From Roseateles sp. (GTDB taxonomy: Bacteria > Pseudomonadota > Gammaproteobacteria > Burkholderiales > Burkholderiaceae_C), in NCBI RefSeq assembly GCF_019237615.1, contig NZ_JAFAGT010000067.1, forward strand, positions 1-58,373: a stretch of DNA of 58,373 nt. The letters are read 5' to 3'. Below, piece by piece: positions 1-58,373 of this stretch (position 1 is its first letter; each line of letters begins with the position of its first letter). The notes beneath the pieces are model-generated. The model made no database searches, was not told the origin of the DNA, and saw nothing but the letters and a program-made list of their open reading frames with translations. Position numbers and translations under genes: made by a program.

Positions 1-825
1 GTCGCCGGCCTGGCCCTGGTCGAGCAGCTTTCTGAACATCTCCACGCCGGTGCAGGTGGTCTTCTGGGTCGGCGTGATCCCGACGATCTCGATTTCCTCG
101 CCGACCTTGATGACGCCGCGCTCGACCCGGCCCGTCACCACCGTGCCGCGCCCCGAGATCGAGAAGACGTCTTCGACCGGCATCAGGAACGTGCCGTCGA
201 TCGCCCGCTCGGGCGTCGGGATGTAGCTGTCGAGCGCATCGGCCAGCTTCAGGATTGAGCCTTCGCCGAGCTCGCCCTTGTCGCCCTCGAGCGCCTGCTT
301 GGCCGAGCCGTGCACGATCGGCGTCTTGTCGCCCGGGAACTCGTACTTGTCCAACAGCTCGCGCACTTCCATCTCGACGAGCTCCAGCAGCTCGGCGTCG
401 TCCACCATGTCGCACTTGTTCAGGTAGACGATGATGTAGGGAACCCCCACCTGGCGCGCCAGCAGGATGTGCTCACGCGTCTGGGGCATCGGGCTGTCAG
501 CGGCCGAGCACACCAGAATCGCGCCGTCCATCTGCGCAGCACCCGTGATCATGTTCTTCACGTAGTCGGCGTGGCCGGGGCAGTCCACGTGGGCGTAGTG
601 ACGGTTGGCCGTCTCGTACTCGACGTGGGCGGTGTTGATCGTGATGCCGCGGGCCTTCTCTTCCGGCGCTGCGTCGATCTGGTCGTAGGCCTTGGCCTCG
701 CCACCGAACTTCTTCGACAGCACGGTTGCGATCGCAGCCGTCAGCGTCGTCTTGCCATGGTCCACGTGACCGATGGTGCCCACGTTCACGTGCGGCTTGG
801 TACGTTCAAACTTGCCTTTTGCCAT
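1..825 (-). CDS. tuf: Elongation factor Tu, 3' end cut by the window edge
   Basis: EF-Tu is the GTPase that delivers aminoacyl-tRNA to the ribosomal A site. The first 275 of about 396 residues are present. They begin [20 protein letters not shown]. The P-loop GHVDHGKT lies at residues 19-26, followed by the G3 motif DCPGH and the G4 motif NKCD, then the start of domain 2 ([12 protein letters not shown]). An AGGAG Shine-Dalgarno lies 7 nt before the ATG. The gene follows tRNA-Tyr, tRNA-Gly and tRNA-Thr on the same strand, which is the classic tRNA-tufB arrangement of proteobacteria, so it is probably cotranscribed with them. The C-terminal third lies outside the window. Confidence 0.98.
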
Positions 826-883
826 CTTGCGCTCCTGGTGGGCGTCGCGAGCCCGAAGAAAGAGGGAGAAAAGAAAAAAGAGG

Positions 884-958
<75 letters not shown>

Positions 959-1028
959 ATCGGCACGGGTTTGACGCCAGAAACTGGCCGGCAAACCGGT
1001 GTCGACGTCTGCCGACCAAGCCGCTCGA

Positions 1029-1102
1029 TGGAGCGGGAAACGGGAATCGAACCCGTGTCATTAGCTTGGAAGGCTAAGGTTCTACCATTGAACTACTCCC
1101 GC
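1029..1102 (-). tRNA. tRNA-Gly (anticodon TCC)
   Basis: Minus-strand cloverleaf. The acceptor GCGGGAG pairs with TTCCCGC with one G-T pair at the base, then discriminator T and encoded CCA. The anticodon stem TTAGC/GCTAA holds loop CTTCCAA, giving anticodon TCC. It is the middle member of the Tyr-Gly-Thr-tuf array. Confidence 0.96.
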
Positions 1103-1141
1103 CCTGGGAGCCAAAACGCCTTGCACTCGACTAGCAAGTCT

Positions 1142-1226
1142 TGGTGGAGGAGGCTGGATTCGAACCAGCGTACGCTATGCGGGCAGATTTACAGTCTGCT
1201 GCCTTTAACCACTCGGCCACCCCTCC
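1142..1226 (-). tRNA. tRNA-Tyr (anticodon GTA)
   Basis: Minus-strand class II tRNA of 85 nt with a long variable arm, starting GGAGGGGTGGCCGAGTGG and ending with an encoded CCA. The anticodon stem GCAGA/TCTGC holds loop CTGTAAA, giving anticodon GTA. It is the first tRNA of the array, directly downstream of a promoter-like element. Confidence 0.96.
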
Positions 1227-1241
1227 TGAGGCAAGCCCGCA

Positions 1242-1269
1242 ACTATAGCACAGAGCAAAGAGGGCGCAA
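1242..1269 (-). promoter_or_regulatory. Putative sigma70 promoter of the tRNA-tuf operon
   Basis: On the minus strand a -35-like TTGCGC (1264-1269) and a -10-like TATAGT (1242-1247) are separated by 16 bp. The -10 lies 15 bp before the tRNA-Tyr 5' end. The position and the A/T content against a GC-rich background support the call. No transcript evidence is available. Confidence 0.55.
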
Positions 1270-1771
1270 CAGAGGTCTCGACAAGAAGAACAAAAGAGAT
1301 TGGTCGACGCGCCGCCGAGGCGTCCGCGCGGAGCACCCAAAGGCCGATTGCCACGTCCGACGCCAGGCGCCAGAACACCGGCCTGAGCACCCCAACAAAG
1401 CGACCGACTTCGGATCGCACCCGAGCCGCACCGGCCACCAAGCAGGCCCAGCCACAGCCCGGCGCAAGCCGCGCGTCGCCGACGCGCAACAACCCATCTC
1501 TCTCAATCAATACCAAAACAATACCAATAAAAGACCTGCGACAGCATCGCTCCCAGAGGAAAGCCCCAGAGAGACCCGGGAAACGCGGCCAACACTCGGG
1601 AAACTCCCCATCAGAAATTGGTAGCAAAGTGGCTTTATCAATCGCTACATTGGCATGGCACTGGTTGCCAACCATCTCGAGACAAGGCGGCAACCGGACC
1701 GGAGGTGGTATGCAGACGATGTGAAGCAGCCGCCGCCGCCCCGATTCATTGGCCACAACGAGGAACAGTAG
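1270..1771. other. Intergenic region between the tRNA-tuf promoter and the TonB receptor
   Basis: About 500 bp with no convincing gene. It should hold the promoter and 5' leader of the receptor. It contains several TGGT half-sites and the palindrome at 1662-1674, listed separately. An AGGA Shine-Dalgarno lies just before the receptor ATG. No RNA gene or insertion sequence is recognisable. Confidence 0.6.
1662..1674. promoter_or_regulatory. Candidate NagR-type operator upstream of the TonB receptor
   Basis: The 13-bp palindrome TGGTTGCCAACCA lies about 100 bp before the receptor start. Its TGGT/ACCA arms resemble half-sites of GntR/HutC-type GlcNAc regulators (DasR/YvoA consensus TGGTCTAGACCA). 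However, the centre is one base longer than that consensus. The assignment is an inference from the neighbouring GlcNAc regulon. Confidence 0.3.
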
Positions 1772-4435
1772 ATGAAGGTCAAGCAGACCCCTATCGCGAC
1801 CGCCGTGTCGCTGACATTGCTGGGCATGTCGCTCGCCGCCCAGGCACAACAGGTCGAGGCGCCTGCCGCAGCGGCTCCGGCCCAGCAGTTGGACCAGGTT
1901 GTCGTCACGGGCATCCGCGCCTCGCTGCAGACCGCCGCGGTGATCAAGAAGAACGCCAGCGCCGTCGTCGACGCCGTCTCGGCCGAGGATGTGGGCAAGC
2001 TGCCCGACTCCGACGTCGGTCAGGCGCTGGGCCGCATTCCGGGCGTATCCGTCGGCCGCGCATTCGGCCAGGGCTCGACCGTGTCCATCCGCGGCTCCGA
2101 CCCGCAGATGACCTACACCACGCTGAACGGGCAGACCGTCGCGTCCACCGGCTGGTATGACCAGATGGACATCGACCGCTCGTTCAACTACTCGCTGCTG
2201 CCCGCCGAGATGATCGGCGGCATGGAGGTTTACAAGTCCTCGCAGGCCAACCTGACCGAAGGCGGCATTGGCGGCACCGTGATCGTCAAGACCCGCAAGC
2301 CGCTGGACCTGGATCCCAACACCGTCTTCCTGAGCACGCATTACAGCCACAGCACCTTCAGCGATCCCGAAAAGGAAGTGGCCGGCCTCTACAGCTGGCG
2401 TACCGCCGATCGCCGCTTCGGCGCGCTGGTGGCCGCCGGCCTGTCCAAGGGCAACTACATCCGCAACGGCGTCGAGGCCGACAGCCGCTGGAACAGCGAT
2501 GTGGCGCCCACCGCCTTCGTGCAGGAGCGCAAGCGCACCTCCGTCAACGTCGCACTGCAGGCACGTCCGGTCGAAGGGCTGGAACTCGGCCTGAACGTGT
2601 TGAAGATGAAGCTGGACGCCAACAGCTCCAACTCCAGCGACTACCTGATGCACGACCCGAACTGCGACAAGCGCAACACCGCCGTCGTGTCGATCTTCAA
2701 CCCCAACGGCATGTGCCTGCACAGCACGACGACGGCGGCCAATCCGCTGGAGAACCGGTTCTTCCAGGTCTGGGCCCGTGGCGCCAGCATGGACTCGAAC
2801 AGCGTCGTGGCAGACGCCCACTACAAGCTCGACAACGCCAAGTTCGACTTCGTGCTCGGCAGCACCAAGGCCAAGGGCGGCACGTCGATCACGACCAACT
2901 ACCAGACCAACTCCTGGGCCGGCGTCTTCAACCGCCCGAACTGGCAAGGCACCATCGATGCCACCGGCCACGAAATCCAGATCAACCCGACGTCCAACCA
3001 GTCCTGGGGCCTGAGCGCGCTGCCGACGCAGATGGCGGCTCAATCCTGGGCCACTTCGGCCGGCCCCAACAAGGACAAGGAGAAGTTCGGCCAGTTCGAC
3101 GCGACCTTCAACCTGGACTGGGGTGTCATCAGCGCCTTCAAGACCGGCGTCCGCCTGGCCGACCACACCTTCGAGAAGCGCCAGTTCCGCCCGATCTGGA
3201 GCGTCGGCTTCGACGACGGCGGCCCCATCCACGCCCTGACCAACACCAACACGCTGTTCAGCGGCACGGTGAACGTGGCCAGTTGGTCGATTCCGCGCCC
3301 CGACATCAACGCCATGCTGAACAACACCTCCAAGAGCATCGGCTCCTGGGTGGAAGACCGCTCGGGCTACGGCGAGCTGAACGAAAAGAACCGCTCGGCC
3401 TACGGCATGTTCGAGTTCGACACCGAAGGCGTGCGCGGCAACTTCGGCCTGCGCTACATCTCGACCAAGGTCACCAGCACCGGCTACAAGTTCGACGGCA
3501 CGACGCCGGCTGACGCCTGGAGCGGCAACCAGAATTGGGCCAAGACGACGGCGTCCACCGACGCGAGCTACAACGACGTGCTGCCCAGCATCAACATCGC
3601 CTTCGACGTGCGCAAGGATCTGGTGCTGCGCGCCACGGCGTCCCAGGCCATCACCCGCCCGAACTTCGCCAACATGTTCGGCGTGACGGTATCCGGCTAC
3701 AACGACGACCGGCCGAACAACGAGACCTGGACCGTCGGCAACGTCGGCCTCAAGCCCATGAAGTCCAGCCAAGCCGATCTCGGCCTGGAGTACTACTACG
3801 GCAAGGGCAATCTGTTGTCCGCCACCTACTTTGTGAAGGACATCTCCAACTTCGTCGTCGCCAACGTCCTGCAGAACCAGAAGGTCGGCCTGGTCGATCC
3901 GCTGACCAAGGTGGACAACTGGACGGTGCAGACCTTCCAGAACGCCGGTGGCGGCACCATTCGCGGCGTCGAGCTGCAGATCAACCACGCTTTCGACAAC
4001 GGCTTCGGCGTCAGTGGCAACTACACCTTCACCGAAGGCAAGGCCCCCGGCAACAGCTATCTGGACGGGCTGGACCTGTTCACCCAGGCCTCCAAGCACA
4101 ACGTCAACCTGGTCGGCTACTACGAGAACGCAAGCTACTTCGGCCGGCTGGCCTACAACTGGCGCTCGAAGTACATGATTCGCGAAGGCGCGTTCTGGTA
4201 CGGCAACCGCATGCACGGCAACTTCGGCACGCTGGATGCGTCCTTCGGCTGGAACATCAACAAGTGGCTGAAGCTGAGCCTGGACGCCGTCAACCTGACC
4301 AAGCAGGACGACATCCAGTACGGCGCCGCCGCCGCGAGCAACACGGCCATCAAGGATCCGCTGCGCGCGGGCTTCCCGGCCTGGTCCTTCAAGGGCGAAA
4401 CGACCTACAAGCTGGGTCTGACCGTCAAGTTCTGA
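1772..4435 (+). CDS. TonB-dependent outer-membrane receptor, probably for chitooligosaccharides
   Basis: 887-residue outer-membrane active transporter. Residues 1-25 form a Sec signal peptide ending AQA. A TonB box-like stretch (QVVVTG) is followed by a plug domain with the AEDVGKLPD and IPGVSVGR motifs of the Caulobacter/Xanthomonas-type receptor subfamily. The long beta-barrel ends in a C-terminal Phe (LTVKF). The start is set by an AGGA Shine-Dalgarno. Its 3' end faces the nag operon across a terminator. A role in uptake of GlcNAc or chitin oligomers is inferred from that neighbourhood. Siderophore uptake is less likely because no iron genes are near. Confidence 0.9.
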   Translation: MKVKQTPIATAVSLTLLGMSLAAQAQQVEAPAAAAPAQQLDQVVVTGIRASLQTAAVIKKNASAVVDAVSAEDVGKLPDSDVGQALGRIPGVSVGRAFGQGSTVSIRGSDPQMTYTTLNGQTVASTGWYDQMDIDRSFNYSLLPAEMIGGMEVYKSSQANLTEGGIGGTVIVKTRKPLDLDPNTVFLSTHYSHSTFSDPEKEVAGLYSWRTADRRFGALVAAGLSKGNYIRNGVEADSRWNSDVAPTAFVQERKRTSVNVALQARPVEGLELGLNVLKMKLDANSSNSSDYLMHDPNCDKRNTAVVSIFNPNGMCLHSTTTAANPLENRFFQVWARGASMDSNSVVADAHYKLDNAKFDFVLGSTKAKGGTSITTNYQTNSWAGVFNRPNWQGTIDATGHEIQINPTSNQSWGLSALPTQMAAQSWATSAGPNKDKEKFGQFDATFNLDWGVISAFKTGVRLADHTFEKRQFRPIWSVGFDDGGPIHALTNTNTLFSGTVNVASWSIPRPDINAMLNNTSKSIGSWVEDRSGYGELNEKNRSAYGMFEFDTEGVRGNFGLRYISTKVTSTGYKFDGTTPADAWSGNQNWAKTTASTDASYNDVLPSINIAFDVRKDLVLRATASQAITRPNFANMFGVTVSGYNDDRPNNETWTVGNVGLKPMKSSQADLGLEYYYGKGNLLSATYFVKDISNFVVANVLQNQKVGLVDPLTKVDNWTVQTFQNAGGGTIRGVELQINHAFDNGFGVSGNYTFTEGKAPGNSYLDGLDLFTQASKHNVNLVGYYENASYFGRLAYNWRSKYMIREGAFWYGNRMHGNFGTLDASFGWNINKWLKLSLDAVNLTKQDDIQYGAAAASNTAIKDPLRAGFPAWSFKGETTYKLGLTVKF

Positions 4436-4459
4436 TCGACGGACCATCCCGTCCCCGCG

Positions 4460-4490
4460 AAAGCCCGGCAGCCGCCGGGCTTTCTTCTTT
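4460..4490 (+). terminator. Rho-independent terminator of the TonB receptor gene
   Basis: A perfect 10-bp stem, AAAGCCCGGC (4460-4469) with GCCGGGCTTT (4474-4483), has a 4-nt loop and a T-rich tail. It lies 25 bp after the receptor stop. It may also act on convergent transcripts of the nag operon. Confidence 0.85.
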
Positions 4491-4559
4491 CTGAGCGGGC
4501 GCCAAGCAGTACGCCCGGCCCGCGTAGTCCCGCGCCATCACACCGGGGGGCCGGTCGTA

Positions 4560-5270
4560 TCAGAAGTCGTAGAAGGTGTTGACCGTCAGCCGGCCCCGGC
4601 CCGGGTCGCTGCTCAGGCCCTGCTGCGGGTTGACGATGGCCGAATGCAGCAGGCTGCCGCGATAGGCCACCAGCCTGTTGAAACGCGCCGGCATCATGCC
4701 CAGAAACTCGAAATGCTCGTCGGAATCACCAAAGTAGCGCGGTGGCGCCGGGCGGCGCTCGATCTCGTCGTAGACCATGGCGCCATAGCGCTCGCGGTTG
4801 TCGGCCGTGATCTGCTGCAACCCGCTGGCCCGGTGGCGGTAGAAGGCCGTGCCGCCGTGCTGCTCGTCGCAAAGGTAGAGCAGCACTGCCATGTAGTGCG
4901 GCGTGCTGGCGTCGAAATGCGGCACGCGCTGAAGCGGCCCCAGCGCCCGCGGCGCCACGGTGGTGAGCGAGAAGGCGCAGGGCGTCTTCTTCACTGCCAG
5001 GTGTTCCGGCACGCCGAAGTTGAGCTTGATCAGCGGGTCCAGCAGCGCCGTCAGACTCTCGGAATAGGCCGGCGGCGCCGGCGCGCGTATCCCCGGGTAG
5101 CCCCTGCGCTCGTCCGCACCGGGGCAGGGTTCGAAACGGGCCTGACGAGCCGCCTCGACCAGGGCCCGGGGATCCTGCAGGAAGTCGTCGATGAAGACGA
5201 GCTGGTGTTCGCCGACCCGCACCGAGCGGATGTCAGGCGGCATGCGGATGGCGAACGCGTCGTCACTCAT
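4560..5270 (-). CDS. DUF6445-family putative 2OG-Fe(II) oxygenase
   Basis: 236 residues with no signal peptide. The sequence fits the DUF6445 family, commonly found beside TonB receptors of sugar-using proteobacteria. A likely metal triad is visible: the HFD motif gives H118 and D120, and LLHSAIV gives H209. R227 in GRLTVNTF sits where 2-oxoglutarate-binding arginines usually lie. The substrate is unknown. It is the last gene of the nag operon, starting 3 bp after the nagX stop. The family call is from memory of its shape, and the oxygenase chemistry is inferred from the HxD...H...R pattern. Confidence 0.7.
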   Translation of the reverse strand: MSDDAFAIRMPPDIRSVRVGEHQLVFIDDFLQDPRALVEAARQARFEPCPGADERRGYPGIRAPAPPAYSESLTALLDPLIKLNFGVPEHLAVKKTPCAFSLTTVAPRALGPLQRVPHFDASTPHYMAVLLYLCDEQHGGTAFYRHRASGLQQITADNRERYGAMVYDEIERRPAPPRYFGDSDEHFEFLGMMPARFNRLVAYRGSLLHSAIVNPQQGLSSDPGRGRLTVNTFYDF

Positions 5271-5273
5271 GGC

Positions 5274-6353
5274 TCATATTTTCCAGTACCACCCGCGTCG
5301 GTCCAGCGCCCAAACGATGGCAGCCCAGACCGCGACAAAGGCGAGCGCGAACGCCAGTGACTGGCCCGACGGCCCGACCAGCGGCTGCAACGGCCCGAAC
5401 ACCGTGCGGTAGAGCGGCTGCATCCAGCCGAAGCCCTCCAGGAAGACCGTGCACATCCAGGCTCCGGCATAGGCGCCGATTGCATTGAGGCCAAAGGCGC
5501 GACCGATGGAGAAGGGAAAGTGCCGGTGGCCGCGGCGGTCCATCCATTCGTGCGCGGCGGCCAGCGCGAGGGCCGCGAGGCCGCCGGTCCACAGCACGAA
5601 GCTGGGCGTCCACAGCTGCTTGTTCCAGGGCAGCCAGATCGACCAGAGCACCCCGGCCAGCGCCGCCGCGCCACCCACCATCAGCAGCCGCGACGCTCGC
5701 CCCTGCCGCAACAGGCCGCCGCAGGCCAGGCCGAACACCGTCGTCGCGAGCGCCCCCAGCGTGGAAAGCAGGCCCTCGGGGTCGAATCCGATGCCGCGGG
5801 CCGTGTCCCACTCATAAGCCCAGCGGCCCAGCACCGCCGTATCGAGGCGCTGGTTCAGGCTGCCCGCTTTGTCCAGCGTAGGCCCGAGCTGCAGCAGTGC
5901 GGCATAGCCCGCCAGCAGTCCGGCCAGCACCCACCATGACCGCTGCGGGCGCGCCCACAGGGCCACCGCACCCACAGCGATGAAGCACAGGCCGATGCGC
6001 TGCAACACGCCCAGCAGACGGAACTCGGGCTTGTGCATCAGCCACCAGGCCAGCAGGTTCAGCACCAGGCCCAGGCCGACGATGCGCAGGCCGCGCTTCA
6101 GCACCATCGCCTGCAACGGCCCCGGCGCCGCGCCGGCGTCGACGCGCGGCCCCAGCGCAAGCGCAGCGGACACGCCGACGATAAAGAGAAAGAACGGGAA
6201 GATCAGGTCCGTCGGCGTGCAGCCATGCCAGGCCGAATGCTCCAGCGGCCCATACACATGGCCCCAGTCGCCGGGGTTGTTGACCAGCAGCATGGCCGCC
6301 ACGGCCAGGCCGCGCAGGGCGTCCACCGAAGCGATGCGCCGGTCCGGCCTCAC
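5274..6353 (-). CDS. nagX: NagX-type membrane acyltransferase-like protein (DUF5009/COG4299)
   Basis: 359-residue polytopic inner-membrane protein of the heparan-alpha-glucosaminide N-acetyltransferase-like family. The N-terminus VDALRGLAVAAMLLVNN and the motif GCTPTDLIFPFFLFIVG are hallmarks. About ten hydrophobic segments follow. The start is a GTG whose GTGA overlaps the chitinase stop, indicating translational coupling. NagX is a regular member of GlcNAc operons in proteobacteria, where it is thought to help move or modify GlcNAc or its oligomers at the inner membrane. The exact reaction is not established. Confidence 0.88.
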   Translation of the reverse strand: MRPDRRIASVDALRGLAVAAMLLVNNPGDWGHVYGPLEHSAWHGCTPTDLIFPFFLFIVGVSAALALGPRVDAGAAPGPLQAMVLKRGLRIVGLGLVLNLLAWWLMHKPEFRLLGVLQRIGLCFIAVGAVALWARPQRSWWVLAGLLAGYAALLQLGPTLDKAGSLNQRLDTAVLGRWAYEWDTARGIGFDPEGLLSTLGALATTVFGLACGGLLRQGRASRLLMVGGAAALAGVLWSIWLPWNKQLWTPSFVLWTGGLAALALAAAHEWMDRRGHRHFPFSIGRAFGLNAIGAYAGAWMCTVFLEGFGWMQPLYRTVFGPLQPLVGPSGQSLAFALAFVAVWAAIVWALDRRGWYWKI

Positions 6354-7483
6354 CGCGCCTCGTTCATCGCGTCCAGGATCTCGCCGTTGTCCTGACTCAG
6401 CTCCCAGGCGAACACCCCGGCCAATCCCTGGCGCCTGGCGAACTTCGCCTTGGCGCGCACAGCGCGCGGGTCGTCATAGCCGACGAACTTGCCGTCACCC
6501 ACCATGGCCCAGGACTGCGTGCGCTTGTCGAACACCGGCTTCATGCCTTGCGCCTGCAGCGCCGCGATGTCCTTGAAGGCCACCGAGCCGTCTTCGTTGG
6601 GCCATGGCCTGGCATAGCCGCCGTCGGCGCGAACGCCGTCGAAGCCGCGGCCGTACATGGCCACACCGGCCACCAGCTTGGACACCGGCACGCCTTCGCG
6701 CTTCAGGTTGGCGACCGAGGCGGTCAGACTGTCGTCGTCGGTCGGCTTCGCGCTGCGCAGCGCCGTGTGGTGGGCTGCCTTCGCCGTCCACGGGCCGGCG
6801 AAGTCGTAGGTCATCATGAAGACGAGGTCCAGCGACCGCGCGGCGCGGCCCATGGGCATGCGCGCCAACTGCTCCCGGCTCGTCGCGATCGCGGAGGTCA
6901 GCGCGTAGCGCCTGCCCGTCTCGCGGCCCAGCGCGTCCAGGCCCGCGCGCAGCTCCTGCAGCAGCGCGACGTAGCGCTCGCCATCGGCTGGGTCGCCCAG
7001 CGCAACGCCGTTGACCGCACCATTGGAGCCGGGGTGCTCCCAGTCGATATCCAGGCCATCGAAGCCCGGGTGGGCACGCAGCCAGACCATTGCCTGCTTC
7101 ACGAAGGCCGCCCGCCCTTCGGCGCTGGCGGCCAGATGGAAGAACGGATCCGAGCCGCCCCAGCCACCCACCGAGGCCAGCACCTGCACCCGGGGGTCGC
7201 GCGCCTTCAGGCGCTCAAAGGCGGCGGAGAAGGTCTGCTGGTCCGCATGCGGAGCGATGCCGAAGGCGGGCTGGCCGGCGCAGGCAGCGGCCTCCTGCGG
7301 GCGCTGCCCTTCGCCGCAGATCAGCAGGAAGGCATAGAGCAGGTGCGTGACGCGGCCAGGCTGCAGCTGCTCGACGACGTCCACCCCGCGCTCGGCCAGG
7401 ATGTAGCTGCCGACGACCGGCGGCGTCCTGGCCTGCGCGACGGAGGCCGCCAGCGCCAGAGCGGCGATCAGGATCTTGCTCAT
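6350..7483 (-). CDS. GH18 chitinase, exported
   Basis: 377-residue glycoside hydrolase family 18 enzyme that cleaves beta-1,4-linked GlcNAc polymers. Residues 1-18 form a signal peptide (cut after VAQA). The second conserved block is LASVGGWGG. The catalytic motif DGLDIDWE occupies 142-149, with E149 as the proton donor. MTYDF is also present. The ATG at 7483 is preferred over an upstream GTG because its ATGA overlaps the stop of the preceding gene. The product would be periplasmic or secreted and should release oligomers for the TonB receptor or the inner-membrane transporter. Confidence 0.94.
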   Translation of the reverse strand: MSKILIAALALAASVAQARTPPVVGSYILAERGVDVVEQLQPGRVTHLLYAFLLICGEGQRPQEAAACAGQPAFGIAPHADQQTFSAAFERLKARDPRVQVLASVGGWGGSDPFFHLAASAEGRAAFVKQAMVWLRAHPGFDGLDIDWEHPGSNGAVNGVALGDPADGERYVALLQELRAGLDALGRETGRRYALTSAIATSREQLARMPMGRAARSLDLVFMMTYDFAGPWTAKAAHHTALRSAKPTDDDSLTASVANLKREGVPVSKLVAGVAMYGRGFDGVRADGGYARPWPNEDGSVAFKDIAALQAQGMKPVFDKRTQSWAMVGDGKFVGYDDPRAVRAKAKFARRQGLAGVFAWELSQDNGEILDAMNEAR

Positions 7484-8328
7484 AGGTTGCACTCGCTCGT
7501 CAGGCCGGAATCGGGCACGGTGTCGCGCCTGGCCACGCCCTGCTTGCGCAGCGCGGCGACGCGGGCCTGCATCGCGGCGGGGCTCAGGGTCTTGCCGGCC
7601 TCGTGCAGCACCCAGTCCACCTCGAACTCGTACTCGCGCGGCGCGCCGGCCGTGGCGCCGTCGGACAGCCAGTGGCTGAAGCTGATCGCCATGGCCTGCA
7701 CCGGCACGTTGCGCGCCGCGGCCTCATTGAACAGCCGGCCGTTAACGTAGTGGCGCACGCGGCCGGCCTCGACCTGGGCCGTCAACAACTGCCAGCCATC
7801 GTGCGAGCCCATGGCCTGGCCGGCGCTGTTGAAGGACAGCCAGGGCTCGATGCGCACCGTCTGCCAGGCGACGCCATACAGCCTCGTCTCGGGCGCGCCC
7901 CAGCCGCCATGCGGCAGATATTCGAAGTCGACCTCGCTGAACTCGGGGTCGAAGTCGTGCTTGAGCGGGCTGGCCTGGTAGAAGGCCTGCACGATGGGGT
8001 CCCGCGAGCCGGCCGTGTCGCGCAGACGCACCCGCGCCGTCGTCGTCCCGAACAGGAACTTGCGCGCGTTGCAGAGCTGGGGCTGCAGCGTGTTGGCAGG
8101 CGTGCCGTCGGTCGAAAGCCTGAGCCTGAGCAGGCCGGCTCCCACGGAGATCTGCCCGGCCGCGAAGCGCGCGCCTGGCAGGCCCGGATGGCCCGTGCCC
8201 TCACGCAGCACCCAGCCGCCGGCGCGCAGCGCGTCGAGATCGGTCTGCGAGAAGTCGTCGAAGAACTCGCCGGCGGACGGTGCCGCGAGCGCGGGTGCGG
8301 CCAGCAGGGCCAACAGAAGCGCCTTCAT
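7480..8328 (-). CDS. GH16-like exported glycoside hydrolase
   Basis: 282 residues with a Sec signal peptide (MKALLLALLAAPALA). The motif EVDFE at E132, D134 and E136 matches the ExDxE catalytic signature of GH16, where the first Glu is nucleophile and the last is acid/base. The surrounding sandwich-like sequence has WQTVRIEPW and HYVNGRLF, also typical of the fold. GH16 enzymes usually cut beta-1,3 or mixed glucans and galactans; some fungal members transfer chitin chains. Its place inside a GlcNAc operon suggests chitin or a chitin-associated glycan. Start and stop overlap both neighbours by 4 bp. The ATG was chosen for that overlap plus the signal peptide. Confidence 0.75.
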   Translation of the reverse strand: MKALLLALLAAPALAAPSAGEFFDDFSQTDLDALRAGGWVLREGTGHPGLPGARFAAGQISVGAGLLRLRLSTDGTPANTLQPQLCNARKFLFGTTTARVRLRDTAGSRDPIVQAFYQASPLKHDFDPEFSEVDFEYLPHGGWGAPETRLYGVAWQTVRIEPWLSFNSAGQAMGSHDGWQLLTAQVEAGRVRHYVNGRLFNEAAARNVPVQAMAISFSHWLSDGATAGAPREYEFEVDWVLHEAGKTLSPAAMQARVAALRKQGVARRDTVPDSGLTSECNL

Positions 8329-9602
8329 GCCGGGACCCCTTGCGCAGGCGCGCTGGCGCGCGGCATGGGCACCCACAGCAGCAGCAGCAGCGCCGGCAGG
8401 CCGCAGACGATGGTCCAGGCGAAGAAGTCCTGGTAGCCCAGCGCCAGCTGGATCTTGCCGCTGATGAACTTGCTGAGGATGAAACCCAACTGCATGACAC
8501 CCGAGCCCAGCGCGTAATGCGCCGTCTGGAAGCGGCCCGGGGCCACGGCTTGCATGATGTAGAGGATCATGCCGACGAAGCCGAAGCCGTAGCCCAGCAT
8601 CTCCAGCCCCACCGCTGCGCCGATATGGAACATGTCCTGCGGCAGCGTGGCGGCGAGGTAGTAGAAGGTCACGTTGGGCACGCACATCGCGAGCAGCAGC
8701 AGCGGCATGGCGCGCCTGAGACCGAGCCGGCTGGTGACCCAGCCCCCCAGCACCGACCCCACGAGGAAGGCCCCCGTGCCCACCCAGCCATACACGTCGG
8801 CGACCTGGCCGGTACTCAGACCCAGGCCGTCCTTGTCGCGCGCCTCGAGCAGGAACAGCGGGCCTATGGTCTGCACCTGGCCCTCGGCCAGGCGGAACAT
8901 GACGATGAACAGCACGGCGCGCCAGATGCCCGGCTTGCGGAAGAAGTCGATGACGACGTCCTTCAGCATCGTGGCCACGCCTGACGCCGTCAGCTCGCTG
9001 TGCGCGGTGCTCAGCGTGCCGGGCAGGAAGCGCGCGTTGTAGGTGGCCAGCACGGCCACCAGGCCCGCCAGCATCAGGAAGACCGCGGACCATGCATTGG
9101 ATGCACCCATCTCCCCTTCCAGGTAGCCCGCCAGCTTCAGCACCACGCCGGTGATGAAGAAGCGCGCCCCGTTGAAGAAGGCGCCCTGCCAGCCCGCGTA
9201 GGCAGCCTGGCGCTTCTGGTCCAGCGACGACATGTAGAGGCCGTCGCAGGCGATGTCGTGGGTGGCCGACGCGTAGGCGATCAGGAACAGCACGATGATG
9301 GCGGCGCCGAACCAGTGCGGCAGCTGCAGGGCCAGCGCCATCAGGCCCAGGCCCGCCGCGCCCACGTACTGCGCCGCGACGACGATGAGCTTCTTGCTGC
9401 GCGCCAGCTCCAGGAAGGGGCTCCACAGCGGCTTGATGGCCCAGGCCAGGCCCAGCACCGCCGTCCATTCCGCGATCGTGTCGTTGGCCACGCCCAGGTT
9501 CTTGAACATCAGGCCCGCGATGAGCATGACGACGAAGAACTGCATGCCCTGCACGAAGTACAGGGTGGGCACCCACCGCATCGGCGTCTTGACCTGGTCC
9601 AT
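8325..9602 (-). CDS. MFS transporter, AmpG-like, likely GlcNAc or chitobiose permease
   Basis: 425-residue inner-membrane protein with about 12 hydrophobic segments. The motif SATHDIACDGLYM after TM4 matches the QDIxxD-type loop of AmpG/SLC33 transporters. AmpG itself imports muropeptides containing GlcNAc, which suits this operon. The product probably brings GlcNAc or chitobiose across the inner membrane before phosphorylation by NagK. The start overlaps the nagZ stop as TGATG. The exact sugar form cannot be read from sequence; the name NagP is sometimes used for permeases in this position but belongs to a different family. Confidence 0.85.
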   Translation of the reverse strand: MDQVKTPMRWVPTLYFVQGMQFFVVMLIAGLMFKNLGVANDTIAEWTAVLGLAWAIKPLWSPFLELARSKKLIVVAAQYVGAAGLGLMALALQLPHWFGAAIIVLFLIAYASATHDIACDGLYMSSLDQKRQAAYAGWQGAFFNGARFFITGVVLKLAGYLEGEMGASNAWSAVFLMLAGLVAVLATYNARFLPGTLSTAHSELTASGVATMLKDVVIDFFRKPGIWRAVLFIVMFRLAEGQVQTIGPLFLLEARDKDGLGLSTGQVADVYGWVGTGAFLVGSVLGGWVTSRLGLRRAMPLLLLAMCVPNVTFYYLAATLPQDMFHIGAAVGLEMLGYGFGFVGMILYIMQAVAPGRFQTAHYALGSGVMQLGFILSKFISGKIQLALGYQDFFAWTIVCGLPALLLLLWVPMPRASAPAQGVPA

Positions 9603-11074
9603 CACTGCAGTCCCTGCGGCGCGCGGCCGCTGGCCTGGGCGCGGCCTTCCAGCCAGGCCTTGACGCCCGCCAACGCGCCGGGCGCAAAACCCCAGCTCAG
9701 CAGCGTCGGGCCGGCCACGTCCAGCGCCTGGTAGGGGTTCCACAGCGACAGGTGCAGGTCGGGCCGCCACTCGGCAGCGGCCAGGCCGTAGCGGGCGCGG
9801 CGCGTTGACACCAGCACATTGACGCGCCCGTCGCGCGGGACCGTCGCCCAGTCCAGTTTGGCGATGTCGTCCACCACCTGCACCTGCGCGTCGGTGAAGG
9901 CGTCGAACAGCGCCACGGCCTGGCGACCGGTGGGGCCGGCTTCGGAGACCATGTCGGTCGGCACGTCGCCCTGCACGATGACACGGATGGGCGCGTCCAG
10001 CGCCGGCGGCGCGGCGCCGCGCAGCGCGGTCAGGCCGGCGGCCCAGGCCTGGGCCATCAGCGCATGGTCGGCGGCGCGGGCGGCCGCGTCGTCCACCGCG
10101 CGAGCCGGATAGGCAGCGGCCAGCCGGTCCAGGCGGGCATTGGCCGTCTCACCCTGCTGGCGGGTCAGGCGGCCGTCCGCGAAGGCCTCGCGCAGCGCGT
10201 TGATGGCCACGAGCTGCTCTTCCTGTGATCCCTGGGCCAGCACCATGTCGGCGCCGGCAGCGATGGCCATGACTGCCGACTTCGCGTAGCCGAAGCGCTC
10301 CGCCACCGCCTTCATCATCAGCGCATCGGTGATGACGACGCCGTCGTAGCCCAGATCCCGGCGCAGGATGCCGTCCAGCAGCGCGGGGCTCAGCGTGGCT
10401 GGACGCTCGCCGTCCAGCTGCGGATAGACGATGTGGGCCGTCATCATGGCGGGGGCCTCGCCCGCCAGCGCCTTGAAGGGGCGCAGCTCCAGCGCATCCA
10501 GCTCGGCGCGCGACTTGTCGACGGTGGGCAGCGCGTGGTGCGAGTCCACATGCGTGTCGCCATGGCCGGGGAAATGCTTCACGCAGCAGGCCACGCCCTC
10601 GCGCAGCGAGCCCTGCATCCAGGCCCGCGCCAGGCGCGTGACTTCGTCAGCGTCGCTGGAGAAGCTGCGCTCGCCGATGACGGGGTTGGCAGGGTTGTTG
10701 TTGACGTCCAGCACCGGCGCGAAATTCCAGTTGATGCCCAGCGACCTCAGCCCGCGCGCCACCGCCGCGCCCACGGCCTCGGCGCGCGCCGCGTCGCCGC
10801 CCGCGCCCAGTGCCATCGCCGACGGCGGCTGCGGCAGGAAGGTGGCCCGCACGACGGCGCCGCCCTCCTGGTCGATGCCGATCAGCGCCTCGGGGCCCAG
10901 CACCTGGATGAGGTCGCGCATCAGCGCCCCGACCTCGTCCTCGCTGCCGAGGTTCTTGCGAAACAGGCAGACCGAGCGGATCCTCTGCTCGCGCAGGAAG
11001 GCCGCGGTCTCGGCGTCGAGGGCAGTGCCGGGGATGTCGACCATCACCAGACGGCCGGGATCGAAGGTGCTCAT
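9602..11074 (-). CDS. nagZ: Beta-N-acetylhexosaminidase, GH3 (NagZ-like)
   Basis: 490 residues and no signal peptide, so probably cytoplasmic. It removes terminal GlcNAc from chitooligosaccharides or muropeptides. The NagZ hallmark KHFPGHG at 166-172 is followed by D177 and H179, the His/Asp acid-base dyad loop. The nucleophile is D250 in VITDALMMKA. E. coli NagZ is about 340 residues, so this protein carries an extra C-terminal domain of roughly 150 residues, as in two-domain GH3 enzymes. It starts 2 bp after the SIS gene and is coupled to the transporter downstream. Confidence 0.93.
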   Translation of the reverse strand: MSTFDPGRLVMVDIPGTALDAETAAFLREQRIRSVCLFRKNLGSEDEVGALMRDLIQVLGPEALIGIDQEGGAVVRATFLPQPPSAMALGAGGDAARAEAVGAAVARGLRSLGINWNFAPVLDVNNNPANPVIGERSFSSDADEVTRLARAWMQGSLREGVACCVKHFPGHGDTHVDSHHALPTVDKSRAELDALELRPFKALAGEAPAMMTAHIVYPQLDGERPATLSPALLDGILRRDLGYDGVVITDALMMKAVAERFGYAKSAVMAIAAGADMVLAQGSQEEQLVAINALREAFADGRLTRQQGETANARLDRLAAAYPARAVDDAAARAADHALMAQAWAAGLTALRGAAPPALDAPIRVIVQGDVPTDMVSEAGPTGRQAVALFDAFTDAQVQVVDDIAKLDWATVPRDGRVNVLVSTRRARYGLAAAEWRPDLHLSLWNPYQALDVAGPTLLSWGFAPGALAGVKAWLEGRAQASGRAPQGLQ

Positions 11075-11076
11075 GA

Positions 11077-12111
11077 TCAGTGCGTTTTCGTGACTTTGGC
11101 GAGGTTGGGCGGAACGTCAGGATTGAAGCCGCGCGCACGCGCCAGCGCTTCGACCATGGGATAGAAGCTCTGCACCAGCGCGATGGGGTCGAGGTCTTCG
11201 CTGCCGGTCGTCGCCAGCGGCAACAGCTCGATGCCTGGCGCGCAGCGCGTGCCAAGGGGCGCGGCCAGCAGCACACGGCCGCCACGGCTGCTCATCTCCT
11301 CGGCGATGGCCAGCAGGCCCGCCTGGGCCGGGCCGCGCGGCGCGAAGACCAGCAGCGGATAGCCGTCGCGCACCAGCGCCATGGGGCCATGCTTGACCTC
11401 GGCGCCGGAGAAAGCCTCGGCCTGGATGCCGCAGGTCTCCTTGAGCTTGAGTGCCGCCTCCATGGCCACAGCCAGGCCAGTGCCACGGCCCAGCACGAAC
11501 AGGCGATCCTCGTCCTTCAGCACCGGCAGCGCGGCGCTCCAATCCAGCTTGGCAGCCTGCTCCAGCGCGATGGGCAGCACGTTCAACGCGGCGCGCAGCG
11601 CATCGTCCTGCTGCCATGCAGCCACGACGCGGGCGCCGGCGACGAGCTGGGCGATGTAGCTCTTGGTCGCGGCCACGCTCTTCTCCGGGCCCGCGTGCAG
11701 CTCGAACACATGCTCGGCGGCGGCGGCCAGCGGCGAGCCGCCGGCGTTGACAAAGGCCACCGTACGCGCGCCGCCTTCGCGGAAGAATTTCGTCGGCGCG
11801 ATCAGGTCGGGACTCTGGCCCGACTGCGAGAAGGCCAGCGACAGCAGGCCCTCGCAGTGGATGCGGCTCTGGTACAGCGTGATCAGCGACATAGGCAGCG
11901 ACGTGACCAGCCGGCCCAGCCGCGCCATGACCAGATAGGCCAGGTAATGGGCCGCGTGGTCGGAGCTACCGCGCGCGATGGTCAGCACGCTGGTCGGCGG
12001 CTGCTCCTGCAGCGCCTGGCCCAGGCGGGCGTAGCTCATGGGATCGGCCGCCAGCTGGCGCGCCACCACGTCCGGCGCGCTCAGCGCCTCTTCAAGCATC
12101 AACGACGACAT
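11077..12111 (-). CDS. nagB-II: SIS-domain glucosamine-6-phosphate deaminase (NagB-II type)
   Basis: 344 residues with two sugar-isomerase (SIS) domains and no glutaminase domain. The phosphosugar-binding motif SQSGQSPD lies in the first domain. AEVKHGPMALV in the second is typical of the GlmS/NagB-II family. Such proteins convert glucosamine-6-phosphate to fructose-6-phosphate and ammonia in bacteria lacking classical NagB. It sits between nagA and nagZ, exactly where that step is needed. The ATG at 12111 overlaps nagA by 20 bp; an ATG at 12099 is a possible alternative. Confidence 0.9.
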   Translation of the reverse strand: MSSLMLEEALSAPDVVARQLAADPMSYARLGQALQEQPPTSVLTIARGSSDHAAHYLAYLVMARLGRLVTSLPMSLITLYQSRIHCEGLLSLAFSQSGQSPDLIAPTKFFREGGARTVAFVNAGGSPLAAAAEHVFELHAGPEKSVAATKSYIAQLVAGARVVAAWQQDDALRAALNVLPIALEQAAKLDWSAALPVLKDEDRLFVLGRGTGLAVAMEAALKLKETCGIQAEAFSGAEVKHGPMALVRDGYPLLVFAPRGPAQAGLLAIAEEMSSRGGRVLLAAPLGTRCAPGIELLPLATTGSEDLDPIALVQSFYPMVEALARARGFNPDVPPNLAKVTKTH

Positions 12112-13216
12112 CGATCTCTTCACCTTCCACAAACACGCGCCGCAGCTCCAGCCCGGCATTCATCACGACCACATCGGCCCACGCGCCGGCGGCCAGGCGC
12201 CCCCGATCCGCGAGGCCCAGATACTCCGCCGCGGCCGTGGACGTGCGCCACGACGCCTCCACGAGCGGCAACTCCAGGCGCTGCACGAGGTTGCGCAGGG
12301 CTTGATCCATCGTCAGCGCGCTACCGGCCAGCGTGCCGTCGGGCAGACGCACGCCGCCCAGGCACTTGTGCACCATGTGCTCGCCCAGCCGGTAGTGACC
12401 ATCGGGCATGCCGGCGGCGGCGGTCGAATCGGTCACGCAGAACAGACCCGGGATGCAGCGCAGCGCGGCACGGATGGCGCCGGGGTGCACGTGCAGCAAG
12501 TCGGGGATCAGCTCCGCATGCTCGGCATGGGCCATCGCCGCGCCCACCATGCCGGGCTGGCGGTGGTGCAGGCCCGTCATGGCGTTGAACAGATGGGTGA
12601 AGCCGGCCGCGCCGGCCCGCAACGCGGCGACGCCGTCTTCGTAACTGCCGTTGCTGTGGCCGATCTGCACGCGGATGCCGGCATCGCGCAGCGGGCCTAT
12701 CAGCGCGAGATGGCCGGGCATCTCGGGCGCGATCGTCAGTACCTTGATGGGCGCAAGTCCGTTCAGCCGCATCACCTCGTCCAGCGTCGCGGGAATCGCG
12801 TGCGCTGGTTGCGCGCCGAGGCGGCCGGGGCTGATGTAGGGGCCTTCGAGATGCACGCCCAGCACGCGGGCCGACTGCGCGCCGCGCGTGCGGCAGACCG
12901 GCCCCAGCGCACGCAGCGCGGCCTCGATGTCGCTGACAGGCGCCGTCATCGTCGTCGCCAGCAGACTGGTGGTGCCGTGGCCGGCGTGGCGGCGCGCGAT
13001 CGCCGCGATGGCGTCGCCGCCCTCCATGGTGTCGCGGCCACCGCCGCCATGGACATGGGTGTCGATGAAGCCGGGCAGCAGGATGGACCGGCCGCCCTCG
13101 CCGGCGCGCGCCGCGTCGACGGGCCGGCCTTCGACGGCCGCGATGCGGCCATCGGTGATGTCCAGGTGGCCGCTGATCACGCCTCGCGGCGTGACGATGT
13201 CGCCCTCAAGCCGCAT
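12092..13216 (-). CDS. nagA: N-acetylglucosamine-6-phosphate deacetylase
   Basis: 374-residue amidohydrolase that turns GlcNAc-6-phosphate into glucosamine-6-phosphate and acetate. Visible landmarks are the metal HxH in PGFIDTHVHGGGG, the metal Glu in VHLEGPY, QIGHSNGSYEDG, the substrate-loop sequence GFTHLFNAM, and the catalytic Asp in CVTDSTAAAG. The length is normal for the family. The start overlaps the nagR stop as TGATG. Confidence 0.96.
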   Translation of the reverse strand: MRLEGDIVTPRGVISGHLDITDGRIAAVEGRPVDAARAGEGGRSILLPGFIDTHVHGGGGRDTMEGGDAIAAIARRHAGHGTTSLLATTMTAPVSDIEAALRALGPVCRTRGAQSARVLGVHLEGPYISPGRLGAQPAHAIPATLDEVMRLNGLAPIKVLTIAPEMPGHLALIGPLRDAGIRVQIGHSNGSYEDGVAALRAGAAGFTHLFNAMTGLHHRQPGMVGAAMAHAEHAELIPDLLHVHPGAIRAALRCIPGLFCVTDSTAAAGMPDGHYRLGEHMVHKCLGGVRLPDGTLAGSALTMDQALRNLVQRLELPLVEASWRTSTAAAEYLGLADRGRLAAGAWADVVVMNAGLELRRVFVEGEEIDVVVDA

Positions 13217-13944
13217 CAGTCCCGCCTCATTTCGGCGACGAAGTCGTAGTAATCGCTGCGGCAGTAGGAATGTGTCAGCTCCACGGCCTGGCCCGAGGCC
13301 AGGTAGCCCACCCGCGTGATGAAGAGCACCGCGGCACCCAGCGGGATCTCCAGCAGGCCGGCGAGCTTGGCGTCGGCGTTCAGCGCGCGGATGTGCTGCA
13401 GCGCGCGCACCGGCGCACGCTCGCCGAGATGGGCGTAGAGCGAAGCCTCGACCTTCTGCGGGTCGGGCAACACCGACTGCGGCAACACCGACACCTCGTA
13501 GGCCATGACGACCAAGTCCGCCAGCCGCAGCCGCTCCAGGCGCGCGACGCGCTCGCCGCTCTTCAGTTCAAGCGACAGCTGCTCGTCCGGCGCCGCTGGC
13601 GTGAAGCCGCGCAGCAGCCAGCGCGAGCCGGGCACGAAGCCGCGCTGGTGCAGCTCCTCGGAGAAGCTGGTCAACCGCGTCAGCGGCTGCTCCAGCTTGG
13701 GAGCGATGTAGTTGCCCGAGCCGCGCTTGCGGATGATCAGCCCTTGCTCGACAAGGCGGTCAATGGCCTTGCGCGCCGTGACGCGCGACAGCTCCAACTG
13801 CTCAGCCAGCACGCGCTCGCTGGGCAAGGCCTCGTCGGCATGGAAGACACCCTCGCGGATGGCCGTCGCCAGGCTCTGCGCCAGCTGCATGTACAGAGGC
13901 GACGCAGCGTTGGGGTCGGGCTTGAAATCAAAAACGGCGCTCAT
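13216..13944 (-). CDS. nagR: GntR/HutC-family transcriptional regulator, probable NagR
   Basis: 242 residues. An N-terminal winged helix (about 10-75) includes LPSERVLAEQLELSRVTARK. A C-terminal UTRA ligand domain follows. Regulators of this family (DasR, YvoA/NagR, NagQ) sense GlcNAc-6-phosphate or glucosamine-6-phosphate and repress GlcNAc genes. It is encoded second in the operon it presumably controls, which would give autoregulation. The ATGA overlap with nagK indicates coupled translation. Its likely operators are the TGGT-type repeats upstream of nagK. Confidence 0.9.
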   Translation of the reverse strand: MSAVFDFKPDPNAASPLYMQLAQSLATAIREGVFHADEALPSERVLAEQLELSRVTARKAIDRLVEQGLIIRKRGSGNYIAPKLEQPLTRLTSFSEELHQRGFVPGSRWLLRGFTPAAPDEQLSLELKSGERVARLERLRLADLVVMAYEVSVLPQSVLPDPQKVEASLYAHLGERAPVRALQHIRALNADAKLAGLLEIPLGAAVLFITRVGYLASGQAVELTHSYCRSDYYDFVAEMRRD

Positions 13945-14849
13945 GCGTGTGTCGTGACTTGCTGTTGGATCAACCAGAGCGCGCCGCTGGCGGCATCGCC
14001 CCGGGGCTCGACGCGGCGGGCCTGAAGGGCCGGGCTGAGGCGGTTGCCAAGACGCAGCGCGATGCTGCCGGCCAGGGCCAGCGGCAGCGTGGGGTGGACG
14101 GCCGCGGCCAGCGCGTCCAGCGCCCGCGCGGCTTCGGCCAACAGCGCTGCCGCGGCGGGGTCGCCGGCCTCGTGCTCGAACACCAGCGGCGCGAGGCCGG
14201 CATAGCCGCCCTGCCCCGCCCGGGCGCAGAACGCCAGCAACTCCTCGCGCGTGCCGCCGGCCTGGCGGCGCACGGCCTGCACCAGTTCACCGGCCGCGGC
14301 GCGGCCGTCGTGAGCGGCTTGGGCCAGCTTCATGGCCTGCTGGCCCAGCCAGGCGCCACTGCCCTCGTCGCCGATCTGCCAGCCCCAACCACCGACCATG
14401 CGCCGGCTGCCGTCCGGCAGCAAGGCCTCGGCGACCGAGCCCGTGCCCGAGATCAGCAGCGCGCCGGGCTCGCCACCATGGGCGCCGAGCAGGGCCGCCA
14501 GGCCGTCGGTGACGAGGGTGAAGCGCGCCACGCCGGGATCGGCCGCGATGAAGGCCTGCAACTGCGCCGGCACGCCGGTGCCGGACAGCCCCAGGCCTAG
14601 GCCGCAATGGCTCAGCTCCAGCCCCGGCACTCCGGCTGCGGCAATCGCTTCGGCGATATGTCGCCAGGCCTGCTCGGCGCCCTGACCCAGTGCCGACGCA
14701 CCCGCCTCGCCGCGGCCCAGGATGCGCCCCTGGGCGTCCGCCACGAGGGCCCGGGTGCTGGTGCCCCCGCCGTCGATGCCGACCCAGTGCCGCACGGGGC
14801 GGCTGGACGTTCGGGAAGTGAGGAGGGAGGAGGCGAGGACGAGCGGCAT
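13941..14849 (-). CDS. nagK: N-acetylglucosamine kinase, BadF/BadG/BcrA/BcrD ATPase family
   Basis: 302 residues with the ASKHA fold. The phosphate-1 loop is WVGIDGGGTSTRALV (about 22-36). The phosphate-2/adenosine motif is LLISGTGSVA. GGWGWQIGDEGSGAW is characteristic of BadF-type GlcNAc and glucosamine kinases. It would phosphorylate imported GlcNAc at O6 to give the NagA substrate. It is the first gene of the operon. The ATG at 14849 has no clear Shine-Dalgarno, and about 20 N-terminal residues precede the conserved core, so a later start is possible. Confidence 0.9.
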   Translation of the reverse strand: MPLVLASSLLTSRTSSRPVRHWVGIDGGGTSTRALVADAQGRILGRGEAGASALGQGAEQAWRHIAEAIAAAGVPGLELSHCGLGLGLSGTGVPAQLQAFIAADPGVARFTLVTDGLAALLGAHGGEPGALLISGTGSVAEALLPDGSRRMVGGWGWQIGDEGSGAWLGQQAMKLAQAAHDGRAAAGELVQAVRRQAGGTREELLAFCARAGQGGYAGLAPLVFEHEAGDPAAAALLAEAARALDALAAAVHPTLPLALAGSIALRLGNRLSPALQARRVEPRGDAASGALWLIQQQVTTHA

Positions 14850-14868
14850 GGTCGACGGGAATCAGTCG

Positions 14869-14920
14869 ATACCACTCTAATACCAACGACTGGGGTCGTC
14901 AATTGGTTTTAAACTGGTCT
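14869..14920. promoter_or_regulatory. Candidate NagR operator region upstream of nagK
   Basis: ATACCA occurs at 14869-14874 and 14880-14885. TTGGT (14903) and ACTGGTCT (14913-14920) are also 11 bp apart, so each pair lies on one helix face. ACTGGTCTA matches the first nine bases of the DasR-type dre consensus. The lower G+C also suits a promoter. Binding by the adjacent NagR is an inference. Confidence 0.45.
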
Positions 14921-14993
14921 ACGGCCGCACGAATGGGCTCGGGATCCGCTCCATCCCGGGGGCGGCGGGCGCTCGGAATCGACAAGAATACCA

Positions 14994-16493
14994 GTGAGAA
15001 ACCAACCCGCTACATCCGGACCTGCCGCCGTGTTCACTCTCCTACCCGCCGCCAGCGGGGCCCTGGCCGAGACGCTGGGCCGCATTGCCCGCGTCGCCCA
15101 GCGCCACCCGGCGGCGGCCGACAGCCTGCTGCAGGCGCTGTGCGCGCATGCCGCCGCGGTCGGCGACGTGGCGGCCGGCGTGGACGCCCTCTACGCCCGC
15201 TTCGGCCTGCTGGAGCCCCGCGGCCACGCGCTGGAGCTGTTGCCGGCGCTGGAGCAGGCCGGCGCGCGGGCGGCCGCGGGCCATTTCCCGGTGCAGGCAG
15301 CGCGCGTCTGCGAGGCGCTGGGGCGCATCGCCTACCAGCAAGGCGAATACCAGCTCGCCAGCGAGCAATGGTCCCGCGCGCTGGACCTCGCGGAGGTCAG
15401 CGGCCATCTGCAGACCGGCGTGGCCGCGCGCATCGGCCTGGGCCAGATCCACTACGCGCAGGCCGACTGGGCCCGCGGGCTGCGCCAGATGCGAGATGCC
15501 GGCGAGCACCTTGCCGGTGCCGACGACAGCTACCTGGCCGCCAAGCTGGCCCTGAACATCGGCGTCGGCAGCTTCGAGACCGGCGACCTGCCGGCCGCCG
15601 AGCGCCACTTCAGCCATGGCTTGGCCGCGGCGCGGCGTGGCGGCCACCGCGTGTTCGAGGCCGAGGCGCACTGGCACCTGGCGCGCGCGGCCCTGGCCCG
15701 CCAGCGCATGGACTGGGCCGTGGCCGACTGCCGCCTCGCGCTCGACATCGCCACACGCCATGGCTATCCCTGGCTGGAGGCGGCCGCCAGCCGCACCTGG
15801 ACGGAGATCGCGCTGGCCCGCGGCGACAACGCCGCCGCCGTGCGCTCCACGCGCCACGGCCTCTCGCTGGCCCAACGCATCCAGGCCCGTGCCCAGGCGC
15901 GCCAGGCCCATCTGCAGTTGGCCCAGTTGCTGCAGGCCGAGGGCGACGCACCCGGCGCGCTGGAGCATCTCTGGCAGCACCTGGCCCTGCAGTCCGAGAT
16001 CGAGCGCCTGAGCCTGCCGGCCCGAGCCGCGCTGGCCGCGCCGCCGCCCGGGGACGGCGGTGCACCGGTCACGCCGGAGGAGCGGCTGCTGCAGTTGTGC
16101 GGCCGGCGCCAGCGCTTGGCCACGCTGCCGCCGCCGGAGGCACTGGCCGAGTTGAAGGCCACCTGCACGCGCATCCTGGGCCTGACCGGCGTAATCCGCT
16201 GGCAGCTCGGCGACGGCGGCCTGAGCGCCGTGCAGCAGCCGCGCTATCTGGACCTGCTGACCCGCCACGGCGCGCCGCTGGCGCTGCCCGATGCGGCCCT
16301 GCACCCCTGCCACGCCGAGCTCGCCGGCCTGGCGGGCGCGGCCGAGGCACGCATCGAGGTGCCGCTGTACGACGGCAGTCAACTCGCCGGTGCGCTGTGG
16401 CTGGTGGACGCGCGCGCCACGCGAGCCTGGACGCGGCAGGAGCTTCTGATCGCCAGCCAGTTGGCGCTGCTGTTCGAGGCCATCGGGCGCTGA
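14994..16493 (+). CDS. TPR-repeat protein with C-terminal GAF-like region
   Basis: 499 residues, Ala/Leu-rich and helical. Residues from about 45 to 340 look like consecutive tetratricopeptide repeats; the clearest are around ALGRIAYQQGEYQLASEQWS and AERHFSHGLAAARRGG. The last 150 residues, ending in TRQELLIASQLALLFEAIGR, resemble the helix closing a GAF domain. No helix-turn-helix, GGDEF or kinase domain follows, so no output domain is visible. The start is taken as GTG 14994; GTG 15030 is an alternative. It is divergent from nagK across the candidate operator. Function unknown. Confidence 0.75.
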   Translation: MRNQPATSGPAAVFTLLPAASGALAETLGRIARVAQRHPAAADSLLQALCAHAAAVGDVAAGVDALYARFGLLEPRGHALELLPALEQAGARAAAGHFPVQAARVCEALGRIAYQQGEYQLASEQWSRALDLAEVSGHLQTGVAARIGLGQIHYAQADWARGLRQMRDAGEHLAGADDSYLAAKLALNIGVGSFETGDLPAAERHFSHGLAAARRGGHRVFEAEAHWHLARAALARQRMDWAVADCRLALDIATRHGYPWLEAAASRTWTEIALARGDNAAAVRSTRHGLSLAQRIQARAQARQAHLQLAQLLQAEGDAPGALEHLWQHLALQSEIERLSLPARAALAAPPPGDGGAPVTPEERLLQLCGRRQRLATLPPPEALAELKATCTRILGLTGVIRWQLGDGGLSAVQQPRYLDLLTRHGAPLALPDAALHPCHAELAGLAGAAEARIEVPLYDGSQLAGALWLVDARATRAWTRQELLIASQLALLFEAIGR

Positions 16494-16548
16494 GCGCCTC
16501 GGCCGATTCACGGCCTTTTCACGCCCGCGTGACAAGCTTGCGACGGAG

Positions 16549-17832
16549 ATGTCCTCCGTCCTGCCCGGCCCCTGCCCCCTGCACCGCCCCGCCCTGCCAC
16601 AGGGCTTCGCCCTCGTCATCGGTGCGCAGTTCGCCTCGGCCCTGGCCGACAACGCACTGCTCATCGTCGCCATCGCGCTGCTGTCGCAGCAAGGCTTCGC
16701 CCCCTGGTGGGCCCCACTGCTGAAGTTCGGCTTCATGGCGGCCTATGTCGTGCTGGCGCCCTGGGTGGGGCCGCTGGCAGACGCCTTCGCCAAGGGCCGC
16801 GTGATGGCCGCGATGAACGTCGTGAAGATGGGGGGTCTCGCGCTGCTGGCCTGCGGCCTGCACCCGGTCGCGGCCCTGGCCGTCGTCGGGCTGGGTGCAG
16901 CGGCCTATGCACCAGCCAAGTACGGCCTCATCACCGAGATGGCCGAACCCGAGGCGCTGGTGAAGGCCAACGGCTGGATAGAGATCAGCGTCGTGTCCGC
17001 GGCGCTTCTGGGCGCGGTGCTGGGAGGCGCCCTGGTCAGCCCGCAATGGCTGGGCTCGGAGCTGGCGGACTGGTGCGACCACCTGGACCTGCCGGCCGAG
17101 AAGCTGACCGGCTCGCTGGCCGCACTGCTGCTGATCTATGCGGTGAGCAGCGGGCTCAACGCCGGCATCCGCGACAGCGGGCTGCGCCAGCGCAGCGAGG
17201 CGCACGACCCGCTGACGCTGCTGCGCGAGTTCCGCGCGGCCAACCGCAGACTGTGGCGCGACCGCGAGGGCGGGCTGTCGCTCGCCGCGACGACGCTGTT
17301 CTGGGGCGTCGGCGCGACGCTGCAGTTCGCCGTGCTGCGCTGGGCGGGCGTGGCGCTGGAACTGCCCCTGAGCCAGGCGGCCTATCTGCAGGCGGCGGTG
17401 GCCGTGGGCGTCATCATCGGTGCAGCGGCGGCGGGGCGCTGGCTGGCCTTGCACCAGGCGCGGCGTGGGCTGTGGGCGGGCGTCGCGCTGGGCTTGCTGA
17501 TGCCGGTCGTCGCCCAGGTCAGCGACGTCGCGCTGGCTGCCGTCGTGCTCGCCCTGGTCGGCGCCGTCGGCGGCGCCATGGTGGTGCCGCTGAACGCGCT
17601 GCTGCAGCACCGCGGCGCCTTGCTGCTGAGCGCGGGACGGTCGATTGCGGTGCAGGGCTTCAACGAGAACCTGAGCGTGCTGGCGATGCTGGCGGCCTAT
17701 GCGGGGTGCGAAGCGGCGGGCGCGCCCATTGCGGTGACGCTGAGTGGGTTGGGGATGCTTGTGGCGGGGGCGATCACCACGCTGATCTGGACCGACGCGA
17801 GGCGGCGAAAAAGTTCCCCGCCGCCGTCGTAG
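16549..17832 (+). CDS. lplT: Lysophospholipid transporter LplT
   Basis: 427-residue MFS protein with about 12 membrane segments. The N-terminal VIGAQFASALADNALLIVA and AAYAPAKYGLITEM are typical of LplT, which flips lysophospholipids inward for re-acylation. It is usually paired with acyltransferase Aas, which is not in this window. It stands alone on the plus strand here, between the TPR gene and the lipid-remodelling locus. The ATG at 16549 fits the family start. Confidence 0.92.
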   Translation: MSSVLPGPCPLHRPALPQGFALVIGAQFASALADNALLIVAIALLSQQGFAPWWAPLLKFGFMAAYVVLAPWVGPLADAFAKGRVMAAMNVVKMGGLALLACGLHPVAALAVVGLGAAAYAPAKYGLITEMAEPEALVKANGWIEISVVSAALLGAVLGGALVSPQWLGSELADWCDHLDLPAEKLTGSLAALLLIYAVSSGLNAGIRDSGLRQRSEAHDPLTLLREFRAANRRLWRDREGGLSLAATTLFWGVGATLQFAVLRWAGVALELPLSQAAYLQAAVAVGVIIGAAAAGRWLALHQARRGLWAGVALGLLMPVVAQVSDVALAAVVLALVGAVGGAMVVPLNALLQHRGALLLSAGRSIAVQGFNENLSVLAMLAAYAGCEAAGAPIAVTLSGLGMLVAGAITTLIWTDARRRKSSPPPS

Positions 17833-18191
17833 GGCAAGCCCGGTTCAGGCCGATTGCCCTGCCCGGCGCTGACGAGTTCTCTGCAGATCAGGGCGAACTG
17901 ACCAAGACGCCGGCCATGCGGGCCGCGCTGGCGCTACAGATCCCGCAGGCTGTCCTGGACTTGCATGCGCACTGGCTGCCCTACCGGCGCGAGAGTGCAG
18001 CGGACCGCACGCTGCAGACCTGCCGCGGGCTAGGCGCCCTCGCCTGTGGGCGCAGCGCTGGTACGCGCTTCAGCGCCTCTTCCTTGGTGACTGTCTTCTG
18101 GCAGGTCAGAAGACAGCCACCCGCCTTCGCGGGGCGGATTCCCGCGGCAGTGTGCCGAGCCGCAAAGGCTGTCGGCAAAGACTGACCGACC
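17833..18191. other. Gene-poor gap with possible coding remnant and hairpins
   Basis: There is no intact gene. In the frame of positions about 17850-18020 a protein-like stretch can be read (it includes TKTPAMRAALALQIPQAVLD), but it has no start and runs on without known domains. It may be a remnant. A strong inverted repeat at 18091-18116 and a smaller CCCGC/GCGGG hairpin at about 18120 could stop transcripts from lplT and the convergent glycosyltransferase gene. Neither has a clear T-run. Confidence 0.4.
18091..18116. repeat. Perfect 10-bp inverted repeat
   Basis: CTGTCTTCTG (18091-18100) and CAGAAGACAG (18107-18116) are separated by 6 nt. It lies between convergent lplT and the glycosyltransferase gene, so a terminator-like or RNA-processing role is possible. 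It has no poly-T tail. Confidence 0.6.
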
Positions 18192-19436
18192 TCACGCCAC
18201 CGGCTGCAACCCCTGCACCGCGAACCCCGGCTCGACCCGCCCAATCGCCCCTTCCAGGACGGACTCGAAGCGCGCAGTGATGTCGCCCCAGTCCAGCCGC
18301 CGCGCGGTCGCCCGGGCCGCGTCGGCGACGGCGTGGCGCAGTGCCGCATCCGAGGCCGCCACACGCGTCGCGGCGACGAAGTCGGCCTCCCGGCCCGCCC
18401 CCGCCAGCCAGCCATTCACGCCGCTGCGGATCAGCTCGCCGGCCGCCGCGCTCTCGAAGGCCACGACAGCGCAACCACTGGCCATGGCCTCTGTCGTCAC
18501 ATTTCCGAAGGTCTCGGTGAGGCTAGCGAACAGGAACAGGTCCAGCCCGGCGTAGTGCGCCGCCAGGTCGTCGCCGCTGCGTTGCCCGGCGAACACCGCG
18601 TCGGGCACCCGCGCAGCCAGCTCGGCGCGCATCGGCCCGTCACCGACGAGCACCAGCCGCGCGCGCGGCTGCACCGCCTTCACGGCCTCATACGCGGCCA
18701 GCACGACGCCGAGGTTCTTCTCCGGTGCAAGCCGGCCGACATAGCCCATCACGAGGTCGTCGGGTCCCGCGCCCCAACTCTCGCGCATCGCGGCGCTGCG
18801 TCGCGCCGGATCGAAGCGTTGCGCATCGACACCACGTCCCACCACCGTCAGCCGCTCGAAGCCGCGCTCGGCCAGCAGCACGCGCATCGCCTCGGTGGGC
18901 ACCATGGTGGCGTCGCAGCGGTTATGAAACTTGCGTAGATAGCCCATGATGGGCTTGGACAGCAGGCCCAGGCGGTAATGCTTGCCGTAGGCGTGGAAGT
19001 TGGTGCGGTAGTCCGACGTGACGGGCAGCGAAAGGTGTTGCGCGGCCTGCAGGGCCGACCAGCCCAGCGGCCCTTCGGTGGCGATGTGAACCACGTCGGG
19101 GCGGCGCAGCGACCACAGCTTCACCAGCGCACGCTTGCTGGGCACGCCCATTCGCAGGTTGGGGTACAGCGGCACGGGCAGACCCTTGGTCAGCACCTCA
19201 TCGACCTCGGGCCGGAGCGCGCCGGCCTGCACCGCCATCCGGGCCGGCTGGCGCGGGCGGATCAGCTGCACGTCGTGGTTGCGACGGTTCAGACCGTCGA
19301 CGACGCGGGCCATGGACATCGCGACGCCGTTGACCTCGGGCGGATAGGTTTCCGTCACCACGGCAAGCCGGCGCGAGTGGCGCGGCGCGAGCAGGTCGTC
19401 GACCAGGATGTCGTCGGTGTCAGTTGCGGTGTTCAT
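18192..19436 (-). CDS. GT4 glycosyltransferase, candidate diacylglycerol glucosyltransferase (Agt-like)
   Basis: 414 residues, GT-B fold, no membrane helix. The N-terminal domain has TETYPPEVNGVAMSMARVV. The C-terminal nucleotide-sugar domain has GRLAPEKNLGVVL, the loop VGDGPMRAEL, and the EX7E motif in ETFGNVTTEAMASG. It resembles the MgtA/SqdX-type lipid glycosyltransferases. A strong Pho box lies 22 bp before its ATG. A PlcP-type phosphoesterase gene is 3.5 kb away. These suggest it glycosylates diacylglycerol to replace phospholipids when phosphate runs low. Other acceptors, such as mannosyl targets, cannot be excluded from sequence. Confidence 0.82.
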   Translation of the reverse strand: MNTATDTDDILVDDLLAPRHSRRLAVVTETYPPEVNGVAMSMARVVDGLNRRNHDVQLIRPRQPARMAVQAGALRPEVDEVLTKGLPVPLYPNLRMGVPSKRALVKLWSLRRPDVVHIATEGPLGWSALQAAQHLSLPVTSDYRTNFHAYGKHYRLGLLSKPIMGYLRKFHNRCDATMVPTEAMRVLLAERGFERLTVVGRGVDAQRFDPARRSAAMRESWGAGPDDLVMGYVGRLAPEKNLGVVLAAYEAVKAVQPRARLVLVGDGPMRAELAARVPDAVFAGQRSGDDLAAHYAGLDLFLFASLTETFGNVTTEAMASGCAVVAFESAAAGELIRSGVNGWLAGAGREADFVAATRVAASDAALRHAVADAARATARRLDWGDITARFESVLEGAIGRVEPGFAVQGLQPVA

Positions 19437-19458
19437 GCAGAGATGGTCACGACTGCGT

Positions 19459-19476
19459 GCAACAGAACGATGACAG
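19459..19476 (-). promoter_or_regulatory. Pho box (PhoB binding site) upstream of the glycosyltransferase
   Basis: Minus-strand CTGTCATCGTTCTGTTGC fits the two 7-bp direct repeats separated by 4 bp of the PhoB consensus: CTGTCAT, CGTT, then CTGTTGC. The first repeat is perfect. It lies 22-40 bp upstream of the glycosyltransferase start codon. The match is by eye. Confidence 0.65.
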
Positions 19477-19550
19477 CGGAGCCGTCACGCCGATTTCACG
19501 CAAGCACCCCACCATCCGCCCCGCTTGCCACCCAAACACAAGGACGGGAC

Positions 19551-20165
19551 GTGAACGAGTTCTTCCAAACCCTGAAGATCCAGCGCTGGGACGACCACCG
19601 CTACTACCACCACAGCCGCATCAACCAGAGCCTGCACCTGATCAGCGCCTTGAGTTTCCTGGTGGCCTACGGCATGGTGTTCGTGAACCCTGCCTGGGCC
19701 GCGCTGCTGGCCTGGTGCGTGTCGATGACGACGCGCCAGGCCGGTCATTTCTTCTTCGAGCCGCGCGGCTACGACGAGGTCAACCAGGCCACCGACGAGC
19801 ACAAGGAAGAGATCAAGGTGGGCTACAACATCCGCCGCAAGATCGTGCTGCTGGCGGTATGGGTCGCCCTGCCGGCCGTGCTGTGGCTGGCACCGTCGCT
19901 GGGCGGCCTGATCGAGCCGGCCGTGGGCCTGCAGGCCTATCTGGAGGACGTGGGCATGGCCTGGTTCTGCCTCGGTGTCGTGGGCCTGTTCTTCCGCGTC
20001 GGCCAGCTGTGGGCGACCCAGGGCGCGATGCAGGCCTTCGCCTGGATGACCAAGATCCTGACCGACCCGATCCACGACGTCTACCTGTACCACAAGGCAC
20101 CGCTGTATCTGCTGCGCGGCGAGCTGATCGACCCCATGCACCACATCGGCGGCGAAGCCCGCTGA
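19551..20165 (+). CDS. Mpo1-like (DUF962) membrane protein
   Basis: 204 residues with four or so membrane segments. The N-terminal pattern HRYYHHSRINQSLH followed by a helix and RQAGHFFFEP matches the H...N..LH and GHxxFE features of the DUF962/Mpo1 family. Yeast Mpo1 is an Fe(II) dioxygenase in alpha-oxidation of 2-hydroxy fatty acids. The GTG at 19551 has an AAGGA Shine-Dalgarno 6-7 nt upstream. It is divergent from the glycosyltransferase and shares the Pho-box region. A lipid-related role is consistent with its neighbours. The family call is from motif shape, so it stays tentative. Confidence 0.6.
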   Translation: MNEFFQTLKIQRWDDHRYYHHSRINQSLHLISALSFLVAYGMVFVNPAWAALLAWCVSMTTRQAGHFFFEPRGYDEVNQATDEHKEEIKVGYNIRRKIVLLAVWVALPAVLWLAPSLGGLIEPAVGLQAYLEDVGMAWFCLGVVGLFFRVGQLWATQGAMQAFAWMTKILTDPIHDVYLYHKAPLYLLRGELIDPMHHIGGEAR

Positions 20166-20184
20166 AGCTGTCGCCACCGCAGCG

Positions 20185-20213
20185 AGAAAGGGCCCGCGTC
20201 GCGGGCCCTTTCT
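20185..20213 (+). terminator. Strong hairpin terminator after the Mpo1-like gene
   Basis: A 13-bp stem, AGAAAGGGCCCGC with GCGGGCCCTTTCT, has a GTC loop. It starts 20 bp after the stop codon and carries the TTT of a short U-tract inside the 3' arm. Confidence 0.75.
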
Positions 20214-20342
20214 GCGTGGCGCACGCGCATGGCGGGGCGAGCGCCGGACCGCTCCGGGGGCCGGATCACGGCGACGTGCTCGCCGCCCCCTGAGGACCGA
20301 CCAGCCTTGCCCGCTTGCGGCAGGGCCGGGCTGGACGAGGAC

Positions 20343-21989
20343 TCAAAACTTTCTGGCCAACATCTCGCGGAAGACGCCGCGGCGTATGGCCTTGGCGGTC
20401 AGCTCCGGCGCCGTCCACCACCAGCCGTCGGCGCGCATCTCATCGCAGGCGGCGACGAAGCGGTCCATGACCTCGGCAAACTCGGCGTCGCCGTAGTTGA
20501 GGCTGAAGATCAGCCGCCCCGTACCCACCCAGCTCAGCGCCAGGCCCTGCTTGCGCAGGTAGAACTGCAGCATCCAGTGGTAGCGGCCGGGCTGGTCGTA
20601 CATCACCGTCCAGATCGTCGACAGGCTGGCCATGCGCACCGGCGCACCTGCCGCCTTGAGGCGGGCATTGAACTGCGCGCAGCGGGCATTCCAGCGCTCG
20701 TCCAGGCCGTCGTAGAGCGCCTGCACCTCGGGGCGCTCCATCCGCTTCAGGAAGGACGCCATCGCGGCGACGACGTAAGGATGGGCGTTGAACGTGCCAC
20801 GGGCGAAGCAGATGTCGGCCGGGCGGTCCTCGCGGTAGCGAGTCATCAGCGCGCGGCTGCCGCACACCACACCCACCGGCAGGCCGCCACCCAGCGTCTT
20901 GCCGTAGGTAACGAGGTCGGCCTTGACTCCGAAGTATTCCTGCGCACCGCCGGGCGCGAGGCGGAAGCCGACGAAGACCTCGTCGAAGATCAGCACGATG
21001 CCGCGCGCGCTGCAGACCTCGCGCAGCTTCTGCAGCCATGCTGCGTAGGCCTCGCGGTCGTAGCCGGCGCGACGGCTGCCGTCGATCAGCGCGGAGTCAC
21101 CAGGCGCGTTCGCGTTGGGGTGCAGGGCCTGCAGTGGGTTGACCAGCACGCAGGCAATGTCTCGGCGCGTGGCCAGCACCTTCAGCGAGCGCTCGGCCAT
21201 GTCCTGCAGCGTGAAGGTGTCGCGCGGCGGCAGCGGGTTGCCGGGGCCGGGCTGCACGTCCTCCCACCAGCCGTGATAGGCGCCAGCGAAGCGCACCAGG
21301 CGCTTCTTCCTGGTGTGATAGCGCGCCAGCCGCACGGCCTGCATGACGGCCTCGGTGCCGGACATGTGGAAGCTGACCTCTTCCTGGCCGGAGATGGCCT
21401 TCAGCCGCGCGAGCACGTCCAGCACGCAGGGGTGGTATGCGCCCAGCACCGGACCCAGATCGCGCGTCGTCGCGACGGCCTCGTCGATGCAGGCCTTGTA
21501 GGCGTCATAGCCCAGCAGGTTGACACCGTACGAGCCTGTCAGGTCGTAGAAGCGGTTGCCGTCCAGATCCTCGACCTGTACGCCCTCGCTGTGCCGCAGG
21601 AAGGCGCCCACCTTCAGGTGCTCGCGCAGCACCGGGCTGAACTGGAAGGGCACGCGGTAGCGGCCAGTGAAGCGCAGGTCGGAGATCGTTTCGCGCGCCG
21701 CCTCTGTGGCGGCCAGCGTCTTGGCGAAGCGGGCGTCGAACTCAGCCCCCAGGCGCACCAGCGCGGCGCGGCGCTCGCTGGCGACGTCGGCCGGCGCACC
21801 GTCGGCGGCGAAGAACTGCGCATCGTCATAGGCATAGCCCGGCACCCAGCGCGCCAGCCGCTTGGCCATGCGCGAATGGCCGGCCAGTGAGCGGTGCTTG
21901 GCGCGCGACAGCTGCAGCCTCTGCCTGGCCGCGGGCAGGAGGGCCAGCACGCCGAGGGCCAGGGCCGAAAGGGTCAGGGATTCGTCCAT
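20343..21989 (-). CDS. Class III PLP aminotransferase (glutamate-1-semialdehyde aminotransferase-like) with N-terminal extension
   Basis: 548 residues. The PLP lysine is K364 in DLVTYGKTLGGGLPVG. The phosphate and ring contacts are in MSGTEAVMQAVRLAR, FAGAYHGWWED, and D336 in IVLIFDEVFVGFR. About 110 residues precede the part that aligns with HemL-type enzymes. They begin with a short hydrophobic segment (residues 5-20) and a basic stretch, which suggests membrane association. The start has a GGAAGA Shine-Dalgarno. It is divergent from psd and lies inside the lipid locus, so the substrate may be a lipid head group rather than glutamate-1-semialdehyde. That role is inferred only from position. 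Confidence 0.85.
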   Translation of the reverse strand: MDESLTLSALALGVLALLPAARQRLQLSRAKHRSLAGHSRMAKRLARWVPGYAYDDAQFFAADGAPADVASERRAALVRLGAEFDARFAKTLAATEAARETISDLRFTGRYRVPFQFSPVLREHLKVGAFLRHSEGVQVEDLDGNRFYDLTGSYGVNLLGYDAYKACIDEAVATTRDLGPVLGAYHPCVLDVLARLKAISGQEEVSFHMSGTEAVMQAVRLARYHTRKKRLVRFAGAYHGWWEDVQPGPGNPLPPRDTFTLQDMAERSLKVLATRRDIACVLVNPLQALHPNANAPGDSALIDGSRRAGYDREAYAAWLQKLREVCSARGIVLIFDEVFVGFRLAPGGAQEYFGVKADLVTYGKTLGGGLPVGVVCGSRALMTRYREDRPADICFARGTFNAHPYVVAAMASFLKRMERPEVQALYDGLDERWNARCAQFNARLKAAGAPVRMASLSTIWTVMYDQPGRYHWMLQFYLRKQGLALSWVGTGRLIFSLNYGDAEFAEVMDRFVAACDEMRADGWWWTAPELTAKAIRRGVFREMLARKF

Positions 21990-22046
21990 CGGTTCTTCCG
22001 GAAATTCACGAAGGTTTCAGATGTAGCTGCGACGCTTGACAGCGGA

Positions 22047-22931
22047 ATGAATGACAAAACCATGACCACCGCCCGGGGCCGCATCCAGCGCCTCTTCGCC
22101 CAGGAAGACTTGAACTTCCTGCTGACCAACCGCGTACCGCGCATTGCGCTGACGAAGGCGATGGGGCGCTTCTCGCGCATCGAAAGCCCGTGGCTGACGA
22201 GGCTGTCCATCGCCGTCTGGCGGCTGTTCACACCGCTGGATCTCAGCGAGGCCAGGCACCAGTCCTTCCGCTCGCTGAAGGACTGCTTCACGCGCGAGCT
22301 CAAGCCCGGCGCTCGGGTATTCGACGCCCGGCCCGACGTGGTGTGCAGCCCCAGTGACGGCATCGTCGGCGCCTGCGGCTCCGTGCAGCAGGGCCAGGTC
22401 TACCAGGCCAAGGGCTTCCCGTACTCGACGGCGGAACTGTTCGGCCCGACGCAGGACGCCAGCGCCTTCGAGGGCGGCCGATTCGTCACGCTGCGCCTCA
22501 CGTCGGCGATGTACCACCGCTTCCACGCCCCGGCGGACGGTACGGTGGAGCACGTGACCTACCTCAGCGGCGACACCTGGAATGTGAATCCGGTGGCGCT
22601 GAAGCGCGTGGAGCGGCTGTTCTGCCGCAACGAGCGCGCCGTGGTGCGCATGACGCTGGCCAGCGGCCATGCGATCGCGCTGGTGCCGGTGGCGGCCATC
22701 CTGGTGGCCAGCATCCGCCTGCATTTCCTCGACGTGCTGCTGCACCTGGGCCGCCGCGGCGCCCATGAGATGCCATGCTCCGCGCCTCATCTCAAGGGCC
22801 AGGAGATGGGCTGGTTCGAGCATGGCTCCACCATCATCGTCTTCGTGCCACAGGGCTTCGAGCTGGCCGAGGGCATTGCGCCCGGCGCGCAGCTCCGCGC
22901 CGGCCAGGCGCTGCTCAGGCGGGTCGACTGA
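22047..22931 (+). CDS. psd: Phosphatidylserine decarboxylase
   Basis: 294-residue proenzyme making phosphatidylethanolamine from phosphatidylserine. The decarboxylase core carries CSPSDGIVG and MYHRFHAPADGTV. The autocatalytic cleavage site is the GST in FEHGSTIIVF, where the Ser becomes the pyruvoyl group. The length and order fit the E. coli-type enzyme. ATG 22047 is listed; ATG 22062 is also possible, and neither has a strong Shine-Dalgarno. Its 3' end overlaps the convergent plcP gene by 17 bp. It may be the housekeeping enzyme or a second copy tied to this lipid locus. Confidence 0.93.
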   Translation: MNDKTMTTARGRIQRLFAQEDLNFLLTNRVPRIALTKAMGRFSRIESPWLTRLSIAVWRLFTPLDLSEARHQSFRSLKDCFTRELKPGARVFDARPDVVCSPSDGIVGACGSVQQGQVYQAKGFPYSTAELFGPTQDASAFEGGRFVTLRLTSAMYHRFHAPADGTVEHVTYLSGDTWNVNPVALKRVERLFCRNERAVVRMTLASGHAIALVPVAAILVASIRLHFLDVLLHLGRRGAHEMPCSAPHLKGQEMGWFEHGSTIIVFVPQGFELAEGIAPGAQLRAGQALLRRVD

Positions 22932-23826
22932 CCCGGTCCGGCGCGGCGACCTTCGCGACGGCCGGCACCGGCAGGCCCACCGGCGCCGGTTTCGACTTGG
23001 GCGCCGGCAGCATGCCGGGCAGCGCAGCCTGGTCGCCACGGTCGATGATCTCCAGCCGGCCGTCGAAATGCTCAACCAGGGCCGTCAGGCTCTCCACCCA
23101 GTCGCCGTCGTTGCAGTACAGCACGCCGTCGATCTCGCGGATCTCGGCATGGTGGATATGGCCGCAGACGACGCCCTGCGCACCGCGCTTCTTCGCCTCG
23201 CGCGCGACGGCATTCTCGAATTCGTTGATGTAGCTGACCGCGCGCTTGACCTTGTGCTTCAAGTAGCGCGACAGGCTCCAGTACGGCAGGCCACATTTGG
23301 CGCGGATGCGGTTGAACCAGCGGTTGACCTTGAGCGTGAACTCGTAGGCCAGGTCGCCCGCAATAGCCAGCCAGCGCGCGCACTGGATGACGCCGTCGTA
23401 CAGGTCGCCATGCGTGACCCACAGCCGCTTGCCGTCGGCTGTCACGTGGATGGCCTCTTCCATCACGTCCACGCCGCCGAAGTTGTGCATCAGGTATTTG
23501 CGCGCGAACTCGTCGTGGTTGCCGGGGATGAAGATGACGCGCGTGCCCTTGCGCGCCTTGCGCAGCAGCTTCTGCACCACGTCGTTGTGCGCCTGCGGCC
23601 AGTACCAGGAGCGCCGCAGCTGCCAGCCGTCGATGATGTCGCCGACGAGGTAGAGGGTCTCGCATTCCACGTCGCGCAGAAAGTCGAGCAGAGCCCGCGC
23701 CTGGCAACCGGGCGTGCCCAGGTGCAGGTCGGAGATCCAGACGGTGCGCACCGACAGCATGGGTGCGTCGGCGGCAGGGTCAACGGCAGCGGCGTTGGGG
23801 TCTTGCTTCGTCGGCATGGCGGGCAT
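22915..23826 (-). CDS. plcP: PlcP-type metallophosphoesterase (calcineurin-like; often misannotated as LpxH)
   Basis: 303 residues with all metal motifs of the calcineurin fold: D33/H35 in SDLHLG, GD at 62-63, GNHD at 102-105, H139 in THGD, and GHIHH. The stretches SWYWPQAHNDVVQKLLRK and GDWVESLTALVEH match my recollection of rhizobial PlcP. That protein is a phosphate-starvation phospholipase C releasing diacylglycerol from phosphatidylcholine and phosphatidylethanolamine. LpxH-like UDP-diacylglucosamine hydrolase is the usual automatic label. It follows ybeY by 42 bp on the same strand, with no Pho box directly upstream, so it may be expressed from the phoH-ybeY unit. Confidence 0.82.
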   Translation of the reverse strand: MPAMPTKQDPNAAAVDPAADAPMLSVRTVWISDLHLGTPGCQARALLDFLRDVECETLYLVGDIIDGWQLRRSWYWPQAHNDVVQKLLRKARKGTRVIFIPGNHDEFARKYLMHNFGGVDVMEEAIHVTADGKRLWVTHGDLYDGVIQCARWLAIAGDLAYEFTLKVNRWFNRIRAKCGLPYWSLSRYLKHKVKRAVSYINEFENAVAREAKKRGAQGVVCGHIHHAEIREIDGVLYCNDGDWVESLTALVEHFDGRLEIIDRGDQAALPGMLPAPKSKPAPVGLPVPAVAKVAAPDRVSRPA

Positions 23827-23868
23827 GCTGCCCGCCCGTCGTGACGCGGCCGTGAACGTCCGATCTGG

Positions 23869-24315
23869 CTAGCGCCGATAGGGGTCCGAGAAGCCAAGGC
23901 CTGCGAGGATCTCGGTCTCGCGAGCCTCCATGCACTCGGCCTCGTCGTCCACCTCGTGGTCGTAGCCCTGCGCGTGCAGCGTGCCGTGCACCAGCATGTG
24001 GGCGTAGTGGTCCAGCAACGGGATACCCATTTCGGCGGCCTCGCGCTCGACGACCTCGGCGCAGATGACCAGATCGGCGCCCACCACGGGCTCGTGGCTG
24101 TAGTCGAAGGTCAGCACATTGGTGGCGTAGTCCTTGCCGCGGTATTCGCTGTTCAGCGCGCGGCCCTCCTCGGCGCCGACGATGCGCACGGCGATCTCGC
24201 CGGGCAGTTCCAGCGCGGCGCGGATGAAGCGCGCCACCTTGTGACGCGGCAGCAGCGCGCGGTGGCGCGGGTCGGCGAATTGCAACGACAGGCTCAGTTC
24301 GGGTCGGGTGCTCAT
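23869..24315 (-). CDS. ybeY: rRNA maturation endoribonuclease YbeY
   Basis: 148-residue zinc-dependent endoribonuclease for 16S rRNA 3' maturation and ribosome quality control. The metal-binding [11 protein letters not shown] motif is intact, and [16 protein letters not shown] is a family signature. The start codon overlaps the phoH stop (ATGA), the usual ybeZ-ybeY coupling. Confidence 0.96.
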
Positions 24316-25277
24316 GCTTCGCGTCCTTCGCGCTTGGCGCGCGCCTCGTAGGCCTCGACGATGCGGGCCACCAGCGGATGGCGCACGACGTCCGCGCTGG
24401 TGAAGCGCGTCATCGCGATGCCCTTGACCTTGGCCAGCACGCGCTCGGCGTCGACAAGGCCTGACTGCACGCCACGCGGCAGGTCGATCTGGCTGGTGTC
24501 GCCGGTGACGACGCAGCGGCTGCCGAAACCGATGCGAGTCAGGAACATCTTCATCTGTTCTGGCGTCGTGTTCTGCGCCTCGTCGAGGATGACAAAGGCA
24601 TGGTTGAGCGTGCGGCCGCGCATGAAGGCCAGCGGCGCGACCTCCAGTTGGCCCTTCTCGAAGGCCTTGGTGACGCGGTCGAAGCCGAGCAGGTCGTAGA
24701 GCGCGTCATAGAGCGGACGCAGATAGGGGTCGACCTTCTGCGTCAGGTCACCGGGCAGAAAACCCAGGCGCTCGCCGGCCTCGACGGCGGGACGGGTCAG
24801 GATGATGCGCTGCACGGTGGAGCGCTCCAGCGCGTCGACGGCGCAGGCGACGGCCAGGAAGGTCTTGCCGGTGCCCGCCGGCCCCAGGCCGAAGGTGATG
24901 TCGTGCGAGAGGATCTGCCGCAGGTACTGGTGCTGGCGTGGCGTGCGGGCCGACAGGTCGGCGCGCCGGGTGCGCAGCACCAGCGGGCCTTCCTCACCGG
25001 CCGGGGCTGCGGCGCCGCCCTCCCCCCGGGCCTCGACGAGGGCCAACTGCAGCGTTTCTGCCGGCAGCGGCCGGCGGGCGCGTTCGTAGAGGGCCTCGAG
25101 CAGGCTCCTGGCCCGCTCGGCCGCGGCCTTGGGGCCGTCAACGCGGAACTCGGCGTCGCGCCGGCTCAGCTTGACGCCGAGCGCGGCCTCGACCTCGCGC
25201 AGGTGAACGTCCAGGCTGCCGCAGACGCGGGCCAGGCGGGTGTTGTCGGCGGGTTCCAGGGCGAAGCGCAGGATCAC
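24312..25277 (-). CDS. ybeZ: PhoH-like ATPase YbeZ
   Basis: 321 residues. The Walker A motif is [11 protein letters not shown], and the Walker B-like motif is [11 protein letters not shown]. The N-terminal KH-like part starts [16 protein letters not shown], which matches the usual family start. For that reason the GTG at 25277 is preferred over an upstream ATG that would add 44 atypical residues. PhoH/YbeZ is an NTPase that partners YbeY in rRNA processing. Despite the name it is not evidence for Pho regulation here. Confidence 0.93.
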
Positions 25278-25378
25278 GATGAGGCTAAAAAAGAGTGGAC
25301 GCGGATTGTCGCCGCCTCCCGATCGCTGGTGCATTCCCCGGCCCGCAGGCGGCGGGCGCTCCCGCACAATGCCGCCCC

Positions 25379-26788
25379 ATGACATCTTCGATCGCGCCGA
25401 GGGCCGCAATGGCTCGGCGCCCGCCCCCTTCTTTCCTGCTCGCCCTGGCCCTGCTCTGCCCCGTCGCGGCCCAGGCCCAGGCGCCGACCACGGGCCTGTA
25501 CTGGGCGGCCACGCTGCACGCCTGGGTGGCCGCCATGCTGGCGCTGATGGCCACCGTCGTAGGCCTGGTCTCGGGCCTGCATCCCCGCGAGCGCCCGGCC
25601 AGCTTCCTCGTCGGCATGATGCTGAGCTGGGTCGTGTTGCGCGCCGCCGCCGCGCCGAGCGCGGCCGGCCTGAGGCCGTTGCTGATGACGCTGCTGGTGC
25701 TGTGCGGCGTGCAATACCTGCTGCGACAGATGAACTGGAAGCGTGGCTGGATAGACCATGCGCTGCTGATCCAATGCCTGGTCGTCCCCGCCAGCCTGCT
25801 GTGGACGGGCGGCCAGGTCGGCATCCTCGGTACGGTCTGGCATGCGGTACTGAGCCTGGAGCTGGTCGCCGCGATGGGCTGGGCGCTGTGGCTGCGCCGC
25901 CCGCAGGTCGGCGCCGACGAGGCCCAGCCGCGCGACTTCGGCCTGATGGCCGTGCTGCTGCTGCCGACCATGGCGGCCCTGGTCGCCGAGATGCTGCTGG
26001 CTGCCACCAGCGAATCGCTGTGGTGGACGGCCTCGCCGTGGCTGGGCCTGATGCTGCCCCTGCTGATGCTGGCCCTTGGCCTGCAACTCGTTAGCAGCGT
26101 CGCGCATGCCCGGGTCGACGCCGAGAAGCGGATCGCGGCCATCGAGCAGCGCACGGCGGAACGCATCGCCGAAGTCGAGCGCAGCCACGGCCAGCTCGCC
26201 GAGCAGAAGCTGGAGCAGGTCACCGAGCGCGAGCGCAAGCGCATCGCCGCCGACCTGCACGACGACCTGGGCGCCAAGCTGCTGACCATCGTGCACACCA
26301 GTGAGTCCGACCGCATCTCCACGCTGGCGCGCGAAGCGCTGGAGGAGATGCGGCTTTCGGTGCGCGGCCTGACCGGCAAGCCGGTGCACCTGATCGACGC
26401 GCTGGGCGACTGGCGCGCGGAGGTCGTGTCGCGACTGGGCCAGGCCAACATCCTGGCCGAATGGAAATCGCCCGCCGAGGACGTCGAGCACACGCTGCAG
26501 GCCCGCTCCTACGTGCAGACGACGCGCATCCTGCGCGAGTCGGTGAGCAACATCATCAAGCACAGCGGCGCGACGCATGCGACCATTTCCAGCGCCGTGC
26601 AGCAGGGCGATTTCATCCTGACCATCCAGGACAACGGCCAGGGCATCCCGTCCGAACTGGACGGCAGGCTGGACAGAGGCCATGGCATGGCGAGCATGAA
26701 ATCACGCGCCAAGCAAATGCATGGCCAGTGCCTGGTTGAATCCGGCCCTGGCTGGGGTACTGTGATCCGTCTGACGATTCCGCTTTGA
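25379..26788 (+). CDS. Membrane sensor histidine kinase, NarL/DesK type
   Basis: 469 residues. After a hydrophobic N-terminus come about six or seven membrane helices up to residue 240. A coiled coil follows (about 245-285), then a HisKA_3 dimerisation box with phospho-acceptor H294 in AADLHDDLGAK. A short HATPase domain carries the N-box ESVSNIIKHSG, DNGQGIP and GHGMASM. No periplasmic sensor domain is visible, so the stimulus may be sensed within the membrane. ATG 25379 is chosen; MARRPP ten residues on is an alternative. The partner regulator begins 11 nt downstream. Confidence 0.92.
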   Translation: MTSSIAPRAAMARRPPPSFLLALALLCPVAAQAQAPTTGLYWAATLHAWVAAMLALMATVVGLVSGLHPRERPASFLVGMMLSWVVLRAAAAPSAAGLRPLLMTLLVLCGVQYLLRQMNWKRGWIDHALLIQCLVVPASLLWTGGQVGILGTVWHAVLSLELVAAMGWALWLRRPQVGADEAQPRDFGLMAVLLLPTMAALVAEMLLAATSESLWWTASPWLGLMLPLLMLALGLQLVSSVAHARVDAEKRIAAIEQRTAERIAEVERSHGQLAEQKLEQVTERERKRIAADLHDDLGAKLLTIVHTSESDRISTLAREALEEMRLSVRGLTGKPVHLIDALGDWRAEVVSRLGQANILAEWKSPAEDVEHTLQARSYVQTTRILRESVSNIIKHSGATHATISSAVQQGDFILTIQDNGQGIPSELDGRLDRGHGMASMKSRAKQMHGQCLVESGPGWGTVIRLTIPL

Positions 26789-26799
26789 CCGAGGCTCCC

Positions 26800-27453
26800 A
26801 TGAACCACATCCTGCTGCTCGAAGACATCCCCGAGATCCGCGCCTGGCTGAAGGCACTGATCAAGCAGGTGTTCGCCAACGCCCAGATCACCGAATGCTC
26901 GCGGGTGCAGGACGCGTTGTCCCTCGTGAACGGACAACGCTTCACGCTGGCGCTGCTGGACCTGGGCCTGCCGGACGGCTCGGGTGTCGAGGTCATCGCT
27001 GCGCTGCGCGAGAAGCAGCCCGAAGTGCAGTCGGTCATCGTCACCATCCACGACGACGATGAGCACCTGTTCCCCGCGCTGCAGGCCGGCGCATTCGGCT
27101 ATCTGCTCAAGGAGCAGTCGCGCGAGCTGCTCGTCGAGCAGTTGCAGCGCATGAGCCAGGGCGAGCCGCCGCTGTCGCCGTCCATCGCGCGCAAGGTCAT
27201 CGCCTACTTCGCGGCCCAGGCCAAGCCCAGCTCGCAAGCCCTGCTGCACGAGGTGTCGCTGACCGACCGCGAAACCGAGGTGCTGCTGCGCGTGGCCAAG
27301 GGCTTCACGTTGCCGGAGATCGGCGTGCAGCTGGGCCTGTCGCGACACACCATCGCAGACTACGTGAAGCAGATCTACCGCAAGCTCAACGTGAGCTCGC
27401 GCGCGGAAGCCGCCCTGGAGGCGCAGCGCCTGGGTTTGTTCGGTCGCAACTGA
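26800..27453 (+). CDS. NarL/FixJ-family response regulator
   Basis: 217 residues. The receiver domain carries the acidic pair in LLEDIPEI, the phospho-acceptor Asp in ALLDLGLPDGSG and the conserved Lys in YLLKEQSREL. A LuxR-type DNA-binding domain follows (LTDRETEVLLRVAKGFTLPE). A GAGG Shine-Dalgarno precedes the ATG. It is the cognate partner of the kinase upstream. The target genes are unknown. Confidence 0.94.
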   Translation: MNHILLLEDIPEIRAWLKALIKQVFANAQITECSRVQDALSLVNGQRFTLALLDLGLPDGSGVEVIAALREKQPEVQSVIVTIHDDDEHLFPALQAGAFGYLLKEQSRELLVEQLQRMSQGEPPLSPSIARKVIAYFAAQAKPSSQALLHEVSLTDRETEVLLRVAKGFTLPEIGVQLGLSRHTIADYVKQIYRKLNVSSRAEAALEAQRLGLFGRN

Positions 27454-27480
27454 GGCGGGGCCGGCCCGGATAATCCGGGA

Positions 27481-28046
27481 ATGATTGGAAGACTCAGCGG
27501 CGTCATCGCCGAAAAGACACCGCCCCAGGTGCTGATCGACGTGGCCGGCGTCGGCTACGAGGTGGACGTGCCCATGAGCACGTTCTTCAACCTGGGCCCG
27601 CTCGGCGAACGCGCCGTGCTGCTGACCCACCTGACCGTGCGCGAGGACGCGCACCAGCTGTTCGGCTTCCTTACCCACGAGGAACGCGCCACCTTCCGCC
27701 AGCTCATCAAGATCAGCGGCGTCGGCCCCAGGATGGCGCTGGGTCTGCTGTCCGGCCTGTCCGTGTCCGAACTGGCCCAGGCCGTGTCGCGGCAGGAGGC
27801 CGGCCGGCTGACCAAGGTGCCGGGCATCGGCAAGAAGACGGCCGAGCGGCTGCTGCTGGAATTAAAGGGCAAGCTCGGCCCCGATCTCGCGCTGCCCGCC
27901 GCCGTCGCGAACGACGCCCAAGCCGACATCCTGCAGGCCCTGGTCGCGCTGGGCTACAGCGAGAAGGACGCCGCCGCCGCGCTGAAGGCGCTGCCCCCTG
28001 ACGTGGGTGTCAGTGAAGGCATCAAGCTGGCGCTGAAGAAGTTGTC

Positions 28047-28050
<4 letters not shown>
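27481..28050 (+). CDS. ruvA: Holliday junction branch migration protein RuvA
   Basis: 189 residues. It begins [20 protein letters not shown], with the OB-fold domain followed by helix-hairpin-helix motifs ([15 protein letters not shown] and [12 protein letters not shown]) that grip the junction. The C-terminal domain III, which contacts RuvB, is present. The stop overlaps the ruvB start (ATGA). ruvC is not adjacent. Confidence 0.98.
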
Positions 28051-29105
<1,055 letters not shown>

Positions 29106-29130
29106 AGCCGGCGCCCAGAGGCGCGGGCCC

Positions 29131-29657
29131 ATCGGGATAGGGGGAGCCATTGTCGGTTCCGCCCCTTCCACACCACCGGGCATGCGGGTCCGCACCGGGC
29201 GGTTCGAGAGCTTGAGGTCATGAGAGCCGGGCGGGCCCAACCGGTCGAAGTAGCCAATGGTCAGCACCGTCTTGAGCAGACCGTCACTGTTTCGCCACCA
29301 ACTCCGGCTGTTGCCCGCCATCCGCTTCGCTACGGTTCGCGCGGCGCCGCGGGCTTTGCGTTCCCGGTAGATCGTGCTTGCCCCCCATTGCCTGAGTTGG
29401 ATGGCCCGCAGGCGATGGCGCAGCCATGCGTGCAGCCTTCGCCAGACTCCTGGGGTTTGCGCCATGCCGAAGTACGCCTTCCAGCCCAGTAGGTAGGGCC
29501 GCAGCCCCTGCACAACCTGCCCCATACTGCGTCCGCCTGAGCGCCTTGTGAGCTGCCGGAGGCTGACTTCCCGCTCCGACAGCGTCGTCACCCTTTCAGG
29601 CACAAGGCGGGATCTCCTCAGGTAGGAGCGCAACCCTTCATCGCACAGCCGCCGCAT
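29131..29657 (-). mobile_element. Group II intron remnant: maturase C-terminus and 3' intron end
   Basis: The minus strand encodes the last 110 or so residues of a group II intron reverse transcriptase/maturase. It includes LRQLTRRSGGRSMGQVVQ, RPYLLGWKAYFGMAQTPGVW, and SRSWWRNSDGLLKTVLTI, the thumb/maturase and HNH-proximal part. The reverse transcriptase domain is missing and the usual stop after YFDRLG is lost. Downstream (29170-29203) is a hairpin-forming GC-rich stretch like intron domain V. The sequence ends around 29131 in CCTATCCCGAT, resembling an intron 3' end. It is a 5'-truncated, inactive copy lying just after ruvB. Confidence 0.8.
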
Positions 29658-29828
29658 TCCCGCCGCTTCGCCTTGATCACGAGAGCTTCGCGGTCACGTG
29701 CCCGCTCGCCCTGCTCGACAGCGCCTTCCATGCGGTTCTTGTTCATCGGCTCGCGATTTACGCCCCACGCTTCCTCCCCACGCTCGGTCACCCTCACGCA
29801 GTTGCGTTTCGCTTCGTTCGTCGCGATC
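29658..29828. other. Spacer of unclear origin next to the intron remnant
   Basis: No gene can be supported. On the minus strand a 70-codon open frame reads VTERGEEAWGVNREPMNKNR and overlaps the maturase remnant in another frame. It may be part of the same decayed element. It has lower G+C than the flanks. Confidence 0.3.
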
Positions 29829-29855
29829 AAAAAAAAAGCGCCCCAACGGGGCGCT
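29829..29855 (-). terminator. Rho-independent terminator of the porin gene
   Basis: On the minus strand, stem GCGCCCC/GGGGCGC with a 3-nt loop is followed by nine T residues. It starts 21 bp after the porin stop codon. Confidence 0.92.
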
Positions 29856-29875
29856 CTTCGTTTCCGATCCTGGGA

Positions 29876-30838
29876 TCAGAAGTTGTGGCGGATGCCGGCG
29901 GCAAGCGACGAGAAGTCCGGAGCGCCGGTCTTCGTGTTGTCGTTGTAGTCGGTCCGGGTGTAGAAGCCGTAGACCTTGGTGCGCTTGCTCAGGTTGTAGT
30001 TGTAGCCCAGCGTGAACTGCTTGGCGCCACCCTTGCGGAACTCGGCATCGCTGCCGGCCTTGGTGCCGCCGACGTTGACGTGGAACTCCGACTGGCCCAC
30101 CACGTACATCGCCGACACGCGGCCGATATCACGGGCGCGGAAACCGTCCACTTCCTCGCGCTGGTAGTAGCCGGTCACCAGGAAGGGGCCGAAGCCGTAG
30201 TCGGCTTCCAGGCCGTAGGCCTTGCGCTTGTTAGAAGCGGCGAACTTGTCGTTCTGCGCGTAGGTACCAGCGACGTGCAGGCCGGCGACTTCGTAGTTGA
30301 CCGACAGGTCGTAGCCGCGCGGGCCAGTGCCCTCGCCAGCGCGGACGGAGCCGATGAAGTTGAAGCCGTTCATCGTCGGCGAGAAGTAGCCGAGCTTGTT
30401 GGTGCGGGCGCCGAAGCCGAAGCTCGAGAACAGGTTGTCCGACGACGTGCCGGTGTCGTGGTTGTGGTTGCTGGTGCGGTCAACGCTGGAGAAGTAGGAA
30501 TCCGGGAACCAGCTGCCCAGGCGGATCGTACCGAAGCTGCCGCTCAGCTCGACGCTGGACTGACGATTCCAGAACGTGGTGCCACCCGTTGCGGCGCCGG
30601 TGTCCGACTCCAGGCCGTGCTCCAGATTGAAGCCAGCCTTCAGGCCGCCGCCGAGGTCCTCGGTGCCCTTGAAGCCAAGGCGCGAACCATTGTTCTGCAT
30701 CACCGTCTTGCGGTCGGCCTGACCGATCTTCTGGTTTTCGACCGTGGTGTTCAGACGGCCCCACAGCGTGACGCTTTGGGCGAAAGCCGGAGCGGCGGAG
30801 ATGGCGGCCAGAGCAGCGACAAGTGCAATCTTTTTCAT
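29876..30838 (-). CDS. Gram-negative trimeric porin (Porin_4 family)
   Basis: 320 residues. The signal peptide MKKIALVAALAAISAAPAFA precedes mature QSVTLWGRL. The 16-stranded barrel pattern includes GSRLGFKGTEDLGGGLKAGF and the C-terminal phenylalanine (AAGIRHNF), the assembly signal. This is the common general diffusion porin type of Burkholderiales. The ATG at 30838 is chosen because it begins the signal peptide. It is monocistronic, with a strong terminator. Confidence 0.95.
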   Translation of the reverse strand: MKKIALVAALAAISAAPAFAQSVTLWGRLNTTVENQKIGQADRKTVMQNNGSRLGFKGTEDLGGGLKAGFNLEHGLESDTGAATGGTTFWNRQSSVELSGSFGTIRLGSWFPDSYFSSVDRTSNHNHDTGTSSDNLFSSFGFGARTNKLGYFSPTMNGFNFIGSVRAGEGTGPRGYDLSVNYEVAGLHVAGTYAQNDKFAASNKRKAYGLEADYGFGPFLVTGYYQREEVDGFRARDIGRVSAMYVVGQSEFHVNVGGTKAGSDAEFRKGGAKQFTLGYNYNLSKRTKVYGFYTRTDYNDNTKTGAPDFSSLAAGIRHNF

Positions 30839-30993
30839 TGTGTGCCTTTGCAGGTGTGGTTGCGGCGGGGTTGACAGCCCTGCCATGAAGGACAAGTGAC
30901 AGGCAGTATAGGAGCGGCACTTGCCGCACCCCACGCAAGCGACGCGCGGATGCAACAGTCGCCCTAGGGGGCCTTGCCAGGCCTGAGTCCGCC

Positions 30994-31638
30994 TCAGGCC
31001 GCGATGTCGCTGACGCTCAGCCCGGCCAGATGGCGGTCGTCGTTCCAGCCGATCAGCGTGAAGCCACCCGGTGTCGCCAGCAGGCGGTTGATGGTGGCGT
31101 TACCGAGTTGCCAGCTGCGCGGCGCATCCAGCGCGATCCGGGTCGCGGCACGGTAGAGGCAGTCCAGCACGCCTCCATGGGCCACCAGCGCGATGCTGCA
31201 GCCCGGGTGGGCGGCAACGGCGCGGCGCGTGGCGTCCAGGCAGCGGGCACTGAAGGCGTTCAGGCTCTCGCCGCCGCCGACCGGGAAGTCGGGTTCGCGG
31301 CGCCGCCAGCGCGCCGCATCCTCGGGGTGACCCTGATCAATCTCCTGCCAGCTCAGGCCTTCGAAACGGCCGAACGAGCGCTCGCGCAGCGCGGTGTCCA
31401 GGTGGACGGGCAGGCCCTGTGCGTTGGCCAGGGCCTCGGCGGTCTGTCGGGCGCGACTGAGGTCGCTGGAATAGACGGCCGCCAGCGGCTCGTCGGCCAA
31501 GGCTTGGGCCAGGCGCTCGGCCTGGGCCAGGCCCAGCGCGCTGAGCGGGATGTCGGTATGGCCCTGAATGCGCGTGGCGCGGTTCCACGCGGTCTCGCCA
31601 TGGCGGACCAGGATGAGTCGGGTCGCCTCTTCCAGCAC
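30994..31638 (-). CDS. Histidine phosphatase family protein (phosphoglycerate mutase-like)
   Basis: 214 residues. The catalytic RHG motif is in LILVRHGETAWN. The acid/base Glu lies in RERSFGRFEGLSW and the second His in ALVAHGG. The family covers cofactor-dependent phosphoglycerate mutases, CobC-type phosphatases and broad phosphatases; small size and motifs suggest a phosphatase. The GTG start at 31638 shares one base with the TAG stop of the DUF1840 gene, so translation is coupled. The substrate cannot be read. Confidence 0.9.
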   Translation of the reverse strand: MLEEATRLILVRHGETAWNRATRIQGHTDIPLSALGLAQAERLAQALADEPLAAVYSSDLSRARQTAEALANAQGLPVHLDTALRERSFGRFEGLSWQEIDQGHPEDAARWRRREPDFPVGGGESLNAFSARCLDATRRAVAAHPGCSIALVAHGGVLDCLYRAATRIALDAPRSWQLGNATINRLLATPGGFTLIGWNDDRHLAGLSVSDIAA

Positions 31639-31961
31639 TAGACACCCCAGACGACGTCGGTGTTCTCCTTGGCGCTGCGCTGCATCAGCTCGTGCAGCGG
31701 CCAGGCGCGCTGGCGCAGTGACACACCCTGGCGACGCGGCGGCGGCTCGCCGGCGGCCCTGGCGGCATCGACCGCGCGCTGGAACTGCGCCTCGTCGGCG
31801 GCGACGCCGGCCTCCAGCGCCTGCATCAGCGCCGGCAGGGTCGCGGCTTCGAGGATGCCCTGCTTTGCAGGCGAACGCCCCATCAGGCGCAGCACGGCAT
31901 CGGCTGAGTCGGCCATCATGATGACGTCGGCGCCGGCCTTGGATTTGAAGCGGTAGAGCAT
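31638..31961 (-). CDS. DUF1840 family protein
   Basis: 107 residues, small and soluble. MLYRFKSKAGADVIMMADSA is the typical start of DUF1840, a betaproteobacterial family of unknown function. ATG 31961 is chosen to match that start. It lies 26 bp after the GGDEF-EAL gene and overlaps the phosphatase gene, so it belongs to that operon. Confidence 0.88.
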   Translation of the reverse strand: MLYRFKSKAGADVIMMADSADAVLRLMGRSPAKQGILEAATLPALMQALEAGVAADEAQFQRAVDAARAAGEPPPRRQGVSLRQRAWPLHELMQRSAKENTDVVWGV

Positions 31962-31987
31962 GGCACGCATTGTGCGCGCCACGCGGC

Positions 31988-34123
31988 TCACCCGTTGACC
32001 AGCCCCAGCCAGCCGGACGCCGGCGCGTCCACGACATGGCGGCGCGGACGCACCCGCTGCTCGAACTCGTCAGGCCGCAGCGGCTTGGCAAACAGGAAGC
32101 CCTGGAACTCATGGCAGCCGGCCTGGGCCAGAAAGTCGCGTTGAGCCTCGGTCTCGACGCCTTCCGCGATGACCTGAAGGCCCAGTGCCCGGCCCATCTG
32201 CACGATGGCGTTGGCGATGCCGACGTCGCTGGCGTCGCCCGGCAGGCCTTGCACGAAGCTGCGGTCGATCTTGAGGCGCTGGATGGGGAAGCGCTTCAGA
32301 TAGGCCAGCGAGGAATAGCCGGTGCCGAAGTCGTCGATAGACAGCGTGACGCCCAGCGATGCCAGCGCGCGCATGCGGCGCAGCCCCTCCTCGGCGTCGC
32401 CCAGCAGCACACCCTCGGTCAGCTCCAGCTCCAGCATGCTGGCCGGCAGCATGGCCTCCTGCAGCGCCTCGGCGACGGTCTCGACGAAGCCGGCCTGCTG
32501 GAACTGCAGGGCCGACACGTTGACGGCCACCGGCATGCGCAGGCCGCGGCTCAGCCAGTGGGCGGCCTGGGCCACCGCCTCGCGCAGCACCCAGTCGCCG
32601 ATGGCGACGACGAAGCCGCTTTCCTCGGCCAGCGGGATGAACTCGGCCGGCGAGATGTCGCCGCGCTGCGGGTCGCGCCAGCGGATCAGCGCCTCGGCGC
32701 CGATGACGCGGTCGCTGCCCAGCTCGACCTGGGGCTGGTAGTGCAGCCGGAACCGCCCCTCGGCAAGCGCCTGGCGCATGTCGTGGTCCAGGCGCATGCG
32801 CGACAGCAGGTCGACTTCCTTGCGCGGCACGTGGAAGCGGAAGCCCGCGCGGCCACTTTCCTTGACCCAGTGCATGGCGCGTTCGGCGCTGGCCATCAGC
32901 TCGTCGGGCGTACCGCCGTCGCCGGGGTAGAGGGCGATGCCGCAGCTCGCGGTGACGGTAAAGCTCAGCGTGTCGAAGCTGAAGGGCTGGGCCAGCAGCT
33001 GCTGCACACGGCGGGCCGTGGCCTCGGCCTCGAACATCTGGGCGTTGTCTATGAGCAGCGCGAACTCGTCGCCGCCCAGCCGGGCCAGCGTGTCGTTCTC
33101 GCCGACGGCGCCGCGCAGCCGCTCGACGACATCGCGCAGCACGCGGTCGCCATAGCTGTGGCCCAACGTGTCGTTGATCTGCTTGAAGCGGTCCAGGTCC
33201 AGGTGCAGCAGCGCGAAGACGGGCGACGGCTCGCCGGTAGCGACGGCCGCGATCTGCTGCACGATGCGGTCGGCCAGCGCGCGGCGGTTGGGCGCACCAG
33301 TCAGCACGTCGGAACGGCCCAACTCCTCGATGCGCTGGTGGGCCGCCAGCTTCTCGCTGAGGTCGCGGAACGAGAACACGCGCCCCATGGGCTCGCCGCG
33401 GCTCATCTGAGGCAGCGACACCTGTTCCAGCACGCGGCCGTCGGCCAGGCGCAGCATGTCGCTGGAGCGCATCAGCGGCGCGTCCAGCAATGCCTCGATA
33501 CGCAGCCGGTACTGCTCGCCGTCGCGCATCACGCGCTGCAGGCTCAGCCAGAGGCCGGCATCACCGGGCTCGTGCAACAAGCCGCCAGGCAGGCCCCAGA
33601 GCTTGGCGAAGCGGCGATTGAAGCTGCGCACGCGCCCGGCCAGGTCGACGACCAGGATGCCGTCGGCGGTGGATTCAAGCGTCGCGCGCAGCTCGGCCAG
33701 CAGCGTCTCGCGCTCGGCCTCGGCACGACGACGGCGCGTCTGGTCGTGCAGCAGCACCAGCCAGTAGCGGTCGCCGGCCGGCGTGTGGATGGGACTGATG
33801 CTGCGGCTGACCCAGCGCGGCTGGCCGTCGCTGTGCGTCAGGATGGTGTCGGAGCGGATGCGCGCGAAGGGGTCGCGCGCGGCACCCTGCCAGAAGGCCT
33901 CGTCCTCGAGCGAGCCGCACAGCGCCGCCGGCGGCTGGCCGAGGGCGCGCTCGGGCTTGAGGCCCAGCAGGCGCAGCGCCGCACGGTTGACGACGCTGAC
34001 CGTCAGGCTCTCGCCGTCCACCAGCCAGGCCGGTTCGGGCAGGCCTTCCAGCACGGCGCCGATCACGGACGGCGTCTCGAAGACGCGATGCAAGGCAGCA
34101 CTCGCCTCGCGGCCGGCGTTCAC
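31988..34123 (-). CDS. PAS-GGDEF-EAL composite c-di-GMP protein
   Basis: 711 residues, no membrane segments. Two PAS domains (about 15-240) precede a GGDEF domain with the active-site sequence RLGGDEFALL. The EAL domain follows with EALIRWRD, DDFGTGYSSL and the later KIDRSFV and EGVET motifs. Both catalytic signatures are intact, so it could make or degrade c-di-GMP depending on PAS input. The start overlaps the HD-GYP gene by ATGA, coupling two c-di-GMP enzymes. Which activity dominates cannot be told from sequence. Confidence 0.94.
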   Translation of the reverse strand: MNAGREASAALHRVFETPSVIGAVLEGLPEPAWLVDGESLTVSVVNRAALRLLGLKPERALGQPPAALCGSLEDEAFWQGAARDPFARIRSDTILTHSDGQPRWVSRSISPIHTPAGDRYWLVLLHDQTRRRRAEAERETLLAELRATLESTADGILVVDLAGRVRSFNRRFAKLWGLPGGLLHEPGDAGLWLSLQRVMRDGEQYRLRIEALLDAPLMRSSDMLRLADGRVLEQVSLPQMSRGEPMGRVFSFRDLSEKLAAHQRIEELGRSDVLTGAPNRRALADRIVQQIAAVATGEPSPVFALLHLDLDRFKQINDTLGHSYGDRVLRDVVERLRGAVGENDTLARLGGDEFALLIDNAQMFEAEATARRVQQLLAQPFSFDTLSFTVTASCGIALYPGDGGTPDELMASAERAMHWVKESGRAGFRFHVPRKEVDLLSRMRLDHDMRQALAEGRFRLHYQPQVELGSDRVIGAEALIRWRDPQRGDISPAEFIPLAEESGFVVAIGDWVLREAVAQAAHWLSRGLRMPVAVNVSALQFQQAGFVETVAEALQEAMLPASMLELELTEGVLLGDAEEGLRRMRALASLGVTLSIDDFGTGYSSLAYLKRFPIQRLKIDRSFVQGLPGDASDVGIANAIVQMGRALGLQVIAEGVETEAQRDFLAQAGCHEFQGFLFAKPLRPDEFEQRVRPRRHVVDAPASGWLGLVNG

Positions 34124-35505
34124 GCGGCCAACTCCCCTGGCCCGGTCATCGCGGCGTCGAAGAAGTAGGCGATGCGCGCCCGGGGGCTGAGGTAGTCCAG
34201 CGAGTGGCGCGGCAGGAACTGGGGCTTGAGGCTGCGCCGGATGCCGAGGTCGGGCATCTCTTCCAGGTTGAGGATGAGGGCCTCCTCCTTGGGCACCTTG
34301 ACGTCATGGACCATGACGCGGGGCTTCAGCGGCCGCGCCGAGTTGACCGAAACGACCAGCGCGTAGCGATCGTCGGTCAATTGCACGGTGGAGCCCGGCG
34401 GGTAGACGCCCATCATGCGGATGAAGGCGTTCAGCATGGTCGCGTCGAAGCGGTTGCGGCCCTGGGCGAACATCAGCGACAGCGCCTCGTGCGGCGTCAT
34501 CGCTTTGGAGCTGATCAGCGGATTGCACAGGCCGTCGAAGCGGTTCACCAGCGCAACGATGCGGGCGCCGGTGCTCATGCGGTCCATGTTGATGCGCTGC
34601 GGGAAGCCGCTGCCGTCGGCATGCTCGTGGTGCTGGGCAATGATGAGCAGCGGGCCGGGCGCCAGGCCCATGGCCTGGGCGATGGCCACGCCCTTGACGA
34701 CATGCTGCTGATAGGCCTGGGTCTCCGCGGCCGTGAAGCTCTCGTCGCGGTGGCGCAGGCGGGCGGCGATCTCCAACTTGCCGACATCGTGCAGCAGGGA
34801 GCCGACACCGAGGTCCATCATCTCGTCACGCCCCAGGCCGAAGGCTCGGCCCAGCAGCAGCGCGATGATGCAGACGTTGAGCGCATGCGCGGTGGAGCGG
34901 TCTCCGGCCGTCTCGTTCAGCAGGCGCATGTTGAGATCACCCTCGACCAGCATCTTGTCGAGCAGGGCGGCGGTCAGGTTCTCTGCCTCGGCACGCGCCT
35001 GGTGGGGATCGGACACGACGTTGTCCATGACGCCGCGGAAACCATCGGCGGCTTCGCCGTACTGCGCTTCGCACAGGCGCAAGGCCTCGCGCTGCGACGC
35101 CAATGCGCGGCGATGGGCTTCGCGGGCCAGTTCCTCGGGCGTGGGCTGTGCCACCACGGCGGACTCGTCAGCGGTTTCGGCGGGCCCTGGAACGGCCTCG
35201 ACGTCGGCTGCGGCCGCGTCGGTGGTGTTGCCCTGCAGCGCAAGGTCGCTCTTGGCCGGACTCCAGCGCACCTGCGTCAGGCCGAGGCGGCGCAGGATCA
35301 GCAGTTGATCGGTGGAGGCGATCTTGAAGCTCGACAGCGGGAAAGGGTGCGACATCCAGCCCAGGTCCAGATGAATGAACATCCCGACGGTCAACTGGCT
35401 GACATCGATGAGCGGATCGCTTGTTCTATCCTGCATTCGTTCAACACCCGTGTGCCCGGGCACCCCTCGACTCGACCCCGGCTTCGGCACCATGCCGAAA
35501 TCCAT
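34120..35505 (-). CDS. HD-GYP c-di-GMP phosphodiesterase with N-terminal DUF3391
   Basis: 461 residues. The N-terminal DUF3391-like part is around VSQLTVGMFIHLDLGWM. An acidic/Ala-rich linker follows, then the HD-GYP domain. It has LLHDVGKLEIAARLRHRDE and HHEHADGSGFP, where the GYP triad reads GFP. HD-GYP enzymes hydrolyse c-di-GMP to GMP. The ATG at 35505 is preferred over ATG 35436 because a perfect AGGAGG lies 7 nt upstream. It is the first gene of an operon with GGDEF-EAL, DUF1840 and the histidine phosphatase. Confidence 0.92.
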   Translation of the reverse strand: MDFGMVPKPGSSRGVPGHTGVERMQDRTSDPLIDVSQLTVGMFIHLDLGWMSHPFPLSSFKIASTDQLLILRRLGLTQVRWSPAKSDLALQGNTTDAAAADVEAVPGPAETADESAVVAQPTPEELAREAHRRALASQREALRLCEAQYGEAADGFRGVMDNVVSDPHQARAEAENLTAALLDKMLVEGDLNMRLLNETAGDRSTAHALNVCIIALLLGRAFGLGRDEMMDLGVGSLLHDVGKLEIAARLRHRDESFTAAETQAYQQHVVKGVAIAQAMGLAPGPLLIIAQHHEHADGSGFPQRINMDRMSTGARIVALVNRFDGLCNPLISSKAMTPHEALSLMFAQGRNRFDATMLNAFIRMMGVYPPGSTVQLTDDRYALVVSVNSARPLKPRVMVHDVKVPKEEALILNLEEMPDLGIRRSLKPQFLPRHSLDYLSPRARIAYFFDAAMTGPGELAA

Positions 35506-35512
35506 GAGCCGG

Positions 35513-35518
35513 CCTCCT
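35513..35518 (-). promoter_or_regulatory. AGGAGG ribosome-binding site fixing the HD-GYP start
   Basis: A perfect minus-strand AGGAGG with 7-nt spacing to the ATG at 35505. The inner ATG at 35436 has no such site. Confidence 0.85.
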
Positions 35519-35740
35519 GCTATACGTCAAATCGGCCTGTTGCACCCGCGGCGGGCCGGGAAAAATCCCTGCTGCGGCGCAAGTGGGAGCTTAGCGCCTG
35601 ATCGTGACCAAATTCTCGTGGCTTTGTCGGGGCAAACGCGAAGGAATGCATGACCTGACGCTCGCGCAGCGGGGTTGTACGCTCAAAAGCGACACCAGCC
35701 GGGCCGGCCGGCACCGCCGCCCCCCCGCCGAAAGGGGGTG

Positions 35741-37099
35741 TCAGCGCCGCGTGCGATGCCGGGCGACGAGGTCGCCATACCAGTGCGCGCTGTCCTTGAG
35801 CAGGCGCTGCTGCGTTGCGTAATCGACGTGGACGAGGCCGAAACGCTTGTCGTAGCCAGAGTTCCACTCGAAGTTGTCGAGCAGGCTCCAGTAGAAGTAG
35901 CCGCGCACGTCGGCACCCAGGCTCATGGCCGCAGCCAGGGCCTGCAGGTGGCTGGACAGATAGGCGATGCGCTCCGCGTCCGGCACCCGGCCATCGACGA
36001 TGCGATCGGCATTGGCCATGCCGTTCTCGGTGATGAACATCGGCGGCGGGTTGTACTCGCGGGCCAGGCGCACCAAGTGCTGGGCGAAGACCTCGGGCAC
36101 GATCTCCCAACCCATGTCGGTGAAGCCGCGCTTGCCCGGCCCCTTGACGGCCTTGCCGTCGGCGTCGAAGAGGCTGCGCGTGTAGAAGTTGATGCCAAGG
36201 AAGTCCAGCGGCTGGCGGATGCGCTCGAAGTCACCGACCTCGACCTGGGGCGCGTCGGCGCCGACGAACTCCAGCGCGTCGGCGGGATAGGCGCCACGGA
36301 AGATGGGATCCATGTACCAGCGCACATTCAGCCCGTCGTCGATACGAGCGGCGCGGCGCTCGGCCTCGGCCGGCGTGGCCGGGAAGGACGGCGTATGGTT
36401 GAGTACGATGCCCAGCCTGGCCTTGGTCACGGCACGCATCGCCGCGACAGCCTCGCCGTGAGACAGCATCAGGTGGTGGGCCACCTGCAGGCTCTCGGCG
36501 CGACTGGTGCGGCCGGGCGCGAACTGGCCGGTCTCATAGCCCAGCGTCGCCGTGCACCAGGGCTCGTTGTGCGTCGCGATGCTGGCCAGGCGGTCGCCGA
36601 AACGGCGCGCGATCTCGGCGGCGTAGTCGGCGAAGTGGCCCACGATGTCGCGCGACATCCAGCCACCGATGCTGTCGTCCAGGGCCTGCGGCAGGTCCCA
36701 GTGGTACAGCGTCGCATGCGGCTGCAGGCCGGCCTTGAGCAGCGTGTCGACAAGTCGATCGTAGAAGGCGAAGCCGGCCTCGTTCCAGGCGCCCTGGCCC
36801 AGTGGCTGCACGCGCGGCCAGGCAAAGCTGAAGCGGTAGCAGTCCAGGCCCAGCCCCCGCATCAGCTCCACGTCCTCGCGGAAGCGGTGGTAGTGATCGC
36901 AGGCGACGTCGATGTTGGAGCCGTCGTTGATGCGGCCCGGCTGGCGGCAGAAATGGTCCCAGATCGAGGCGCCCTTGCCGTCCTCGAAGGCGGCACCCTC
37001 GATCTGAGCCGCACTGGTGGCCACGCCCCAGAGGAAGTCGGCCGGAAAGGACTGGGCGAGCGTGGCGGGATCGATGCGTGCGGTATCGAGCAGATTCAT
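35741..37099 (-). CDS. GH1 beta-glucosidase
   Basis: 452 residues, cytoplasmic, TIM-barrel glycoside hydrolase family 1. The N-terminus FPADFLWGVATSAAQIEG is a family signature. The acid/base is E179 in THNEPW and the nucleophile E358 in FITENG. It likely hydrolyses cellobiose or other beta-glucosides. ATG 37099 matches the family start. A LacI-type palindrome 170 bp upstream and the LacI gene immediately beyond suggest sugar-induced control. No cognate transporter is adjacent. Confidence 0.95.
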   Translation of the reverse strand: MNLLDTARIDPATLAQSFPADFLWGVATSAAQIEGAAFEDGKGASIWDHFCRQPGRINDGSNIDVACDHYHRFREDVELMRGLGLDCYRFSFAWPRVQPLGQGAWNEAGFAFYDRLVDTLLKAGLQPHATLYHWDLPQALDDSIGGWMSRDIVGHFADYAAEIARRFGDRLASIATHNEPWCTATLGYETGQFAPGRTSRAESLQVAHHLMLSHGEAVAAMRAVTKARLGIVLNHTPSFPATPAEAERRAARIDDGLNVRWYMDPIFRGAYPADALEFVGADAPQVEVGDFERIRQPLDFLGINFYTRSLFDADGKAVKGPGKRGFTDMGWEIVPEVFAQHLVRLAREYNPPPMFITENGMANADRIVDGRVPDAERIAYLSSHLQALAAAMSLGADVRGYFYWSLLDNFEWNSGYDKRFGLVHVDYATQQRLLKDSAHWYGDLVARHRTRR

Positions 37100-37267
37100 G
37101 GCGTGCAGCTGAGCCGCGCAGCGCGGCAGCGGGTAACGGAGGGGAGCGGCGCAGACCGGGGTGGACCACCGCCCGACCTGCTTCGGGACTTCATGGTTGG
37201 TGAGATCGGCCCTCATCGGAGCCGACGGCCCGAAAATGCCGATCCAGGCTGCCCATCTTGCCCGACA

Positions 37268-37285
37268 ATTGACAACGCTGTCAAT
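37268..37285. promoter_or_regulatory. LacI-family operator upstream of the beta-glucosidase
   Basis: ATTGACAACGCTGTCAAT is an 18-bp dyad with one mismatched pair and the central CG typical of LacI/GalR operators. On the minus strand its left end includes TTGACA, which with CAAGAT 18 bp on could form the GH1 promoter. A bound repressor would then block the -35. Confidence 0.7.
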
Positions 37286-37331
37286 ATGCGCCGGCAACGG
37301 ACGCAACTTCAAAGGGAGGCCGCGCGGGCCG

Positions 37332-38369
37332 CTAGCGCGCCCGTGTGGAGTCGCGCACCACGAGTTCGTGCGGCAGCACCTTGTGCAGCTCGACCTCATC
37401 GGCCGGACTGGCCATGTCGGGCCGCTGGACTGAGACCAGCATCTCGACGGCCGCCCGCGCCATCTCGGCGACGGGCTGGCGCACGGTGGTCAGCGGCGGC
37501 CAGACCAGGGCCGCAGTGGGCGAATCGTCGAAGCCGGCGACCGACAACTCGTTCGGCACGGCCAAGCCCAGGCGCTGTGCTGCGGCGAGCACGCCCAGGG
37601 CCATGTCGTCGTTGCTCGCGAACACAGCGGTCGGGCGCTGGCGGCGGCTCAGCAGCTGGTGCGCGGCGTCGCGGCCGCTCTCGAACGTGAAGGCACCGGG
37701 CCGGATCAGCTCGGGGTCGGGCTGCAGGCCATGGGCGCGCAGCGCATTGACGAAGCCCTGGTAGCGCAGCCCGCTGGCCGACTGGTCCGGCGGCCCCTTG
37801 ATGAAGGCGACGCGCTGGTGGCCCAGGCTGAGCAGCAGGTTGGTGATCTCCTCGGCCGCATGCACGTCGTCCATGCGCACCGAGGGCACGCCGCGCAGGT
37901 CGCGCTCGGGCGACATCAGCACGCAGGGCGTGCCGCTCTCGCGCAGCGCCGCCAGCACCTCGGGGTTGTCGCACAGCGGCGGCGTCAGGATCATGCCGTC
38001 CGGCCGCAGCGCCAGCACCATGCGGTCAATCTGCTGGCGCAGGTCGGGCGCGTCGTTGTGCAGCGACTCGACGACGAGGTGATAGCCCAGCTCGCGGCAT
38101 CGCAGCGTGGCGCCCTGCTGGACGCTGCCGACGAAGACCGCGCTGGGGTCGTAATAGAGCAGGCCGATCAGGAAGGATCGTCCGCCTGCGAGGCTGCGCG
38201 CCGACTGCTTGGGCCGGTAGCGCAGCGCCTCCACCACCTTGAGGACCTGATCCCGCGTGCTTTCATGCACACCGGGCTCATGGTTGAGCACGCGCGACAC
38301 CGTCTTGATCGACACGCCCGCCTCGCGGGCGACGTCGACGATGGTGGGGCTGGCGCCGCGCGGGCTCAT
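37332..38369 (-). CDS. LacI/GalR-family transcriptional regulator
   Basis: 345 residues. The N-terminal helix-turn-helix reads TIVDVAREAGVSIKTVSRVL, with the hinge helix RPKQSARSLAG. A periplasmic-binding-protein-like sugar domain follows. It is next to the GH1 gene and its palindrome, so it probably represses that enzyme in response to a beta-glucoside. The ATG at 38369 begins the conserved part and lies 12 bp after the HU stop, so it may be cotranscribed with HU. Confidence 0.93.
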   Translation of the reverse strand: MSPRGASPTIVDVAREAGVSIKTVSRVLNHEPGVHESTRDQVLKVVEALRYRPKQSARSLAGGRSFLIGLLYYDPSAVFVGSVQQGATLRCRELGYHLVVESLHNDAPDLRQQIDRMVLALRPDGMILTPPLCDNPEVLAALRESGTPCVLMSPERDLRGVPSVRMDDVHAAEEITNLLLSLGHQRVAFIKGPPDQSASGLRYQGFVNALRAHGLQPDPELIRPGAFTFESGRDAAHQLLSRRQRPTAVFASNDDMALGVLAAAQRLGLAVPNELSVAGFDDSPTAALVWPPLTTVRQPVAEMARAAVEMLVSVQRPDMASPADEVELHKVLPHELVVRDSTRAR

Positions 38370-38381
38370 CACCACGAAGAA

Positions 38382-38723
38382 TTACTTCTTCTTGGCCTTG
38401 GCGGCCGGCTTGGCGGCGGGCTTGGCAGCAGCCTTCTTGGCGGCGGCCTTGGGGTCCACGGCGGCCTTGAAGCCGGCGCCCGGGGCGAACTTGGGCAGCT
38501 TGGCGGCGGCGATCTTGATCTTCGCGCCGGTGCTGGGGTTCACGCCGTTGCGGGCAGCACGTGCGTGCTGCTTGAAGGAGCCGAAGCCCGGGATCGACAC
38601 CGCACCACCCTTTTTGACGGTGGTGACGATGGCGTCCAGCAGGGTCTCGAGGACACGGCCGGCTTCGGCCTTGCTCAGCTCGTGCTTGGCGGCCAGGTGT
38701 TCGATCAGATCGGTCTTGTTCAT
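38382..38723 (-). CDS. HU-family DNA-binding protein with Lys/Ala tail
   Basis: 113 residues. The HU fold covers about 1-88: MNKTDLIEHLAAKHELSK, the signature GFGSFKQHARAARNGVNPST and the DNA-binding arm. The tail (about 93-113) is made of AAAKK and PAAK repeats like eukaryotic histone H1 tails, known in several Burkholderiales HU proteins. ATG 38723 is set by the conserved start. It is a nucleoid-structuring protein. Confidence 0.93.
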   Translation of the reverse strand: MNKTDLIEHLAAKHELSKAEAGRVLETLLDAIVTTVKKGGAVSIPGFGSFKQHARAARNGVNPSTGAKIKIAAAKLPKFAPGAGFKAAVDPKAAAKKAAAKPAAKPAAKAKKK

Positions 38724-38815
38724 GCGGGGGGTCTCGTCCAAAAACGCGCCCGAACGGCTCGGGCGGGCGCGATTGTGGCGCATACAGTCGCGGCAGAGTT
38801 CCGTAGCCATCGCCA

Positions 38816-40858
38816 ATGCCCTCCCCTGTGCACTTTGCCGCGCTCCTCGATGCCTTGCCCCAGCAGGCCTGGCAAGCCGACGACCAGGGGCGCCTGCTGT
38901 GGATCAATGCGCGGCTGGCCGAGGCGCTGCACCACCCCGCGCTGCCGTCGCCGCTGGCCCGGTGGCTGCATGCCGACGACCGCGCGGCCTTCGATGCGCG
39001 CTGGGCCGAGGCCCAGCATGGCGGCCGCTTCGAGATGGAATACCGCCTGGGCGAGTGCTGGATGCTGGCCCAGGCCCAGCGCCTGCCGGGCTCGCCGCTG
39101 TGGCTGGGCACGCACACCGACATTGGCGCCCGCCGCGCGGCCGAGGCGCGGCTGCGCGATGCGGACGAGGTCTGGAAGCTGGCACTGGAATGCAGCGGCG
39201 ACGGCGTCTGGGACTGGCATGTGCAGGCCGGCGTGGAGCATTTCTCCGAGCGCTATCTGCGCTTGCACGGCTTCGAGCCGGGCGACGTCGACGCGACACC
39301 GGAGGCCTTCGACGCACGCACCCACCCGGACGACCTCGCGCAGATGGAGCGCGACCGCGAGGCGCATTTCTCCGGCCGCGTGCCGCTGTACCGCAACGAG
39401 CACCGCGTGCTGGCCAAGGACGGCACGTGGAAATGGGTCCTCAGCCGCGGCATGGTCATCGCGCGCGACGCCGAGGGCCGGCCGCTGCGCATGGTGGGCA
39501 CGCATACCGACATCACCGACCGCAAGCGCCAGGAGGCCCAGGTCTGGCAGCAAGCCCGCGTCGACGCCTTGACCGGCCTGCCCAACCGCCGCTCGCTGCG
39601 CGAGCGCATCGAGCGCGGCCTGGCCCTGCGGGCGATGCGCGGCGAGGAACTGGCCGTCATGTTCGTGGACCTCGACCATTTCAAGGAGGTCAACGACACG
39701 CTGGGGCACGACGTCGGAGACGCCCTGCTCGTGCAGGTGGCCGCTCGGCTGCAGGACTGCATGCCGCCCGGCGGCATAGTCGCGCGCATGGGCGGCGACG
39801 AGTTCACCGTGCTGCTGGCCGCGCGGGACGCGGCCGCGGCGGCCGAGCGCATCGGCCACGAACTGCTGGAGTCACTGTCAGCCGGCTTCGACATCGGCGG
39901 CGAACGCGTCTATGTCTCGGCCAGCATAGGCGTGAGCCTCTCTCCACGCGACGGGCTGGAGATCGAGGCCTTGTTCAAGCATGCCGATCAGGCGCTGTAC
40001 GAGGCCAAGGGCGCCGGCCGCAATCGCATGAGCCTGTTCACGCCGGCCCTGCAGGCCGCCGCGCAGCGGCGCGCGCGCCTGGCGGCCGAACTCCGCAAGG
40101 CCTTGCCGCTGGGGCAGTTCAGCCTGGTCTACCAGCCCATCCTGTCACTGCGCACGCCCGCGGCGCCGCCACGCAAGGCCGAGGCCCTGCTGCGCTGGAG
40201 GCACCCGCATCTGGGCGACGTCAGCCCGGCGCAGTTCATCCCGGTGGCGGAGGCCAGCGGACTCATCGTCGACATCGGCGACTGGGTGTTTCGCGCGGCC
40301 GCGGCACAGGCGCAGGCTTGGCGCACGGCGGGGCATGGCGACTTTCAGATCAGCATCAACAAGTCGCCGGTGCAGTTCCTCAGCGAACGCAGCCACCGCG
40401 CCCAGCCGGACTGGATCACCCACCTGCGCGGCCTGGGGCTGCCGGGCGACGCGCTGGCGGTCGAGATCACCGAGGGCCTGCTGCTGGAGCGCGACGAAAC
40501 GGTGGCCGCGCGGCTGAGGGCACTGCGGGCGGCAGGGCTGGCGATCTCGCTCGACGACTTCGGGACCGGGTACTCGTCGCTGAGCTACCTGCAGCATCAC
40601 GAGATCGATGTGGTGAAGATAGACCGCAGCTTCGTGGCCGGGCTGCAAGACGGCGGCAAGGCACTGGCGCTGTGCCGGGCCATCGTGACGATGGCGCATG
40701 AGCTGGGGATGGAGGTCGTCGCGGAAGGAGTGGAGACCGAGGCGCAGATGCTGGCGCTGACGGCAATGGGCTGCGACTGGGGACAGGGGTGGTGGTTTGG
40801 GAAAGGTGTGCCTGCCGCCGAGTTTGAAGAGAGGTGGCTTGGCGCCACCTCTTGCTAA
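38816..40858 (+). CDS. PAS-PAS-GGDEF-EAL composite c-di-GMP protein
   Basis: 680 residues, soluble. An N-terminal degenerate PAS and a clear PAS/PAC (about 120-235, ending in THTDITDRKRQE) lead into a GGDEF domain with ARMGGDEFTVLL. An EAL domain follows with AEALLRWRHP, SLDDFGTGYSSLSYL and VEGVETEAQ. Both catalytic signatures are intact. It is divergent from HU by about 90 bp and ends before the bidirectional terminator. Confidence 0.94.
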   Translation: MPSPVHFAALLDALPQQAWQADDQGRLLWINARLAEALHHPALPSPLARWLHADDRAAFDARWAEAQHGGRFEMEYRLGECWMLAQAQRLPGSPLWLGTHTDIGARRAAEARLRDADEVWKLALECSGDGVWDWHVQAGVEHFSERYLRLHGFEPGDVDATPEAFDARTHPDDLAQMERDREAHFSGRVPLYRNEHRVLAKDGTWKWVLSRGMVIARDAEGRPLRMVGTHTDITDRKRQEAQVWQQARVDALTGLPNRRSLRERIERGLALRAMRGEELAVMFVDLDHFKEVNDTLGHDVGDALLVQVAARLQDCMPPGGIVARMGGDEFTVLLAARDAAAAAERIGHELLESLSAGFDIGGERVYVSASIGVSLSPRDGLEIEALFKHADQALYEAKGAGRNRMSLFTPALQAAAQRRARLAAELRKALPLGQFSLVYQPILSLRTPAAPPRKAEALLRWRHPHLGDVSPAQFIPVAEASGLIVDIGDWVFRAAAAQAQAWRTAGHGDFQISINKSPVQFLSERSHRAQPDWITHLRGLGLPGDALAVEITEGLLLERDETVAARLRALRAAGLAISLDDFGTGYSSLSYLQHHEIDVVKIDRSFVAGLQDGGKALALCRAIVTMAHELGMEVVAEGVETEAQMLALTAMGCDWGQGWWFGKGVPAAEFEERWLGATSC

Positions 40859-40956
40859 AGAGCCCATCGAAGGCCATTCAACGGGGACCCGGCCACACCC
40901 CGCGCCCCCCCGGCTCGCAGCACAGCTGCGAACCTGTCGAATCTTCTTCCGGGCAA

Positions 40957-41000
40957 CAAAGCAAAAAGGCCAGCGCTTTCGCGCTGGCCTTTTTGCTTTG
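40957..41000. terminator. Bidirectional terminator with 20-bp perfect stem
   Basis: Arms 40957-40976 and 40981-41000 are perfectly complementary around a TTTC loop. The core AAAAAGGCCAGCGC/GCGCTGGCCTTTTT gives a U-tract in both directions. It separates the plus-strand GGDEF-EAL gene from minus-strand tRNA-Leu, and would terminate both. Confidence 0.88.
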
Positions 41001-41002
41001 TT

Positions 41003-41087
<85 letters not shown>

Positions 41088-41141
41088 TTTCAGGGAGGCC
41101 GGACTATAGCCCAGTTTTTGACCTCCTCGAAGAAATTCGAC

Positions 41142-42653
41142 TCAAACGTCGAATTTCACGCCCTGGGCCAAAGGCAGCTCGCTCGAATAGTTCACCGTGT
41201 TGGTGCTGCGACGCATGTAGGCCTTCCACGCATCCGACCCGCTCTCCCGGCCGCCGCCGGTCTCCTTCTCACCGCCGAAGGCGCCGCCGATCTCCGCACC
41301 GGATGTGCCGATGTTGACGTTGGCGATGCCGCAGTCACTGCCGACCGCGCTCATGAAGCGCTCGGCCTCGCGCAGGTCGGTTGTGAAGATCGCGCTGGAC
41401 AAGCCTTGCGGCACGCCGTTCTGCAGCTCGATGGCCTCCTCCAGCGTCTTGTACTTCAGCGTGTAGAGGATGGGCGCGAAGGTCTCATGGCACACCACCT
41501 CGGTCTGGGCCGGCATGCGCACCAGCGCCGGCACGGCGTAGTAGGCCTCGGGGAAGCGCTCCTCGAGCGCGCGCTCGCCGCCGCTGACCTGACCGCCCTG
41601 CTGACGCGCCGCGTTGAGCGCGGACTGCATTGCATCGAAGGCCTGTGCGTCGATCAGCGGGCCGATCAGCGTGCCGGCCTCGACGGGCGAGCCTATGGGC
41701 AACTGCGCACGGGCGCGGTCCAGGCGCTCGACGAGGGCGTCATGGATGCTCTCGTGGGCAATGACGCGGCGCGTCGTCGTGCAGCGCTGGCCGGCCGTGC
41801 CGTAGGCGCCGAACAGGATGCCGCGCACGGCCAGGTCCAGGTCCGCGCTGGGTGTCACGATGATGGCGTTGTTGCCGCCCAGTTCCAAGAGGACTCGGCC
41901 GAAACGCGACGCCACGCGCGGGCCGACAGCGCGGCCCATGCGGGTGGAACCGGTGGCGGAGACCAGCGCCACACGCTTGTCATCCACCAGGGCCTCGCCC
42001 GCGTCGGCGCGGCCGATGACCAGCTCGGACAGGCCGTCCGGCGCGGCGTGGCCCGCGGCGCGGTAGGCAGCCAGCGCGCGCTCGAATAGCGCCTGCGTCG
42101 CCAGCGCCGTCAGCGGCGTCTTCTCGGACGGCTTCCAGACGCAGGCGTCGCCGCAGACCAGTGCCAGCGCCGAGTTCCAGGCCCACACGGCCACCGGGAA
42201 GTTGAAGGCCGAGATGATGCCGACGACGCCCAATGGCAACCACTGCTCCATCATGCGATGGCCGGGCCGCTCGCTGGCGATGGTCAGGCCATGCAGCTGG
42301 CGCGACAGGCCAACGGCGAACTCGCAGATGTCGATCATCTCCTGCACTTCGCCCAGGCCTTCGCTCGTGACCTTGCCGGCCTCGATGGAGACCAGCTCGG
42401 CGAGCTGGTCCTTGTGCGCGCGCAGCTCTTCACCAAACAGGCGTACCAGCTCGCCGCGCTTGGGTGCGGGAACCACCCGCCAGGCCTTGAAGGCCTCGTG
42501 CGCACGGCCCACAGCGGCCTTCATGTCTGCGCCACTGGCGCTGTGGAGTTGGGCGAGCACGCCGCCGTCTATGGGCGAGCGCACGATCAGGTCGCCGGCG
42601 GCCGGCAGGCTGACGCCCAGGGCGTCGAGAACGGAAAGGGACTGTTGCTTCAT
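41142..42653 (-). CDS. amaB: Alpha-aminoadipate semialdehyde dehydrogenase (ALDH7 type)
   Basis: 503 residues. The NAD-dependent aldehyde dehydrogenase core has SAFNFPVAVWAWN, the catalytic Glu in LLELGGNNA and the catalytic Cys in GTAGQRCTTTRR. The C-terminal GGAFGGEKETGGGRESGSDAW is characteristic of ALDH7/antiquitin-like enzymes. They oxidise aminoadipate semialdehyde (in equilibrium with piperideine-6-carboxylate) to 2-aminoadipate in lysine catabolism. The partner saccharopine dehydrogenase gene lies immediately upstream. ATG 42653 is preferred for spacing; ATG 42662 would add three residues. Confidence 0.92.
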   Translation of the reverse strand: MKQQSLSVLDALGVSLPAAGDLIVRSPIDGGVLAQLHSASGADMKAAVGRAHEAFKAWRVVPAPKRGELVRLFGEELRAHKDQLAELVSIEAGKVTSEGLGEVQEMIDICEFAVGLSRQLHGLTIASERPGHRMMEQWLPLGVVGIISAFNFPVAVWAWNSALALVCGDACVWKPSEKTPLTALATQALFERALAAYRAAGHAAPDGLSELVIGRADAGEALVDDKRVALVSATGSTRMGRAVGPRVASRFGRVLLELGGNNAIIVTPSADLDLAVRGILFGAYGTAGQRCTTTRRVIAHESIHDALVERLDRARAQLPIGSPVEAGTLIGPLIDAQAFDAMQSALNAARQQGGQVSGGERALEERFPEAYYAVPALVRMPAQTEVVCHETFAPILYTLKYKTLEEAIELQNGVPQGLSSAIFTTDLREAERFMSAVGSDCGIANVNIGTSGAEIGGAFGGEKETGGGRESGSDAWKAYMRRSTNTVNYSSELPLAQGVKFDV

Positions 42654-42665
42654 GGCCGGCATTCT

Positions 42666-43760
42666 TTACGAGATGGACTCCACCTGGCGGCTTTGTTGAT
42701 ACGCCGAGCCGAAACGGTTGGCAAGGAAGTCCGGCAGCTTGACCTCCTCCTGGCGGATGAAGCCCTGCTGCGGCAGCTTGCCCTCGCGGAACAGGTCCAC
42801 CGCGGCGCAGATGCCGGCGGCCGTCGTGATCTGGATGGCGCTCAAGGGCTGGGCGCCATCGCGCGTCGCGAAGATCTTGCGCGCGAACACCTCCTGCAGC
42901 AGCACGCCGCTCTTCATGCCGGACACGGTCACGAACACCAGCACCACGTCCTGCATGGTGGCGGGCATGCTCCTGCGCATGATGCCCTTCAGGTTCTCCT
43001 GGTCGCGCTTCAGGCCCAGGTCGCCCAACAGGAACTGCATCAGATCGCGGTGGCCGGGGTAGCGGACCGTCTTGTAGTCCAGGTTGCGCACCTTGCCCGC
43101 CCAGGTCTCGCACAGTGTGCCCAAGCCGCCGGAGGTGTTGAAGGCTTCGTACTCGGTGCCGTCCAGGCTGAAATGCTCTAGGCCTTCCAGCGGCAGCGCG
43201 GCGATGGTCTCGCCCTCGTGGATGGCCTCGCAGGGGTGGCAGTACTCGTTGATGAGCCCGTCCACCGACCAGGTCAGGTTGTACTTCAACGCATTGGTCG
43301 GGAAGGCTGGCAGCGCGCCCACGCGCATCTGCACGTCGCGCACCGTGTCGAAGCCACTGGCCAGGTGGTGGGCCACGATACCGATGAAGCCCGGCGCCAG
43401 GCCACACTGCGGCATGAAGGCGGTCTTGGCGCCCTTGGCCATGGCCTTGATGGCCTTGGTGGCGGCCACGTCCTCGGTCAGGTCGAAGTAGTGGCAGCCG
43501 CATTCCAGCGCCAGCTCGGCGGCGGTGATGGCCAGGTGGTAGGGCAGCGCATTGACGACGGCGTCCTTGCCGCGCAGCTGGGCTGCCAGCGCGGCGCGGT
43601 TGTCGCTGTCGACCTCGGCCGTCGCGATGCCCTCGGCGGCCAGCGTCTTCAGATAGCCGGCGTTCTTGTCCAGCACGGTGACCTGGTAGTCGCCAGTGGC
43701 GTGCAGCAGGCGGGCGATGGTCTGGCCGATATGGCCAGCGCCGAGCAAGGCGATCTTCAT
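42666..43760 (-). CDS. Saccharopine dehydrogenase family protein (lysine catabolism)
   Basis: 364 residues. The Rossmann start is MKIALLGAGHIGQTIARLL. DLTEDVAATKAIKAMAKGAK and CGLAPGFIGIVAHHL are typical of saccharopine dehydrogenases (glutamate-forming) and Lys9-like reductases. Cleavage of saccharopine yields glutamate and aminoadipate semialdehyde, the substrate of the dehydrogenase encoded 3-12 bp downstream. No lysine-ketoglutarate reductase gene is in the window, so the entry step is unknown. Transcribed divergently from an Lrp-type gene. Confidence 0.88.
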   Translation of the reverse strand: MKIALLGAGHIGQTIARLLHATGDYQVTVLDKNAGYLKTLAAEGIATAEVDSDNRAALAAQLRGKDAVVNALPYHLAITAAELALECGCHYFDLTEDVAATKAIKAMAKGAKTAFMPQCGLAPGFIGIVAHHLASGFDTVRDVQMRVGALPAFPTNALKYNLTWSVDGLINEYCHPCEAIHEGETIAALPLEGLEHFSLDGTEYEAFNTSGGLGTLCETWAGKVRNLDYKTVRYPGHRDLMQFLLGDLGLKRDQENLKGIMRRSMPATMQDVVLVFVTVSGMKSGVLLQEVFARKIFATRDGAQPLSAIQITTAAGICAAVDLFREGKLPQQGFIRQEEVKLPDFLANRFGSAYQQSRQVESIS

Positions 43761-43838
43761 GGGGGCTCCGTGGCCAAGGGTTGAACTGCGCCTCACTCTA
43801 GGCAGGGTCGGCGGCGAAATAAAGCACCGATCCGACGA

Positions 43839-43850
43839 AATCAATTGATT
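43839..43850. promoter_or_regulatory. Candidate Lrp-type operator palindrome
   Basis: AATCAATTGATT is a perfect 12-bp palindrome in an AT-rich patch between the divergent saccharopine dehydrogenase and Lrp genes. It starts 32 bp before the Lrp ATG. Binding is inferred from position only. Confidence 0.4.
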
Positions 43851-43881
43851 GATGGACGATTCGTCGCGATGATTCGCCGCT

Positions 43882-44346
43882 ATGAATTATTCACGGGTAA
43901 ACCCGAGCGCGGCGCCGGACGACCTCGACCGCCGCCTGATCCTGCTGCTACAGGCCAATGCACGCGAGAGCACGGCCCTGCTGGCGCGCAAGCTGGGCGT
44001 GGCGCGCACCACCGTCGTCGCGCGGCTGGCACGGCTGGAGGCCAGCGGCCGCATCGTGGGCTACACGGCGCGGCTGGGCGGCGACGAGGCCGGACGCAGC
44101 GTGCAGGCCTTCGTCGGCATCACCGTCAGCCCCAAGGCCGGGCGCGAGGTCGTCAAGCGCCTAGCAGAACTGCCGGAGCTGCGCCAGCTCGCCTCCGTCA
44201 GTGGTGAGTTCGATTACATGGCACTCCTGCGCGCCGACACTACGGCCCGGCTCGATGCGCTGCTCGACGAGATCGGCGACATCGACGGCGTGCTGCGCAC
44301 CAACAGTTCGGTCGTGCTCGCACTGCGCGTCGACCGCCAGACCTGA
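43882..44346 (+). CDS. Lrp/AsnC-family transcriptional regulator
   Basis: 154 residues. An N-terminal helix-turn-helix (DLDRRLILLLQANARESTAL, then ARKLGVARTTVVARLARLE) is followed by an AsnC/RAM ligand domain. It is divergent from the lysine catabolic pair and likely controls it in response to lysine or an intermediate, as many Lrp-type regulators do for adjacent genes. Confidence 0.92.
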   Translation: MNYSRVNPSAAPDDLDRRLILLLQANARESTALLARKLGVARTTVVARLARLEASGRIVGYTARLGGDEAGRSVQAFVGITVSPKAGREVVKRLAELPELRQLASVSGEFDYMALLRADTTARLDALLDEIGDIDGVLRTNSSVVLALRVDRQT

Positions 44347-44364
44347 ACCCCACGGAGACCCACG

Positions 44365-44937
44365 ATGACCTGGCTTGCTCTCGGCCTCGCCCTCTTCCTC
44401 GGCATCCACCTGACCCGCGCGCTGGCGCCGCAATGGCGCGAAGCGCAACTGGCCCGCCTGGGCGACAAGGGCTGGAAGGGGGTCTACACCCTCGTGTCCC
44501 TCATCGGCTTCGGGCTGATCCTGTGGGGCTTCTCGCGGGCACGACTGGAGCCCGTCGTGCTGTGGGCGCCCATCCGCGGCATGAACCACGCGACGGCAGC
44601 GCTGATGCTGGTCGCCATGGTCCTGCTGGCCGCGGCCTATATGCCGCGCAACCACCTCAAGGCCAAGCTGCAGCACCCGCTGACGCTGGCGGTCAAGACC
44701 TGGGCTTTCGCCCACCTGATCGCCAACAACACGCTGGCCGACCTGATGTTGTTCGGCAGCTTCCTGGTTTGGTCCATCCTGGTATTCCGCGCGGCGCGGC
44801 GCCGGCCCGCACCGGCGCTGGCGGCCCCCACGGTTGCAGGCACGGCCGCCACGGTCGTCGTCGGCATCGCGCTGTGGGCGGTCTTCGCGTTCTGGGCGCA
44901 CGCGGCCTGGCTGGGCGTCGCGCCGCTGGGGCGGTGA
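44365..44937 (+). CDS. NnrU family membrane protein
   Basis: 190 residues and about five to six membrane helices. MNHATAALMLVAMVLLAAAY, HPLTLAVKTWAFAHLIANN and LADLMLFGSFLVWSI are NnrU features. NnrU was described near nitric oxide reductase genes, and related proteins include isoprenoid-modifying membrane enzymes. No denitrification genes are here, so its role is open. The stop overlaps the next start as TGATG. Confidence 0.88.
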   Translation: MTWLALGLALFLGIHLTRALAPQWREAQLARLGDKGWKGVYTLVSLIGFGLILWGFSRARLEPVVLWAPIRGMNHATAALMLVAMVLLAAAYMPRNHLKAKLQHPLTLAVKTWAFAHLIANNTLADLMLFGSFLVWSILVFRAARRRPAPALAAPTVAGTAATVVVGIALWAVFAFWAHAAWLGVAPLGR

Positions 44938-45416
44938 TGCGCCCCATCACGGCGGCGGATGAAGCCGCCTTCATCGCCGCCGCGCGGGTCAGCAGACAAC
45001 TGCACCGGCCTTGGGTACAGCCCCCCTGCGACACCGAGGGCTTTGCCCGCCACCTCGCCCGCTTCGATGGCGAAGCCCATCACGGCTTCGTCCTGGAGGT
45101 GAAGGGTGAACTCGCCGGGGCGATCAACCTGACGAACATCGTCATGGGCGCCTTCCGCAGCGGCTACCTGGGTTACTACGCCTTCGCCGGCTTCGCGGGC
45201 CGCGGGCTGATGACGGCGGGCTTGAACGCCGTCGTGCAACATGCTTTCCAAGGCCTCGGACTGCACCGCGTCGAGGCCAACATCCAGCCGGGCAACGCAG
45301 CCTCCATCGCGCTGGTCCGGCGATGCGGCTTCCAGCTGGAGGGCTACTCGCCGCGCTACCTGAAGATCGGTGGCCGCTGGCGCGACCACGAGCGGTGGGC
45401 GCGGCTCAAACGCTGA
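44937..45416 (+). CDS. GNAT N-acetyltransferase (RimJ/RimL-like)
   Basis: 159 residues. The acetyl-CoA loop region is YLGYYAFAGFAGRGLMTAG. HRVEANIQPGNAASIALVRRCGF is the conserved helix-strand end of RimJ/RimL-type acetyltransferases. It is translationally coupled to nnrU by a 1-bp overlap. The substrate is unknown. Confidence 0.87.
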   Translation: MRPITAADEAAFIAAARVSRQLHRPWVQPPCDTEGFARHLARFDGEAHHGFVLEVKGELAGAINLTNIVMGAFRSGYLGYYAFAGFAGRGLMTAGLNAVVQHAFQGLGLHRVEANIQPGNAASIALVRRCGFQLEGYSPRYLKIGGRWRDHERWARLKR

Positions 45417-45425
45417 AGCCCGTCG

Positions 45426-45905
45426 ACCTTCAAGCTGGGAATCGGCCCCGCCCGCACGCTCGACGTCCACACGCTGGCCCCTGGAGGCCGACCTGAAGGC
45501 CTGCTGCCCACCTATCTGTAGGCCGACCACATCCTCAACCAGGGCAACGAGAGCGCCTGCACCGGCTTCGGGCCGGCCTGCATGACCACGACCTCTACTG
45601 CCTGCACCATCTCACCACGCCGCGCAGCCGCGCGCTGCCATGGATGGTCGGCCCGCGCATGTTCCACGCGCTGGCCAAGCTCTGCGACGAATGGCCCGGC
45701 CAGGACCACGAGGGCTCGTCCTGCCGTGACGCGATCCAGGGCTGACGCAAGCGTGGCTGTGCGCTTGCGCGCCCTGACCCTACCCCTCGACAGGAAAGGC
45801 AATGGCGTCTTCGCCCGCGCCGTCAGGGGCTGGGACGACAACGCTGGCGCTGGGCGTCCGCTACCGCGTCGACAAGCGCAGCGTGACCGATGGAGTCGCC
45901 GGACT
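45426..45905 (+). pseudogene. Decayed papain-family (C1A) cysteine peptidase gene
   Basis: Family-like segments can be read in three frames. The first frame reads from 45426, has an in-frame TAG at 45519-45521, then ADHILNQGNESACTGFG with the catalytic Gln and Cys region. After a frameshift near 45575 the second reads VGPRMFHALAKLCDEWPGQD and GSSCRDAIQGW, ended by TGA at 45743. The third reads LALGVRYRVDKRSVTDG from 45843. The order matches bacterial C1A peptidases, but the catalytic His/Asn part is missing. Family assignment is from remembered motifs. Confidence 0.72.
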
Positions 45906-45933
45906 ATTGACGACTGCGCCATACTGCGCCGCC

Positions 45934-46356
45934 ATGCACTCGCCCGTCTCGCCCACCTGGTGGTACGCCGGCATCGCCGCAGCGCTGATGCTCTCCGCGG
46001 CAGCCATCGCCACGCGCGGCGCGCAGCCGCGGGACGCGGTACCGGCGCCTCTGGCCCAGCCCGACCCGGCGATGCGCGAGCGCATCGGCGCCTTCGAGAG
46101 AGGCAGCACGCGAGAGCCCACCTCGATGATGGCGTTCAAACGACCGGACGGCCAAGTGTTCTATCTGGTCAACGCGCCCTGCTGCGACCATTTCAACTAC
46201 CTCTACGACGCCGACGGCCGGCGCATCTGCGCGCCGACCGGAGGCTTTGGTGGCTCAGGCGACGGCCGCTGTCCCGCCTGGGTCGGCCCACTGCGGCAAG
46301 GCCTGCAGCGGAGCGCACACGCCTCGGGCAGGCCGATGACGGCACAGGGCTATTGA
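45934..46356 (+). CDS. Small exported protein, DUF6970-like
   Basis: 140 residues. A hydrophobic N-terminus (about 8-28) acts as signal or anchor. The remainder has a paired-Cys core, [19 protein letters not shown], then [16 protein letters not shown]. This resembles the DUF6970 family of small periplasmic proteins with no known role. ATG 45934 is chosen so the hydrophobic segment is N-terminal. It starts about 30 bp after the peptidase remnant. Confidence 0.7.
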
Positions 46357-46378
46357 ACCCGCGCCGACAATCCCGGCC

Positions 46379-46813
46379 ATGAAATACCTGCACACCATGG
46401 TCCGCGTCCACGACCTGGACGCCTCGATGCGCTTCTACCGCGATGCCCTGGGCCTGACAGAGGTCAAGCGCTCCGAGCATGAGGCCGGCCGCTTCACGCT
46501 GGTCTACCTGGCCGCCCCCGGCGACGAGGACGCCCAGGTCGAGCTGACCTACAACTGGCCGGACGCCGACGGCAAGGTCGAGGTCTACACCGGTGGCCGC
46601 AATTTCGGCCACCTGGCCTATGCGGTGCCGGACATCTACGCCGCCTGCCGCAAGCTGATGGACCAGGGCGTGACCATCAACCGTCCGCCACGCGACGGCC
46701 GCATGGCCTTCGTGCGCTCGCCGGACGGCATCTCGATCGAGCTGCTGCAGGCCGGACCCGCGCTGGCACCGGCTGAGCCTTGGGTCTCCATGCCCAACAC
46801 CGGGGCCTGGTGA
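46379..46813 (+). CDS. gloA: Lactoylglutathione lyase (glyoxalase I)
   Basis: 144-residue metal-dependent enzyme of the VOC fold that converts the methylglyoxal-glutathione adduct to S-lactoylglutathione. Metal ligands are H5 in KYLHTMVRV, the Glu in QVELTYNW, the His in FGHLAYAV and the Glu in SIELLQ. The length is that of E. coli GloA. It is a single gene, ending 1 bp before convergent fccB. Confidence 0.95.
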
Positions 46814-46814
46814 C

Positions 46815-48062
46815 CTACAGGGCCAGCGTGTCGGCCCAGATGTTCTCGGCCCAGCCGCGGGCATAGGCCGCCTCCTGGGCGCTCGCCGCGGGCGACACGC
46901 CGCCCGCGCCGGGCACCGCCTTCATCGTCTTCTCAACCGCGTCGTACTGGTGTACCGAAGCCACGTGCATGGCCTCGTCCGGCGCGACGAAGCTGTAGCA
47001 GGTGTTCATTACCAGCGGCGCCGGGTTCACGGCCTCGCCCTTCAGCAGTTGCAGCACGGCCGCCGCCGCGAGCTTGGCCTGCTGGTTGGCGAGGTGGGCG
47101 GACTTGGGCATGGCCGAGGCCGACAGGATGGCGTCACCCACCACATGCACGCCCGGTACGGCATGGGCCTGCATGGTCAGCCAATCGATGCCCACCCAGC
47201 GGCGGTTCACGTTGGCGAACTCGCGCACCAGATCGCCGGCACGCTGCGGCGGGATCAGGTTGAGCACGTCGGCCTTCACGTCCTCGAACTCGAAGCGCGC
47301 CGTGCCGTCGGCCAGCACCTGCTGCAGCTCGGCGTTCGGCCGGTACTCCAGCACGCCCGCATGCTGCTGCGCGAAGGCGCGCTCGAACAGCGCCTTCTTG
47401 CTCTGGATCTCGGGGTTGGCATCCAGGAGCAGCAGCTTGGCGCGCGGCCTGGCGCGACGCAGCCAGGCCGCGATCAGGCAGGCCCGTTCGTATGGTCCCG
47501 GCGGGCAGCGGTAGGGTGCCTTGGGGATGCTGATCAGCACCACGCCACCGTCGGGCAGGGCTTGGAGCTGGCGGCGCATCGACAGCGTCTGCGCGCCGGC
47601 CTTCCAGGCATGCACGGCACGACCGGTATCCAGCGCGGCGCTCAGGCCCGGCAGCTCGTCGAACATGAAATCGATGCCTGGCGCGACGACGAGCCGGTCC
47701 CAGCCCAGCGTGCTGCGGTCGGCCAGGCGGACGGTCTTCGCGACGGGGTCGATGGCGACGACCTCGCCGCGCACGCGCTTCACGCCCTGGGCCTGCAGGC
47801 CACCATAGCCTTGGCTGATGCTGGCCAGATCGCGCACGCCGGCGATGACGAGGTTGGACATCGGACAGGAGACGAAGCCCTCGTCGCGCTCCACCAACGT
47901 CACGTCGACCGCCGCGCCGCCCCAGAGCTTCAGATAGCGCGCCGCCGTCGCGCCGCCAAAGCCTCCGCCCACGACGATCACGCGGCCCGCGCAGGCACCT
48001 GTGGTGGCGCAGCCGGCCAACGCGAGGCCGCCCGCCGCGATCAGTTGGCGCCGCGCGATCAT
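46815..48062 (-). CDS. fccB: Sulfide dehydrogenase flavoprotein subunit (FccB/SoxF-like)
   Basis: 415 residues. The N-terminus MIARRQLIAAGGLALAGC has an Arg pair, a hydrophobic stretch and a lipobox-like Cys, indicating export. FAD-binding GGGFGGATAARYL follows. The redox-active cysteines lie in FVSCPMSN and YRCPPGPYE, as in flavocytochrome c sulfide dehydrogenase. The C-terminal FCSD domain (NTCYSFVAPDEAMHV) is intact. It oxidises sulfide and passes electrons to the cytochrome subunit encoded upstream, with an ATGA overlap. Confidence 0.93.
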   Translation of the reverse strand: MIARRQLIAAGGLALAGCATTGACAGRVIVVGGGFGGATAARYLKLWGGAAVDVTLVERDEGFVSCPMSNLVIAGVRDLASISQGYGGLQAQGVKRVRGEVVAIDPVAKTVRLADRSTLGWDRLVVAPGIDFMFDELPGLSAALDTGRAVHAWKAGAQTLSMRRQLQALPDGGVVLISIPKAPYRCPPGPYERACLIAAWLRRARPRAKLLLLDANPEIQSKKALFERAFAQQHAGVLEYRPNAELQQVLADGTARFEFEDVKADVLNLIPPQRAGDLVREFANVNRRWVGIDWLTMQAHAVPGVHVVGDAILSASAMPKSAHLANQQAKLAAAAVLQLLKGEAVNPAPLVMNTCYSFVAPDEAMHVASVHQYDAVEKTMKAVPGAGGVSPAASAQEAAYARGWAENIWADTLAL

Positions 48063-48361
48063 GGCCGGGCCTGCGCGACAGGGAGTGAACCGAAATAGGA
48101 CGCGACGAGACGCAGTTGCTCCTCGCTGTAGCCCTTGACGATCTGCGGCATCACGGTGCCGGGCCGGGCGCCGCTGCGGTAGGCGGCCAGCAGCGCCAGC
48201 AGGCGCTCTGCCTGCATGCCGGCCAGCGGCGCCATCGTGCCGCCACGCGGACGGCCGTCCGTGCCATGGCAGTTCGCGCAGCTGGCCGCGAGGCTACGGC
48301 CGGCGTTCGGGTCCTGTGCCAGCGCCGGGGCGCACAGCAGCAGCAAGAACCAGGCTTTCAT
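48059..48361 (-). CDS. fccA: Cytochrome c subunit of sulfide dehydrogenase (FccA-like)
   Basis: 100 residues. A signal peptide (to about residue 16, ending APALA) is followed by one class I cytochrome c domain. The heme motif is CANCH and the likely distal Met is in MPQIVKGYSEEQ. FccA of some phototrophs is diheme; this one has a single heme site. ATG 48361 has a GGGG-type Shine-Dalgarno. It is coupled to fccB and begins 11 bp after the methyltransferase gene. Confidence 0.9.
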   Translation of the reverse strand: MKAWFLLLLCAPALAQDPNAGRSLAASCANCHGTDGRPRGGTMAPLAGMQAERLLALLAAYRSGARPGTVMPQIVKGYSEEQLRLVASYFGSLPVAQARP

Positions 48362-48372
48362 CACAACCCCTT

Positions 48373-49455
48373 TCAGAGCTTGTGCGAGCGGTCTCCGCGT
48401 TCAAAGCCCAGCGCGTCGAAGGGCATGCTCTGCGGCGCGAAGGCGATCACCTTGAACAGCTCGCCCATCTCGTGCTCGGCCAGCAGACGGTGCGCCATCG
48501 CGCGTTCGTTCAGCGACGCGCCGGCCAGCAGATCGGCGATGCCGCAGTTGAGCAGGAAATTTGCCTGGCTGGTATAGCCCAGCACGACCAGGCCGGCATC
48601 CTGGCCGGCCAGCGCGGTGCCGGTGAAGTTGACATGGGCCGTGATGTCCTTGTCGCCCACGGCGACCAGCGGGTCGGCATCGGCCTGGTGGGCCTGATGG
48701 CACATCAGCGTGCCACCACGGCGCTGCGGGTGGTAGTACTCGGCCTCTGGGAAACCATAGTCGATGAAGAAGGCCGCGCCGCGCCTGAGGGTGCGGGCCA
48801 ACGTCGCGATGAAGGCGTCGCCTTGGCGGTGGATCTCGGTGACGGTGCCGGGCACGAAGCCAGTCTCCAGCGGCGGCCGCAACGGACTGTCGCGGTCCTC
48901 GAAGGCAAAGCCCTCACCCTGGGCCGACACGACGCCGCGCTCGCGCCAGGTCCGGCCGTCGAAGGCGATGAGTTGCACCGGCATCGCGTCCAGCACCTCG
49001 TTGCCGATGACGACGGCCTCCAGCGCGGATGGCAGCGCGTCCAGCCAGTCGATGCGGTCGCCCCAGTGGGCCAGCCGCTCGCGCTGGCGCTCGCGCAGGT
49101 CGGCGGACAGCTCGACGATGCGGTAGCGCGCCAGACCCGCATCCAACGCGTCCAGCTCGGCGATCAGCTGGGCCGCCAGTGCGCCCGAGCCGGCGCCGAA
49201 CTCGATGACGTCGCGGCAACCGCTGGCGTCCATGGCCTGGGCCAGCTGGCGCGCAAGCGCGCGACCGAACAGCGGCGACATCTCCGGCGCCGTGACGAAG
49301 TCCGAGCCCCCTGCGGGCATCTGGCCGAACTTGCGCCGGCCGCCGGCGTAGTAGCCCAAGCCCGGCTCGTACAGCGCCAGGCTCATGAAGCGGTCGAACG
49401 GCAGCCAGCCGCCGGCCGCGGCGATCTCGGCGTGAATCTTCTGCATCAATGTCAT
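48373..49455 (-). CDS. MidA/NDUFAF7-family SAM-dependent methyltransferase (DUF185)
   Basis: 360 residues. The SAM-binding motif is EFGAGSGALAAQL, and GNEVLDAMPV is typical of the MidA/NDUFAF7 family. The mitochondrial member methylates an arginine in complex I subunit NDUFS2. The bacterial function is less clear. ATG 49455 overlaps the GGDEF-EAL stop (ATGA). Confidence 0.92.
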   Translation of the reverse strand: MTLMQKIHAEIAAAGGWLPFDRFMSLALYEPGLGYYAGGRRKFGQMPAGGSDFVTAPEMSPLFGRALARQLAQAMDASGCRDVIEFGAGSGALAAQLIAELDALDAGLARYRIVELSADLRERQRERLAHWGDRIDWLDALPSALEAVVIGNEVLDAMPVQLIAFDGRTWRERGVVSAQGEGFAFEDRDSPLRPPLETGFVPGTVTEIHRQGDAFIATLARTLRRGAAFFIDYGFPEAEYYHPQRRGGTLMCHQAHQADADPLVAVGDKDITAHVNFTGTALAGQDAGLVVLGYTSQANFLLNCGIADLLAGASLNERAMAHRLLAEHEMGELFKVIAFAPQSMPFDALGFERGDRSHKL

Positions 49456-51527
49456 CGCGCCTTCACCCAGGCCTCGAACTCGGCCGCCGGCATGGGCGCA
49501 CCGACCAGCTCGCCCTGGAACTGCTGGCAGCCCCAGCCAGCCAGCAACTGCCACTGCGCAGCGCTGCGCACGCCCTCGGCCGTGACGGTGAGCCCCAGGC
49601 CCACGGCCATCTGCACGATGGCCCGCGTGATGGCCTGGGCGCCGACGTCGTCTGGCAGGCGGGCGACGAAGCTCTGGTCGATCTTGAGCTTGTCCAGCGG
49701 CAGCTCTGTCAGATGGGCCAGCGAGGTGTAGCCGGTGCCGAAGTCGTCCACCGATACGGTGAGGCCCAGCGCGCGCAGTTGCGTCAGCGTAGCCGGCGCA
49801 TGCTCGATGTCGTCGATCAGCATGCGCTCCGTCAGCTCCAGCTCCAGCCACTGGCCACGGGCGCCGGTCTCCGCGAGCAGGCGCTCCACCGTGTCGGCAA
49901 AGCCCTCGAGGTGGAACTGCATGCGCGACAGGTTGACGGCGATGCGCATGGGCCCATGGCCGCTGGCCAGGCCCTTCTCGCGCCAGCGCCGCGCCGTCGT
50001 GGCCGCCTCGCGCAGCACCCATTCGCCCAACGACAGCATCAGCCGGTGGCGCTCGGCCACAAAGATGAAGCTGTCGGGCGACAGCAGGCCACGCTGCGGA
50101 TGGCGCCAGCGCAACAGCGCCTCGGCACCGGAGAGCTGGCCCGTCGTCGCGTCGACCTGGGGCTGGAAGAACAGCTCGAACTCGTTGCGCGTCAGCCCCT
50201 GCGCCAGCTCGGCCTCCAGCACAAGGTCGGCATAGGCCGTCTCGGCCAGCGCTGGCTCGAAGAACTGGTAGGTCGCGCGTCCTCGTGCCTTCGCACGGTA
50301 CATGGCCGTGTCGGCGTGCTGGATGAGCTCGTCGGCCTGGCGGCCGTCGTCGGGGTAGACGGCCACGCCGATGGACGGCGTGACGGACAGCGCGCGGCCG
50401 TCAGCCTTGACCGGGACCTCGACGACGGACAGCAGCGCCTCCAGCACGACGACGATGTCGGCGCGGCTGGCCAGGTCGGTCAGCAGCACGACGAACTCGT
50501 CCCCGCCGAAGCGGCCAACCAGGTCGCTGCCGCGCAGCGCACCGACCAGTCGCTCGGACACCGTCGTCAGCACCTGGTCGCCCTCGAGATGACCCAAGGA
50601 ATCGTTGACGCGCTTGAAGTTGTCCAGGTCGACGAAGAGCAGCGCCAGCATCTCGCCCCGGCGCTCGGCGCGGCGCATCAGCAGCGTCATGCGGTCCATG
50701 AAGGCAGCTCGATTGAGCAGGCCGGTCAGCCCGTCGTGGTGCGCCAGGTGCTGGATCCGCGCTTCGTTGGCGAGGCGGTCGCGGATGTCGCGCACTACCG
50801 CCATGCGGAGCTTCTCGCCGTCCAGCTCCACGGTGCGCATGATCAGCTCTACGGGGATGCGCGAGCCGTCGCGGTGCTTGATGACCGTCTCATAGCGCAG
50901 CTCCTGGTTCTGCTGCATGACCTCGCGCACCTTGGGCAGCTCGTCGTCGGTCACGAAGGCCAGCACATGCTGGCCGATCAGCTCCTCGGCGGACCACCCC
51001 GTCAGCGCGCACAGCGGCGGGTTCACGTCCGTCATGCGGCCGTCGCGGTGGAACAGGATGCCCTCCACCGTCGCCTGCATGAACTTGTCGAGCCGGGCCT
51101 CGGACTCGCGCAGCAGTCGCTCGGAGCGGCGGTGGCGAGTGATGTCGTAGACCAGCACCCAGCTGCCCAGCAGCACGCCAGCATCGTCGAACTGCGGGAT
51201 CAGGTGAATCTCGTGGAAGGAGACCCCGCCGTCGGGCCGCCGCAGCTCGCGCTCGTAGACCACCGTCTTGTGGTCGCGCACCAGCGCGTCGACCGACAGC
51301 CGCACCTGCTCGTAGGCGGCGCTGCCGACGATCTCGCTGAAATGCTTGCCGACGATGGAGTCCTGCGTGAGGCCGAAGGCCTCGGCATAGCCTCGATTGG
51401 CGAACAGGCAGCGGTGGTCCGTGGCGCCATACAGCGCGATCCACGCGGGCACATGGTCCGCAAGCATGCGAAAGCGCGCCGCGTCCAGCGCCTGGCGTTC
51501 GAATTCGAGGGCGGTGAGCGCGTTCAC
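49452..51527 (-). CDS. PAS-PAS-GGDEF-EAL composite c-di-GMP protein
   Basis: 691 residues, soluble. Two PAS domains (about 15-270, with YDITRHRRSERLL between) are followed by a GGDEF domain with GRFGGDEFVVLL. An EAL domain follows with AEALLRWRHP, DDFGTGYTSLAHL, KIDQSFVARL. Both active-site motifs are intact. GTG 51527 is listed because GTGA overlaps the uracil-DNA glycosylase stop, matching the rest of this chain; GTG 51557 would add ten residues. Its place among tRNA-modification and repair genes is unusual. Confidence 0.92.
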   Translation of the reverse strand: MNALTALEFERQALDAARFRMLADHVPAWIALYGATDHRCLFANRGYAEAFGLTQDSIVGKHFSEIVGSAAYEQVRLSVDALVRDHKTVVYERELRRPDGGVSFHEIHLIPQFDDAGVLLGSWVLVYDITRHRRSERLLRESEARLDKFMQATVEGILFHRDGRMTDVNPPLCALTGWSAEELIGQHVLAFVTDDELPKVREVMQQNQELRYETVIKHRDGSRIPVELIMRTVELDGEKLRMAVVRDIRDRLANEARIQHLAHHDGLTGLLNRAAFMDRMTLLMRRAERRGEMLALLFVDLDNFKRVNDSLGHLEGDQVLTTVSERLVGALRGSDLVGRFGGDEFVVLLTDLASRADIVVVLEALLSVVEVPVKADGRALSVTPSIGVAVYPDDGRQADELIQHADTAMYRAKARGRATYQFFEPALAETAYADLVLEAELAQGLTRNEFELFFQPQVDATTGQLSGAEALLRWRHPQRGLLSPDSFIFVAERHRLMLSLGEWVLREAATTARRWREKGLASGHGPMRIAVNLSRMQFHLEGFADTVERLLAETGARGQWLELELTERMLIDDIEHAPATLTQLRALGLTVSVDDFGTGYTSLAHLTELPLDKLKIDQSFVARLPDDVGAQAITRAIVQMAVGLGLTVTAEGVRSAAQWQLLAGWGCQQFQGELVGAPMPAAEFEAWVKAR

Positions 51528-52297
51528 GAGGCTTGCATCGTCCGGCGGGCCAGACACAGATCGTCCCAGGCGCCGGCTTTGTCGGCTGGCGAACGCAAAA
51601 GATACGCCGGATGGAAGCTGACCACCACGGGCAGGTCGCGCCAGCGATGCACCCGGCCGCGCAGCCGGCCCAGCGGCTCGGCCAGGCCGGTCAGCCGGCG
51701 CGCCGCCTGCAGGCCCAGGGCCAGCACGAGGCGGGGCCGCAGCAGCTCGACCTGGGCGGCCAGCGCGGCCTCGCAGGCGTCAAGTTCGGGCGGCAGCGGC
51801 GCGCGGCCGCGCGGCGGGCGGCACTTGACGATGGGGGTCACGAAGGCGCTCGCCGCATCGCCCGTGCGGGGCTGGCCGGCGGCCAGCAGCATGCGGTCCA
51901 GCAGACGTCCGCTGTCACTCAAGGGATTGCCTCCCATGGCCTCGCCGCCGGCGTCATCGGCCTCGTCCGGCGGGTCCGTCACGACCAGCCATTGCACTTG
52001 TTCCAGCGCGCCCTGGCCGAAGACGGCATTGCGCCGCTGCTCGCACAGACCGCAGGCGCGGCAGCCGGACACGGCCTCGCGCAGCGCCGGCAGGTCCAGG
52101 CCCGAGAAGCCGGCCGCAGCGGCGGGCGCCGCCACGCGCACGATGGCCGGTGGCGGTGCGGCGACGGCGACGGCGATGCGTTCGGGTTCGGGTTCGGTCT
52201 GAGCAAGCTCGACGGCCTCCACCGCGACCGGCGCGGCGGCGGGCAGGCGAAAACCCATCTCGGCCAGCATGGCCCGCTGGCGCGCGTCCCAGCTCAT
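51524..52297 (-). CDS. Uracil-DNA glycosylase, family 4/5 (Fe-S)
   Basis: 257 residues. An Ala/Pro/Glu-rich N-terminal linker of about 75 residues precedes the catalytic domain. Cluster cysteines are visible in GCRACGLCEQRR and VKCRPPRGRAP. The C-terminal SFHPAYLLRSPADK is the family motif with the catalytic His. It removes uracil from DNA. Overlaps by 4 bp at both ends show cotranslation with rimI upstream and the GGDEF-EAL gene downstream. Confidence 0.92.
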   Translation of the reverse strand: MSWDARQRAMLAEMGFRLPAAAPVAVEAVELAQTEPEPERIAVAVAAPPPAIVRVAAPAAAAGFSGLDLPALREAVSGCRACGLCEQRRNAVFGQGALEQVQWLVVTDPPDEADDAGGEAMGGNPLSDSGRLLDRMLLAAGQPRTGDAASAFVTPIVKCRPPRGRAPLPPELDACEAALAAQVELLRPRLVLALGLQAARRLTGLAEPLGRLRGRVHRWRDLPVVVSFHPAYLLRSPADKAGAWDDLCLARRTMQAS

Positions 52298-52776
52298 ACC
52301 GCCACCGCCAGACTCATCAGGATCGCGTCCTCGCGTGCCCCCTGCGGCACCGGGTAGTAGGCGCGCCGCCGGCCCACCTCGGCGAAGCCGTAGCGCAGGT
52401 AGACCTCGCGCGCGCGCGCATTGCCGACACGCACTTCCAGCCACAACTGCGGCAGGCCGCGATGGCGGCATTCGGCCACCAGGCGGTCCAGCATGACGAC
52501 GGCCAGGCCGTGCCCCTGCCAGGCCGGCACGACAGTGATGTTGAGCAGGTGCATCTCGTCCACGCCCGGCATGGCGACCCAGTAGCCCAGCAGCTCGGCG
52601 CGCGGCCCGCGCAGCACCTCGGCCGGATAGTCGGCCACCAGCGAGTCGACGAAATTGCCATGCGTCCACGGCACGGGGTAGGCCTGGTACTCGACGGCGA
52701 TGACCTCGGTCAGGTCGGGCACCCGCATCGCCGCGGCCTCGAAGGGCGGCGGGCTGCGCAGCGGCAGTGCGCTCAT
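52294..52776 (-). CDS. rimI: Ribosomal protein S18-alanine N-acetyltransferase RimI
   Basis: 160-residue GNAT enzyme acetylating the N-terminus of S18. The acetyl-CoA loop region is VVPAWQGHGLAVVML (a variant of QGxGxG/A). LEVRVGNARAREVYLRYGF is the conserved C-terminal motif. The tsaB-rimI pairing is common in bacteria. The start overlaps the tsaB stop (ATGA). Confidence 0.94.
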   Translation of the reverse strand: MSALPLRSPPPFEAAAMRVPDLTEVIAVEYQAYPVPWTHGNFVDSLVADYPAEVLRGPRAELLGYWVAMPGVDEMHLLNITVVPAWQGHGLAVVMLDRLVAECRHRGLPQLWLEVRVGNARAREVYLRYGFAEVGRRRAYYPVPQGAREDAILMSLAVAV

Positions 52777-53456
52777 AACCGCCGCTCTCGCTCGGCCGTG
52801 GTCAGCGCGACCTTGTCGCGCACATAGACCGGCAAGGCCTCGGCCGCATCGCGCGCCTCACCCCGCTGCCAGGCGGCCAGGGCCAGGGCCCCCAGCGCCG
52901 CGGCGCGCGAGCGAGCCCGGGGCCAGGCGCGCGGCAGCGGACCCAGGGGCTCGGCGTACTCGGCCAGCGCCGAGCCGGCGGCGGCGGCCGGCACGCCCCA
53001 ATGGGCGGCCAGCGCCTCTGGGCGGTAGAGGGCCGGCGGCTCGACGACCGTCCAGGCCTCGTCGACCCAGCGGTAGCGGGCCGCGTAGATCTCACCGATG
53101 CGCGCGTCCATGGCCACCCAGATATCGTCGCCGGCGCCCTGGGCTCGCGCGTCCTCGGCGACCAGCATCAGGCTGTCGATAGCCAACACCGGCTTGCCCA
53201 GGCCGAAGGCCAGTCCCTGGGCCACGGCACATGCGGTGCGCAGGCCCGTGAAGGCGCCGGGGCCCTGGCCGAAGGCGACGGCGTCCAGGTCCGCCAGGTC
53301 CAGGCCGGCGCCGGCCAGCAAGGCCTTGACCTCGGGCAGCATGCGCGCCGAGGCCTGGGCACCGCCCGCGGCCTCGAAAACCCGGGTCTGCCCCGGCGTC
53401 ACGAGGGCCAGGGCCATCATGTCGGTAGAGCTGTCAAGAGCCAGGAGAGAGGGCAT
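52773..53456 (-). CDS. tsaB: tRNA t6A biosynthesis protein TsaB
   Basis: 227 residues, ASKHA fold. MPSLLALDSSTDMMALAL is the canonical start. AFGQGPGAFTGLRTACAVAQ is the family signature. TsaB is the scaffold of the TsaBDE complex making threonylcarbamoyladenosine-37 on ANN-decoding tRNAs. ATG 53456 is chosen for the start motif. First gene of the overlapping minus-strand chain that ends with fccB. Confidence 0.95.
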   Translation of the reverse strand: MPSLLALDSSTDMMALALVTPGQTRVFEAAGGAQASARMLPEVKALLAGAGLDLADLDAVAFGQGPGAFTGLRTACAVAQGLAFGLGKPVLAIDSLMLVAEDARAQGAGDDIWVAMDARIGEIYAARYRWVDEAWTVVEPPALYRPEALAAHWGVPAAAAGSALAEYAEPLGPLPRAWPRARSRAAALGALALAAWQRGEARDAAEALPVYVRDKVALTTAERERRL

Positions 53457-53601
53457 TGAGGCAGTGTAACTTTGGGGGTCGACGGCCCGCCGGATACGGA
53501 ACCGCTGGCGACGGGGCCATTGCGCCGCGCGGACGGCCATTCATGCCCCCCGATCCGCCATCCGCCCGCACGCCGTGCCGCGGCGCGCGGAGCAGCGCAA
53601 C

Positions 53602-54297
53602 ATGCCGGCCATGGACATCCGGCGCAGCATCCGCAACCACCGCGGCTTCCTCCTGTTCCTGCTCAGCTTCGCGCTGTTCCGCACGGCGGTGGCCGACTGG
53701 AACCCCATCCCGTCAGGCTCCATGCGGCCTACCCTGCTGGAAGGCGACGTGGTCCTCGTCAACCGCCTGGCCTACGACCTCAAGCTGCCGCTGACCGACA
53801 TCTTGCTGCTGCCATTGGGCGAGCCGCGGCGCGGCGACGTCGTCACGCTGAGTTCACCGGTCGACGGCACCCGCCTCATCAAGCGCATCGTGGGCCTACC
53901 GGGCGACCGCGTCGGCATCCGCGGCGACGTGCTGATGCTGAACGGCCGACCGCTGGCCTACGGCGACGGCCATACCCGGGGCGAGACCGTTACTCCAGGC
54001 TGGATCGTCGAAGCGTGGCGCGCCACCGAGGACCTCGGCGGCCGACCGCATGCCGTGCAGTTCCTGCCCGCGCTGCGGACCAGGCGCGACTTCGCCGAGA
54101 TCACCGTGCCGGCGGGCCGATACTTCCTGCTGGGCGACAACCGCGACAACAGCGAGGACTCGCGCTTCATCGGCACCGTGCCGCGCGAGCGGCTGATCGG
54201 TCGCGCCCACCATGTGCTGGTATCGGCCGACTGGCTGGGTGAGGACGGCTGGCGCCTGGCGCCTCGCTTCGGACGCTGGGCCATGGCGATACGCTAA
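53602..54297 (+). CDS. lepB: Signal peptidase I (LepB-like)
   Basis: 231 residues. One N-terminal membrane helix (about 14-30) precedes the S26 peptidase domain. The Ser nucleophile is S40 in PIPSGSMRPTL and the general base is K94 in RLIKRIVGLPGD. Box E is LLGDNRDNSEDSRF. The usual LepB next to lepA has a second helix and is longer, so this may be an additional copy. ATG 53602 is listed; ATG 53611 is possible. It is divergent from tsaB. Confidence 0.9.
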   Translation: MPAMDIRRSIRNHRGFLLFLLSFALFRTAVADWNPIPSGSMRPTLLEGDVVLVNRLAYDLKLPLTDILLLPLGEPRRGDVVTLSSPVDGTRLIKRIVGLPGDRVGIRGDVLMLNGRPLAYGDGHTRGETVTPGWIVEAWRATEDLGGRPHAVQFLPALRTRRDFAEITVPAGRYFLLGDNRDNSEDSRFIGTVPRERLIGRAHHVLVSADWLGEDGWRLAPRFGRWAMAIR

Positions 54298-54302
54298 GGC
54301 TA

Positions 54303-54853
54303 TATGGTGCCGTCGCGCTCTGACCAGCGGAAGCCGTAGACAGGCCGCACGACGTCGTTGACGATCTCCATCGCGGCGCGTGGCCCTGGGCGAATGCGGC
54401 GTTGGTCAGCGAGGTCGCGCCGCGTCCGAGTTAGCGATCGCGATGCGGCCCAAGCGCTGGCGCCCGACAACCCAGGACGCATCCTCGGCGTCGTACAACT
54501 CATTGGCGCCGCCGCATAGCCATGCGCCCAGCGGCAGACGTTGATGTCGGCGATGTCGCGCGCCGCATCGAAGCCGCTGCCGCCAAGCATGCGGTTGAGC
54601 TGGGCGCGGACGTCGCGCTCAAGCGTCTCGAAGGACAGGGCCTGCAGCGCCGCGCTGTCCAAGCCGCGCAGGCCCTGGCGCGCCGGCGGCGCGCTGGCAT
54701 CGCCGGGCGACGGTTCGGCCGTGTGCGCACTGCCGGCCACCGACGGCGCCGCCGCCGCACCGGCCGCCTGGGCCATGCCGTCGAGGAGTCCCGGCGCGAG
54801 ATCGGGCGGTCCATGCCCAAGGTGCGATCGTCGGCACTGCGGTGCTGGCTCAT
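54303..54853 (-). pseudogene. Decayed Tat-exported FAD-dependent oxidoreductase gene with internal deletion
   Basis: The start at 54853 reads DRTLGMDRPISRRD, a twin-arginine signal. The next frame continues LLDGMAQAAGAAAAPSVAGS and PPARQGLRG, which normally opens the mature oxidoreductase. This joins directly to a C-terminal part, LDSAALQALSFETLERDVR, then FDAARDIADINVCRWAHGYA. After another frameshift comes NELYDAEDASWVVGRQRLG, and in yet another MEIVNDVVRP. Roughly 400 or more residues, including the FAD domain, are missing, and at least three frameshifts are present. Identification rests on remembered family motifs. Confidence 0.7.
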
Positions 54854-54901
54854 GCTCCCTTCCCGGTGATGGCGACTGCGCAGTCGTGCGCCAGGCTCTG
54901 C

Positions 54902-56179
54902 TCATTCCTCCCAGCGGAAACGCCAGATCGCGACCGCCGTGAACAGTGCACTAAAGCCCAGCAGGACGGCACTGGGCAGCAACGCCGCGGCGAAGGGCTG
55001 GCCGCGCCAGGTCATCGCGTCCAGTGCATCGACGGCCCAACGCGTGGGTACCGCCAGCGACAGCGTCTGCAACCATTCCGGGAAGATGAAGGCCGGCACC
55101 CAGGCACCTCCCAGCATGACCATCAGCAGCGTGGCCAGGATGGCCAGGCCGCGCGTGGCCTCAGGCGTGCGCCCCAGCGCGGCCACCAGCAGGCCGAAGC
55201 TGGCCGTCAGCAGCGAGAAGCAGGCCAGCACCAGCGCGAAACCCGCCGGGCTGCCCTGCACGCGCACGCCAAAGGCGACGATGGCGACGGCGTAGATGAT
55301 GGCGAAGACGATGAGCGAGATCAGTGCACTGGCCGCGACGCGGCTGCCCAGCAGTTGGCTGCGCGACAGCGGCGCCGCGCGCAGCCGCTTCCACAACCCC
55401 AGGCGGCGCATCAGCAGCAGACCAAGCGCCAGCTCGACGCCGCTCATCAGGATGAACTGCACGCCCATGCCGGCAAAGGAATGGGCGTAGCTGTTGTAGG
55501 CCACCGGTGCGGCGTTGCTGCCGGACTGCAGCGCCTCGATCTCTCGGGTGGTGTAGGGCAGGGAAAGGCCGGCTTGAGGCACGGACGCCGCGGAGGCCGC
55601 CGCGTCGGCATGCTGCACCTTGCCAATGGCGTCGAACATCTTCACGAGGTCGTCGCGATGGCCGGCGAGCAGGCCGGTCGCGTCGCGCACCTGCCGCTGC
55701 ATCTTCTCCAGCCCTGCCGTGCTGAAGGTGGCACGGCTGACCTCCTGCATCAGCGTCTGCGCCAGCAGCCCACGCACGACGGCCAGCGCACTGGTCTGCG
55801 AGGGGTCGTAGTGCAGCGTGATCTCGGGCTTGGCGCCGCCGAACATCGCGCCGCCCGCGCGCTCGCCAAGGCCCCGGGGCAACACCGTCACGGCGCGCAG
55901 CTTGCCGGCGCGCACCTGGGCCAGCGCGTCGGCCTCGTCGGTGACCAGGGTCTTCAACGAAGGCTCGGCCCGCAGTGCCGCGACCACGCTACGGGTCAGC
56001 GGGCTGTCGTCCAGGTCGACGACAGCGATGGGGATGCCGGCCATCTTGCTGCCGCTGCCGAACAGGCTGCCGAAGAAGGCGGCGATGAGGATGGGCGCGA
56101 CGATGCTCATCAGCACCGCGCGGCGGTTGGAGAAGTGCAGCTTGATCTCTGCACGAACGAGGGCGATGAGGGCTTGCAT
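54902..56179 (-). CDS. ABC-2 type exporter permease
   Basis: 425 residues. One membrane helix near the N-terminus (about 18-40), a large extracytoplasmic domain (about 50-220), then five C-terminal helices form the ABC2 membrane domain of YhgE/DrrB-like exporters. MQALIALVRAEIKLHFSNRR is the usual opening. ATG 56179 lies 4 bp after the ATPase stop. Drug, lipid or peptide export is possible; the substrate cannot be read. Confidence 0.9.
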   Translation of the reverse strand: MQALIALVRAEIKLHFSNRRAVLMSIVAPILIAAFFGSLFGSGSKMAGIPIAVVDLDDSPLTRSVVAALRAEPSLKTLVTDEADALAQVRAGKLRAVTVLPRGLGERAGGAMFGGAKPEITLHYDPSQTSALAVVRGLLAQTLMQEVSRATFSTAGLEKMQRQVRDATGLLAGHRDDLVKMFDAIGKVQHADAAASAASVPQAGLSLPYTTREIEALQSGSNAAPVAYNSYAHSFAGMGVQFILMSGVELALGLLLMRRLGLWKRLRAAPLSRSQLLGSRVAASALISLIVFAIIYAVAIVAFGVRVQGSPAGFALVLACFSLLTASFGLLVAALGRTPEATRGLAILATLLMVMLGGAWVPAFIFPEWLQTLSLAVPTRWAVDALDAMTWRGQPFAAALLPSAVLLGFSALFTAVAIWRFRWEE

Positions 56180-56183
56180 CTTG

Positions 56184-57113
56184 TCAGTCCCTGAGCTGGC
56201 GGCCGGTGAGGTGAAGGAAGACGTCTTCCAGCGTGGCGCGTGCCGACGCCAGGCCACGCACCCGGATACCGCGCGCGACCAGCGCGGCGAGCAGCGGGCC
56301 GGTGTCGCGGCCGACGTCGGCCACGCTGGCGTCCAGCCGCTGGCCCACGCGTTTCACACCGGCCAGGCCGGCGAGCGCCGCTTCGTCGGGCTCACTGGCG
56401 AGCTCGACATGCAGCGTCTGCGCGGCCGGCAGCAGCGCGTAGAGCTGGGCCTGGGTGCCGCTGGCAACGACGCGACCGTGGTCGACGATGACGATGCGGT
56501 CGGCCAGGCGTTCGGCTTCCTCCATGTAGTGCGTCGTGTAGATCAACGCCTTGCCAGTCGCCTTGAGCCGTTCCAGGTTGTCGAAGATGGCGTTGCGGCT
56601 CTGCGGGTCGACGCCCGCCGTGGGCTCGTCCAGCAGGAGGACCTCGGGGTCATGGATCAGCGCGCAGGCGATGTTCAGGCGCCGCTTCATGCCGCCGGAG
56701 AACGTGGACGGCCTGTCCTTGGCCCGGTCTGACAGGCCCACCATGGCCAGCACCTCGTCGGCGCGGTTCCGGATCAGCGCGGGCGGCATGCCGTAGAGAG
56801 CGCCGAACAGCTCCAGGTTCATGCGCGCCGGAAGCTCCTCGTAGAGCGCGATGTCCTGCGGCACCAGGCCGATGCGGCGCTTGTAGCCGGCTTCGTCGGA
56901 AGCCAGGCTGACGCCACCGGACAGCGTCACGCTGCCGGCGTCGGGCGGGGTCAGCCCGCAGATCATGCCCACAGTTGTCGACTTGCCGGCACCGTTGGGG
57001 CCCAGCAGGCCCAACACCTCGCCGGGGCGCAGCGTGAGGCTCACCTCCTGCACGGCCACCCTGTCCCCGTAGGCCTTGCGCAGGCCTCGGGCCACCAGCA
57101 CCTCGTTCGTCAT
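56184..57113 (-). CDS. ABC transporter ATP-binding protein (ABC-2 exporter)
   Basis: 309 residues. Walker A is GPNGAGKSTT, the Q-loop is IGLVPQDIALYEEL and the signature is FSGGMKRRL (Phe in place of the usual Leu). Walker B is VLLLDEPTAGVDP and the switch His is in YTTHYMEEAE. The C-terminal 70 residues form the DrrA/NodI-type extension. It powers the permease encoded directly downstream. Confidence 0.94.
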   Translation of the reverse strand: MTNEVLVARGLRKAYGDRVAVQEVSLTLRPGEVLGLLGPNGAGKSTTVGMICGLTPPDAGSVTLSGGVSLASDEAGYKRRIGLVPQDIALYEELPARMNLELFGALYGMPPALIRNRADEVLAMVGLSDRAKDRPSTFSGGMKRRLNIACALIHDPEVLLLDEPTAGVDPQSRNAIFDNLERLKATGKALIYTTHYMEEAERLADRIVIVDHGRVVASGTQAQLYALLPAAQTLHVELASEPDEAALAGLAGVKRVGQRLDASVADVGRDTGPLLAALVARGIRVRGLASARATLEDVFLHLTGRQLRD

Positions 57114-57222
57114 GCCGCCATCTCCTGAATCGAGCTGGCGCGCATGCTAGGTGGCAACCGGTCATCCTCGTCGGCCTTGCGACGAATCGACAGCACGGCG
57201 CGCCAACGGCAATACTGACGCC

Positions 57223-58125
57223 ATGAAAGCACGCATAGGCATCATCGGCACCGGCTGGGTTGGCACCAGCGTGGCCTTCTCCACGCTGCTCGCCGGCCAC
57301 GCCGGCGAGCTCTGGCTGCACGACCAGCGCGGCGACGTCGCCGAGGGGGAGGCCATGGACCTGGCCGACGGCGCAGCCTTCTACCCACGCTGCGCGGTGC
57401 GCGCCGTGGCGCTGGAGCAGATGCGCGAGGCCGACATCGTCGTGCTCGCCGCGGGCCGCAACGGCCGCCCCGACGAGAGCCGGCTGGACCTGCTGCGCGA
57501 CAACGCACGCATTGCCGCCGGCATCGGCCGGACGCTGGCGGGCTCGAATGCCATCGTCATCGTCGTGACCAACCCGGTCGACGTGCTGACCCGCGTCGTC
57601 GCCGAGGCCAGCGGACTGCCACCCGAGCGCGTCATCGGCACCGGCACGTTGCTGGACACGGCGCGACTGCGCGAGCGCCTGGCCGGACGGCTGGGGCTGT
57701 CCACCCAGTCCATCCACGCCCTGGTCGTCGGCGAGCATGGCGACTCGTCGGTGATGCTGTGGTCCAGCACGCGCGTCGGTGGCGTGGCGCTGCGCGACTG
57801 GCCCGGCTGGCAGGCCGAGGGCGAGGCACTGCTGGCCGGCCAGGTGCGGCGCGCGGCCTATGAAGTCATCCGGCGCAAGGGCGCCACCAACCACGCCATC
57901 GGCCTGGTGACAGCCGAGCTGATCGGCTGCATCGTCAACGACGAGCGCCGGCTGCTGCCAGTCAGCCGCGTGCAACCCGGCGGGGTCGCGCTGTCGCTGC
58001 CGGCGCTGGTGGGCGCGGACGGCGCGCTGCGCGGCGTCGAGCCGGCCATGGACATTGCCGAACGCGCGGCGCTGAATGCGTCGGCGACGCTGCTGGCGCG
58101 CGCTTACGAGTCGCTGGGCAGTTGA
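57223..58125 (+). CDS. ldh: L-lactate dehydrogenase
   Basis: 300 residues. The Rossmann motif is GIIGTGWVGTSVA. The substrate-binding region is VVTNPVDVLTRV, with the catalytic Asp/Arg stretch GTGTLLDTARLRERL and the active-site His in VVGEHGDSSV. It interconverts pyruvate and L-lactate with NAD(H). Malate dehydrogenases share the fold, but the TNPVD and GTLLD features favour lactate. ATG 57223 begins the Rossmann strand. Single gene; a CCCCTC/GAGGGG hairpin at 58141-58156 may be its terminator. Confidence 0.92.
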   Translation: MKARIGIIGTGWVGTSVAFSTLLAGHAGELWLHDQRGDVAEGEAMDLADGAAFYPRCAVRAVALEQMREADIVVLAAGRNGRPDESRLDLLRDNARIAAGIGRTLAGSNAIVIVVTNPVDVLTRVVAEASGLPPERVIGTGTLLDTARLRERLAGRLGLSTQSIHALVVGEHGDSSVMLWSSTRVGGVALRDWPGWQAEGEALLAGQVRRAAYEVIRRKGATNHAIGLVTAELIGCIVNDERRLLPVSRVQPGGVALSLPALVGADGALRGVEPAMDIAERAALNASATLLARAYESLGS

Positions 58126-58236
58126 TCGGTAGGCGCTCACCCCCTCGCTTGAGGGGCGCGCGGCGCGGCGACTTGAATCGCTCGACGTCCCCGCCTACGG
58201 TCAATGCGTCGAATTCCGACAGCTCAAGGAGATGTA

Positions 58237-58373
58237 ATGGATGCCTCCCTCCCTACGGGGACTGAGCTTGGAGCACAGGGATGAACAGCGTGGCTGTTCG
58301 TGGGAAGGCCGTTGTCGCAGGGACAAGGTGGACCCTCGAATGGATACGGCATCAAAGTGCCCAGGGCGTGATA
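58237..58373 (+). other. Right-edge sequence with two overlapping short frames, cut by the window
   Basis: A 15-codon frame (MDASLPTGTELGAQG) starts at 58237 behind AAGGAG. Its stop overlaps an ATG at 58281 (ATGA) that opens a second frame, MNSVAVRGKAVVAGTRWTLE, still open at the window end. The local G+C is visibly below the surrounding 70%. I do not recognise the product. A mobile element or the 5' end of an acquired gene is possible. Confidence 0.35.

Follow-up and report, generated by a model that had tools for sequence, protein, structure and literature searches.

Membrane lipid renovation in Pseudomonas aeruginosa proceeds through PlcP and the glycosyltransferases Agt1 and Agt2 (PA3219, PA3218 and PA0842), and rhizobia and marine bacteria carry a plcP-agt gene pair. 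One report describes PA0842 (Agt2) as making glucuronosyl-diacylglycerol (GlcA-DAG) (PMC8528852). Here we analyze a stretch of 58,373 nucleotides (the window) from a Roseateles/Pelomonas-type Burkholderiales genome, which holds a five-gene block at 18192-23826 encoding a GT4 glycosyltransferase, an Mpo1-related protein (Mpo1rel), an aminotransferase (AT3), a phosphatidylserine decarboxylase (PSD2) and a metallophosphoesterase (PlcP). Judged from sequence, the block is probably a PhoB-controlled membrane lipid remodelling island with a PlcP-Agt2-PhoB core (probability about 0.8). An earlier note had proposed lipid remodelling, a reading supported by the placement of two proteins in the PlcP and Agt2 clades and by boxes before plcP, Mpo1rel and inverted AT3.

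Gene content and organization of the block

The five genes lie where the earlier note had put them, as open reading frames and profile matches confirmed. They are listed here with a neighbor and with the evidence for each assignment:

16549..17832, plus strand: lplT, lysophospholipid transporter, convergent with the GT4 gene (453.7 bits, cut-off 297)
18192..19436, minus strand: agt2-like GT4, predicted diacylglycerol glucuronosyl/glucosyltransferase (profiles, identity, tree)
19551..20165, plus strand: Mpo1rel, Mpo1-related membrane protein of 204 aa with a GTG start (weak Pfam Mpo1-like match)
20343..21989, minus strand: AT3, class III (GSA-type) PLP aminotransferase (profiles, N-terminal hydrophobic helix, solved relatives)
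22047..22931, plus strand: PSD2, second phosphatidylserine decarboxylase (profile, GST processing motif, tree)
22915..23826, minus strand: plcP, a metallophosphoesterase of the PlcP phospholipase C type, probably starting at the ATG at 23817 (profile, identity, tree)

At their 3' ends plcP and PSD2 share 17 bp. The alternation of strands described earlier is real and is also the commonest layout, found in 67 of 80 loci of the closest AT3 relatives. No same-strand Agt1-type GT4 follows plcP in the window, and the earlier statement that the genes do not form one plcP-agt operon holds, given their separate promoters and alternating strands. All five genes are kept in 18 of 19 genus relatives, the 19th having four genes at a contig end, and the plcP promoter element is conserved between species of the genus while sequence farther upstream diverges. 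Chance adjacency is consequently unlikely.

The phosphoesterase and its predicted glycosyltransferase partner

The window phosphoesterase contains SDLH, GDIIDGW, PGNHDE, THGD and GHIHH, read from its sequence, which we take to be motifs of the metal-ligand type. Reference PlcPs were recognized by their neighboring genes. The window protein is 57.9% identical to P. aeruginosa PlcP, whose gene adjoins a GT4, and 55.1% identical to a Sinorhizobium meliloti protein whose gene adjoins AHL-synthase/LuxR genes. Phylogenetic placement, which the earlier note had proposed as a check, grouped it with both PlcPs in a clade separated from LpxH with full support. Its score on the LpxH profile TIGR01854 was 39.7 bits, far from the cut-off of 190.35, and similar scores came from the plcP-locus proteins of P. 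aeruginosa (44.5 bits) and S. meliloti (38.9 bits). A distinct LpxH-family gene lies elsewhere in the genome (189.4 bits, just under that strict cut-off), and such a gene occurs outside the island in 20/20 genus genomes. We therefore rejected LpxH identity on the low score, the separate clade and the other LpxH-family gene. The phosphoesterase is, by these comparisons, a PlcP-type phospholipase C, with a predicted role in releasing diacylglycerol from phospholipids. As the earlier note had anticipated, annotation masks it as 'UDP-2,3-diacylglucosamine diphosphatase', a name that PlcP bears even in the records of P. aeruginosa and S. meliloti.

The window GT4 is 48% identical to a P. aeruginosa glycosyltransferase encoded beside plcR, the phosphocholine-specific phospholipase C gene (plcH) and cerN. 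This reference was recognized by those neighbors, whose locus numbers presumably tie it to PA0842. In the clustering check of its assignment as a lipid (diacylglycerol) GT4, the window protein grouped with the lipid GT4 Agt2 of P. aeruginosa, apart from Agt1, and a search of this genome at E<=1e-20 returned no Agt1-type match. The earlier note can thus be refined: the predicted partner of PlcP is of Agt2 type, not that of the usual plcP-agt1 pair. A PHP-like motif (DLHCH) considered in long GT4 fusions was set aside, being without Pfam support.

Candidate Pho boxes

We scored promoters with a matrix built from genus pstS promoters only, defined a box as a score of at least 10, and ranked sites among 116,712 window positions. 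The Escherichia coli consensus was weak in this genus as the sole matrix and was replaced. The sites are as follows:

16505..16533, plus strand: two Pho-type half-sites in tandem ahead of lplT, ranks 16 and 18
19459..19476, minus strand: GT4 Pho box CTGTCATCGTTCTGTTGC, then 10 bp, GACCAT (19443-19448), 6 bp and ATG at 19436
19482..19499, plus strand: Mpo1rel-directed divergent Pho box CCGTCACGCCGATTTCAC, then 10 bp and CACCAT (19510-19515), rank 10
22003..22020, plus strand: weak Pho-box-like site towards PSD2 AATTCACGAAGGTTTCAG, rank 279
22036-22053, minus strand: AT3-directed Pho half-site CATTCATTCCGCTGTCAA, then 10 bp and TACATC (22020-22025), rank 45
22051-22068, minus strand: AT3-directed Pho half-site TGGTCATGGTTTTGTCAT, overlapping the PSD2 start, with no -10 element at 10 bp, rank 1
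23841..23858, minus strand: plcP Pho box CGTTCACGGCCGCGTCAC, then 10 bp, -10 element CAGCAT (23825-23830) and ATG at 23817, rank 4

The Pho box claimed earlier before the GT4 gene stands in part. It is the top E. coli-type site of the window, with 12/14 matches to CTGTCATNNNNCTGTCAY, a level reached at one of the 116,712 positions, and its spacing and layout are kept in the genus alignment. On the pstS matrix it is poor (rank 301), and only 1/19 genus loci have a box there. Five E. coli-type sites ending in T with at most 3 mismatches occur in the window against 2.2 expected, and because 5/100 shuffles also reach five, the GT4 box taken by itself is only suggestive. Three stronger boxes, missing from the earlier note, lie before plcP, before Mpo1rel and between AT3 and PSD2. 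Their ranks of 4, 10 and 1 have a probability of about 8e-6 if the top ten sites fall at random, a value to be read with the fact that the stretches were fixed after the ranks had been seen.

A box precedes plcP in 20/20 and Mpo1rel in 19/20 loci (L044-L063), and AT3 in 6/7 loci in which this gene is inverted as against 1/13 in which it lies in the operon. Among outer Burkholderiales loci, boxes were found before Mpo1rel in 61/69, AT3 in 26/69, plcP in 11/20 and GT4 in 28/66 (9 of these 28 being the stronger Mpo1rel-directed box read on the opposite strand), compared with 13/214 control gene upstreams. The element xAxxxT at 10-bp spacing accompanied only 36 of the 61 outer Mpo1rel boxes. In the genus, the 10 bp between box and -10 element in island promoters is the same as in pstS, and PhoB scores above its family cut-off in 20/20 genomes. 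Leaderless starts are predicted for plcP and the GT4 gene. A pstS-like box 10 bp before a -10 element was thus found for plcP, Mpo1rel and inverted AT3; the GT4 site is weak, and no convincing box of its own was found for PSD2 (score of at least 10 in 1/69 outer and 1/20 inner loci).

The lplT gene lies near the island in 17/19 genus stretches and 33/71 outer loci, with an upstream score of at least 10 in 11/17 and 13/33 of these and no fixed -10 layout. It may be a further member of the island.

The PSD2, AT3 and Mpo1rel genes

That the block encodes a phosphatidylserine decarboxylase was borne out by a TIGR00163 score of 156.3 bits (cut-off 111.75) and by an HGST motif in the sequence, and the assignment can be refined to a dedicated second copy. 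PSD2 is 32% identical to the other PSD of the genome and 51-87% identical to the 17 island PSD2s compared. In a tree that took 8 of the 20 other PSDs it forms its own clade, so its substrate may differ. This separation, together with the two PSDs found in 20/20 genus genomes, rules out an ordinary housekeeping PSD.

Among solved proteins, AT3 comes closest in both sequence and fold to the aminotransferase domain of mycosubtilin synthase and to glutamate-1-semialdehyde aminomutase, and K364 is its probable PLP lysine. A phosphoethanolamine phospho-lyase was considered for AT3 and dropped, since the closest relatives are GSA/mycosubtilin-type enzymes. The hopanoid aminotransferase HpnO was a further idea for AT3 that we did not retain. 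The Mpo1-like label for the third protein is weak: the window protein reaches 22.4 bits on PF06127, under the gathering cut-off of 24, although all 31 family members scanned match the profile at E<=1. Residues H16, H20, H29 and H66 are invariant. The Mpo1-like protein near P. aeruginosa plcP scores 143.5 bits on PF06127. No structure matched the Mpo1rel model at E<=0.001, so the predicted fold is uninformative.

Linkage and taxonomic distribution

PSD, AT3, Mpo1rel and a GT4 match occur together in 74/80 loci of the closest AT3 relatives. Only 30 of these 80 stretches, as fetched, include PlcP, so no fixed position links the block of trio and GT4 to plcP. Of 46 island genomes tested, 45 have PlcP. 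The island was also seen in Roseateles saccharophilus DSM 654 (L156) and Pelomonas aquatica KCTC 42961 (L154). Among 200 genomes sampled across the order, PlcP occurs in 20/22 with AT3 and in 72/178 others, a comparison that ignores shared ancestry; the remaining 2/22 gave no PlcP match at E<=1e-60. Across the phylum the trio is intact in 19/20 AT3 stretches, inside and outside the class, beside differing GT4s. It recurs in other classes, for example in Sphingomonas. In loci from beyond the class, the GT4 beside the trio reaches no more than 31-35% identity, and four of these loci (L263 and L268-L270) showed none.

Proposed mechanism and alternative explanations

When phosphate is low, PhoB would act on direct-repeat Pho boxes to switch on plcP, the GT4 gene, Mpo1rel and AT3, and perhaps also PSD2 and lplT. 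By analogy with the chemistry reported for PlcP and Agt2 in other organisms, PlcP would remove the phosphate-bearing head group of phospholipids to leave diacylglycerol, onto which the Agt2-type GT4 would transfer glucuronic acid, and possibly glucose as well, with a UDP-sugar as donor. The resulting phosphate-free anionic glycolipid would substitute for phospholipids. We infer both the phosphate induction in this organism and the identity of the product. PSD2, AT3 and Mpo1rel could form a conserved accessory unit on the side of amine-bearing (PE/PS-type) lipids, PSD2 making or channeling a PE-type lipid and membrane-anchored AT3 moving an amino group, with a lipid-borne or acyl keto/aldehyde as substrate. 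We regard this chemistry of the trio as doubtful. Slightly less speculative is the possibility that the three genes constitute an undescribed PhoB-controlled pathway to an amine-bearing, possibly phosphate-free PE substitute, while PlcP-Agt replaces anionic phospholipids, and that this pathway extends beyond Burkholderiales to other classes, wired to the GT4 of each lineage.

Several alternatives bear on the core of the model. The GT4 could act on another lipid acceptor (e.g., phosphatidylglycerol or an LPS/ceramide-type lipid), in which case the locus would not be a phospholipid-to-glycolipid switch. There is precedent in phosphate-starved Caulobacter, in which GT4s are reported to act on ceramides (PMC6445935), and the best NCBIfam match of the window protein is N-acetylglucosaminyl-phosphatidylglycerol synthase, at 131 bits far under the cut-off of 480. 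However, the diacylglycerol-acting Agt2 of P. aeruginosa matches this same profile at 135 bits and the tree joins both proteins, which makes another acceptor unlikely. The name given by automatic annotation, implying a lipid A enzyme akin to LpxH, agrees with the closest solved structures by sequence and with the best NCBIfam matches, all LpxH; the low LpxH score, the like scores of the reference plcP-locus proteins, the separate clade and the far better LpxH-family match in the same genome have largely refuted this reading, and we consider it extremely improbable.

The regulation and the trio may also be read differently. Half-site motifs of OmpR/PhoB-type regulators can resemble one another, and control upstreams occasionally carry boxes, so that the repeats might bind another OmpR-family regulator and the island answer a different stress. 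Since the matrix derives from pstS promoters only and the genus spacing to the -10 element is that of pstS, we hold this to be quite improbable. PSD2, AT3 and Mpo1rel might be bystanders, chance neighbors with no tie to phosphate or lipid remodelling; PSD2 has no clear Pho box, the three members have no assigned reactions, and the four loci outside the class pair them with no detected GT4. Against this stand the cohesion of the trio across the phylum beside differing GT4s, the box that AT3 bears when inverted out of the operon and the separate PSD2 clade, and chance proximity is again an unlikely explanation. The PhoB-controlled remodelling island remains our preferred reading.

Comparison with known systems

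Remodelling by PlcP and Agt2 is of a known kind, and among the listings of open-licence PMC papers we recognized none that described its layout here, the trio or a betaproteobacterial PlcP-Agt system. The island would extend PlcP-Agt remodelling to Burkholderiales, including Roseateles, Limnohabitans, Hydrogenophaga, Polaromonas and Variovorax, where genome annotation hides the block under the LpxH name. The conserved trio has a PSD clade of its own, and its Pho boxes track the orientation of the genes; it probably points to an undescribed step of bacterial lipid metabolism. If true, lipid replacement should be allowed for when the phosphorus needs of soil and fresh-water bacteria of these groups are estimated.

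LpxH (UDP-2,3-diacylglucosamine hydrolase) shares the calcineurin-like family and metal motifs with the window PlcP, but belongs to a different clade and is encoded by another gene of the genome, PlcP itself falling below the LpxH cut-off. Unlike the aminotransferase domain of mycosubtilin synthase, which with glutamate-1-semialdehyde aminomutase is its closest solved relative, AT3 is free-standing, has an N-terminal hydrophobic helix and shows about 27% identity. The rhizobial and marine plcP-agt pair resembles the window in having PlcP near a GT4, and a pair with an Agt1-type GT4 adjoining plcP also occurs in nine other Burkholderiales loci (L064-L072), whereas the window has another GT4 subfamily, separate promoters and alternating strands. 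The P. aeruginosa pathway shares the phospholipase family (58%), the Agt2 GT4 subfamily (48%) and Pho boxes. In that species, however, agt1 is the partner of plcP and agt2 adjoins plcHR, whereas the window, whose genome has no Agt1-type match at the search threshold, unites an agt2-type gene and plcP in one block and adds PSD2, AT3, Mpo1rel and perhaps lplT.

Genes of the block and their conservation

We favour a reading in which PlcP would yield diacylglycerol (DAG), which the glycosyltransferase GT4 would turn into glucuronosyl-DAG, with PhoB in control; homology and promoters lend this predicted route good support. The earlier note had placed five genes of a phosphate-starvation lipid-remodelling locus here, and profile and sequence matches bear out all five at their positions. 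Three starts were placed from sequence and alignment.

Genes of the block and its neighbour (window positions)
16505-17832, lplT with its upstream region, convergent to the GT4 gene; tandem Pho-type half-sites upstream
18192-19436, minus strand, GT4
19551-20165, plus strand, Mpo1-related protein; start at 19551 (GTG)
20343-21989, minus strand, class III aminotransferase (AT3)
22047-22931, plus strand, second phosphatidylserine decarboxylase (PSD2); start at 22047
22915-23826, minus strand, plcP; probable start at 23817

The host genome measures 4.8 Mb and is 99% complete, the window being its contig C90. The lysophospholipid transporter gene lplT, which scores over its family cut-off, is the immediate neighbour past GT4 and may be a sixth member of the block. 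On the other side plcP lies directly behind phoH-ybeY (23827-25409); none of the 19 genus stretches examined gave a YbeY or PhoH match, and the plcP promoter element is nonetheless kept.

All five genes occur in 19 of the 20 genomes of the genus, the window's included. In the exception (G011, a genome 83% complete) the contig ends 182 bases past the Mpo1-related gene and GT4 was not found. The same block is present in G035, from another family. AT3 shares the strand of the Mpo1-related gene and PSD2 in 13/20 genus genomes, start and stop often touching, and is inverted in seven, the window's among them. The best 80 AT3 loci of 577 relatives in a scan of named genomes (9 genus members and 71 outer loci) had, by tblastn, the Mpo1-related gene in 79 cases, PSD in 78, a GT4 match in 76 and a nearby PlcP in 30; PSD, AT3, Mpo1-related gene and GT4 were together in 74/80, and the alternating-strand layout was seen in 67/80. 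Whole-genome searches for PlcP, covering 46 of the 71 outer loci, found it in 45. Within an order-wide sample of 200 genomes, AT3 was found in 22 (E<=1e-100) and PlcP in 92 (E<=1e-60), with both in 20 of the 22 AT3 genomes (Fisher p ~5e-6, kinship between genomes ignored).

Identity of the phosphoesterase and the glycosyltransferase

Homologues of plcP in plasmid records reach 57.9% identity in P. aeruginosa and 55.1% in S. meliloti (tblastn). The proposal that PlcP hides under LpxH-type annotation was correct, as the product is named 'UDP-2,3-diacylglucosamine diphosphatase' or nameless in 32/32 matching records. A tree of 28 proteins confirmed the predicted clustering with PlcP: the window phosphoesterase groups with the P. 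aeruginosa and S. meliloti homologues and 9/9 LpxH proteins stand apart, with 100/100 support on both sides and a long branch between them. An LpxH-family match (E<=1e-20) occurs in 20/20 genus genomes and exceeds the strict cut-off in 13 of them; that of the window's own genome scores 189.4 bits, just under the cut-off of 190.35. The separate clade and this distinct gene argue strongly against an LpxH identity for the window phosphoesterase.

The S. meliloti homologue adjoins an acyl-homoserine-lactone synthase and a LuxR regulator, which we take to be the setting of SMc00171. The P. aeruginosa homologue is followed by a GT4, and the available text of PMC8528852 describes this arrangement as PA3219-PA3218. 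Some 'plasmid' records (L041, L039, L040) may contain chromosomal stretches: the S. meliloti 'pSymB' record is 3.7 Mb long with the synthase beside plcP, and the P. aeruginosa records hold plcP or plcH loci. A Mitsuaria sp. 7 plasmid (L042:7917-10983) has a plcP-type gene directly ahead of ppk1.

The top plasmid-record match of the island GT4 is a P. aeruginosa GT4 (48.0% identity) with plcR, a phosphocholine-specific phospholipase C and cerN as neighbours, presumably the setting of PA0842 (Agt2). The expectation that GT4 would cluster with lipid glycosyltransferases held in a tree of 32 proteins, where the window GT4 and 15 other island GT4s join the PA0842-type GT4 and an Acinetobacter GT4. 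Of 13 GT4s adjacent to plcP, twelve fall with P. aeruginosa Agt1, and the remaining one (L076) has a very long branch that makes its placement unsure. By sequence, the window GT4 is of the Agt2 type. According to the available text of PMC8528852, the product of Agt2 is glucuronosyl-DAG and that of Agt1 monoglucosyl-DAG. The window's genome seems to lack an Agt1-type partner, because no further GT4 match was found there at E<=1e-20. Nine genus mates (G002, G005, G008-G010, G012-G014, G016) carry elsewhere an extra GT4 about 50% identical to the island's.

Pho boxes and promoters

PhoB scores over its family cut-off in 20/20 genus genomes. Upstream of pstS, all 20 show NNGTCAC-N4-NCGTCAY, 10 bp and TAG(G/C)AT, with small variations. 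A half-site matrix built from these 20 promoters alone was run over 116,712 window positions. Rank 1 fell between AT3 and PSD2, at a site that overlaps the PSD2 start and has no -10 element at 10 bp; the plcP box ranked 4 and that of the Mpo1-related gene 10. The chance that three of the top ten sites fall in the 235 bp made up by these stretches is ~8e-6, for stretches chosen once the ranks were known. The Pho box that the earlier note put ahead of GT4 stands in part: it ranks only 301 by the pstS matrix, yet among E. coli-type sites it scores highest in the window, and its promoter layout (box, 10 bp, (G/C)A(C/G)CAT-like -10, 6-7 bp, ATG) is kept in the genus alignment. The plcP layout resembles it, the presumed -10 elements ending 6-7 bp before the start codons (19434-19448 for GT4, 23817-23830 for plcP); leaderless or nearly leaderless transcripts are therefore predicted for both.

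At a score of at least 10, boxes precede plcP in 20/20 and the Mpo1-related gene in 19/20 of the loci of 19 genus relatives and G035, and AT3 in 6/7 inverted loci (the seventh scores 8.7) versus 1/13 operon loci; GT4 reaches this score in 1/19 of these loci and PSD in 1/20. The outer loci gave 61/69 for the Mpo1-related gene, 28/66 for GT4, 26/69 for AT3, 11/20 for plcP, 13/33 for lplT and 1/69 for PSD, with 9 of the 28 GT4 matches being a stronger box directed at the Mpo1-related gene read in reverse; xAxxxT stands at 10 bp in 36/61 of the outer boxes of that gene. Controls at score 10 gave 0.8 to 1.8% for base-shuffled sequences, 2.5% for random 150-bp pieces and 13/214 for upstreams of other long ORFs.

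The trio of AT3, PSD2 and the Mpo1-related protein

Each of the 20 genus genomes has exactly two PSD matches. Identity between the island PSD and the other PSD of its genome is 32%, versus 51-87% for the 17 island PSDs compared with it; the island PSDs form their own clade (100/100 support). AT3 (predicted model, pLDDT 82) has as nearest relatives, in sequence and fold, the mycosubtilin synthase aminotransferase domain and glutamate-1-semialdehyde aminomutases; it opens with a hydrophobic stretch and carries, at residue 364 and within a GKT motif, a lysine that never varies. The Mpo1-related protein is helical with four invariant histidines and a weak match to Pfam Mpo1-like; its model had no structural match at E<=0.001.

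AT3 was found at E<=1e-70 in 25 of 398 genomes sampled phylum-wide, and stretches around it were taken from 20 of the 25. PSD and the Mpo1-related gene accompany it in 19/20, the exception (L258) being a 4.4 kb contig. Two loci from the window's own order have a nearby GT4 match at 60% and 47% identity. The match is at 31-35% in seven loci of other classes, and at 24-30% in six further loci, one (G616) of the same class and another order and five of other classes; four loci (L263, L268-L270) gave no GT4 match near the trio. Three of the 24-30% loci were checked, and there GT4 is the C-terminal part of a protein of 890-958 aa, whose long N-terminal part had no Pfam match.

Long GT4 fusion loci, in the order AT3, fusion, PSD2, Mpo1-related gene
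L271:10503-13175
L274:2344-5025
L276:5608-8484

The trio thus recurs while the glycosyltransferase next to it varies, which suggests a unit tied to the making of glycolipids. Outside the class, in Sphingomonas parapaucimobilis (L278:10834-12107), and in L268:7931-9204, AT3 and PSD2 adjoin an Mpo1-related gene that overlaps a small gene for a SAM methyltransferase. Pfam calls this enzyme a generic methyltransferase; we take it to resemble phosphatidylethanolamine (PE) methyltransferase. From this resemblance, and from the fact that PSD enzymes make PE, we guess that the trio acts on the amine-bearing lipid pool.

Comparison with known systems

Six types of plcP neighbourhood are described for marine bacteria in the available text of PMC4796936, which contains no word beginning with 'Burkholder'. 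Predicted Pho boxes precede olsB in 21/43 Burkholderia sensu lato genomes, and P. xenovorans replaces PE at low phosphate, in an account whose available text leaves PlcP unmentioned (PMC7814305). OlsB-type (Acetyltransf_5) matches occur in 20/20 genus genomes, and ornithine-type lipids may for this reason contribute to the response as well.
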